Below are positions 1 to 42,843 of a DNA stretch of 42,843 bases, piece by piece. This DNA comes from Nitrospiraceae bacterium (lineage in GTDB: Bacteria > Nitrospirota > Thermodesulfovibrionia > UBA6902). The stretch lies in assembly GCA_003599425.1 (NCBI GenBank), contig QZKC01000001.1:1-42843 (forward strand), in the 5' to 3' direction. The position numbers and the translations under genes were made by a program. The notes beneath the pieces are model-generated. The model did no database searches, was not told the DNA's origin, and saw only the letters and a program-made list of their open reading frames with translations. Each line of letters starts with the position of its first letter. Position 1 is the first letter of the stretch.

Positions 1-69
1 GTCATTCCCGCAAGCGAAGCGCGTCGGGAATCAGCCTTACAAGCTTGATTCCGGACAAGCCGGAATGAA
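1..69. repeat. Dispersed palindromic repeat (GTCATTCCCGC ... GATTCCGGACAAGCCGGAATGA type)
   Basis: Inverted halves: gtcattcccgc...gggaatc and gattccggacaagccggaatga. Intergenic, touches the window edge. Confidence 0.6.
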
Positions 70-163
70 AAATAAGTCCCCACATAACTGAGGGGTTACG
101 ATAAGTAAGATAATTTAAAGATTTCTTGTGGTGCATATCATTTACTTCTGCTATAATTAGCGC

Positions 164-667
164 ATGGAAAATATATTTATCAACCAATCAGTAGCTATCC
201 TGTGCGACGGGAACAATATTGAACGCAGCATACATGACCTATCTCAGTCAAAAAATACCATGATCAACTTTGACAAGCTGATCCCGAAACTTTTGAACGG
301 CAGAGGATTGAACAGGCTGCTCTATTTCAGGGAAGGCAAAGCTATTTCGTCCAAATTCGCCGAGAGGCTGTACGAGAATTATTACGGGTCTGTTATCCCC
401 TGTCACAAGTCTGCTGATATCCCTCTCTCCATAAAAGCAACCCAGCTTGCTTCAAAGGTCGATACTATCATCATCATGTCGGGAGATTCGGATTTTGTGG
501 ACCTGGTCGTCCATCTGAAAGGGGAGGGTGTACGGGTAGAGATCGCTGCAGTGAGAAAAACAGCAGCAGGCATATTGATCGATGAGGCGGACCACTTCCA
601 TGAGATAACCAAGGAAGATTGCTTCGTATATAAGGTGCCGGGAAAACCCATAATAAAAAGGCACTAA
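164..667 (+). CDS. NYN domain protein (LabA/DUF88-like putative RNase)
   Basis: ORF track; ILCDGNNIE near the N-terminus and IIIMSGDSDFVDLV are typical of the NYN/PIN-like acidic active site. Confidence 0.85.
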   Translation: MENIFINQSVAILCDGNNIERSIHDLSQSKNTMINFDKLIPKLLNGRGLNRLLYFREGKAISSKFAERLYENYYGSVIPCHKSADIPLSIKATQLASKVDTIIIMSGDSDFVDLVVHLKGEGVRVEIAAVRKTAAGILIDEADHFHEITKEDCFVYKVPGKPIIKRH

Positions 668-786
668 AAACGTTTGTTCGCATCTTTGGCCGGACGTGCC
701 CTCTCCCCACGCTAAGTTCTGCTGTATTTCCAGGATGCCTGAATGCCCCCCCTTGCGCAGTGCATTTTATGCAGTATAATTAGTAT

Positions 787-1341
787 ATGAAAGAGACATT
801 GCTTGTGAAAATCTCTTTGGCCGGATTGCTCTTATTAACCCTTATGATCTCAGTGGAGGACGGGTTGAAAGCAGAAACAAACCAGAAAAAAGATTTCAGC
901 AAATACCGGAAGCCGTCGCAGAAGGAGCTGGAGAAGACCCTGACGCCGATACAGTACAAGGTCACGCAAAAGGACGGCACGGAAAGGGCCTATGACAATG
1001 AATACTGGGACAACAAAAAAGAAGGCATTTATGTCGATGTTGTTTCCGGTGAGCCGCTGTTCAGCTCCCTTGACAAGTATGACTCCGGCACAGGCTGGCC
1101 GAGCTTCACGAAACCCCTTGAATCTCAGAACCTCGTGGAGCGGGAAGACAAAGGCTTCTTCATGACAAGGACCGAGGTGCGGAGCAGGCACACTGACTCA
1201 CATCTCGGACATGTGTTCAACGACGGCCCACAGCCCACAGGGCTGCGGTATTGCATGAACTCTGCTGCGCTCCGGTTTATACCGAAAGAGGACCTTGAAA
1301 AAGAGGGATACGGAGAGTATCTGAAGCTTTTCAGGAAGTAA
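787..1341 (+). CDS. msrB: Peptide-methionine (R)-S-oxide reductase, probably exported
   Basis: [18 protein letters not shown] and [13 protein letters not shown] motifs; hydrophobic N-terminal segment. Confidence 0.92.
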
Positions 1342-1503
1342 GTCAGAGCATCTTTCCGATATCTCGATGATCAGGGTGAACATTATCTTGTGGGATAACA
1401 TTTGAGCCGTATCATCACTACACTCCATTTTTATTGCTGTTTCAGGACAGACAATTGACTTGAACCGTATTTGAAGTTAATATTTTGCTGAGGCAATAAA
1501 ATT

Positions 1504-3201
1504 ATGGCCAAAGCCCCCGGCACAAAAGACCATCTCAGGCAGGAGCTTGAGAATATGCGCATGAAAGCCAATGAGGTGTCCGTGTGCGAAACCGAACTGA
1601 GAAAGGCGCAGGAAAAGTATGAGATGCTCCTTGACTCGGCCCCGGATGCAATGATATTCGTGGACAGGTCCCGCAAGATCATCATGGCCAATGCGCAGTT
1701 TGAAGTCATGTTCGGATACGATAATGATGAGATTGCAGGCAGGGATCTCGAAATATTGATTCCGGAGCGTTTCCGTGATAGTCACCGGAAGCATGTCGAA
1801 GATTTTTTCAGCCACCCCCGTCTTCGTCAGATGGGCGCTGGTTTTGAGCTTTATGCCATAAGGAAAAATGGTGAAGAGTTTCCCGTTGACATCAGTCTGA
1901 GCTACCTGCATGTGGAAAACGAGGTTGTAGCAACTGCCGCCATCAGAGACATTTCAAAACGCAAACAGATGGAAGAAGCGGTTGAAATGAATTACTTCAT
2001 ACAGAAGGTACTGAATTCAATGCTGAAGACCTTGCTGGAGCCTCTGCCGCAGTATGAGCAATTTGCCCGCATCCTCGATCTGATACTTTCCGTACCGCAT
2101 CTTTCCATGCAGGCAAAAGGGGCCATTTATGTTGTGGAAGAAGAAAACCCTGATGTCCTTGTCATGAAGGCGCACCGCGGTTTTGCCGAGGAAGAACGTA
2201 AGCCGTGCATTACAGTCCCTTTTGGCAAATGTCTCTGCGGCCAGGCAGCAGGCCGCGCGGAACTGATCTATGCAGACCGGGTTGACGACCGGCATATAGT
2301 CCACCTCAATGGAGTGCCCTCTCATGGACACTACTGCGTCCCCATAGTCTCGGCCGAGCGCACCCTGGGATTGATCAACATATTCATAAATGAAGGTCAC
2401 AAGAGAAGCGGCAATGAAGAAGAATTCCTCACTGCGGTTGCAGCGACCCTTGCTGGCATAATTGAACGCAACAGGATGGAACAGGAAAAAGCACGGCTTC
2501 AGGAGCAGCTTTCCCAAAATGAAAAGCTCGCAGCCCTCGGCAGGTTCACCGCAAATGTTGCCCATGAGATACGGAACCCCCTGACCACGATCGGCGGTTT
2601 CGCCAGAAGGCTGGACAAAAAGATCCCTGCAGAGACAAAAGAAAAAGATTACGCAGGTTTTATCATATCTGAAGTCGGCAGGCTGGAAATTATCCTGAAG
2701 AATATTCTCAGTTTCTCCCGTCAGACGCCGCCACAGTTGGACCGGCATGATATCCATGAGATACTTGACAGGGTATTGCTGCTGAACGAGGAGACCTGCA
2801 TGGAAAAGTCCATTGCGATAAAGAAAGCATACGGGGCTGTGCCCATGATATTCATCGACAAAGACCATGTTCTCGAGGCTTTTGAGAACCTTGTATTGAA
2901 TGCGATCGATTCCATGCCGGAAGGCGGGACCCTGACAGCCGGGACCATGGAAGCAACACATGAAGGCGCGCACTATGTCTGCGCATCAATCAGCGATACG
3001 GGAATGGGAATACCCAGGGACAGATTAGATGTTATCTTTGAACCTTTCTACACGACAAAACTGATCGAAAAAGGTACGGGACTGGGGCTTTCCATAACGA
3101 GGAAGATCGCAGAGGCGCATGGCGGGTACATAAAGGTGCAGAGCGTTATTGGAAAAGGCTCAACTTTTATACTCTGTTTTCCGTCTACTTTGTCTTCCTG
3201 A
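1504..3201 (+). CDS. PAS-GAF sensor histidine kinase
   Basis: PAS region (DSAPDAMIFVDRSRKIIMANAQFEVMFGY), GAF-like middle, HisKA AHEIRNPLTTIGGFA, HATPase DTGMGIP and GTGLGLSITRKI. Confidence 0.92.
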   Translation: MAKAPGTKDHLRQELENMRMKANEVSVCETELRKAQEKYEMLLDSAPDAMIFVDRSRKIIMANAQFEVMFGYDNDEIAGRDLEILIPERFRDSHRKHVEDFFSHPRLRQMGAGFELYAIRKNGEEFPVDISLSYLHVENEVVATAAIRDISKRKQMEEAVEMNYFIQKVLNSMLKTLLEPLPQYEQFARILDLILSVPHLSMQAKGAIYVVEEENPDVLVMKAHRGFAEEERKPCITVPFGKCLCGQAAGRAELIYADRVDDRHIVHLNGVPSHGHYCVPIVSAERTLGLINIFINEGHKRSGNEEEFLTAVAATLAGIIERNRMEQEKARLQEQLSQNEKLAALGRFTANVAHEIRNPLTTIGGFARRLDKKIPAETKEKDYAGFIISEVGRLEIILKNILSFSRQTPPQLDRHDIHEILDRVLLLNEETCMEKSIAIKKAYGAVPMIFIDKDHVLEAFENLVLNAIDSMPEGGTLTAGTMEATHEGAHYVCASISDTGMGIPRDRLDVIFEPFYTTKLIEKGTGLGLSITRKIAEAHGGYIKVQSVIGKGSTFILCFPSTLSS

Positions 3202-3676
3202 TCCCCTCGCGGCCTATCGCGACCTTACCGGTGCGGACGAATTCTTTTATACCAAAGGGCTTGATGAGCTCAATGAACGCATTCATTTTGCTTTCATTGC
3301 CTGTTATCTCAATGGTGTAAGTTGTCGGGCCGGAATCGACGATCCTCCCTCTGAAGATCTCTGCGAGCTGAAGCACCTGTGTGCGGTCTTCCTTTCTTGG
3401 TGAGACCTTGACGAGGGCCATTTCCCTTTCCACATGGTCGATCTCCATAAAGTCCACGACCTTGATAACGTCGATAAGCTTGTTGAGCTGTTTCGTTATC
3501 TGCTCGACCACCTGATCATCACCGGTTGTCACGATGGTCATAATGGACGTTGCAGGGTCGATGGTCTCACCAACAGAGAGGCTTTCGATGTTGTAGCCCC
3601 TTCCGCTGAATAACCCTGACACCCTTGAAAGCACCCCGAATTTATTTTCCACAAGCACTGAAATTGTGTGTCTCAT
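3185..3676 (-). CDS. ilvN: Acetolactate synthase small subunit
   Basis: MRHTISVLVENKFGVLSRVSGLFSGRGYNIESLSVGETID is a diagnostic ACT-domain N-terminus; adjacent to ilvB. Confidence 0.96.
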   Translation of the reverse strand: MRHTISVLVENKFGVLSRVSGLFSGRGYNIESLSVGETIDPATSIMTIVTTGDDQVVEQITKQLNKLIDVIKVVDFMEIDHVEREMALVKVSPRKEDRTQVLQLAEIFRGRIVDSGPTTYTIEITGNESKMNAFIELIKPFGIKEFVRTGKVAIGREGIRKTK

Positions 3677-3701
3677 ATTCTCCTCTCAGTTACCAGTTTA
3701 T

Positions 3702-3836
3702 TGGACAAGTGTGATTCAAAAACATATTGAGCGATACCGTAAATTAAGTGCCCAAAGAAATTCTGTTGGACATGCATCATCATGTATATTTAGAAATCCA
3801 TCGCGTTCAAGATGTTTTTGAACCATGGCTTGTCCA
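3702..3836. repeat. 135-bp element with imperfect terminal inverted repeats, between ilvB and ilvN
   Basis: Left TGGACAAG-TGTGA-TTCAAAAACAT (3702-3725); right, reverse-complemented, TGGACAAG-CCATGG-TTCAAAAACAT (3812-3836). Confidence 0.65.
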
Positions 3837-3844
3837 GGTAAAAC

Positions 3845-5587
3845 TTATTTCACCGCTTTCAGTTTCTTTTCCTTGCCCGCCTCTTTTTCCTCATCAAAGA
3901 TCATCTCATCGATAGCCGCGCCTGCGGGCACCATTGGATAAACCTTTTCTTTCCAGTCAACAACAAAGTCAAGGAATACGGGCCTGTTCTTTATCTTCAG
4001 TGATTCTTTGATAACAGGCTCAACTTCCTCCGGCTTTGTGGCCCTTAATCCCGCTGCTCCATAGGCCTCGGCAACCTTGACGAAATCCGGGTTCCCTGCA
4101 TCAAGATGCGTATGTGAATAGCGCTCCTTGAAGAACAACTCCTGCCATTGCCTTACCATTCCCAGGTAACCATTGTTAAGTATCGCGACTTTTATCGGGA
4201 GTTTGTTAATGACCGCGGTTGCAAGCTCCTGAATGTTCATCTGGATGCTGCCATCGCCCGCGATGTCGAATACAATTTTGTCGGGACAGGCGAACTGCGC
4301 GCCTATTGCTGCCGGGAAGCCGTACCCCATGGTGCCGAGGCCTCCCGAAGATAACCATCTCCGCGGATGGTCGTACTTATAAAACTGCGCGGCCCACATC
4401 TGGTTCTGGCCCACTTCCGTACAGATTATCGCCTCGCCCCTGGTAGCTTCATATATTTTCTCAACGACAAATTCAGGCTTGATAATATTTTTATCGTGCT
4501 TGTACGTAAGAGGCCGTTCGTCCTTCCATTTTTCTATCTGTTTCAGCCAGGCGGTCCTAACTGCGGACCACTGCTGGTCTTTTAATTCCTTCATGGACTT
4601 GAGCAGTTCTTTCAGAACGTTCTTTACATCGCCTACGACAGGCAAGTCCACGCGGACATTCTTTTTGATGGAAGTCGGGTCAATGTCGATCTGGATTATT
4701 TTTGCATTGGGTGCGAATGCATTGGTTCTTCCAGTCACGCGGTCGTCAAACCTTACCCCTATGCCAATGAGAAGGTCTGCATTCTGCACAGCGGTATTGG
4801 CATAATATGTGCCGTGCATGCCGAGCATGCCCATGGAAAGTTTACTTGTCCCCGGAAATCCTCCGAGTCCCATAAGTGTCATGGTCACAGGTATCTTTGC
4901 GAACTCTGCGACTTCTCTCAGTTCCTTTGCTGCTTCGGACAAGATAACGCCTCCGCCGGCCATGATGACAGGTTTTTTTGCCTGGGCTATCATCTGCGCA
5001 GCCTGATTGATCATGTATTTATTTCCGTGAACGGTCGGATTGTAGCCGCGTATCTTCACTTCTTCGGGCCAGATGAATTCACCGGAACCTGCTGTTACAT
5101 CTTTGGGCAGGTCTATCAATACAGGGCCGGGCCTTCCTGTTGACGCGATATGGAATGCCTCGCGTATGGTCTTTGAAAGGTCGTTTACGTCTTTTACAAG
5201 GTAGTTGTGCTTTGTGCACGGACGTGTTATGCCGACGATATCAGCTTCCTGGAACGCATCGTTGCCTATAAGCATGGTAGGTACCTGGCCGGAAAATACA
5301 ACGATAGGCGTTGAATCCATCGAGGCGTTTGCAATGCCGGTCACTGTGTTTGTAGCTCCGGGGCCTGATGTGACAATAGCAACCCCGACTTTTCCGCTGG
5401 CACGGGCATAACCGTCAGCGGCATGCACCGCGCCCTGTTCATGCCTCGTAAGGATGAGTTCAATGTCCTTTTCATCATAGAGGATGTCAAAGATGTTAAG
5501 CACTACACCGCCGGGATAACCGAAGACGTGCTTCACCCCCTCTTTTTTCAGGCATTCTATCAATATCTCCGCACCGCTTTTTTTCAT
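3845..5587 (-). CDS. ilvB: Acetolactate synthase large subunit (ThDP-dependent)
   Basis: FGYPGGVVLNIFD, GDGSIQMNIQELATA and NNGYLGMVRQWQ motifs. Start placed at 5587 (MKKSGAEIL), preceded on the minus strand by AAGGAGACAAA, rather than at 5623 as in the ORF track. Confidence 0.96.
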   Translation of the reverse strand: MKKSGAEILIECLKKEGVKHVFGYPGGVVLNIFDILYDEKDIELILTRHEQGAVHAADGYARASGKVGVAIVTSGPGATNTVTGIANASMDSTPIVVFSGQVPTMLIGNDAFQEADIVGITRPCTKHNYLVKDVNDLSKTIREAFHIASTGRPGPVLIDLPKDVTAGSGEFIWPEEVKIRGYNPTVHGNKYMINQAAQMIAQAKKPVIMAGGGVILSEAAKELREVAEFAKIPVTMTLMGLGGFPGTSKLSMGMLGMHGTYYANTAVQNADLLIGIGVRFDDRVTGRTNAFAPNAKIIQIDIDPTSIKKNVRVDLPVVGDVKNVLKELLKSMKELKDQQWSAVRTAWLKQIEKWKDERPLTYKHDKNIIKPEFVVEKIYEATRGEAIICTEVGQNQMWAAQFYKYDHPRRWLSSGGLGTMGYGFPAAIGAQFACPDKIVFDIAGDGSIQMNIQELATAVINKLPIKVAILNNGYLGMVRQWQELFFKERYSHTHLDAGNPDFVKVAEAYGAAGLRATKPEEVEPVIKESLKIKNRPVFLDFVVDWKEKVYPMVPAGAAIDEMIFDEEKEAGKEKKLKAVK

Positions 5588-5607
5588 TTTGTCTCCTTGC
5601 TTATAAT

Positions 5608-5685
5608 GAACCACAGAGGTCACTGAGGCTAATATACAGAGTAATAATACAATAGCTCTATTTCTCTGTGTCTCTCTGTGGTTAA
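5608..5685. repeat. Intergenic inverted-repeat element between ilvD and ilvB
   Basis: AACCACAGAG (5609-5618) paired with CTCTGTGGTT (5674-5683), AT-rich interior; the ilvD stop codon lies in its right end. Confidence 0.6.
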
Positions 5686-7343
5686 ATCCTGTCCTTCATG
5701 ATCGCCCCTGTGCTTGCTGATGTGACATGTGAAGCATATCGCGCAAGCCAGCCCCTGGTGATCTTGGGCTTGATCGGTTTAAACGTTTTCAGTCTGTCTT
5801 TTATTTCTTTCTCGCTGAGAAGGACGTTCAGGGTCCTTTTCCTGATATCTATTTCTACAGTGTCGCCGTCTTTCACAATAGCGATAGGGCCGCCTTCCAT
5901 TGCTTCGGGTGAAACATGTCCAATGCACGGGCCCCTTGTGCCGCCGGAGAACCGGCCGTCGGTAATAAGAGCAACAGACTCGCTTAAGCCCATTCCGGCA
6001 ATCGCAGCCGTCGGGCTCAGCATTTCCCTCATGCCCGGGCCGCCCTTGGGGCCTTCATAACGGATCACGACAACGTCGCCGGGTTTTATCTTGCCTGCAA
6101 GGATCGCCTTCATTCCGGCCTCTTCAGAATTGAACACCTTTGCCTTGCCCCTGAACTGCATCATTTCTTTGCTAACCGCTGTCTGCTTCACTACAGCTCC
6201 ATCAGGCGCTATATTGCCTCTTAAAACAGCGATACCCCCTTCTTTGTGATGCGCCTTTTGGAGGGGCCTGATGACCTCTTCATCAGATATCTCAGCCCTG
6301 TCGGCAATATCGAATATCTTTCTGCCGGATACAGTTGCGGTATTGTTAAGTCCGTACTTGAGCCTCTTGAGAACAGCCGGGATGCCGCCTGCATATTCAA
6401 GGTCTTCAAGGTAGTGAGCGCCGCCGGGAAGCATGTTTGCGATATGCGGTGTTTTTTTGCTCAATTCATCGAATAGTTCAAGGGACAGGGGAACCTTTGC
6501 CTCATAGGCGATTGCAGGAATATGCAATGCTGTATTCGTAGAACCTCCGAGCGCAAGATCAACCCTTATCGCATTCTCAAATGCATTGAGGGTCATTATC
6601 TTTCGCGGAGTGATATTCTTTTTGACGAGTTCCACAACTCTGCTTCCGCTGTGAAAGGCTATCCTTCTTTTTTGGGCAGATACTGCCAGTGCCGTTGCAC
6701 AGCCAGGAAGGCTCATTCCAAGCGACTCTGTCACACATGCCATGGTATTGGCCGTGTACATTCCCTGACAGGAGCCTGCGCCGGGGCAGGCGCACATTTC
6801 AAGGTCGTCAAGCTCCGAGCTCTTTAATTTGCCATTTTTATATTTTCCTATGGCCTCGAAGGTATCGTTTACCAGAGAAAGCCGTTTCCCTCTCAAATGT
6901 CCTGAAAGCATTGGTCCTGCCGTCACAACGACGGAGGGTACGTTGACCCTCGCGGCTGCCATCAGCATTCCAGGGGTGATTTTGTCACAATTTGTCAGGA
7001 GCACCAGGCCGTCGAAATGATGGGCCTCGGCAACGGTCTCTATCATGTCAGCTATCAACTCCCTTGAAGGCAGACTGTAATGCATCCCGCTGTGTCCCAT
7101 TGCTATGCCGTCGCAGATGCCTGGTATGCCAAAGAAGAACGGGTAGCCTCCGCCTGTATGGACGCCTTTTTCTATGAACCGTTCAAGGTCACGCATGCCT
7201 GAATGTCCGGGTATTATGTCGGTAAAGCTGGTAGCAACGCCGATAAAGGGTTTATTCATCTCTGTGCGCGGTATCCCCGTGGCGTAAAGCAGCGCCCTGT
7301 GCGGCAGCCTTTCGAGTCCTTTTTTGATCGTATTACTTTTCAT
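5682..7343 (-). CDS. ilvD: Dihydroxy-acid dehydratase
   Basis: [52 protein letters not shown] and [16 protein letters not shown] motifs. Confidence 0.97.
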
Positions 7344-7436
7344 GAAATTTATTATGGTGAAGTGTCAAGGATTCAGGGTAAAGAACCATGGATTAAAGAT
7401 GAAAAATCAATCTTGAATCATAACTCCTGATTTCAG

Positions 7437-7664
7437 CTAATTCGTTGACTGCTTACTGTATTGCCTGACAAGCTCTGCCATACGGTCTTTAAAATGGAGC
7501 TTCTGTTTCTGTATTTTCTTCTTTTCCAGCTCTTCCTCTGATGTCATATATCTTTTTTTTGACATCTCATCAAGGATCTTGTCCAGCTTCCTGTGCTCCT
7601 CCTCGATTCTCCTGAATTCTTCACTTTCATTCCTGAGGACATTGATGATCTCGGTGTCTTTCAT
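7437..7664 (-). CDS. DUF465/YdcH-like small coiled-coil protein
   Basis: Short ORF with EEHRKLDKILDEMSKKRYMTSEEELEKKKIQKQKLHFKDRM, typical of the DUF465 family. Confidence 0.8.
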   Translation of the reverse strand: MKDTEIINVLRNESEEFRRIEEEHRKLDKILDEMSKKRYMTSEEELEKKKIQKQKLHFKDRMAELVRQYSKQSTN

Positions 7665-7829
7665 AGGGATCCCCCTTGTTGTTTATAGATTGAAAAATTA
7701 CCATATTTCCCTGAAAATTACAAGGTATAACTTTACAAAATTCCATGCTTTTCACTAACATAAAAATACTTTATTATTTCAGTATACTAACCATTTGCCG
7801 ACAAACCGGCTTTTCAGGAGACAGGAGAA

Positions 7830-9203
7830 ATGAAAATAGAGATGATCGATACCCATTGTCATCTTGAGATGGAGGCATTTGATGATGACAGGGAAGAGGC
7901 AATAAAACGGGCCGGGAAAGAGCATGTCAAATTTATAATAAATGCAGGCTCTGACAGGGCTGGAAACTTAAAAGGGCTTGAACTTTCCTCGAAATATCAG
8001 AATATCTATTCTGCCGTGGGAATACATCCCCATGACGCAAAGTATCTGGACAAGTCTCTAATCCTTGAACTGAGGAGATGGCTGGAACGCCCCAAGATCG
8101 TGGCAATCGGCGAGATCGGGCTGGACTATCATTACCTTCACTCTCCAAAGGGGGTGCAGGTTGAGGCTTTCATACGGCAGATCGCTATTGCTCAGGAGTC
8201 TGACCTGCCGATAATTGTGCACAGCAGGGAGGCAAAGAAGGACACGATCCGCATCCTGAGAGAGGAAGCTTCAGGTGTGTCTGGGGTGCTTCACTGTTTT
8301 TCGGGCGATATCGAAATGGCTAAGGAAGCAATGGGGTTGGGCTTTTATATTTCCATTGCTGGCCCCGTTACTTTTAAAAATGCCAAAGAACTGAAAGAGG
8401 TCGTGCGGTTCATCCCCGATGATTTTCTCCTTATAGAAACAGACGCTCCCTATCTGTCACCGGTACCCATGAGGGGGAAGAGGAACGAACCGTCCTTTCT
8501 GAGACATACTGCCGACGCAATCGCTGAGATCAGGGGGATAAACGTCTCTGATCTTGCAAGGATAACCACTCTCAATGCCATGAGGCTTTTCAGGATCGGG
8601 AACATTTCCAGCCAGGGAGAAATAACATACAGGATCAGGGACTCGCTCTACCTGAACATTACCAATAAATGTACAAACAAATGCGGCTTCTGTGTCAAGT
8701 CACGTACTACCTACGTAAAGGGGCATAACCTGCGGCTTGAAAAGGAGCCTTCCGCCCTACAGCTTATTAAAGCGATTCACGATCCCAAGGCATACAAGGA
8801 AATTGTTTTTTGCGGGATCGGAGAGCCTTTGCTGAGGCTGGATATAGTAAAGAAGGTATCGTCATGGATCAAACAGAACGGTGGAAAGGTCAGGATAAAC
8901 ACGAACGGCCAGGGCAATCTTATTCATGGGAAAAATATTCTGCCTGATCTCAAGGGTATTGTCGACAGTATTTCCATAAGCCTTGACGCGGAAGATGCGA
9001 AGAAGTATGAAAAGATCTGCAAGCCAGCGGTAAAGGGAGCCTTTGAAGGGGTTATCTCATTTATAAAAGAGGCAGTGAAGGTAATTCCGGAAGTCAAAGC
9101 CACCATCGTAAAAATACCAGGCGTGAATGTGGAGAAATGCAGAAAGATAGCGGACGACCTCGGCGTAGAGCTGCGGATCAGGGAATTTGATATGGTGGGG
9201 TAG
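7830..9203 (+). CDS. TatD-family metal-dependent hydrolase fused to a radical SAM domain
   Basis: N-terminal TatD motifs (DTHCHLEM, GEIGLDYHY, VHSREAKKDT, LHCFSGD, ETDAPYLSPVP); C-terminal CTNKCGFC and FCGIGEPLLR radical SAM motifs in the same ORF. Confidence 0.92.
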   Translation: MKIEMIDTHCHLEMEAFDDDREEAIKRAGKEHVKFIINAGSDRAGNLKGLELSSKYQNIYSAVGIHPHDAKYLDKSLILELRRWLERPKIVAIGEIGLDYHYLHSPKGVQVEAFIRQIAIAQESDLPIIVHSREAKKDTIRILREEASGVSGVLHCFSGDIEMAKEAMGLGFYISIAGPVTFKNAKELKEVVRFIPDDFLLIETDAPYLSPVPMRGKRNEPSFLRHTADAIAEIRGINVSDLARITTLNAMRLFRIGNISSQGEITYRIRDSLYLNITNKCTNKCGFCVKSRTTYVKGHNLRLEKEPSALQLIKAIHDPKAYKEIVFCGIGEPLLRLDIVKKVSSWIKQNGGKVRINTNGQGNLIHGKNILPDLKGIVDSISISLDAEDAKKYEKICKPAVKGAFEGVISFIKEAVKVIPEVKATIVKIPGVNVEKCRKIADDLGVELRIREFDMVG

Positions 9204-9207
9204 GGGG

Positions 9208-9975
9208 TTAGTATTCGATCCGCTCTAAAAACAGTCCGCGTGCCGGCGCTGTCCTTCCTGCCTGGCGCCTGTCTTTTGATCCAAGGATTCCCTTCATCAT
9301 TGTCGGATGGTGCTTCCCCTTTCCAATATCGACAAGAGTGCCGACAATGTTTCGAGCCATATGCCTCAGGAATGCATTTGCCTGTATGGTGATTTTTACA
9401 ACCGGGGTATTGAATACGAAACTGATAAATTCAACGGAAGACAACCTGCTGACCTCCAGGCTGCTCACTGTCCTCACGGGATGTTTCGAGCTGCATTTAG
9501 AGGCGCGGAAGCTGGAAAAGTCATGCGTTCCGACAAGGCATTCTGCAGCTTCCTGCATCACGCCGGTGTTAAGTTGATAAGGGATGTTCCAGGAATATCT
9601 TTGAAGGAAAGTTGAATAAATACCTTGCTGTGATATCAGGTATGTGTAAGTTTTGCTCTTCGCGTCGTACCGCGGATGGAAGTCAGGCGGGCATTCTTCC
9701 GCACGAATAACCCTGATATCGTGGGTGAGATGCGCGTTTAAAGCTCTGAGTAAGACCGGGGGTTCAAGACGGGACAGGGTTTTAAACACTGCGACCTGTT
9801 CAAACGCATGAACCCCGGCATCGGTCCTTGCCGCACCGTTAATTCTCAACTGTTCTCCGGTGACAGAAAAAAGCGCCTCTTCAAGAAGCCCCTGGATGGT
9901 CGTTCCTTTTTTCTGTATCTGCCAGCCGGAGTAGTTTGTACCGTCATACTGGAGGGTAATTCTTATCTGTCTCAT
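9208..9975 (-). CDS. truA: tRNA pseudouridine(38-40) synthase
   Basis: LQYDGTNYSGWQIQ, GAARTDAGVHA and FLRHMARNIVGTLVDIGKG motifs. Confidence 0.96.
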   Translation of the reverse strand: MRQIRITLQYDGTNYSGWQIQKKGTTIQGLLEEALFSVTGEQLRINGAARTDAGVHAFEQVAVFKTLSRLEPPVLLRALNAHLTHDIRVIRAEECPPDFHPRYDAKSKTYTYLISQQGIYSTFLQRYSWNIPYQLNTGVMQEAAECLVGTHDFSSFRASKCSSKHPVRTVSSLEVSRLSSVEFISFVFNTPVVKITIQANAFLRHMARNIVGTLVDIGKGKHHPTMMKGILGSKDRRQAGRTAPARGLFLERIEY

Positions 9976-10008
9976 ATCTACAGGAAAGTAAAAATTTTAC
10001 TGGTTCTA

Positions 10009-10037
10009 TTGACATTCTTGCATTTAAGACCTAATAT
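10009..10037 (+). promoter_or_regulatory. Sigma-70-type promoter upstream of the cytochrome c gene
   Basis: TTGACA (10009-10014), 17-nt spacer, TAATAT (10032-10037), 50 nt before the start codon. Confidence 0.7.
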
Positions 10038-10086
10038 TTTTATCAATAAAAAATCACACTATTATAATAAAAAGGAGGAAAAATCG

Positions 10087-10653
10087 ATGCTGAAAAAGAT
10101 GATGTTGCTTTCACTCATGATCATAAGCATTACAGCAGCAGGTGCGGCATTCAGCGCTGAATATGTCGGAGCGAAAAAATGCAAGGCCTGCCATATCAAA
10201 CAGTACAAGTCCTGGGAAGAGACAAACATGGCGAAAAGTTTCGAAAATCTGAAAGCCGGTGCAATGGCGGATGCTAAAAAGAAAGCGGGACTCGACCCGG
10301 CCAGGGATTATACTGGTGATGCAAAGTGCCTGGAATGCCACACGACAGGCTATGGGAAGCCAGGAGGGTTCAAGAGCCTTGCTGAAACTCCTGACCTGAT
10401 AAACGTCCAGTGCGAGTCATGCCACGGCCCCGGTGGAGACTTCAAGGAAATAATGAAGACCAACAAGGAATTTAAATTGGCGGAGGCCGCTGCAGCAGGG
10501 CTCGTCATTCCGAATGAAAAAGCAAACAACTGCATGGAATGCCACAATGATAAAAGCCCGTTCAATGAAAAGGTCGATGCCAAATACAAATTTGATATCA
10601 AGGACAGATTAAAGAAGACCCACGAGCATTTCCCGCTGAAGTATCAGCATTAA
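10087..10653 (+). CDS. Exported multiheme cytochrome c (cytochrome c554-like)
   Basis: Signal peptide MLKKMMLLSLMIISITAAGAAFSAE and four CXXCH motifs (CKACH, CLECH, CESCH, CMECH). Start at 10087 after aaaggaggaaaaatcg; the ORF-track start at 9808 lies antisense inside truA. Confidence 0.9.
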   Translation: MLKKMMLLSLMIISITAAGAAFSAEYVGAKKCKACHIKQYKSWEETNMAKSFENLKAGAMADAKKKAGLDPARDYTGDAKCLECHTTGYGKPGGFKSLAETPDLINVQCESCHGPGGDFKEIMKTNKEFKLAEAAAAGLVIPNEKANNCMECHNDKSPFNEKVDAKYKFDIKDRLKKTHEHFPLKYQH

Positions 10654-10677
10654 ATTTTTTTGTATGAGTTCGTGACC

Positions 10678-10710
10678 AAAAAGGTCTGGAATATTTCCAG
10701 ACCTTTTTTT
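10678..10710 (+). terminator. Rho-independent terminator
   Basis: AAAAAGGTCTGGAA-TAT-TTCCAGACCTTTTTTT hairpin with T-tract, after the cytochrome c gene. Confidence 0.9.
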
Positions 10711-10785
10711 GTTATTGGAATATAAAAGAAGCATTCAATTTTTATCTGAAAAATTAAAGTCATTTGGTATAAAATCTCTCATACT

Positions 10786-13119
10786 ATGACTGAACAAGAC
10801 GCACGAATAGTCATTAACCGAAAACTTATCGAATCCGGATGGATTCTTGAAGGGACTAACAGGAATGTCCTGACTGAACAGCATTGCGGAGCTGGCTTTT
10901 CCGATTATCTGCTGTTAGGCAGGAAGGGACAGAACCTTGCTGTGCTTGAAGCAAAGGATGACAGTCAGGGCGATGTCTATCTCGCAAAAGAACAGGCGCG
11001 GGGATATGCCCTCGCGCATGGGTGTAAATATATCTTCCTTGCTAATTCAGAGCAGATTTATTTCTGGGACTTAGATGAAGGCGACGCCCTCCCGATAGAA
11101 CGTTTTATTTCTCCTGAAGACTTGCAGCGAAGGGCCGATCTGAAACTGCTCAGGAAACCCTTGCCGCAGATAGAACATTCTTTGAATATAGCGAACAGGC
11201 CTTATCAGATAGAGGCGAGCGATATTATTGCCGGTCAATACGAGAAAGGCAAAAGGGCATTTTTGCTCGAAATGGCTACGGGCACAGGCAAGACGAGACT
11301 CGCCGCCGCAATTATCGACAGGTTTCTTAAAGCACATCAGGCAGAACGTGTCCTGTTCATCGTTGACAGGATAGAACTTGCAAAGCAGGCCCTTGAGGCC
11401 TTCCAGTTGGCATTCAGGGATAAATACAAAAATGTGCGCTACAAGCCCGGACGTCACGGCGAATGGGGAGGCGCTTCTGTTGTAGTGGCGACAATACAGA
11501 GTCTCAACATTCATTACAGTAAGGATTTCACGCCGGGCTATTTCGATCTTGTCTTCAATGATGAATGTCATCGTTCCATTTATGGCGAACTGCCCCGTCA
11601 GGTGGTTGAATACTTTCAGGCCACGAGGATAGGACTGACTGCCACGCCAAAGGATTTTCTGAAAAACATTGATATTGAAAAACTGGGCGAGAACAATCCC
11701 AAGGCTCTCGAGTACAGGATAATGCGGGACACATACAAACATTTCGGCTGTGAACCGGGAGAGCCGACATACAGGTATACAATACAGGATGCTGTAAATG
11801 CTTCTCACCCCGGGCCTTATCTTGTGCCGCCCAGGATATATAAACTTTATTCACTGATTACAAAAGAGGCCGCGTCAGAAAATGGCTGGAGCACTGAGAT
11901 TGACGGTGAAGATTATACGTTTGCCATTTCCCAGATAGAGAAAAAGGTAAATGTGCCTGATCGGAATAAGCTTATATGTATGGAATTTTTGAAATATGCG
12001 TTAAAAACTCCCGACGGTTCAATCGGTAAAACTATTATCTTTGCCGTGTCTCAGGACCACGCAGGGGCGCTTGCAAAGGAATTGAATGCGCTTGCGCCTG
12101 AGGCGAACGGCAGATTTGCACAAGTCATCACATCAAGAGTGAAGGGCGCTTCCGATCTTGCAAAGACATTCCGTAAAGATGAAAACTACTGGCCGCGTGT
12201 TGCGGTCAGCGTAGATATGCTATCGACAGGTTATGACTGTCCTGAAATATTGAACATTGTCCTTGCGCGCCCTATTGCTTCTCCAACGAATTACATACAG
12301 ATAAAAGGGCGCGGCACGCGCAAGTATACATTTCCGGATGGGACGGCAAAGACAGAGTTTATAATTCATGATTTCTGCGAGGTGGTTGAATATTTTGAGG
12401 AGGAATACGACTATAGTGCGCCGTTGCCCGTCTATGACCCTTCTGTATCTGACCGAACTCCCGGCTCTTACGAGAGAATGAGCGGAAGTGAAGTAGATAA
12501 CAAGGGCGCGGACAGAAGAAAGCTTGTTTCTCCTGCTCCAGATACAATAGTTTTTACGGAATTTATTGAAGTCGGTCCCGAAGGGGAGAAAGTAGACCGT
12601 ATGCTTTATCAAAACAGGTGGCAGGAAAAGATCAGAGAAGTTGCCAGGATAAAGCCCGATATTGTTGAAGCGGCAAAGACGGACAATTTCACTGACGAGC
12701 TCATGGAATATCTTCAGACAGAAGTGCTGAACCGCCCGGTGGAGTATTTCAACGAAATAAATCTTGCAAAGGTCTACAGGATATTTGCGGACATTACGGA
12801 TTTTATCAAAGAGGCGTTAGGAATCGGGAAGCTGCCGACACAGCAGGAACAGCTTGATAAGCTTATTGAGTTTCTCAAGGTTGAATACAGCCTGAATCTT
12901 ATGCAGATCAGGTTACTGAGAGTTCTTATTGAACAGATTGTGCAAAGTCCGAAATATGCGGAACAGTTTGAAAAAGGAGATTTCAAATTTCTTGAAAACC
13001 AGCCTTTCAGGGCATACGGAGGCGTTGACGCATATTTATCAGCCTTCGGTGACATAACAAAATCGGTATTTAACCATTTAAAGCAAAGCCCTTCATTTAA
13101 ACTGGCGAGGATGAGATAG
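10786..13119 (+). CDS. hsdR: Type I restriction endonuclease subunit R (EcoEI-like)
   Basis: Nuclease region (LAVLEAKDD), helicase motifs EMATGTGKTRLAAAII, NDECHRSIYG, GLTATPK, IQIKGRGTRK. Confidence 0.95.
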   Translation: MTEQDARIVINRKLIESGWILEGTNRNVLTEQHCGAGFSDYLLLGRKGQNLAVLEAKDDSQGDVYLAKEQARGYALAHGCKYIFLANSEQIYFWDLDEGDALPIERFISPEDLQRRADLKLLRKPLPQIEHSLNIANRPYQIEASDIIAGQYEKGKRAFLLEMATGTGKTRLAAAIIDRFLKAHQAERVLFIVDRIELAKQALEAFQLAFRDKYKNVRYKPGRHGEWGGASVVVATIQSLNIHYSKDFTPGYFDLVFNDECHRSIYGELPRQVVEYFQATRIGLTATPKDFLKNIDIEKLGENNPKALEYRIMRDTYKHFGCEPGEPTYRYTIQDAVNASHPGPYLVPPRIYKLYSLITKEAASENGWSTEIDGEDYTFAISQIEKKVNVPDRNKLICMEFLKYALKTPDGSIGKTIIFAVSQDHAGALAKELNALAPEANGRFAQVITSRVKGASDLAKTFRKDENYWPRVAVSVDMLSTGYDCPEILNIVLARPIASPTNYIQIKGRGTRKYTFPDGTAKTEFIIHDFCEVVEYFEEEYDYSAPLPVYDPSVSDRTPGSYERMSGSEVDNKGADRRKLVSPAPDTIVFTEFIEVGPEGEKVDRMLYQNRWQEKIREVARIKPDIVEAAKTDNFTDELMEYLQTEVLNRPVEYFNEINLAKVYRIFADITDFIKEALGIGKLPTQQEQLDKLIEFLKVEYSLNLMQIRLLRVLIEQIVQSPKYAEQFEKGDFKFLENQPFRAYGGVDAYLSAFGDITKSVFNHLKQSPSFKLARMR

Positions 13120-13122
13120 ATT

Positions 13123-14601
13123 ATGCCGACAAACTTTGTAAATTCAGACCTGAGACAGAAGGTTGACCAGTTAATGGATGAACTCTATGCCGGTGGCGTC
13201 AATAACCCGATGACCGCCATTGAGCAGATAAGTTATCTGATGTTTCTCAAGAGTCTCACAGAGATGGATGAGAAGCAGGAACAATTACAAAAGATCATGG
13301 ACAATCCATACACGTCTGTCTTCTCCAACTCATTGACAAAATACAGTTGGAGGACAGTGTCCCGGCTTTCCGGCGATCCGCTGTATGTGACGCTTTCAGA
13401 GGCTTTTGAAAAGTTTCACGAGCTCCCCAATCTCTCACCAATGGGAAAGCTCCTTTTCAGGCAGGCGCATCTGAAGATATTCAACAGGCCTACCTTGCGT
13501 TCAGTGGTCTCGATCATTGACGGAATGGATTATAATGATTCACAAAAATATGACACTGATGTAAAAGGCGACCTCTACGAATATCTGCTGGACAAGATTT
13601 CAATTTCAGGGACGAACGGACAGTTCAGGACGCCCCGCCACATTATCAAGATGATGGTAAAGCTCATAAAGCCAAAGGCGGGACAGTATATCCTTGATCC
13701 AACGTGCGGAACAGCAGGATTTCTGATCCAGGTTTATCTCTACATCATGGAGCAGAATACAAGCGGAGAGATGAAGACGGAAGGTCATATTACCGGCGAC
13801 AGGCTGAGACCGGACCAGCACGAGTTTTTGAAGATGCATGCGCTGACCGGATATGACAACGATACGGATATGATTAAAATAGCGATAATGAATCTTTACC
13901 TGCACGGACTTGAAAATGCCAACGTAAGACACCATGATCCGCTTACCCTGCCGACTGAAAACGACAGAAAATATGACGTCATCCTGACCAATCCTCCATT
14001 TGCCGGGAATGTAAACAAAGAGGCGATACTTGAGGACTTTGATCTCAAGACATCAAAGACGGAACTGCTTTTCGGTGAATACTTTTACAAGCATCTCGTC
14101 CCCGGCGGGAAGGCGGCGGTCATTGTCCCTGAAGGCGTATTGTTCGGAACAACGACAGCACATAAGAAACTGCGCGGCTGGTTGATGGATGAATGTAATC
14201 TTCACGGAATCATCAGCCTGCCGTCAGGAGTATTCAAGCCTTATGCAGGCGTTAAGACCTCCATAGTTATCTTTGAACGTGGCGGCAAGACAGATAAGGT
14301 TTGGTTCTATGAAATAACCGCAGACGGATACAGCCTCGATGACAAACGCACTCCTCAGCCGGATAAAAACGACATCCCCGACCTCATTGAGAAATGGGAG
14401 ACAAAGCCGGAGAGTGATCGAAGCTGGTATGCCTCAAGGAAAGAGATTGAAGAAAATGATCTTAACCTCACCGGAGGAAGATACAAGCCTCATGTGCATG
14501 AAGAGGTTGTATATCCTGAACCGAAAGTGATTGTCTCTGAAGTGATGGACCTGGAAAAAAGAATAGCCGATGGGCTGGGTAATCTTCAAAAGAAACTGTA
14601 A
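13123..14601 (+). CDS. hsdM: Type I DNA methyltransferase subunit M
   Basis: GQFRTPRHIIKMMV, LDPTCGTAGFLIQ and catalytic ILTNPPFAG motifs. Confidence 0.97.
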   Translation: MPTNFVNSDLRQKVDQLMDELYAGGVNNPMTAIEQISYLMFLKSLTEMDEKQEQLQKIMDNPYTSVFSNSLTKYSWRTVSRLSGDPLYVTLSEAFEKFHELPNLSPMGKLLFRQAHLKIFNRPTLRSVVSIIDGMDYNDSQKYDTDVKGDLYEYLLDKISISGTNGQFRTPRHIIKMMVKLIKPKAGQYILDPTCGTAGFLIQVYLYIMEQNTSGEMKTEGHITGDRLRPDQHEFLKMHALTGYDNDTDMIKIAIMNLYLHGLENANVRHHDPLTLPTENDRKYDVILTNPPFAGNVNKEAILEDFDLKTSKTELLFGEYFYKHLVPGGKAAVIVPEGVLFGTTTAHKKLRGWLMDECNLHGIISLPSGVFKPYAGVKTSIVIFERGGKTDKVWFYEITADGYSLDDKRTPQPDKNDIPDLIEKWETKPESDRSWYASRKEIEENDLNLTGGRYKPHVHEEVVYPEPKVIVSEVMDLEKRIADGLGNLQKKL

Positions 14602-14676
14602 TACAGGCTTTGTTTTTATTTAACGATCTGGTAGACTTAAATAAAGACTTTATTCAGCCCTTTCAAGGAGGACATA

Positions 14677-14961
14677 ATGAAACTGAGCACAGCCGTTAAA
14701 CCTATAAGTCACATCAAATCTCACGCCTCGGAGATCATCAGCGAAATATCCGAGACCGGCAACCCGGTTGTCGTGACCGTAAACGGGGAAGCGCGGGTAA
14801 TAATTCAGGACCTGAAGGAATATGAAAAAGACCGCGAAAGCATGGCGATGCTGAAGCTGCTGGCAATGGGAAGAAAGGACATGCTCGAAGGCAGGCATAA
14901 GCCGATGCGTCAGGCCTTTGCGGAACTTAAAAAGAAGATACGCTCTGCTGAAAAGCCATGA
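14677..14961 (+). CDS. Phd/YefM-family antitoxin
   Basis: STAVKPISHIKSHASEIISEISETGNPVVVTVNGEARVIIQDLKEYE; stop overlaps the toxin start. Confidence 0.9.
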   Translation: MKLSTAVKPISHIKSHASEIISEISETGNPVVVTVNGEARVIIQDLKEYEKDRESMAMLKLLAMGRKDMLEGRHKPMRQAFAELKKKIRSAEKP

Positions 14962-15284
14962 AGTACGAAGTCCGCGTTGACAATATTGCATCAGAAGACC
15001 TTTACGCAATATACCGCTATGTTGCTGTTAATGATTCCCCTTCAAAGGCGGAGCATCTGCTCGTCAATATACAGAAAGCAATGACCTCTCTTGAGACAAT
15101 GCCGGCGCGGGGCGCCATCCCGCCTGAGCTGCAACGGTGGGGAATAGCCGATTTCAGGGAGATATTCTTTAAACCCTACCGCATTATCTATGAAATGAGA
15201 GGCAAGACCGTTTTCATTCACGCCGTCCTTGACGGCCGCCGCAACTGCGAAGACCTTTTACAGCAGCGGCTTCTGGGGACATAA
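14958..15284 (+). CDS. RelE/ParE-family toxin
   Basis: FREIFFKPYRIIYEMRGKTVFIHAVLDGRRN is typical of RelE/ParE; ATGA overlap with the upstream antitoxin. Confidence 0.9.
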   Translation: MKYEVRVDNIASEDLYAIYRYVAVNDSPSKAEHLLVNIQKAMTSLETMPARGAIPPELQRWGIADFREIFFKPYRIIYEMRGKTVFIHAVLDGRRNCEDLLQQRLLGT

Positions 15285-16501
15285 TGCAAAAGCCTTTGCC
15301 GAAGGGGTGGAAATGGGTGAAGCTGGGGGAGGTTGCAGACGGTGAAAAGTTCTCGATTCGGATGGGGCCATTCGGCAGCCAACTTAAGAAGCACGAACTG
15401 GTAAATGAAGGTATTAAAGTCCTGTGGATTGAGAATATTGTGGACAATGAATTTAAGTGGCTCGATAATAAGAGCATCACCGAAGGTAAATTTAAACAGC
15501 TTGAGGGTTTTAAAGTTAAACCGAACGATATTCTAACCACCACGATGGGAACTATCGCGCGAACATGCGTGGTTCCATCAAATATTGGGAAGGCGATTAT
15601 TTCATCGCATTTGCTGAAAATATCTCCCGACCTAAGCCGTATTAATCCGACATTTGTCGCAAAATATATGAGCTCCGGTTTTGCGCTAAGATACTTTGAT
15701 AAAAAAGCCCATGGCATTGTTATGAAAGGCTTGAATACATCGATTATCAAAAATTTACCTATCCCCCTCCCCCCGCTCTCCACGCAACACAAGATCGTCG
15801 AGATTCTTGAAGAAGCCGACAACCTGCGGAAACTGCGCAGGCAGGCGGATGAGAAGATGAAAGACCTCATCCCCTCGCTCTTTGTCCGGATGTTCGGCGA
15901 TCCTGCCACAAATCCGAAAGGGTGGGAGATGATTTCTCTTGGGGATGTTTGCAATAAGCCGGAATATGGAGTGACTGCAACTGCAACTAATTCATTTATA
16001 GGACCAAAGTTTTTAAGAATAACAGATATTCAAAATGGAAATGTTGACTGGAATAAAGTGCCATATTGTGAATGTTCTGATATTGACAGAAATAAAAGCC
16101 GATTATCTATCAGAGATATTGTTGTAGCAAGAATCGGGTCAACCACAGGGAAAGCCTATCTTGTAAGAGATTGTCCCGATGCTGTTTTTGCATCGTATTT
16201 AATACGCTTGCGTACTAATGACTCTTTATTGCCAGAATTTCTATTTGCTTTTATGGATACAAAATCTTATTGGACTCAAATTAATTCAGTGAAAGGTACA
16301 AGATTAAAGCAAGGCATTAATATTCCTGTTCTTATAAACTTAAAGTTCCCTCTCCCCCCTCTCCCTCTCCAGCAGGAATTCGCAAAGCTCGTTGAGGGCA
16401 TCGAAGCTGAGAAGGCAAGACAGGCTGAGGGCAAGAAGAAGCTCGATGAACTTTTCAACAGCCTCATGCAGCGGGCGTTTACCGGGGAACTGGTGGCGTG
16501 A
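15284..16501 (+). CDS. hsdS: Type I restriction-modification specificity subunit S
   Basis: Two TRDs separated by a conserved region (LPPLSTQHKIVEILEEADNLRKLRRQADEKMKDLIPSLFVRMFGDP); C-terminal PLPLQQEFAKLVEGIEAEKARQAEGKKKLDELFNSLMQRAFTGEL. Confidence 0.94.
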   Translation: MQKPLPKGWKWVKLGEVADGEKFSIRMGPFGSQLKKHELVNEGIKVLWIENIVDNEFKWLDNKSITEGKFKQLEGFKVKPNDILTTTMGTIARTCVVPSNIGKAIISSHLLKISPDLSRINPTFVAKYMSSGFALRYFDKKAHGIVMKGLNTSIIKNLPIPLPPLSTQHKIVEILEEADNLRKLRRQADEKMKDLIPSLFVRMFGDPATNPKGWEMISLGDVCNKPEYGVTATATNSFIGPKFLRITDIQNGNVDWNKVPYCECSDIDRNKSRLSIRDIVVARIGSTTGKAYLVRDCPDAVFASYLIRLRTNDSLLPEFLFAFMDTKSYWTQINSVKGTRLKQGINIPVLINLKFPLPPLPLQQEFAKLVEGIEAEKARQAEGKKKLDELFNSLMQRAFTGELVA

Positions 16502-16505
16502 TTAT

Positions 16506-16567
16506 GTAGGGGCAGGCCCCAGTGCCTGCCCAAATAAAACATGGCAACCACAGGGGGTTGCCCCTAC
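16506..16567. repeat. Inverted pair of REP-like elements
   Basis: GTAGGGGCAGGCCCCAGTGCCTGCCC (16506-16531) and reverse-complemented GTAGGGGCAACCCCCTGTGGTTGCC (16543-16567). Each has its own stem and the shared head GTAGGGGCA. Confidence 0.8.
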
Positions 16568-16568
16568 A

Positions 16569-16793
16569 GTACGATTAACGTTACCGGACATTGTTCATCA
16601 GTTCAAATCATTTACCACATCACAATATCGCATAAATGTTCTGAAAAACAATTGGGATCCATTCCCTGGTAAATTATGGCAGCGCAATTATTACGAACAT
16701 GTTATCCGTAATGAATACGAACTGGGCAAGATACGGGAATATATCATGAACAATCCGATGACATGGGAAGATGATGAGAATTATACGGAATGA
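16569..16793 (+). pseudogene. REP-associated tyrosine transposase (RAYT) C-terminal remnant
   Basis: LPDIVHQFKSFTTSQYR...FPGKLWQRNYYEHVIRNEYELGKIREYIMNNPMTWEDDENY matches the RAYT C-terminus; the catalytic N-terminal part is absent. Confidence 0.82.
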
Positions 16794-16896
16794 AAATCCC
16801 TGAGATGTTGTCTCTGAGCTGCAGCCTGTAGATTTTTATACGGGACAATCTGTATATTTAAAGGCTGGGAAAATTCAGGATTCAAAGGAGAAAGAC

Positions 16897-18684
16897 ATGA
16901 ATGTTAATGTGAAGAATGAAAAGCTCAATAGATGGATAAGGGAAGTTGCAGAATTGTGCCAGCCCGACAATATCTATGTCTGCGACGGTTCAAGAGAAGA
17001 ATATGATCGTATGATCGAGATCCTCGTGAAAGGCGAGATTGCAATTCCCCTCAAAAAGCGGCCCAACAGTTATCTCTTCCGTTCTGATCCGAGTGATGTG
17101 GCCCGAGTCGAAGACCGCACATATATAAGCACAACATCAAAGGATGAGGCCGGCCCTACAAATAACTGGATCGATCCGAAGGAACTCAAGGCGACCATGC
17201 TGGATTTCTACAAGGGGTGTATGAGGGGACGCACAATGTATGTAATACCTTTTTCGATGGGGCCTATCGGTTCCCCGATCTCAAAGATCGGCATTGAAAT
17301 ATCGGACAGTCCGTATGTTGTGATCAATATGCATATCATGACCCGTGTCAGTTCCCGCGTCCTCGATCTGCTGGGAACAGACGGAGACTTCATCCCCTGC
17401 CTGCATTCCGTGGGTGCTCCGCTGGCGCCGGGACAGAAGGACTCCAAATGGCCGTGCGCTCCCATTGAGAAGAAATATATCAGCCATTTCCCTGAAGAGA
17501 ACCTTATCTGGTCATATGGATCGGGCTATGGCGGCAACGCGCTTCTGGGGAAAAAATGCCTCGCGCTCCGTATCGCCTCTGCCATGGCAAGGCGTGAAGG
17601 GTGGATGGCAGAGCATATGCTCATACTCAGACTTACCAGCCCCGAAGGGAAACAGTACCATATTGCGGCAGCATTTCCATCGGCCTGCGGAAAGACCAAC
17701 CTGGCAATGATGCAGCCTTCGTTGCCCGGCTGGAAGTGTGAATGCATTGGAGACGACATAGCATGGATGAAGGTCGGCCCTGACGGACGGCTTTACGCGA
17801 TAAATCCAGAGAACGGTTTCTTTGGTGTGGCTCCGGGAACATCATATAGCACCAACCCTATGGCAATGGATACTCTCAAACAAAACGTTCTCTTTACGAA
17901 CTGTGCGCTGACTGATGACGGTGATGTCTGGTGGGAAGGCATGGATGGTGATGAGCCTGCGCATGCGATTGACTGGAAAGGGCGCGACTGGACTCCGGCA
18001 AGCACTGAAGACGCTGCACATGCGAATGCGCGCTTTACGGCTCCCGCTGCGCAATGTCCGGTAATTTGCAAGGACTGGGAGAAACCTGAAGGCGTTCCGA
18101 TCGATATATTCATATTCGGAGGCCGCCGTACTGGTGTGGTTCCTCTTGTTTACGAGGCATTCAATTGGGAGCATGGCGTCTTTCTGGGCGCTACTGCTGC
18201 ATCCGAAACGACAGCCGCGAACATCGGCGCTGTCGGCAACCTCAGGCGCGACCCGTTTGCCATGAAGCCGTTCTGCGGTTATAATATGGGCGACTATTTC
18301 CAGCACTGGTTCAATATGGGAGATAAGCTTGGGAATAAGGCGCCGAGAATCTTTTATGTCAACTGGTTCAGGAAGAGCGCGGACGGCAAATTTTTATGGC
18401 CCGGGTTCAGTGATAACAGCCGGGTGCTCAAATGGATGTGCGAGCGCGTTGAGTGCCGGGTTGGAGCCAAGGAAGCGCCCATCGGCCTATTGCCGAATGA
18501 AGGAGACATTGATCTCAGCGGCCTTAATATTTCTTCTGCCGAGATGAAAGAGCTTATGAGTGTAAACACCGATGAATGGAAGGCAGAGATCCCCGATATA
18601 GAAAAACACTACACCACATTCGGAAACCGTCTCCCCGGGAGGCTCAAAAAACAGCTTGAGGAATTCCGGAAACGGCTGGGTTAG
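16897..18684 (+). CDS. pckG: Phosphoenolpyruvate carboxykinase (GTP)
   Basis: [17 protein letters not shown]-loop, [16 protein letters not shown] and [26 protein letters not shown] motifs. Confidence 0.97.
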
Positions 18685-18697
18685 GACATATCAAACG

Positions 18698-18723
18698 TAA
18701 GGGTACGGCATGCCGTACCCTTA
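18698..18723. terminator. Bidirectional terminator between convergent genes
   Basis: TAAGGGTACGGCATGCCGTACCCTTA perfect palindrome followed by TTT; includes the stop codon of the minus-strand gene. Confidence 0.75.
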
Positions 18724-19347
18724 TTTCCCTTCTTCTCTCTCAGCTTCCTTTCGTGAGAGTTTCTTCTTCGAACCATCATGCCAGATTCTGAAAATACGCT
18801 CCAGTTTGTCCCTGTAAGCCATGGAAAGAAAAATAAGGACAATGGCAACCCCGACCAGCATCGAGAACCGGTAATACTGATGGTGCCGGATGAAATTCCC
18901 GCCGAGGGTGAGGAGAATTGTCCCGCCGAAGCGCCCTACGGTGCTGATGAGCAGGAACTCTTTGACAGTAAGGTGTCCGAGCCCGAGGATGTAACATAGA
19001 AAATCTTTCGGAGTTCCGGGGATCAGGAAAAGGAGAAAGACGAGAAAAGCGCCTTTGTGATGAAGCAGATAATCATACCGTTCAATAGTTTGCTTGCTGA
19101 CAAAGCGTTCGACAAAGGGCCGGCCAAAGGTCTTTGACAGCCAGAAGTTTATAAATGAACCGATAGTGAGGCCTATTGTTGACAGGAAGAGCCCCAGGAC
19201 AGGGCCATAGAGAAACCCTCCCAGGAAACCTGTAACTTCCCCTGGGATAGGAGCTGCAATGACCTGAAGAGACTGAAGGAGAATAAAGCCGAAGAATGAA
19301 AGGGGCCCCAGTGAATCAAGAAATGCCTTAAGCCTTTCCCGGTCCAT
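18721..19347 (-). CDS. VTT-domain (TVP38/TMEM64/DedA-like) membrane protein
   Basis: APIPGEVTGFLGGFLYGPVLGLFLSTIGLTIGSFINFWLSKTFGRPFVERF and FLIPGTPKDFLCYILGLG motifs. The true N-terminus may lie further upstream because the frame stays open and hydrophobic. Confidence 0.88.
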   Translation of the reverse strand: MDRERLKAFLDSLGPLSFFGFILLQSLQVIAAPIPGEVTGFLGGFLYGPVLGLFLSTIGLTIGSFINFWLSKTFGRPFVERFVSKQTIERYDYLLHHKGAFLVFLLFLIPGTPKDFLCYILGLGHLTVKEFLLISTVGRFGGTILLTLGGNFIRHHQYYRFSMLVGVAIVLIFLSMAYRDKLERIFRIWHDGSKKKLSRKEAEREEGK

Positions 19348-19680
19348 GAAGAACTTGAATGTGCCTGTCTTATAAAGGATAAAAATGGCAATGAGAAAAA
19401 CAACGAGAACCGCGACTCTCAGCCATATCTGTGCCGACTTGTTATTTTTGACCGTGTGTTCGATTGTTCACCTGAGTGCTGCTGTTCATTTTAACGAATG
19501 ACATTGAATCTTAACAGGGAAAGATATTTGAGCGCAAGTTTTATTCGGTGAATGTGAGGCATCAGGTGGAGGCAGGGTTGTGAAGCTGATTATAATTGGA
19601 ATATACTCGTTCATAAAATGATAATATACAAAGCTATTGTATGAATATGTAAGAGTCTGCTGAAAAAGTCTGTTTTCAGT

Positions 19681-19760
19681 GTCATTACGAGGAACGTTAG
19701 TGACGAAGTAATCTCTTTGTTGAGGCGAGATTGCTTTGGTCGAATCGACCTCGCAATGAC
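19681..19760. repeat. Dispersed MITE-like palindromic repeat (GTCATTGCGAGG family)
   Basis: Ends GTCATTACGAGG and CCTCGCAATGAC are inverted (11/12 match); internal AATCTC...GAGATT pairing. Confidence 0.75.
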
Positions 19761-19823
19761 AGCTAATACTTTTTAGCAATCTGCTTAGACATTTAAACAT
19801 AAAGGTCAGGATACATCTGAATT

Positions 19824-21527
19824 ATGCAGAAAAAGACATTGGTCAATGTGCTGGGCGTTGTATATGCTCACATGAAAACGAGTGACGGCGGTGATCTCTA
19901 TATAACGAGATTTGCAGAGCCGTACCAGAAACATTTTGCCATTGAGAACTGGTATGAGCAGGAATGGTTCAACACCCACAGGATAAGGCTGAAAGGCACG
20001 GGCTCTGTCTATAAGCTGCCCACAAAAGAGGTCGAGGGCAGGAGCCTTAATCTCGTCTATAAAAATTGCAGGGTCGGCGAGGATGTTCCTCTGGACACTC
20101 ACACACTGCAGGAATTTTGCGACGCTGAGTTCAACAGCCCCTGGGAAGAGTTCTCACTGGTCACGGAACTGAGAGAAGGTCAGTATGGACCAAAGGAACT
20201 GAAAATCAATACCCAGCGCCCCATGGTCATTTATGTGCCGCCTGAAAAAATGCAGACCTGGCAGAGCGGAAGGTCCAAGGCCAAGATCAACCGCATCCGT
20301 GCGAAGCATCCCGGAATAGACCTCGATATCCTTAAGCAATACAAAATGATCTATGAATGGATCGAAGGCCACAACCTGCCTGAGATCTTTGAATATATAC
20401 GGATCGACGATAGCGAACGCATCCACCACCTGAAGACGATCAACAGCATGGTCATGTCAGACATAGACAAAAAGGGATATCTGGTCGCGGACATGAAACC
20501 GGAGCATATTATTATCGGAGAGCATGATTCCGACCTGATAAAACAGATCGGACAGAGACGTGAGAATGCTGATTCCGCAAAGGAGCAGGTATATTACCTT
20601 TATAATCTTATTTCTATAGGAAAATATTCTCTGGTTGATTATGAGCTCCTGCTGCGCACCCAAAAACATGAGGAAGAGGTCAAAAATACAAGAAGGCATT
20701 CCTACCTGGATGATCAGCGCGACCGGTTCATCCCCACGCCCCTCCCGGACCATCTGAAGAGCATGGAAATATTCGGCGTGCCGTATATTTACGGCCATGC
20801 GGAAAGCACTGGCGGACACTTGTGGGTTGTAGGAAGGAATGCGCGGCTGTTTGACTATTTTCTCCCTGAGAGGTGGAGGAAAACACCTTCCATCAAACTG
20901 TCAGAAACCAAGGAGGTTTTTTACACGATCACAAAGGACAACATTCATCTCGTCTGGGAAACCTCAAGGGTCGGTGAACTGCCTGATGAAGAGGGAGAGC
21001 GGTATAATCCAAAGATATGCGAATACGGCATGAACAGCCCTTTTGAAGAGTTTGCGATTGCCTATGAATTAAATCAGCTTGGGATACCATGCGTTTATGT
21101 GAGGGCGATCTATATGACCGGGACAGACAAGCTGGAAGCATCGGCAGATACCAGGAGATACGAATCGCACAAAAACATCCTTGATCCGGAAGGCAATCCC
21201 ATACTCCAGGAGAACCATAACTACATCACTATCCGCGGGTACTACAACGGCCCTGATAAGTGGGTTGCGCAGCAGAAAAACCGTCTCTATACCCCCATTG
21301 ATCTTGCAAAGGCCGTCGCGCGCGGGAGTATTGATGAATCACAGTGCCGCATGCTCCAGAAAAAGGTCAAGGAGAATCTGAGTGACAATAACTATGACGG
21401 GTCGCTGCTGAAACTTAATGACCTGCTGCTTGCGGTCAGTGACACCGGTGAAATAGTGAACGACAGCACCGGCAACCCCCTGGTTATTATCTGCAACTTC
21501 GAGCTGATCTGGAAGATGAAGGAATAG
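19824..21527 (+). CDS. Uncharacterised tandem protein-kinase-like protein
   Basis: VYEWIEGHNLPEIFEY hinge-like and GYLVADMKPEHIIIG catalytic-loop-like segment; a second diverged copy of the architecture follows in the C-terminal half. Confidence 0.6.
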   Translation: MQKKTLVNVLGVVYAHMKTSDGGDLYITRFAEPYQKHFAIENWYEQEWFNTHRIRLKGTGSVYKLPTKEVEGRSLNLVYKNCRVGEDVPLDTHTLQEFCDAEFNSPWEEFSLVTELREGQYGPKELKINTQRPMVIYVPPEKMQTWQSGRSKAKINRIRAKHPGIDLDILKQYKMIYEWIEGHNLPEIFEYIRIDDSERIHHLKTINSMVMSDIDKKGYLVADMKPEHIIIGEHDSDLIKQIGQRRENADSAKEQVYYLYNLISIGKYSLVDYELLLRTQKHEEEVKNTRRHSYLDDQRDRFIPTPLPDHLKSMEIFGVPYIYGHAESTGGHLWVVGRNARLFDYFLPERWRKTPSIKLSETKEVFYTITKDNIHLVWETSRVGELPDEEGERYNPKICEYGMNSPFEEFAIAYELNQLGIPCVYVRAIYMTGTDKLEASADTRRYESHKNILDPEGNPILQENHNYITIRGYYNGPDKWVAQQKNRLYTPIDLAKAVARGSIDESQCRMLQKKVKENLSDNNYDGSLLKLNDLLLAVSDTGEIVNDSTGNPLVIICNFELIWKMKE

Positions 21528-21667
21528 GCCGTTTGTAACATATAACATTCATAGCTAACTCTGTTCCAATGGAAGGCACACAGGGACAAAGGAGCAAAGG
21601 GAAGGCTGCAAGCTAACTCCCTTCTAACCTGAGTCAGTCCTCCCTGTGTGAAAAGGAATGAGCCTAT

Positions 21668-23071
21668 TCATCCTTCCAGCCCGTACTTTTTCAGTTTCCT
21701 CCAGAGCGACACGCGGTCTATCCCCAGTATCTGAGCGGCGACAGTCCTGTTGCCTCCGGTCTCATTCAGTACCCATTTTATGTAAGCTTCTTCCTGCTCT
21801 TCCAATGAAGGTATTTTCCCCTCTTTCTTTCTAAAAGTGCGTATGCTCATCTCCTTCAGGTCCTCAGGCAGATGCGCTACTTCCATGGAAGCTCCGTTTG
21901 ACATGGCAACGCCCCTCTCGATGATATTCTCAAGTTCTCTCACATTTCCCGGAAAATCATAATTCATCAGTACGGCAATTACATCCGGTGATATATCATT
22001 TATTTCCTTTTTCATGAGGGCTGAATATTTCTTTAGAAAATAATAGCTCAGAAAAGGGATATCATCCTTTCTCTCTGACAAGGGGGGAATATTGACGGAG
22101 ACTACATTCATTCTGAAATACAGGTCCTGCCTGAAATTTCCTTTCTTTATAGCATCCTGTATATCCCTGTTCGTCGCGGCAATGAACCTGACGTCCACCT
22201 TTAAAGGCTTTGTTCCGCCGACTCTCAGCACCTCTCTTTCCTGTATTACCCGCAGCAGTTTGACCTGCATCGAGGGAGGCATCTCAGTGATCTCATCAAG
22301 CAGCAGCGTTCCGCCTGATGCCATTTCAATAAGTCCCTTCTTCTCGTTCATGGCCCCTGTAAAGGCCCCCTTTTCATGGCCGAAAAGCTCGTTGGACAAG
22401 AGCTCTTCCGTAAAGGCGCCGCAGTTGATGGCAAAGAACGGCCCCTCTGACCGCGCGCTGTGAAAGTGGATGTACCGCGCGAACATTTCCTTGCCGGTAC
22501 CACTCTCACCGCCCAGCAGGACATTGCAGTCAGTCGGCGCGATCTGGCGTGATGTTTCGAGAAGCCTCAGCATGATGGGATCCTGGGTAATGAGTTTTAC
22601 TTTCCCTTCGAACTTCTCTATCTGCTCCCTGAGCTGCGCATTCTCCCTCTTCAGCCTTGCTTTTCCTATCGCTTCTCTTATGACCCTCCTCACTTCATCA
22701 ATTTTGAAGGGCTTCGAAATGTAATCGTATGCGCCTTCCTTTATCGCCTGAATCGCTGTCTGCACGGTCGCATATCCGGTCATCAGGATGACCTCAGTAT
22801 CCTGATTAAGTTCTTTGCATCTCTTTAATATCTGCATACCATCCACCCTGTCCATTTTCAGGTCGGTTAGGACGATATCAAAAAAACGCTCTTCAAGCTG
22901 TTTCAGGGCATTCTGCCCGTTTTGTGTGCCGGAGACAGTGTACCCTTCTTTCTGCATCAGTTTCATGAGGCTTTTGAGCGCGATCTTCTCATCATCGACA
23001 ATAAGTATCTTTACGCTGCTTTGCATGTCAGTTTCCATCCTAACATCATTCATTGCAATTTGCAACATCAT
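21668..23071 (-). CDS. Sigma-54-dependent response regulator (NtrC family)
   Basis: Receiver (KILIVDDEKIALKSL, IVLTDLKMDRVDG, ISKPFK), AAA+ (GESGTGKEMFARYIH, GAFTGA, GTLLLDEI), Fis-type HTH C-terminus. Start at 23071 supported by AGAGG upstream. Confidence 0.95.
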   Translation of the reverse strand: MMLQIAMNDVRMETDMQSSVKILIVDDEKIALKSLMKLMQKEGYTVSGTQNGQNALKQLEERFFDIVLTDLKMDRVDGMQILKRCKELNQDTEVILMTGYATVQTAIQAIKEGAYDYISKPFKIDEVRRVIREAIGKARLKRENAQLREQIEKFEGKVKLITQDPIMLRLLETSRQIAPTDCNVLLGGESGTGKEMFARYIHFHSARSEGPFFAINCGAFTEELLSNELFGHEKGAFTGAMNEKKGLIEMASGGTLLLDEITEMPPSMQVKLLRVIQEREVLRVGGTKPLKVDVRFIAATNRDIQDAIKKGNFRQDLYFRMNVVSVNIPPLSERKDDIPFLSYYFLKKYSALMKKEINDISPDVIAVLMNYDFPGNVRELENIIERGVAMSNGASMEVAHLPEDLKEMSIRTFRKKEGKIPSLEEQEEAYIKWVLNETGGNRTVAAQILGIDRVSLWRKLKKYGLEG

Positions 23072-23228
23072 CTTTTCCTCTGCAACAGGTTTGATTTCTT
23101 TTAATTTTGAAGGGGTTTGATGCTGCTCATTGTTTGAGATGCATATTGCAACATGAGAGCCAATTCTTTTTTTTCGTATTCTCTGTCCAAATGCAGTCAA
23201 ATCAAGAGGATACACGTTTATGCAGCTC

Positions 23229-23244
23229 TGGCATTGATATTGAT
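23229..23244 (+). promoter_or_regulatory. Candidate sigma-54 promoter (-24/-12)
   Basis: TGGCATTGATATTGAT: GG and the -12 G are separated by 10 nt as in the consensus; upstream of the 23286 gene and divergent from the NtrC-type regulator. Confidence 0.5.
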
Positions 23245-23285
23245 ATGTATTTTTCAAACAGCAAAACCTTAAGCAGGAGGGAACC

Positions 23286-23453
23286 ATGAAAAGAATAATT
23301 CAGAAACTGGAAAAGATCTATTCAGCAGCAGCATATGCGGAAGAAGGCGAAGTCGAAATGGCAAGGGAGATCATGAGAGAAGAAAAGAGAACCGAGAAGC
23401 GGGACCGGACCAGCCAGAGACCCCGTACACAGATGCGCGCATCCGGAAAATAA
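23286..23453 (+). CDS. Small 55-aa protein related to the N-terminus of the next gene
   Basis: MKRIIQKLEKIYSAAAYAEEGEVEMAREIMREEKRTEKRDRTSQRPRTQMRASGK; preceded by AGGAGGGAACC. Too short for the supplied ORF track. Confidence 0.75.
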   Translation: MKRIIQKLEKIYSAAAYAEEGEVEMAREIMREEKRTEKRDRTSQRPRTQMRASGK

Positions 23454-23492
23454 TACAAACAATCAGAGAGCAGGTCACCTGCCTGGAGTGAG

Positions 23493-23981
23493 ATGAAAAA
23501 TCTCATGAAAAAGATCGAGGATGCTTTGTCCGCAGTTTCATTCGCTGAAGCAGGGGAGCACGAAAAGGCGAGGGAAATCATAAAAAGCCACAAGACCGTG
23601 CTTCTTGCGATTTCTGACACGATGTTTGACAAAAACGCGTTCAGGTATGCCCTGAACACAAGCCAGCGGGTCAACGCAAGCCTTGAAATACTCTATATGA
23701 CCGAAGCAGGACAGGAGCGGAGAGGGCTAAAGGATTTTCTGGAAGAAGTCAGGAAAGAAGGTTTTAAATTCAGCATTGTTATGGGCAAGGGATGCGTAAA
23801 GAAAGCGATCCTTGATTATACTGACAAAAGAAACGACATATTGTTTGTGGTAGTTGGAGCATCCCTTGAACTGAATATCGGATGTGAAGTTCATGAGAGG
23901 TCCTTCACAAAAGAGTGGAAAAACCTGAGATGTCCGCTGGTAGTAGTTTCAAAAAATGATATGCCGCCATTGACTGCATAG
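23493..23981 (+). CDS. Usp-like protein with N-terminal helical hairpin
   Basis: HKTVLLAISDTMFDKNAFRYAL...LVVVSKND resembles a universal stress protein fold; first 35 aa match the preceding small protein. Confidence 0.65.
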   Translation: MKNLMKKIEDALSAVSFAEAGEHEKAREIIKSHKTVLLAISDTMFDKNAFRYALNTSQRVNASLEILYMTEAGQERRGLKDFLEEVRKEGFKFSIVMGKGCVKKAILDYTDKRNDILFVVVGASLELNIGCEVHERSFTKEWKNLRCPLVVVSKNDMPPLTA

Positions 23982-24027
23982 ATAACAATCAAAACTATTA
24001 ACGAAAAAGAAAAGGAGGTTCATTAAA

Positions 24028-25311
24028 ATGGGAACGGGAAGACGTGTGTTTGAGTTCCTGAAGATGGCGTCAATCGCGCACGCCAGATGGGACTATGAGG
24101 TCTCAATGAGTATTTTGAAGAAGAGAAAGAAAATGTGGATGCTTTTTGTCATGCTGCTGCCCATACTTGCGGTGGCGCTGGTTGAGGCAGGCGATATGCT
24201 CGGAAGCAAGACAGCATACGCACCGGCATTTTATTCTACCAATATTTTCCTTATATCAATCGCAATTGGTTTATGCGCTGGCCTTATCACGGGGTGCATA
24301 GGCGCGGGCGGAGGTTTTATTATCACGCCTGCATTGATGGCAGCAGGGGTGAAGGGCATACTTGCGGTAGGAACAGACCTGTTCCATATTTTTGCAAAAG
24401 CGATCATGGGGACGGCAGTTCACAAGAAGCTGGGTAATGTATCCGGCAAGCTTGCGATCGCCTTTCTTGTAGGTTCTGCAGGCGGTACGTTCATAGGCGG
24501 CGCTATCAACAAGGGGCTCTATGATTATGACCCGAACCTGAGCGAAACCTTTATCAGCCTTATTTATGCGGTGCTGCTGGGCTTTTTGGGTTTTTACGCG
24601 CTTGCGGACTTCCTCAAATCGAGAAAATCAAATGATACCGGAGATGCCCACGGCGGCTCATCAGGCATGACAAGCCTTTCCTTGAAAGTTCAAAACATAA
24701 ATATCCCGCCTGCGATCAGGTTTGATGAAGACTTCGTTCCGGGCGGAAGAAAGATCTCCGGGGTAATCGTTGCGCTCGGAGGCGTTGTTGTCGGCTTGAT
24801 GGCGGCAATAATGGGCGTTGGCGGCGGCTTTATCACTTTCCCGATGTTCGTGTATGTCTTCGGCGTCTCTTCAATGACCACAGTCGGCACCGATATTTTG
24901 CAGATCATCTTCACAGCAGGACTCGGCGCGATCACTCAGTACGCGATTTACGGATATGTTTTTTATACGCTCGCAATGGGCATGCTTCTCGGCTCACTCA
25001 TAGGCATTCAGGTCGGCGCCCTTACAACAAAGGTCGTAAAAGGCATCCACATCAGGGGGTTCTATGCAGTATCAATCCTGGCAGGTTTCATAAACAGGGC
25101 GGCAACGCTGCCGAAGAAACTTGTAGAACTTGAAGTAATAAACTGGTCCAAGCCGGTAGTTAAGGGCATTGAGACTGCCGGCAATGTAATCTTCTGGGTG
25201 GTTGTTACAATTTTTGCAGCATGGGTAATCGGCAAATTCCTGGCAAATGTGAAGACATTAAGAGGAGAGGAAGACAGTGTCGCTCCTGTTCTCGTAAAGG
25301 AGGAGGCATAA
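24028..25311 (+). CDS. TauE/SafE (TSUP) family transporter
   Basis: Two repeats, GLITGCIGAGGGFIITPALMAAGVKGILAVGTDLFHIF and GLMAAIMGVGGGFITFPMFVYVFGVSSMTTVGTDILQIIF. Confidence 0.92.
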   Translation: MGTGRRVFEFLKMASIAHARWDYEVSMSILKKRKKMWMLFVMLLPILAVALVEAGDMLGSKTAYAPAFYSTNIFLISIAIGLCAGLITGCIGAGGGFIITPALMAAGVKGILAVGTDLFHIFAKAIMGTAVHKKLGNVSGKLAIAFLVGSAGGTFIGGAINKGLYDYDPNLSETFISLIYAVLLGFLGFYALADFLKSRKSNDTGDAHGGSSGMTSLSLKVQNINIPPAIRFDEDFVPGGRKISGVIVALGGVVVGLMAAIMGVGGGFITFPMFVYVFGVSSMTTVGTDILQIIFTAGLGAITQYAIYGYVFYTLAMGMLLGSLIGIQVGALTTKVVKGIHIRGFYAVSILAGFINRAATLPKKLVELEVINWSKPVVKGIETAGNVIFWVVVTIFAAWVIGKFLANVKTLRGEEDSVAPVLVKEEA

Positions 25312-25312
25312 C

Positions 25313-25713
25313 ATGTTAGTGAGAAATAAAAAAATGTTCAGTATCGGCGTTGTCTTCGCCATATCGTTCTTTACGGTTCTGGCATTGATCTTCTCGCCTG
25401 TATTTGACGGCAAAAACGGTCTGGTGTTCTCGGATGATATGTTCAATAAACTGTCAAAAGGTTCATCATACTTCATACCGAAGGTAGCCAGGCTGAAGCA
25501 AAGGTAATTGACGATGTGAATAAAAAGGCTGTGGAGCCCGGCTATAATTTCTACAAAATAGACGCCAATAAGGTCGCAGACCATGCCGGAATGATGTCGG
25601 GGCTGCTGATTTTCTACGTCGCCTATACTATGTGGTGGGGCTATGCTATCTTCTACATCTTTGACGGACTCGGCCTGAGCATGAAAAAGGCAAAAGTGAA
25701 AAAAGAGGCTTAA
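25313..25713 (+). pseudogene. Small membrane protein gene split by an apparent frameshift
   Basis: ORF 25313-25507 ends ...YFIPKVARLKQR*; the other frame reads ...QAEAKVIDDVNKKAVEPGYNFYKID to 25713. Each half has one hydrophobic segment and no intergenic space separates them. Confidence 0.6.
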
Positions 25714-25749
25714 GGGTGCTTGCTTTAAAGAGAGACCTTTATGATATTC

Positions 25750-25778
25750 ACAGGGGCGGGTTTGAAACCCGCCCCTGT
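25750..25778. terminator. Strong GC-rich hairpin (terminator-like)
   Basis: ACAGGGGCGGGTTT-G-AAACCCGCCCCTGT perfect stem followed by a T-rich tract; between the split gene and the Usp gene. Confidence 0.7.
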
Positions 25779-25801
25779 CTTATCTTATTGAGTAACATCC
25801 C

Positions 25802-26659
25802 TTGGGAAGATACAGAAAGATCCTTGTAGCTGCAGACGGCTCGGAATCAAGCAAGAATGCATTCCGGCAGGCCTGCAAAATTGTGCGTGATGAAAAAAGC
25901 TGGATAACTGTCGTTACCGCTATCCCTGTATACCACGATCAGTTCGAGGTGCTGAGTACACGCGAAAAGGTCACTTCGCGCCTGAAGGGCGAGGGAGAAA
26001 AGATTTTGTCCGCGATAAAAGAGATAGCAGATGAAGAGGACATTTTTATAAGGACACAGGTCGAGGAAGGCGCGCCATTTGACACCATCATAGATATTGC
26101 GGAAGAAGGGAATTATGACCTGATAGTCATGGGCAGGCATGGGATGAGCCGTCTCGATAAAACCCTTGTGGGAAGCGTTACCTCACGGGTCATAGGACAC
26201 AGCCAAAGAGATATCCTCGTTATCCCGCCGGCCTCTTCTGTTGCATGGGGCAGAATAATGCTCCCGACCGACGGTTCACGATACAGCTTAAATGCCGCTG
26301 AAAGGGCAATCGACCTCGCGAAGTCCTATGGTGGCGATCTGTTTATTGTATCAGTTATAGATGTGACTGAAGAGCTCTACACAGAATCGCCTGGCACAGT
26401 TGAACAGCTCATAAGGAAGGCAAAGAATTTTGTAGAAGACCTGAAAAAGCGGGCCGAATCAAACAGCGTAAAAGCAGAAGCACTGGTCAGAGAAGGAGAG
26501 ACATATGAGATCATCACCGCTCTGGCAACAGAGCGCAACTGTGATGTAATTGTCATGGGCAGCCATGGAAGGACCGGGATCAAGCGCCTCCTTATGGGGA
26601 GCACTGCCGAAAAAGTTATAGGATATGCCTCGTGTCCCATTCTCATAGCAAAATCCTGA
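25802..26659 (+). CDS. Tandem universal stress protein (two Usp domains)
   Basis: KILVAADGSESSKNAFRQA and IMLPTDGSRYSLNAAERA; GRHGMSRLDKTLVGSVTSRVI and GSHGRTGIKRLLMGSTAEKVI; TTG start. Confidence 0.93.
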   Translation: MGRYRKILVAADGSESSKNAFRQACKIVRDEKSWITVVTAIPVYHDQFEVLSTREKVTSRLKGEGEKILSAIKEIADEEDIFIRTQVEEGAPFDTIIDIAEEGNYDLIVMGRHGMSRLDKTLVGSVTSRVIGHSQRDILVIPPASSVAWGRIMLPTDGSRYSLNAAERAIDLAKSYGGDLFIVSVIDVTEELYTESPGTVEQLIRKAKNFVEDLKKRAESNSVKAEALVREGETYEIITALATERNCDVIVMGSHGRTGIKRLLMGSTAEKVIGYASCPILIAKS

Positions 26660-26769
26660 TCCCGATTTCTGTAGCGCGGGAATGAACCTTTCTGCGGCTT
26701 GCAGCAGGACATTTAACTGGCTATCAGAAGAACAATTGTGAGAGATCAACTTTTCCGGGAGGAGCACTA

Positions 26770-26970
26770 TTGGTGAAAAAGAAGTTCTCTAATTTCAGTC
26801 TCACCGTGCTGCTCTCATTCCTCGGTGAAAGATTTTTCAAGATCAGATCCCTGCAGGTTCTCGTAAGCGGGGTAATGTTATCGCTTTTTGGGATGATCCT
26901 CCTGCTCGGATGGCTCTATTCCCAGGAAGTGAAAGACATTGTTACCAGGGATTTCAAATACAGTGGCTGA
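26770..26970 (+). pseudogene. Truncated sensor-kinase N-terminal remnant
   Basis: 66-aa ORF with one TM segment then YSQEVKDIVTRDFKYSG*, resembling the start of an extracytoplasmic sensor kinase; no kinase domain follows in any frame before the next gene. Confidence 0.5.
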
Positions 26971-27051
26971 CAGCAATGAACAAAGCTTATTGTAAGGCTA
27001 TGATCTTTTAATGTTCACTGTCTGGCACTTATAAAAAACAAGGGAGGGAAT

Positions 27052-27480
27052 ATGCCCGGAAAATTACTGATAGTTGATGATGAGCCAGACATGCTGAAGC
27101 TATTGAGCATGATCATAAAGGAGAAAACACAGCATGAAGCGGTAACGACCAATACTCCTCTTGAAGCCCTTGAGCTCGCACGGCAGGGTGGATTTGACCT
27201 CGTGATCGCTGATCTGAAAATGCCGGGCATTGACGGTATTGAGCTCCTTGATGCCATCAGGCAAACAGACAAGGATATCCCTGTGATCATCATAACCGCA
27301 TTCGGCACGGTCGAGTCAGCAATAGAGACCATGGGAAAAGGGGGATTTGATTTCATCACAAAGCCGTTCAAGAAAGAGCAGATACTTTTTACGATCGACA
27401 AGGCTCTGAAATGGTCTGAAATGCAGAAAGAAAACAAACTCCTGAAGGAACAACTGAAAAATAACAGGCCTGTAACATAA
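27052..27480 (+). CDS. Stand-alone response regulator receiver protein
   Basis: LLIVDDEPDMLKLL, DLVIADLKMPGIDG, ITAFG, FITKPFKKEQ. Confidence 0.93.
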   Translation: MPGKLLIVDDEPDMLKLLSMIIKEKTQHEAVTTNTPLEALELARQGGFDLVIADLKMPGIDGIELLDAIRQTDKDIPVIIITAFGTVESAIETMGKGGFDFITKPFKKEQILFTIDKALKWSEMQKENKLLKEQLKNNRPVT

Positions 27481-27644
27481 CCCACATCACTCATAAATTT
27501 TCATCTTCTTATCTTCTCAGTGTGTTCTGTAGTTCTTCAAATTTTTTTCCTGAATTAAGAGCAGGCTGTTCACGCCTGTTCATATCTGGAACAACAATTT
27601 AAATCCTCAATTATAGCTATTCCATTATTTCAAGAGGTTATATC

Positions 27645-27660
27645 TTGGCACGTCTTTTGA
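27645..27660 (+). promoter_or_regulatory. Candidate sigma-54 promoter (-24/-12)
   Basis: TTGGCACGTCTTTTGA with GG-N10-G spacing, about 37 nt upstream of the 27697 start codon. Confidence 0.55.
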
Positions 27661-27696
27661 GTAAATACAGATACAATTTCAATAGAAGGAGTCGAT

Positions 27697-28146
27697 ATGA
27701 CAGAGAGGATATTGATCATAGACAACGACCCGGAGATGTTAAATCTTCTGAACATTCTTGTCAGTGAAGAGACATCGTATGAACCGGTTATAACGAATAA
27801 TCCTTTTGAAGCGGTTGAGATCATAAGGGGAGGTGGCATTGCCCTCGTTATAACCAAACTCAAGATGCCCGGGCTTGACGGAATTCAGATACTTCAGGAG
27901 ACCAAGAGAGCGGATGAGGATATTCAGGTCATTATTATAAGCAAATACAGCACATTTGAGGCTGCCAGGGAGTTAATGAATAACGACGGATTCGATCTGC
28001 TCGAGATACCGTTCAAAAAAGAGCAGATGCTGCTGGCTATTAATAAAAGCATGAACTGGCGAAAACTGCATAAGGATTACAGGGAACTGAAAGAATGTTT
28101 TAAAGGCTCGAAATCCAGGCCTTCAGCAGTCTCCGGCGCCGTTTAA
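27697..28146 (+). CDS. Degenerate (pseudo-)receiver protein, paralogue of the 27052 gene
   Basis: Aligns end to end with the 27052 protein, but ADLKMPG is TKLKMPG and TKPFKK is EIPFKK. Confidence 0.88.
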   Translation: MTERILIIDNDPEMLNLLNILVSEETSYEPVITNNPFEAVEIIRGGGIALVITKLKMPGLDGIQILQETKRADEDIQVIIISKYSTFEAARELMNNDGFDLLEIPFKKEQMLLAINKSMNWRKLHKDYRELKECFKGSKSRPSAVSGAV

Positions 28147-28169
28147 TTAACTTTCCTGACGACTGCACT

Positions 28170-30836
28170 TCATCTCAGTTTCACATGGTCCCTGACAAAG
28201 TCTTCGATGAACATATCAGTGACAGCATCGTTATACATGACCATGTCGAGCTGTTTTGTGTAAGCCGTAAGTTTGCCCATTATCGTTAACCTTTCTTCAA
28301 TGGCGGACAGGTTGAACTTGGTAAGCATAGCGTTGATCACGTCGCCTGTGACCTTAACCCTGAAATCAAGTTTTTTGATGATCTCGGTTATCAGCCTGAC
28401 CCTTCTCAATCTCCTCTCTGTGGCCGCTCCCCCTCCCTTGAAGAAAAATTTTATGTAGTTGTCATTCAGGTTGTCTCCGGCGTAAGCCTCAACCAGCGAG
28501 AAGTGATACCCAAGCCTTATGCTGAAATTCATATAGTTTTGCGATATGATCGCATAGCTCCTGCCGCCCATTTTAAGGAGTTCTTCTTCCTGCGTAGCCG
28601 CGGTATTTGCGATCATGCCGAAAAAACCTTTGGCGTCCACAGGCCTCGGTTCAGGCCATCTCATATTCATCATCCCTTTCAGGAAAGCTGAAAAGGGCAC
28701 GGAGGTTATGTCTTCCGGCGCAGCCTTTTTCAGGTCATGCTTTCTGATGCCGCCGTCAATATTCAGGAGGCGGGCGTCCATCGGAATGCCGGCTTTTAAA
28801 ATAACTGTTTGTTCTCCAAGCCTCTTTGCGTTGCCTGTCTCAGCAAAGGCGACAAGGGACAGAAGATCTTCAAGGCTTTCGATATGCTCTCCCTCCCTGG
28901 TTCTGAATATCTCGGCCATCGCCATTTCATGTGTGAATCTTGTTATGTCATGAAATGTCTCGCAAAGTTCGGGTTTGAAGTTTTCCCTGTCAGGGTCGAT
29001 CAGATTCAGAGGGACAATTATCTTCAGTACCTTTTCCAGTGTTTGCAGCAGATGAGTGTCCCTGAAAGTTGAACGAGGGATGTTTAAGGTCAGATTGACG
29101 AGCTCTTCGACCCTACCTTCATAGATGTTGCAGTTAAAAGCATCAACCGTCAGTTCCTGCCCGTCTCTGATAATGCGTGTAGCGTTCTCTGTATCAAGGA
29201 TAGTCGGCACCTGGTATTCCCTCGAAAGCGACGCCATGTGCCCTGTGGCGCTGCCCACATCGGTGATGATCGCGGAAGCCTTGTTCATCACGGTCACGAA
29301 TTTCGGTGAAGTATGCCTTGCCACGAGCACCGCGCCTTCAGGGAAATGCTCAAGGTCATCGTGCTCTTTCAGTATAAATGCCTTTCCGCAGCCTATGCCC
29401 TTGCATGCGATGACACCTTTGTCGATCAGTATATTGTATTTTTCGATCCTCCTTGGAACAGTCAGTGTTGAGCTTTCAACTTTCAGCATTCTTAACGGCC
29501 TGCTCTGCAATATACAGATCTGATCGTCGTGGCCTATGGCCCATTCAATGTCCTGCGGACTGCCGTAATGCTTTTCCAGCGCCGCTGCATATCTAAAGAG
29601 CACGCTTATCTGCTCATCCGTCAGGGACGGCCTGTTCCTGAGCTCATCAGGGACCCTGACATCTTTAACGTCTCCTTCGGGGGTGCAAATGTCCATATTC
29701 TGCTGTTCGGGAATTTGTCTCTCCGCAATAACTCCGGTGTCCCGCGCCAGAGAATAGAAGTTCGGCATTTCCGTTCCATCAACAACTGAAGTTCCAAGTC
29801 CCCATACGGCATTGATGAGCATGAGCCCGCTTTCAGGATTGTTGGGGTCTTTTGTATATATGACACCTCCTGACTTTGCGTCAATCATCTTCAGAACACC
29901 GACAGACATCACCATGTCCTCTTCCGAGAATCCATTTGTCTTATAGTAAAAAATTGCGCGTGGGGTAAAGAGGCTTGCAACCACATCCTTGTATTTTTGA
30001 AGGATCAAATTTTCCGGCACATTGAGAAACGTGGAATACTGGCCCGCGAAACTGAATTCCCCGTCCTCACGAATAGCGCTGCTCCGGACAGAGACCTTTA
30101 AAGTTGAATGTTGAATGTTGAATGTTGAATAGTTGGATTCCCTCACTTTAGCGTTCAACCCTTCAACCTTCAACCTTTCAACCGCCATGTTAATAGCTTT
30201 CTGCAAATCCTCCGGCACCTCAGCCCCGGCCACTATGAGTTGTATCTCCCTGCTTATCTCATTAAGCGCTTCCATGTTTTCTATGTTCGCTTCCGAGAGA
30301 TAACTGTTCATCCTGTCGGACAGCCTGTTGTGTTCTACAAATCTTTTGAAGGCATACGCACTGATAGAGAAACCGTCAGGAGCTGGAAGGCTGAGACGGT
30401 TTTTGATCTCTCCCAGATGTGCCATCTTGCCGCCGCTGATACTGATCATTTCCATGTTAAGGTTTTCGATGGGAATGACCAGTTCGCTGACCGGTATCAA
30501 CCGTTTGTGTGATAAAGTCTTTTGAACTTTATCGTTAATGTCTTCATGTCGCTTATATAATATCTGATACTTTTTTTCTGAAAGCTCGTTTATGTATTCA
30601 ATAATCTTAAAGACACCGTCATCGATCGCTTTCACGGTTGCATTGATATATTGTCTGTCAAAGAGATATTCACCGGAAAGTTTTTCCTCCATGTCCGCCA
30701 TAAGTTCCAGGACATTATTGTTTTCCCTGAGCAGGTTCTGGAAGGTAACGTATTTCCGCTTCAGCGCTTCCTGAAGGCTGCCCTCCTGAACTTCATCTCT
30801 CTTCAACTTTCTGAACGCCTTGAAGAAATTTCTCAT
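28170..30836 (-). CDS. PEP-synthase-like PEP/pyruvate-binding protein with phosphohistidine domain and non-canonical C-terminus
   Basis: ATP-grasp region (GGKMAHLGEIKN, VSVRSSAIREDGEFSFAGQYSTFLNV, DIEWAIGHDDQICILQSRPL), swivelling domain (IITDVGSATGHMASLSREYQVPTI). Confidence 0.88.
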   Translation of the reverse strand: MRNFFKAFRKLKRDEVQEGSLQEALKRKYVTFQNLLRENNNVLELMADMEEKLSGEYLFDRQYINATVKAIDDGVFKIIEYINELSEKKYQILYKRHEDINDKVQKTLSHKRLIPVSELVIPIENLNMEMISISGGKMAHLGEIKNRLSLPAPDGFSISAYAFKRFVEHNRLSDRMNSYLSEANIENMEALNEISREIQLIVAGAEVPEDLQKAINMAVERLKVEGLNAKVRESNYSTFNIQHSTLKVSVRSSAIREDGEFSFAGQYSTFLNVPENLILQKYKDVVASLFTPRAIFYYKTNGFSEEDMVMSVGVLKMIDAKSGGVIYTKDPNNPESGLMLINAVWGLGTSVVDGTEMPNFYSLARDTGVIAERQIPEQQNMDICTPEGDVKDVRVPDELRNRPSLTDEQISVLFRYAAALEKHYGSPQDIEWAIGHDDQICILQSRPLRMLKVESSTLTVPRRIEKYNILIDKGVIACKGIGCGKAFILKEHDDLEHFPEGAVLVARHTSPKFVTVMNKASAIITDVGSATGHMASLSREYQVPTILDTENATRIIRDGQELTVDAFNCNIYEGRVEELVNLTLNIPRSTFRDTHLLQTLEKVLKIIVPLNLIDPDRENFKPELCETFHDITRFTHEMAMAEIFRTREGEHIESLEDLLSLVAFAETGNAKRLGEQTVILKAGIPMDARLLNIDGGIRKHDLKKAAPEDITSVPFSAFLKGMMNMRWPEPRPVDAKGFFGMIANTAATQEEELLKMGGRSYAIISQNYMNFSIRLGYHFSLVEAYAGDNLNDNYIKFFFKGGGAATERRLRRVRLITEIIKKLDFRVKVTGDVINAMLTKFNLSAIEERLTIMGKLTAYTKQLDMVMYNDAVTDMFIEDFVRDHVKLR
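30103..30182. repeat. GTTGAA heptad inverted repeat, copy A (inside the PEP-synthase-like CDS)
   Basis: GTTGAAT x4 (30103-30130), then an inverted arm GTTCAACCCTTCAACCTTCAACCTTTCAACC ending at 30182/30183. Confidence 0.85.
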
Positions 30837-30990
30837 GCTTAATTATACCCGAAGGATTTTCAATTGCATAAAAACCCTGTTTCAGGTTTTCTAAATCGTT
30901 CTTATAAGTGCTCTCTTTATTTTTCTTTTCCAAATGAGGGATCGACGTATATCAAAAAAGTTTTCTAATAATATTATTAATAAAAACTTC

Positions 30991-31019
30991 TTGACAAGAA
31001 ATTCCAAAGAGTATAACAT
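30991..31019 (+). promoter_or_regulatory. Candidate sigma-70 promoter of the GntR-family gene
   Basis: TTGACA (30991-30996), 17-nt spacer, TAACAT (31014-31019). Confidence 0.55.
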
Positions 31020-31053
31020 TATAATCAATTAATTAATAACATTATAATGTTAT
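31013..31053. promoter_or_regulatory. Candidate GntR operator: 18-bp perfect palindrome plus upstream partial copy
   Basis: ATAACATTATAATGTTAT (31036-31053) is a perfect palindrome; ATAACATTATAAT recurs at 31013-31025, 23 bp upstream and overlapping the -10. Confidence 0.6.
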
Positions 31054-31064
31054 GATAAATTAAA

Positions 31065-31802
31065 ATGGAAAGACCCTTAGATAGAGAAAAATCGCAAAAG
31101 CTATATGTGCAACTCTTTGAATTATTGAGAGGAAAAATAGAGACAGGCGAATGGGCTGTCAGCACTCAAATTCCGACTGAGGAAGAGCTTTGCAAGATAT
31201 ATGATGTAAGCAAAGCCACAGTACGGCTCGCAATATTGGAACTTGTGCGGCAGGGCTATTTAACGAGGCAGCAGGGGAAAGGTACTTTCGTATGCAAAAG
31301 GATAATACCGGAGGGCTTGACTATGTCAACAAGTTTTAAGGAGTTGATGCTTGAAGCAGGCATTGTATTTTCCACCCAAACACTCGCCCAGACCGTGATG
31401 ATGCCTACTGATGACATTGATGTTAAGCTCAACGTTCCTGAAGACAAGCACATCATTTATATAAAGCGTTTGCGCGCGGTTGAAAATGAACCGGTTCTCC
31501 TTCAGGAAGCATATATCCCCTACAACATATGCCCTCAGTTATTAGCAGATGACATTGCCAGCAACTCTCTGTTTGAACTTTTTGAAAAGAAATATGGAAT
31601 AAAAATTACTAAGATAACCGACTTTATTGAACTTGCCTATATCAATAAAGATGAAGGCAAGCTTCTCGATATGAAGGAAGGCTCTCCCGCGTTGCTCCTT
31701 GAGCAGCATTTTTACGCGGGTGAAACTCAAGTGATCTATATGCGAACAATAAAGAGACCTGAGAGGTTCAGGTTTTATATAGAGCTGGAAAGGAAAGGTT
31801 AA
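31065..31802 (+). CDS. GntR-family transcriptional regulator with UTRA domain
   Basis: LYVQLFELLRGKIETGEWAVSTQIPTEEELCKIYDVSKATVRLAILELVRQGYLTRQQGKGTFV, then a UTRA-type effector domain. Confidence 0.95.
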   Translation: MERPLDREKSQKLYVQLFELLRGKIETGEWAVSTQIPTEEELCKIYDVSKATVRLAILELVRQGYLTRQQGKGTFVCKRIIPEGLTMSTSFKELMLEAGIVFSTQTLAQTVMMPTDDIDVKLNVPEDKHIIYIKRLRAVENEPVLLQEAYIPYNICPQLLADDIASNSLFELFEKKYGIKITKITDFIELAYINKDEGKLLDMKEGSPALLLEQHFYAGETQVIYMRTIKRPERFRFYIELERKG

Positions 31803-31805
31803 AAA

Positions 31806-31874
31806 GTTGAAGGTTGAATAGTTGAATGGTTAAAGAATAAATTTTTCAACTTTTCAACTGTTCAACCTTTCAAC
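31806..31874. repeat. GTTGAA heptad inverted repeat, copy B
   Basis: GTTGAAGGTTGAATAGTTGAATGG ... TTTTTCAACTTTTCAACTGTTCAACCTTTCAAC; begins 3 nt after the GntR stop codon. Confidence 0.85.
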
Positions 31875-31893
31875 AGATTAAAAAGGAGGTTTT

Positions 31894-32421
31894 ATGTCAA
31901 ACGGAAAGACCGTAAAGGAGTTGATGCTTGACGTCTTTGAATTCCCCCACATACCTTATTGGTTCTCAATAAGGCAGGCCATCGGGATTATCAAGAAATC
32001 CCTGCTCACCAAGGAAAAATGTCTTCAACCTATGGCTGTGCTGGTCTTTGATGAAAAGTACAATCTTGTCGGCACGGTGAGTTTTAAAAATATTCTCAGA
32101 GGCCTGGAGCCAAGATTTTTAAAGCCCACATCAAAGGCCCAGGGCCACGTGGAAGACGATTCGGGATTGTCTTTGCTCTGGGATACGCTTTTCAACAAAG
32201 AGTCAAGGGAAATGGCGGAGAAGCCCATCAGTGAGGTGATGACCCCTGCAAAACATTTTGTCGCGCCCGATGACCCGGTAACCAAGGCCGCTTATCTTAT
32301 GGTGCACAATGACCTGGCCTTATTGCCTGTTCTTGAAAACAACAAGAAGTTCGTCGGACTTGTAAGAATGATAGAAGTCTTCGATGAGTTGTCAAATAAT
32401 ATTCTGGAAGGGAGGGGGTAA
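31894..32421 (+). CDS. CBS-domain protein
   Basis: Paired segments LQPMAVLVFDEKYNLVGTVSFKNIL and ISEVMTPAKHFVAPDDPVTKAAYLMVHNDLALLPVLENNKKFVGLVRMIEVFD. Confidence 0.88.
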   Translation: MSNGKTVKELMLDVFEFPHIPYWFSIRQAIGIIKKSLLTKEKCLQPMAVLVFDEKYNLVGTVSFKNILRGLEPRFLKPTSKAQGHVEDDSGLSLLWDTLFNKESREMAEKPISEVMTPAKHFVAPDDPVTKAAYLMVHNDLALLPVLENNKKFVGLVRMIEVFDELSNNILEGRG

Positions 32422-32426
32422 TTATC

Positions 32427-33947
32427 ATGGCAGAGAAAGATATAAAAACAGCTCAGGGGTTGCCTGAAGCGCCGGTCGAGATAGTTGTAGCGAAAGCTCC
32501 GAAAGCCCCTTTTGACTGGAAGCGTGTTTTTTTTATTTTGCTTGGATTAGGACTTTTCCTTTTTGTTTATTTCATGCCGCAGTGGAATGACGCCATCGAC
32601 CCTACAGGCAAGGCATTTCCACTTTCGCAGGAAGGTAAAGGCGCAATAGCGCTTTTTTTATTAGCAGGTATATGGTGGGTATTTGAGGTTATACCTATTG
32701 GCGCAACGGCCCTTGCTATCGGCGTGTTTCAGGCATTATTTGGCATCCGCTCTGCAAAAGATGCATTTAAAGACTTTATGGATCCCTCTGTTATGTTCAT
32801 CTTCGGCTCTGTTGTTGTCGGATTGGCTTTTACAAAAGCAGGGCTCACAAAACGCATCGCATACAAAATGCTTGAACTTGTCGGTGAAAATACAGGCAAG
32901 ATACTTCTTGGCGCCCTGCTTGTTACAGCATCATTAACTCTTGTAATGGCTCATACCGCGGCTGCGGCAACTGTTTATCCTATTTTGCTTGCTGTCCTTG
33001 CTCTTTATGGAGAAGGCGACAAGCAGACCAAATTCGGCAAGGCTTTGTTTATAGGTATGGCTTATGCAGCAGGTGCAGGAAGCATTATCACATTCCTCGG
33101 CGCTGCACGCGGGCCAGCCGCAGCAGGTATGTTCAAAGAATTCACCGGCAGAGATATCGGATTCTTTGAACTTACAAAATATATGTTTCTTGTTGGCGGG
33201 ATAATGGTCTTAATTATATGGGGTTATTTAATGGTATTTCTAAAGCCTGAAAAAAAGACAATCCCCGGGCTTAAGGATAAAGTGAAAAGGCTTTCCAGAG
33301 AACTGGGTCCAATGACAAGAGATGAAAAATTTGTCATCTTTTGCGTAGTGTGTGTTGTTATCATAATGTCTTTGCAGTCTTTTGTTCCGGTACTTAAACC
33401 GCTCGACAGGGCCGCCATAATGCTGGTCTCAACACTCCTGTTCTTCATATTCAAAGTGCTTACTGTTAAAGAACTTGAGGAAATACCCTGGAACATCATC
33501 CTGCTCTTCAGCGGCGCCATGAGTATAGGATTCTGTCTCTGGAAGACCGGAGCCGCACAGTGGATGGCAGTCAACTGGCTTGTGATGTTCCAGAACGCTC
33601 ACTGGCTTGTTTTTGTAGTCAGCATAGCAGCATTTGTCTTGATAATGACAAACTTCATTATGAACGTTGCTGCTATAGCTATTTCACTTCCAGTTTCCCT
33701 TGTTGTTGCCCAATATCTTGGCGTTGCCCCTGATGTGATTTTTTATGCTTCACTGGTTACGGCAGGCATGCCGTTTGTGCTTTTGATAGGCGCTGCTCCT
33801 AATGCCATAGCATATGGCTCAGGCCAGTTTACGACTGGTGAATTTTTTAAACATGGAATTCCAATGAGCATTATATTGATAGTTGTCTTGGGATTAGCGA
33901 TTGTTACAATCTGGCCGTTGTTTGGAATGCCGGTTTTGATGAAATAA
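32427..33947 (+). CDS. SLC13/DASS-family sodium-coupled anion permease
   Basis: IWWVFEVIPIGATALAIG, DPSVMFIFGSVVVGLAFTKAGLTKRIAYKML, NIILLFSGAMSIGFCLWKTGAAQWMA, typical DASS topology. Confidence 0.88.
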   Translation: MAEKDIKTAQGLPEAPVEIVVAKAPKAPFDWKRVFFILLGLGLFLFVYFMPQWNDAIDPTGKAFPLSQEGKGAIALFLLAGIWWVFEVIPIGATALAIGVFQALFGIRSAKDAFKDFMDPSVMFIFGSVVVGLAFTKAGLTKRIAYKMLELVGENTGKILLGALLVTASLTLVMAHTAAAATVYPILLAVLALYGEGDKQTKFGKALFIGMAYAAGAGSIITFLGAARGPAAAGMFKEFTGRDIGFFELTKYMFLVGGIMVLIIWGYLMVFLKPEKKTIPGLKDKVKRLSRELGPMTRDEKFVIFCVVCVVIIMSLQSFVPVLKPLDRAAIMLVSTLLFFIFKVLTVKELEEIPWNIILLFSGAMSIGFCLWKTGAAQWMAVNWLVMFQNAHWLVFVVSIAAFVLIMTNFIMNVAAIAISLPVSLVVAQYLGVAPDVIFYASLVTAGMPFVLLIGAAPNAIAYGSGQFTTGEFFKHGIPMSIILIVVLGLAIVTIWPLFGMPVLMK

Positions 33948-33955
33948 AATAAATA

Positions 33956-34055
33956 GTTGAACAGTTGAATAGTTGAAGGTTGAAGGTTGAAGGTTGAAGG
34001 TTGATCGTTGATGGGTTTTAAAACCTTTCAACTTTTCAACCTTCAACCTTTCAAC
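33956..34055. repeat. GTTGAA heptad inverted repeat, copy C
   Basis: GTTGAACAGTTGAATAGTTGAAGGTTGAAGGTTGAAGGTTGAAGGTTGATCG ... CCTTTCAACTTTTCAACCTTCAACCTTTCAAC. Confidence 0.88.
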
Positions 34056-34072
34056 AAAAATCAGAGGATATT

Positions 34073-34789
34073 ATGAGTTCCGAAAATATACTGAAAAAAT
34101 ACTTCGACAAGACATACACCGAGATCGAGTTCATCAAGAAGACGTATGAGGCTCTTAGACAACTGGGCTTCAACAATGACAACACGATCGCGGGCAAATG
34201 TATCTGCAGGGACGAGATATCACAGTCCATAAGAAGCGTGATAAAGCACGTCTGGGGAGAAGCCTTCAATTTCTCCAGCCTTGCAGGCATGTTCTTCGCA
34301 GGCAAAACCGGATTGGCAGCGGCAATGCATCATTCACCGATCGCTGACGGTAGAGAGCGGTATGTGTTTTACGCAATGCCTCATATCGCGATAAATGAAG
34401 AAGGCAGGATAGGGATCTGCAAGCGGGAAGGCAGGGCAGGTGAATCCATAGCCTGCGGGGCCCTCTATGCCTTTCAGAAAGAGATGGCAAGCGGCAGGGT
34501 AAATCTTACAATGGATAACGAAGACGTTGAGCAGAGCCTTATCAGGATGCGGCTTTTGAGAGAGATCCCGTATGGCCATGTCCCGGACCTTCTTGAGCTT
34601 ACGAAAACAACGCTGAAGGCTATTCAGGCAGATCTTGAGACCGCGATCAGTAAAGTTGTTGATACAGGCAAAAGCAACTACGCGGTGATAACAGGCATAC
34701 AGATAAACGGGCCTGACAGCAACTATGTATGGCCTGCGGCGTGTTATGCAGTTGTGGATGGAAAACAAATACAGTTGAAGGTTGAATAG
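34073..34789 (+). CDS. LCIB/LCIC-family (beta-CA-like) carbonic anhydrase homologue
   Basis: CICRDE, WGEAFNFSSLAGMFFAGKTGLAAAMHHSP, ERYVFYAMPHIAI and ESIACGALYAFQKE, from recalled similarity to the LCIB family including candidate Cys-His-Cys zinc ligands. Confidence 0.78.
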   Translation: MSSENILKKYFDKTYTEIEFIKKTYEALRQLGFNNDNTIAGKCICRDEISQSIRSVIKHVWGEAFNFSSLAGMFFAGKTGLAAAMHHSPIADGRERYVFYAMPHIAINEEGRIGICKREGRAGESIACGALYAFQKEMASGRVNLTMDNEDVEQSLIRMRLLREIPYGHVPDLLELTKTTLKAIQADLETAISKVVDTGKSNYAVITGIQINGPDSNYVWPAACYAVVDGKQIQLKVE

Positions 34790-34810
34790 TTGAAAAGTTG
34801 AAAGGTTAAA
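34774..34810. repeat. GTTGAA heptad repeat, copy D (single arm)
   Basis: GTTGAAGGTTGAATAGTTGAAAAGTTGAAAGGTTAAA; it encodes the last residues (QLKVE-stop) of the upstream CDS; no facing inverted arm. Confidence 0.8.
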
Positions 34811-34835
34811 CAAAAAAATCAGAGGGGACGAATTT

Positions 34836-35225
34836 ATGAGTAAGACTGTTAAGAGTTTTGAGGAGTTGAATACCTGGAAGAATGCAAGAGAACTTGTAGG
34901 GTTAATATATGCTTTCACCAAAAAAGACAGATTCTCAAAAGATTTTTCGCTTTGTGATCAAATGAAAAGGTCATCTGTTTCTATTATGACTAATATTGCG
35001 GAAGGTTTTGAGCGTGGCTCAAATAAAGAGTTTATACAGTTTCTTTATATAGCAAAAGGGTCATGCAGCGAAGTCAGATCACTACTATATGTTGCTTGTG
35101 ATCAGAACTATATAACAGTGGACGACTTTTCTAAAACAAAAAACGAATGCCTGAAACTCTCAGGAATGATAAACAACTTTATAAAATATCTTGTGCCAAT
35201 GAATTCAAAGAGACAGAAACTTTAG
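34836..35225 (+). CDS. Four-helix-bundle protein (23S rRNA IVP/S23 family)
   Basis: FEELNTWKNARELVGLIYAFTKKDRFSKDFSLCDQMKRSSVSIMTNIAEGFERGSNKEFIQFLYIAKGSCSEVRSLLYVA is diagnostic. Confidence 0.95.
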   Translation: MSKTVKSFEELNTWKNARELVGLIYAFTKKDRFSKDFSLCDQMKRSSVSIMTNIAEGFERGSNKEFIQFLYIAKGSCSEVRSLLYVACDQNYITVDDFSKTKNECLKLSGMINNFIKYLVPMNSKRQKL

Positions 35226-35232
35226 AAACAAA

Positions 35233-35290
35233 TTTGAATGTTGAATGGTTGAATGGTTTTTCCAACTTTTCAACCTTTCAACTATTCAAC
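35233..35290. repeat. GTTGAA heptad inverted repeat, copy E
   Basis: TTTGAATGTTGAATGGTTGAATGG ... TCCAACTTTTCAACCTTTCAACTATTCAAC. Confidence 0.85.
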
Positions 35291-35352
35291 AAATTTAATA
35301 GAGGATTTATGGAATCAACAATAATGATATGTAATCAAGGAGGACTAATCTC

Positions 35353-36633
35353 ATGATGACCATGGTAGCTGTAGTTTTTGTGCTCGCATATTCAATGATC
35401 GCGCTCGAGCACCCTATTAAAATAAACAAGTCCGCCACGGCGCTGATCGCCGCAGGTTTGATGTGGACCTTTTATTCCTTTGCAAGTCCCGTCGGGGTTG
35501 AAGGCGTAATCCACCAGCTTACTGAAAAACTGGCCGAGACCGCAGCCATCGTCTTCTTCCTAATCTGCGCCATGACCATTGTCGAGGTGACCGACGCACA
35601 CGGAGGCTTTGAGGTTATCACCGAGCGCATCAAGGCGACAAAGTTGACGAGCCTGCTCTGGATTATCGGCTTTATCACCTTTTATCTCTCGTCGATTCTC
35701 GACAATATGACCACCACAATCGTAATGGTCGCCCTGATGAAGCGCCTGCTCAAGGAGCATAAACAACGCCTCTTCTTTGCGGGCATTATTGTAATCGCCG
35801 CGAATGCAGGCGGTGCCTGGTCGCCTATCGGCGATGTGACGACCACTATGCTCTGGATCGGCGGACAGGTCACAACAGTCAATATTATGAAGACAACCTG
35901 GATTGCTTCTATGGTCAATCTGCTGGTCCCACTTGTTATAGCCTCCTTCATCCTTAAGGGACCTGTTGTGCCCCCGGACAAGCTCGAAAACGGCGCCACG
36001 ACCACCTCCCAGTTCGAAAAGAACCTGATGTTCTTCATGGGTATGGGCTCGCTAATCTTCGTACCGATATTCAAGGCAGTTACGCATCTGCCCCCATACC
36101 TCGGTATTTTGCTGGCACTCGGCGTGCTCTGGTTTGTAGGCAATATCCTGCATCGCAACAAACCTGATGAAGAGAAGGACCACCTCAGGCTGGCCAAGGC
36201 CCTCAAGCGCATTGATATGGCTTCGGTCGTATTCTTCATAGGCATACTGTTAGCCGTGGCTACCCTTTCCGCCAACGGCATGCTCCCCGCATTAGCCCAG
36301 TGGCTCGATGCAAAACTCGGCAGCCAGACCCTGATAGTTATTATCATCGGTATGGTTTCCGCAATTGTGGACAACATTCCCCTTGTGGCCGCTTCCATGG
36401 GCATGTACCCGCTGGCCCAGTTCCCGCCGGACTCCTTTCTCTGGGAATTTATGGCGTACTGCGCCGGCACCGGCGGCTCTATGCTGATCATCGGCTCGGC
36501 TGCGGGCGTTGCTGCAATGGGATTGGAGAAGATCGAGTTCTTCTGGTACGCGCGCCGCATAGGGCCTCTCGCCCTTGCCGGGTATTTCGCCGGCGTGGCG
36601 GCCTATATCATTCAATACAGGTTGCTGCATTAA
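35353..36633 (+). CDS. nhaD: NhaD-type sodium:proton antiporter
   Basis: TAAIVFFLICAMTIVEVTDAHGGFEVI, LSSILDNMTTTIVMVALM, ANAGGAWSPIGDVTTTMLWIGG, SAIVDNIPLVAASMGMYP. Confidence 0.93.
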   Translation: MMTMVAVVFVLAYSMIALEHPIKINKSATALIAAGLMWTFYSFASPVGVEGVIHQLTEKLAETAAIVFFLICAMTIVEVTDAHGGFEVITERIKATKLTSLLWIIGFITFYLSSILDNMTTTIVMVALMKRLLKEHKQRLFFAGIIVIAANAGGAWSPIGDVTTTMLWIGGQVTTVNIMKTTWIASMVNLLVPLVIASFILKGPVVPPDKLENGATTTSQFEKNLMFFMGMGSLIFVPIFKAVTHLPPYLGILLALGVLWFVGNILHRNKPDEEKDHLRLAKALKRIDMASVVFFIGILLAVATLSANGMLPALAQWLDAKLGSQTLIVIIIGMVSAIVDNIPLVAASMGMYPLAQFPPDSFLWEFMAYCAGTGGSMLIIGSAAGVAAMGLEKIEFFWYARRIGPLALAGYFAGVAAYIIQYRLLH

Positions 36634-36640
36634 TTAAAGC

Positions 36641-36707
36641 CAGTGTCAGTGATTAGTGTCAGTGTCAGGCGGGGTTTTACTGACACTGTTCATTTGCACT
36701 GACACTA
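36641..36707. repeat. AGTGTCAGTG repeat with inverted arms, downstream of nhaD
   Basis: CAGTGTCAGTGATTAGTGTCAGTGTCAG ... ACTGACACTGTTCATTTGCACTGACACT. Confidence 0.75.
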
Positions 36708-36767
36708 TATAATCTTCTTCCCTGAATCTCCCTAAATATTGTATTCTTAAACACGAGGGCAAATTCG

Positions 36768-38498
36768 ATGAACCTGAAAATCTGGCATAAGATGATCATA
36801 GGGATATCGATCCCTTCCCTTGTTGTCATCATAGGCGGTCTCCTGACCCTTTACTATCTCAATAACGTAAAGACCAGGCATGGCTTTGTCGAGATCGCCG
36901 ACGATCTGAGGGAACGTGTCCTTGAGATCCGGCGAAATGAAAAGAATTTTCTCCTGCATAAGACCACTGAATATTACAAGTACTTCAAAAGTTCGATATC
37001 CATCCTCCAAAGATCTGCAAGCAATATACCTGAGGCAATAATCGACCAGGTCGGGAAGAGCGAGTTCTTACTACTGAGAAATTCGATCCAGAACTACCAG
37101 GACCTGCTGAACAACCTGCTGGAAAACTATCTCCATGAAGAACGCCAGGTTGAAAAAGTGAGAGAGGAAGGCAGGCATCTGGAATCCTTTGTTGCAAAGA
37201 AAAACCATGCAGTTGAGCTCTCAACGGATTTTGTTCTGAACCTGAGGCGGTTTGAAAAAAACTATATGCTCTTCCGCGACAAAGCGTCATTTGATGAGTT
37301 GAACAAAGGGCTGGCCCAGTTTGACAATATCATCCCGTTCTGCATCGAATGCATCAGATATGCCAACGCCATAAATGAACTCCTTAACGTTCACACAGAC
37401 CAGACCAGACTTGAAGGCAGCCTGCAGATCATCGGCAACAAACTGGAAGAAATAACGAACACAATTTCAATCAGGGAAAGAGAAAATGTCAGGTCGTTTT
37501 TTTCCGTAACACAGCACCGTCTTTTGATAGTTCTTGTACTTCTCTGCGTGATGGGCCCACTCTTTGTATATAAAACAGCGACACATATTGTTAAGCCGAT
37601 AAAGCGGCTTGCTGAGATCACCAAGAGAATCTCCGAGGGCGACCTGTCCCTGAGGGCTCCCCTGAAAGAGCATGATGAGACCTTTCAGCTTTCCCAGTCC
37701 TTTAACACCATGCTCGACAAGCTCCAGTTCACCCAGCAGTCTCTTGAGAGGAGCCTCGAACTTCTGCATGAAAAACATGTCGAGGCCGAGAAACGCGCCT
37801 CGCTGGGCTTCCTCGTCTCAGGGGTGGCCCATGAACTGAACAATCCCCTGAACAATATATCCCTCACTGCGGAAACAATGAAAGAAGACCTGGATACAAT
37901 GACCCGCGAAGAGCAGAAAGAATATATTCAGGACATCCTGACGCAGAGCGAACGTGCCAAGCATATCATTGAAGAACTGCTCGATTTTGTTGGAACGCGG
38001 AAATCAACTGCAATGGAGAAGCTGGATATTATCAACGTCCTCGGGGAATCTATACATCTTGTTTCAAACCAGCTAAAAGTTACCAATATTAAATTGAAAC
38101 TCGATGTGCCCCAATACCCTTTCTTCATAAAAGGCAACCAGAGCAAGATCGAGGAGATCTTCGTAAACATCATGGTAAATGCCATTCATGCCATGAAGGA
38201 TTCGGGTACGCTTACCATCTGCGCAAGGCCCGGTTCAGGACAGAGAAATATCTTTATTGATATTTCCGATACCGGATGCGGGATAGAAGAAAAAGAGATA
38301 AGAAATATTTTTGAACCTTTTTACACGACAAAGCCGGTCGGAGAAGGTACAGGGCTTGGACTTTCAGTTGCTTACAGCCTCGTATCAAAGCATAACGGAG
38401 ATATCAGCGTTAAAAGCAAGGTGGGTAAAGGCACGACATTCAGCATACGATTCCCGGCTTATGATGAAAGTTCCGTGCCGGAAATATCCAATACATGA
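36768..38498 (+). CDS. Membrane sensor histidine kinase (HAMP, HisKA, HATPase)
   Basis: N-terminal TM, HAMP ISEGDLSLRAPLKEHDE, GVAHELNNPLNNISLTAE, DTGCGIEEKEIRNIFEPFYTTKPVGEGTGLGLSVAYSLV. Confidence 0.94.
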   Translation: MNLKIWHKMIIGISIPSLVVIIGGLLTLYYLNNVKTRHGFVEIADDLRERVLEIRRNEKNFLLHKTTEYYKYFKSSISILQRSASNIPEAIIDQVGKSEFLLLRNSIQNYQDLLNNLLENYLHEERQVEKVREEGRHLESFVAKKNHAVELSTDFVLNLRRFEKNYMLFRDKASFDELNKGLAQFDNIIPFCIECIRYANAINELLNVHTDQTRLEGSLQIIGNKLEEITNTISIRERENVRSFFSVTQHRLLIVLVLLCVMGPLFVYKTATHIVKPIKRLAEITKRISEGDLSLRAPLKEHDETFQLSQSFNTMLDKLQFTQQSLERSLELLHEKHVEAEKRASLGFLVSGVAHELNNPLNNISLTAETMKEDLDTMTREEQKEYIQDILTQSERAKHIIEELLDFVGTRKSTAMEKLDIINVLGESIHLVSNQLKVTNIKLKLDVPQYPFFIKGNQSKIEEIFVNIMVNAIHAMKDSGTLTICARPGSGQRNIFIDISDTGCGIEEKEIRNIFEPFYTTKPVGEGTGLGLSVAYSLVSKHNGDISVKSKVGKGTTFSIRFPAYDESSVPEISNT

Positions 38499-38881
38499 AC
38501 CACTCATCCAGGCATAGCATAATGGTCGTTGATGATGAACCGATAGTCGGGAAAAGGCTTAAACGGCTTCTTGAAAGAGAGGGATATGCTGTTGAGACCT
38601 TTACCAGAGGCTCTCAGGCCCTTGAAGGCCTGGGGAGAAATCGTTACGACGTTATCATTACAGATATCATGATGGGCAATGTTGACGGTATGATGATCCT
38701 GGAATACGTTAAGAGCAATTATCCGGATATACCGGTAATTATAATTACCGGGTATGGGAAAAAGGAAATCGCAGAAGAAGCATACAGGAAGGGTGTCCAC
38801 TCGTTTATCATAAAACCATTCAGAATTGACGAGTTAAAGGCAGTTGTCAAAGAAGCGCTCTCGGGTGCGGACAAGGACTGA
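38495..38881 (+). CDS. Response regulator receiver protein
   Basis: IMVVDDEPIVGKRL, DVIITDIMMGNVDG, IITGYG, IIKPFRIDEL; ATGA overlap with the upstream kinase. Confidence 0.94.
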   Translation: MNHSSRHSIMVVDDEPIVGKRLKRLLEREGYAVETFTRGSQALEGLGRNRYDVIITDIMMGNVDGMMILEYVKSNYPDIPVIIITGYGKKEIAEEAYRKGVHSFIIKPFRIDELKAVVKEALSGADKD

Positions 38882-38979
38882 GAGCGTACTTCGTAATGCC
38901 TCGCAGCATCACTTTGTCTTTGCGTATAATATTTTCAGTATGACCCTAAAAGGATCTGGGATAACCCGCTTTTAGCAAT

Positions 38980-39819
38980 TTATTTTTTCTTTCGTCTGTC
39001 CAGGTTGGAATTCAGAAGCCTGGTACAGGAACCCAAATCTGCAGATCGTATATTATCCAGCACAAAATCCTTTTCTTTAATGCTCCTGATTGCATCTTCA
39101 ACACCTGCCTGGGCTGCGAAAAGGCAAGGGGTACTGTAAAGAACGATTGATGCACCATTTTCTGCCAGGGTCGCTAAGTCATACCAGGGCGATTTGCCAC
39201 CGGCCAATTGATTATAGACGACCGGCTTATTAACTTTATCCCTTAACCGTTTAATCATCCCTACGTTATTTACAGCATCTACTAACACCGCATCAGCGCC
39301 TGCGTCAGAGAAGGCCCTGGCCCTTTCCAGAGCTTCTTTCTCGTCATGAACATCCGTGCGTGCTATCACGACGAGATCACGTCTTGCATAGAGAACTTTA
39401 TTCAACTTCACGAGGAACTGTTCCAATTCCAGAATCTCCTTGCCATCGTAGTGGCCGCAGCGGCGAGGTCTTTTCTGATCCTCAATAACTATACCTGATG
39501 CCCCAATGGCTTCCAGCAATGACACTACATGGCATGCTACTTCGCTATCCGCATATCCATCATCGATATCCACCAAAAGGTGGTGATTTGGCAGTACAGT
39601 TCTTATTCTCTGAACAAACGCTGTCATATCCGACCAGGCAATAAATCCAATGTCAGGAAGCCCGTAATAGCTGGCTGCAAAACTAAAGCCACTAATAAAA
39701 AGAGCATTGTAGTACTTGGCAGCAACAGTTGCTGAAAACACATCGTAAACCCCAATTATAGGGGTAACTGTTTCCTTATTTATTTCGTTCCGAAAAAGTT
39801 CTCCGTAGCTTTGAATCAT
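38980..39819 (-). CDS. Isocitrate lyase/PEP mutase superfamily protein (probable C-C lyase)
   Basis: GVYDVFSA, DIDDGYAD, IEDQKRPRRCGHYDGKEI (Cys-containing loop), VIARTD. Confidence 0.88.
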   Translation of the reverse strand: MIQSYGELFRNEINKETVTPIIGVYDVFSATVAAKYYNALFISGFSFAASYYGLPDIGFIAWSDMTAFVQRIRTVLPNHHLLVDIDDGYADSEVACHVVSLLEAIGASGIVIEDQKRPRRCGHYDGKEILELEQFLVKLNKVLYARRDLVVIARTDVHDEKEALERARAFSDAGADAVLVDAVNNVGMIKRLRDKVNKPVVYNQLAGGKSPWYDLATLAENGASIVLYSTPCLFAAQAGVEDAIRSIKEKDFVLDNIRSADLGSCTRLLNSNLDRRKKK

Positions 39820-39823
39820 TTAA

Positions 39824-42499
39824 TCATACCTCCTTGTTAAGTGATTTCTCCGGATTATTCTTTTGTTCCAGTTTATTATGTATATTGGCAAGATATGTGT
39901 TAAGTAATTGGCTCCAGATGTCAAGGTAATATTCCCGGTCCAGGTCTGAGTGATAAGCTCCCTGTATCACATGCTTAATAACTCCGCCTGCCGCAAGGTT
40001 GCTCCAGTCAGCATCAGCAGCATGATTGCCTATTTCTGCCTGTACGATTATGATTTCTTTTGGATATTTTTTCTGAATAAAATCACGGGAAGCCCGGCGA
40101 TATACACTCCCCATATAACCTGATCTGAGTGACGGAGGCAAAGGCCGGCTGGATAATAAGAAGTAGGCTTCATAGAGTAACGGGGAAAATACCGATTTTA
40201 CAAGTGGTCTTATTCCTCCCCTCTCTGATATGTAGGAAACTTTTTTGGAAAAAGGAAGCTTGGCGAGATTTTTTAGATGCCGGCGAATCCAATGTTTCTG
40301 TGTTGTAAACACTCTCCTGCCGGAGTTTGCACGTGCACTTGAAAGCAATGGCTCAATCAAAAACAATAAAGCGACATCTTCACCCTGCTCAAGCAATTGA
40401 TGAGCGATTTCAAAAGCGTATCTTGCTCCCCAGCAGTAACCGCCCAGAAAATAGGGCCCTGAGGGCTGAATAGTGAGTATCTCCTGAACATAATGGGAGG
40501 TTATTTCCTTTGTAGTCTTAAAACGTGCCCGCATTCCGTCAATGCCCTGCATTGTCAAGGCATACAAAGGCTGATCCTTTCCCAGATAGCCTGGCAATAA
40601 TGAACTTAGCTGCACTGATTGGAGCCAGAAAAGAGGATGTTTTGTGCCTCTGGTTTGAATCGGGAAAAGTGTGTAGAAGTCAGGCGATGAAGTTTTTTCT
40701 GCTGCCGAGCTTTGTCTATGATCAATTTCTTCTGCCAGCTCAGTCAGCACAGGATATTGAAATATAGTGAGAACCGGCGTTTCAAATCCAAACTCATCAG
40801 TGAGCAGAGTTATCACTTGCATAGCAAGAAGGGAGTCTCCACCCAAAATGAAAAAATTATCGTGCTTTCCTATTTTCTCGAGTCCCAGCAGTTTTCGCCA
40901 GATTTTTGCGATTACATGTTCTGTTTCTGTTTCAGGGGAAGCGAACTTGGGATGCAAAAGGTCAGACAGTTTTTCAGCTAATCCTATCCTCTGCACTTTT
41001 CCAGTTGGACCTTTCGGAATGCTGTCGACAAAGAGGACCTGCTGGGGTACCTTATAAGGAGCTAAACGATCTGCAACATATTGACGAAGCTCTCTTTCGG
41101 TAACGGCTTTCTCTTTGTCTATTACAGTGACAACTGCTACCGTTTCACCAAGGCGGTTGTGAGGTACACTGAATGCTACGGCCTGCAGCACAGAGGGATG
41201 TTCCAATAGCACGTCGTCTATTTCCCGAGGAGAGATCTTTTGTCCCCCACGATTAATTATTTCTTTTAAGCGGCCTGAAATATAGAGATAACCTTCTTCG
41301 TCGAGATACCCCAGGTCTCCGGTCCTGAACCATCCACGGGAAAATGCCTTATCGTTGGCATCCGGGTTATTTTCATAGCCCTTCATCACATTTTCTCCCC
41401 GTATCACAATTTCTCCTGTGTCACCGTTCGGCAGTATATAGTCCTTGTCATCCATAATAGCAACGTCAGGGCCTGCGGGCAGGCCTACTGATCCTGGTTT
41501 GCGCACGAGTGGAGGCATAGGATTGGTTGCCATCTGGTGAGCTGCTTCTGTCATGCCATAGGCTTCAATGACCGGGACGTTGAAAGTGGCTTCAAGTTTT
41601 TTCATGATTATTGGAGGTAATGAAGAGGATGAAGATCGGATAAAACGGAATGCAGCTTTATTGGCCCGTGATGTGTGCTTTTCCGCTAATTCAAGAACGA
41701 GCTGATGAATAGTAGGAACAGATGTATACCATGTAGGGTGAAATCTTTCTATCCAGTCAAAGAAACTCTTATCAGAGAACCCTGAGGTGCATATAACACT
41801 TCCTTTTACACTTAATGAGGAGAGAAGGGCAGCGATCAACCCGTGAATATGAAACAATGGCATGACATTCAGGCAACGATCAGAAGCATTAAGTTGTAAT
41901 GACGTGCTTACATTGAAAGCTGAAGCAAAAATATTCCTCTGCGCCAAGGGGACTATTTTGGGTCGTGAAGTAGTCCCGGAAGTATGCAGAATGAGCGCAG
42001 TATCATCAGGGCCTGAAAAACCTTTATTTGCAGAAGCAGATATTCCCCCGTTGAATTCAAGATTAAAAAGTCCTGCTTCAGCCTCCTTAAGGGGAATCAG
42101 CTCTATAATGGGGATGTTGCATGATCTGGCTACTGAACGTACTGGAGAATCCATTTCAGCTTGAACTATCACTGCCCTTGCATTAATATCCGAAAGGTAG
42201 AAGTCGAATTCTTTTTCTTTATATGCAGGATTTAAAGGAGCAATGATCGCACCTGCGATAACGGACAAAAAAGCAACAGCCATTTCGGGGCCATTGGGGA
42301 GGACCACAGCTATGCGATCATTTCTGCCTAACCCGTAGTCATTCAGCAAACAAATCACATGATCAACATGCTGGTACATCTGTCCATACGAAAGTGTTTT
42401 CCGGTCCGGAGCTAAAATAGCAGGTAATGCGGGGCCCTTTTTTACTGATTCCAGAAAATCTCCGGCAGAATGAAATTTATGCTTAGAAGAATCATTCAT
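39824..42499 (-). CDS. Adenylation (acyl-CoA-synthetase-like)-carrier-thioesterase protein
   Basis: A domain LHTSGTTSRPKIVPL, YGMTEAAH, GWFRTGDLGYLDEEGYLYISGRLKEIINRGGQKISP; carrier FFILGGDSLLAMQVI; thioesterase YFLGGYCWGARYAFEIA; terminal His region GAYHSDLD. Confidence 0.92.
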   Translation of the reverse strand: MNDSSKHKFHSAGDFLESVKKGPALPAILAPDRKTLSYGQMYQHVDHVICLLNDYGLGRNDRIAVVLPNGPEMAVAFLSVIAGAIIAPLNPAYKEKEFDFYLSDINARAVIVQAEMDSPVRSVARSCNIPIIELIPLKEAEAGLFNLEFNGGISASANKGFSGPDDTALILHTSGTTSRPKIVPLAQRNIFASAFNVSTSLQLNASDRCLNVMPLFHIHGLIAALLSSLSVKGSVICTSGFSDKSFFDWIERFHPTWYTSVPTIHQLVLELAEKHTSRANKAAFRFIRSSSSSLPPIIMKKLEATFNVPVIEAYGMTEAAHQMATNPMPPLVRKPGSVGLPAGPDVAIMDDKDYILPNGDTGEIVIRGENVMKGYENNPDANDKAFSRGWFRTGDLGYLDEEGYLYISGRLKEIINRGGQKISPREIDDVLLEHPSVLQAVAFSVPHNRLGETVAVVTVIDKEKAVTERELRQYVADRLAPYKVPQQVLFVDSIPKGPTGKVQRIGLAEKLSDLLHPKFASPETETEHVIAKIWRKLLGLEKIGKHDNFFILGGDSLLAMQVITLLTDEFGFETPVLTIFQYPVLTELAEEIDHRQSSAAEKTSSPDFYTLFPIQTRGTKHPLFWLQSVQLSSLLPGYLGKDQPLYALTMQGIDGMRARFKTTKEITSHYVQEILTIQPSGPYFLGGYCWGARYAFEIAHQLLEQGEDVALLFLIEPLLSSARANSGRRVFTTQKHWIRRHLKNLAKLPFSKKVSYISERGGIRPLVKSVFSPLLYEAYFLLSSRPLPPSLRSGYMGSVYRRASRDFIQKKYPKEIIIVQAEIGNHAADADWSNLAAGGVIKHVIQGAYHSDLDREYYLDIWSQLLNTYLANIHNKLEQKNNPEKSLNKEV

Positions 42500-42843
42500 T
42501 CGTTTTATTATCCCTATAGCGATTGTTCTGTACGTATTTATTGAAAAAACGCCTTATTCTTTCAGAGCTTGATGTATTCTTGAAAGTTGAGTGTATAATT
42601 CTGGTGAAAATACACCCCCCATTACAATATATTTTTCGTATCTCAAATATGGAGAAACTTGCTCAGATGCAGCCTGACAGATCAAAAAATAAATAACAAA
42701 TATTGACTTAATTATCATGAAACCTTAAAAGTGTCAATACCAACCGGGTGTGCGACAAATTTATTGGTAAAGGGAATTAAGCGCATATCCGATTCTCCCA
42801 GAAATCTTCCCAACGATTGCTGAACAGGCAACAACGTAATGCG

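Follow-up and report, generated by a model that had tools for sequence, protein, structure and literature searches.

In cyanobacteria, NdhR controls sbtA, bicA and the mnh (Mrp) operon, and SbtA is regulated by the adenylate-binding protein SbtB (PMC10096703). A 2024 review of the inorganic-carbon (Ci) toolkit covers SbtA, SulP/BicA, Cmp, Chr and DAC-type systems; neither DASS nor LCIB turns up when its text is searched (PMC10880623). In DAB/DAC/MpsAB, a beta-carbonic anhydrase (CA)-type protein is coupled to an antiporter-type membrane protein. Known bicarbonate or other Ci carriers are also found in the SulP and bestrophin families, and the SNT motifs of DASS/SLC13 dicarboxylate and citrate transporters bind carboxylates. 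The role of algal LCIB is itself still debated. Purified CrLCIB is reported to be inactive and to have two disordered residues in its active site (review PMC5876011). A highly conserved DASS group, group Ci, has been treated as putative sulfate transporters (Marietou 2018, PMC5840216).

Here we describe a conserved cluster from an uncultured bacterium whose CO2 fixation does not use RuBisCO; many of its relatives carry the cluster too. It combines an algal-type LCIB with an altered Na+-coupled anion transporter and a Na+/H+ antiporter, and looks like a bacterial bicarbonate uptake route that is so far undescribed. In the window, that is, the whole stretch of 42,843 nucleotides analysed, the order is GntR, CBS, DASS/SLC13, LCIB, a four-helix-bundle ORF and NhaD, six ORFs all on the + strand (Table 1). 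The intergenic gaps from GntR through NhaD are 91, 5, 125, 46 and 127 nt, the longer ones being filled by GTTGAA-repeat hairpins. An earlier note on this DNA had placed these same genes between 31065 and 36633. All of them are found there, but the ends do not hold, as conserved neighbours extend the cluster on both sides: upstream a divergent PPDK-N/PEP-utiliser gene, downstream a histidine kinase and response regulator.

Table 1. Features of the cluster and its flanks in the window.
Feature	Position	Strand	Evidence and remarks
PPDK ATP-binding and swivelling-His (PEP-utiliser mobile) domain protein, 888 aa	28170..30836	-	PF01326 1.1e-85, PF00391 1.1e-20
18-bp perfect palindrome ATAACATTATAATGTTAT	31036..31053	.	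In front of GntR; further partial copy at 31013
GntR-UTRA transcriptional regulator	31065..31802	+	PF00392/PF07702, NCBIfam; kept as first cluster gene in the class
CBS-domain protein	31894..32421	+	PF00571; 5 nt upstream of permease
DASS/SLC13 permease, AHT/IMN subfamily; proposed Na+:HCO3- symporter	32427..33947	+	TIGR00785, PF00939
LCIB-family beta-type CA homologue (LCIB_C_CA), single domain, 238 aa	34073..34789	+	PF18599
Four-helix-bundle / 23S-rRNA-IVP ORF	34836..35225	+	PF05635 4.4e-36; between LCIB and NhaD
NhaD-family Na+/H+ antiporter	35353..36633	+	NF038006 165 (over cut-off of 80); TIGR00775 9.8e-116
Sensor histidine kinase (HAMP, HisKA, HATPase)	36768..38498	+	Pfam
Response regulator	38495..38881	+	ORF list; 4-nt overlap with kinase; closest to L071 receiver domain

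The PPDK-type protein matches only its two tabulated domains in Pfam, the PEP/pyruvate barrel domain being unmatched; its gene is kept upstream of GntR in most loci of the window's class and, in the wider survey, lies no more than 6 kb from DASS in 17 of the 80 loci. The kinase follows NhaD in six loci. The four-helix-bundle ORF occupies the same place elsewhere only in a same-genus relative and is probably an insertion rather than a core part. The palindrome would be a candidate GntR operator; a conserved operator was rejected, since the palindrome is not repeated upstream of GntR in relatives.

The LCIB resemblance proposed in the earlier note is borne out. The protein matches PF18599 at 198.4 bits (cut-off 25, E 1.3e-58) and CrLCIB (5k5w) in phmmer at 6.8e-43, and its AF2 model (pLDDT 94.1) finds 5k5w as the best Foldseek match (E 5.3e-21), with beta-CAs next. 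The predicted metal ligands, C45, H104 and C128, form the expected Cys-His-Cys set; together with the R46-D47 dyad, H87 and R118, they are invariant in 28 homologous sequences and align with CrLCIB. Judged from sequence, this is a clear member of the LCIB family with its active-site residues intact. Across genomes, complementarity between LCIB and beta-CA gives no clean pattern.

Linkage of LCIB to the permease is widely conserved. LCIB directly follows DASS in 25 of 26 LCIB loci of the window's class, or, once four further loci are included, in 25 of the 30 inspected LCIB genes that are full-length, and the linkage spans nine family codes of the class. In named genomes the pair occurs in 22 of 80 DASS loci, from Nitrospirota, Thermodesulfobacteriota (among them the cultivable Thermodesulfobacterium hveragerdense DSM 12571) and Actinomycetota. 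Spacing is 9–10 nt at four loci. The linkage of CBS, SLC13, LCIB and antiporter suggested earlier is therefore found over many families and three phyla, and two of the objections foreseen, lack of an LCIB match and lack of conserved linkage, did not hold on examination. The slot after LCIB is likewise conserved, with gaps down to 9 nt, but is occupied by differing antiporter families: among 25 loci with downstream sequence, NhaD fills it in 8, CBS+CitMHS in 6, a 578-aa CitMHS in 5 and Mrp in 3. Because several types of cation/H+ antiporter occupy one slot, the module is probably cation-linked. The window's own NhaD scores 387 bits with TIGR00775, below that model's cut-off of 577, and a PDB sequence search with it gave no match.

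LCIB genes without DASS often lie beside other transport genes, namely bestrophin (one locus, overlapping), SulP (three loci), Na_Ca_ex (three loci) or an Mrp subunit-D paralogue (L187–L189). At L071, an LCIB-like domain is fused to a receiver domain (PF18599 + PF00072), whose best BLAST match among the window's three response regulators is that at 38495 (45% identity, 1.7e-33). In 4 loci DASS adjoins a member of a 383–389 aa family that bears a weak likeness to LCIB. The family's AF2 model from 4 sequences reaches pLDDT 30, and its hhalign score against LCIB (31.6) exceeds the maximum of 100 shuffles (27.3), with an unrelated hexapeptide family reaching 30.2; a relationship to LCIB is suggestive, the link being strengthened only by the intermediates L071 and L198. 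A 473-aa hexapeptide protein adjoins DASS in 10 loci, mostly in Thermodesulfobacteriota, and has a weak CcmM match; we give no weight to a gamma-CA reading, as the alignment does not preserve the gamma-CA His pattern and the protein groups with 3c8v, described as a 'putative acetyltransferase'.

The permease scores 213.2 bits with TIGR00785 (cut-off 198.6) and 1.5e-51 with PF00939. Aligned to VcINDY, it has AHT in place of SNT1, IMN-V in place of SNT2 and AAPN (GAAPN) in place of TPPN. All three replacements are kept in relatives; AHT is part of the pattern by which the subfamily was scanned, IMN-V and GAAPN are not. With both carboxylate-binding SNT motifs absent, the protein is related to DASS without being a dicarboxylate transporter of the standard kind. 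Of the earlier suggestion that it imports bicarbonate or a dicarboxylate driven by sodium, the cation linkage is supported and the dicarboxylate is weakened. Permeases of the window match only PF00939, PF03600 and PF07854 in Pfam, and not the SbtA or SulP/BicA families. CBS proteins accompany the same DASS subfamily at 65 of 80 loci, so that the window's CBS protein, with one clear CBS domain and an N-terminal half without significant match, is a probable regulatory partner of the permease. The adenylate sensing that the earlier note suggested for it would be expected of a tandem pair of nucleotide-binding CBS domains, of which one is detected here.

The host genome carries CODH/ACS and AprA; RuBisCO, a Pfam-type beta-CA and SulP were looked for there and not found. 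Because RuBisCO was not found, a CO2-concentrating role in the algal sense does not apply. AprA and CODH/ACS are also present in several close relatives that lack such a DASS or LCIB, so neither pathway requires the module; its correlation with either is uninformative, both being near universal in the sample.

Our best reading is Na+-driven HCO3- import with intracellular CO2/HCO3- interconversion, for Wood-Ljungdahl CO2 fixation and/or pH balance. HCO3- would enter together with Na+ through the altered DASS permease, and a cytoplasmic LCIB-type CA would equilibrate it with CO2. The CO2 could then supply the CO2-consuming Wood-Ljungdahl steps (CODH/ACS, formate dehydrogenase) and the HCO3- carboxylases, while NhaD would move Na+ out for H+ in, also restoring proton balance. 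GntR would set expression, with tuning by the CBS protein and the kinase/regulator pair. That the cluster is such a sodium-driven module seems to us slightly more probable than its opposite. Against it count the risk of CO2 leak when HCO3- is imported alongside a cytoplasmic CA (PMC10880623) and the reported inactivity of purified CrLCIB. The substrate is the weak point: sulfate reducers and sulfur oxidisers commonly carry this DASS subfamily without LCIB, and such loci are the majority in Thermodesulfobacteriota and Betaproteobacteria, so that linkage to LCIB cannot identify HCO3- as the substrate throughout the subfamily.

The strongest competitors concern what is carried and to what end. 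The DASS protein could transport sulfate or another divalent anion for sulfate respiration, the antiporter restoring Na+ and LCIB only buffering the protons or CO2 produced. Besides the concentration of the subfamily in sulfur-cycle bacteria, this draws on AprA in a host where SulP was not found, and on the likeness to group Ci. Members of that group lie near sat/apr in Firmicutes, and another, HRM2_40290, shows high expression at 15 mM sulfate (Marietou 2018, PMC5840216); Desor_1742 and TOL2_19470 also belong to it. The window permease agrees with group Ci in key residues, at the equivalents of G258 and A260, and its subfamily probably overlaps that group. Yet AprA/QmoA/Sat genes lie close to DASS in 1 of 80 loci, many AprA-bearing relatives have no such DASS, and SulP is the sole sulfate-pathway family recurring beside DASS, whereas CA, antiporters and CBS do recur; we consider sulfate transport unlikely. 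We likewise hold it improbable that HCO3- movement, CO2 hydration and Na+/H+ exchange serve to balance pH and Na+ in the cytoplasm when the water is alkaline or sulfidic, and not to supply carbon. The antiporter is indeed a very constant partner, kept in three DASS loci without LCIB; L187, without DASS, keeps GntR, CBS and Mrp; and many CODH/ACS-bearing relatives lack the module. However, this reading leaves unexplained why the gene most constantly found upstream of LCIB encodes a dedicated anion permease, and why LCIB is linked to SulP and bestrophin.

C4-dicarboxylate or citrate uptake, the ordinary SLC13 role, with LCIB supplying CO2/HCO3- for carboxylation or removing CO2 from decarboxylation, is suggested by family membership and by NaDC3, VcINDY and NaCT among the best solved relatives. 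Given the replaced SNT and TPPN contacts, and with no dicarboxylate enzymes seen recurring in DASS neighbourhoods, we regard it as very improbable. A chance or inherited neighbourhood without joint function would suit the hairpin-filled gaps and inserted ORF of the window copy; the breadth of the linkage, its tight spacing in several loci and the antiporters swapped in place largely refute it, leaving it barely credible.

Should the module carry bicarbonate, the common 'sulfate/dicarboxylate' annotation in sulfur-cycle bacteria would be wrong for the whole subfamily. Algal LCIB would then have simple relatives in bacteria whose transport partner is evident, and there would be a concrete, testable mechanism by which Wood-Ljungdahl organisms obtain carbon where the water is poor in CO2. 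Tentatively, and with somewhat more doubt than belief, we propose a new class of bacterial Ci system in which a DASS/SLC13-fold Na+:HCO3- symporter subfamily (AHT/IMN/GAAPN), an LCIB-type CA and an interchangeable Na+/H+ antiporter feed CO2 to the Wood-Ljungdahl pathway in RuBisCO-free bacteria; related DASS proteins would have the same role, alongside different partners, in sulfur bacteria from several phyla.

Among known families, the window LCIB shares fold, metal ligands, CRDE/PHIA/ACGAL motifs and full-length similarity with LCIB/LCIC (CrLCIB; PtLCIB4, 5b5y), but is bacterial, single-domain and encoded with a DASS permease and Na+/H+ antiporter in a host where RuBisCO was not found. The permease resembles DASS/SLC13 symporters (VcINDY, NaDC3, NaCT, NaS1) in its TIGR00785 score, in alignment over most of its length and in the retained Thr and Asn at positions 408 and 413; it differs in AHT, IMN-V and AAPN, in the CBS gene immediately upstream and in its CA linkage. 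With group Ci of sulfate reducers it has sulfur-cycle hosts and high conservation in common, in a context of CA, antiporter and CBS and rarely sat-apr, the substrate being putative in both. DAB/DAC/MpsAB finds its parallel in the LCIB beside an Mrp subunit-D paralogue at L187–L189; the window permease, however, is a DASS, DabA was not found among annotated genes, and neither DabA (DUF2309) nor a DabB-type subunit had a Pfam match among the cluster genes scanned. The closest match in working is cyanobacterial SbtA/SbtB and BicA with Mnh/Mrp and NhaS3, where a bicarbonate carrier, a Na+/H+ antiporter and a small nucleotide-binding-type regulator are jointly regulated. Compared with these, the window cluster uses other permease and regulator families and encodes a CA, and its host has CODH/ACS, not carboxysomes; since the toolkit review does not mention DASS, the cluster would add a further form of Na+-bicarbonate uptake to those known, provided that HCO3- is indeed the substrate.

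The gene order proposed in the earlier note, namely GntR, CBS protein, SLC13 permease, LCIB-type protein and NhaD with a four-helix-bundle ORF among them, was confirmed by reading frames and family searches, all on the + strand. CBS and DASS are separated by 5 nt. The gaps 5' of CBS, LCIB and NhaD are occupied by GTTGAA-repeat hairpins with folding z-scores of -5 to -7; the motif matches 17 times in the window, where 0.08 matches would be expected. The PPDK-type gene, divergent from GntR, encodes a PPDK-N and swivelling-His protein in which no PEP/pyruvate barrel was detected; it may be a phosphotransferase.

Features of the cluster and its flanks
Feature	Position	Strand	Basis or remark
PPDK-type gene	28170-30836	-	
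GTTGAA-repeat sequence	30154-30183		inside PPDK-type gene
GntR-UTRA	31065-31802	+	reading frames, family searches
CBS protein	31894-32421	+	reading frames, family searches
DASS/SLC13 permease	32427-33947	+	reading frames, family searches
LCIB-family protein	34073-34789	+	reading frames, family searches
Four-helix-bundle ORF	34836-35225	+	PF05635; reading frames, family searches
NhaD	35353-36633	+	reading frames, family searches
GTTGAA-repeat sequences	31812-31875, 33955-34056, 34780-34810, 35239-35291		cluster gaps; several fold as strong hairpins
Response regulator (RR)	38495-38881	+	last gene of cluster
Methylisocitrate-lyase/PEP-mutase-like gene, adjoining protein with N-terminal acyl-CoA ligase (AMP-forming) region	38980-42499	-	C-terminal part of ligase protein apparently carrier + thioesterase-like

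The suggested carbonic anhydrase matched PF18599 (E 1.3e-58) and the Chlamydomonas LCIB crystal-structure sequence (6.8e-43). Its AF2 model, built from 28 homologues, reached pLDDT 94 and has the LCIB fold: a PDB search returned LCIB, PtLCIB4 and LCIC, then classical beta-CAs. The site residues C45, R46, D47, H87, H104, R118 and C128 are invariant among the 28 homologues. Purified CrLCIB was reported to be inactive, which has been attributed to a disordered His and Arg (His162/161, Arg194/193) (review PMC5876011); H87 and R118 may be their counterparts.

To survey gene neighborhoods, PF18599 was searched over 396 genomes of the phylum and the surrounding regions were fetched. Linkage of CBS, DASS, LCIB and antiporter proved conserved, the point that the earlier note had set for checking. 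DASS directly precedes LCIB in 25 of 26 LCIB loci of the window's class, spanning nine family codes (in one, a four-helix-bundle ORF intervenes); because four loci fetched later lack DASS, the fair figure is 25/30. CBS and GntR normally stand in front and the divergent PPDK-type gene beyond, and four compact loci (L053, L054, L058, L070) leave 9-10 nt on either side of LCIB. A cation/H+ antiporter-type gene follows LCIB in 22 of the 25 loci with sequence available. Of these, 8 carry NhaD, 6 pair a CBS protein with a CitMHS-type gene, 5 carry a longer CitMHS-type gene and 3 carry Mrp; the CitMHS-type proteins are assigned by family only (nearest curated model MamN, below cut-off). This swapping of antiporter families in one slot points more strongly than any other feature to cation/proton exchange as part of the cluster's job.

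LCIB also occurs away from DASS. In three of the four later-fetched loci (L187-L189) LCIB is preceded by an Mrp subunit-D paralogue; the fourth lacks a partner of this kind. In the phylum's other classes, Na_Ca_ex exchangers precede LCIB (L047, L048, L052), and in L032:7552-9368 (+) a bestrophin gene overlaps an LCIB homologue by 4 nt, an arrangement resembling the algal bestrophin/LCIB pair. Bestrophins include known bicarbonate carriers, the algal bestrophins. SulP, whose family includes the bicarbonate carrier BicA (PMC10096703), lies close to LCIB in L055, L060 and L064 of these other classes. At L198:4587-8435 (+), SulP, cytidylate-kinase-like and divergent LCIB-like genes are consecutive, and a CitMHS-type antiporter gene follows a few genes later. 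L071:7967-9172 (+) encodes a divergent LCIB-like domain (PF18599, 58 bits) fused to a receiver domain (PF00072) which, among the window's regulators, is closest to the RR, and thereby links the histidine kinase/RR pair to the module; further genomes of family code f12 also give similar LCIB-like matches.

Relative to VcINDY, the window DASS carries AHT for the first SNT, IMN-V for the second and AAPN for TPPN; the VcINDY residues are in contact with the carboxylate substrate and contribute to the Na+ sites. LCIB-linked copies inspected all keep AHT and IMN-V, and all but one GAAPN. From a named-genome scan, the best 80 of 464 confirmed DASS relatives were retained. Across an alignment of 80 relatives, most of them belonging to named genomes, IMN-V is invariant and GAAPN present in 79; the invariance of AHT there is partly by selection, since AHT was in the scan pattern. 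The neighborhoods of the 80 retained loci contain CBS (65), NhaD/CitMHS-type antiporters (26), LCIB (22), PPDK-type (17), GntR (14), SulP (13) and Mrp (7) genes, and AprA, QmoA or Sat in only one. LCIB-linked copies occur in Nitrospirota, Thermodesulfobacteriota (including Thermodesulfobacterium hveragerdense, L096) and Actinomycetota, and the DASS tree requires 5 to 7 changes of this label. The window gene is nearest, among named genomes, to Thermodesulfovibrionales (Nitrospirota). More distant class members with SNT present (L194, L195, L200) have neither LCIB nor antiporter adjoining. The PPDK-type gene is kept with DASS even at loci lacking LCIB. At about ten loci, mostly Thermodesulfobacteriota, a hexapeptide-repeat protein (3c8v family, putative acetyltransferase) lies closely 3' of DASS (L132:10085-11503 and relatives). 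Another family of 383-389 aa adjoining DASS (L110:2474-3631, L116:3547-4695, L128:5056-6201, L143:3863-5029), with motifs CPDE, SHTGY/GHTGY and CCGKL, may be an LCIB-type carbonic anhydrase that has diverged very far.

We give slightly better than even chances to the cluster being a bicarbonate-supply module. That DASS instead transports sulfate is improbable, yet the subfamily, unaccompanied by LCIB, is common among sulfate reducers and sulfur oxidisers, and it probably corresponds to the conserved DASS group Ci, putative sulfate transporters whose assignment rests on expression and two Firmicute neighborhoods (Marietou et al., PMC5840216). A role in pH/Na+ homeostasis, which we hold equally unlikely, involves the same chemistry as bicarbonate supply, so that sequence does not tell them apart. 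These considerations, together with our finding no measured transport for the bicarbonate or sulfate reading in the accessible literature, set our estimate.

The host assembly (2.9 Mb, 106 contigs, ~90% complete; the window is contig 16) contains CODH/ACS and AprA; at that level of completeness, no RuBisCO, Pfam beta-CA or SulP was found in it. Relatives without the module likewise have AprA and CODH/ACS; the module is therefore accessory. Many key autotrophic enzymes use CO2, whereas HCO3- prevails at circumneutral pH, and for carboxysome users, importing HCO3- alongside a cytoplasmic CA causes leakage (PMC10880623). We infer that such a combination is sensible where the cytoplasm consumes CO2 directly.

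For bicarbonate supply, DASS would act as a Na+:HCO3- symporter, LCIB, given its site, would equilibrate HCO3- and CO2, and NhaD, of a family that extrudes Na+, would expel the sodium, with GntR, CBS and the kinase/RR pair as putative regulators of the module. Cyanobacterial SbtA/BicA with Mnh and NhaS3 serves as the works-like model, and the cluster is not a member of these families; in cyanobacteria, sbtA, bicA and the mnh operon are jointly repressed by NdhR, and SbtB binds adenyl nucleotides (PMC10096703).
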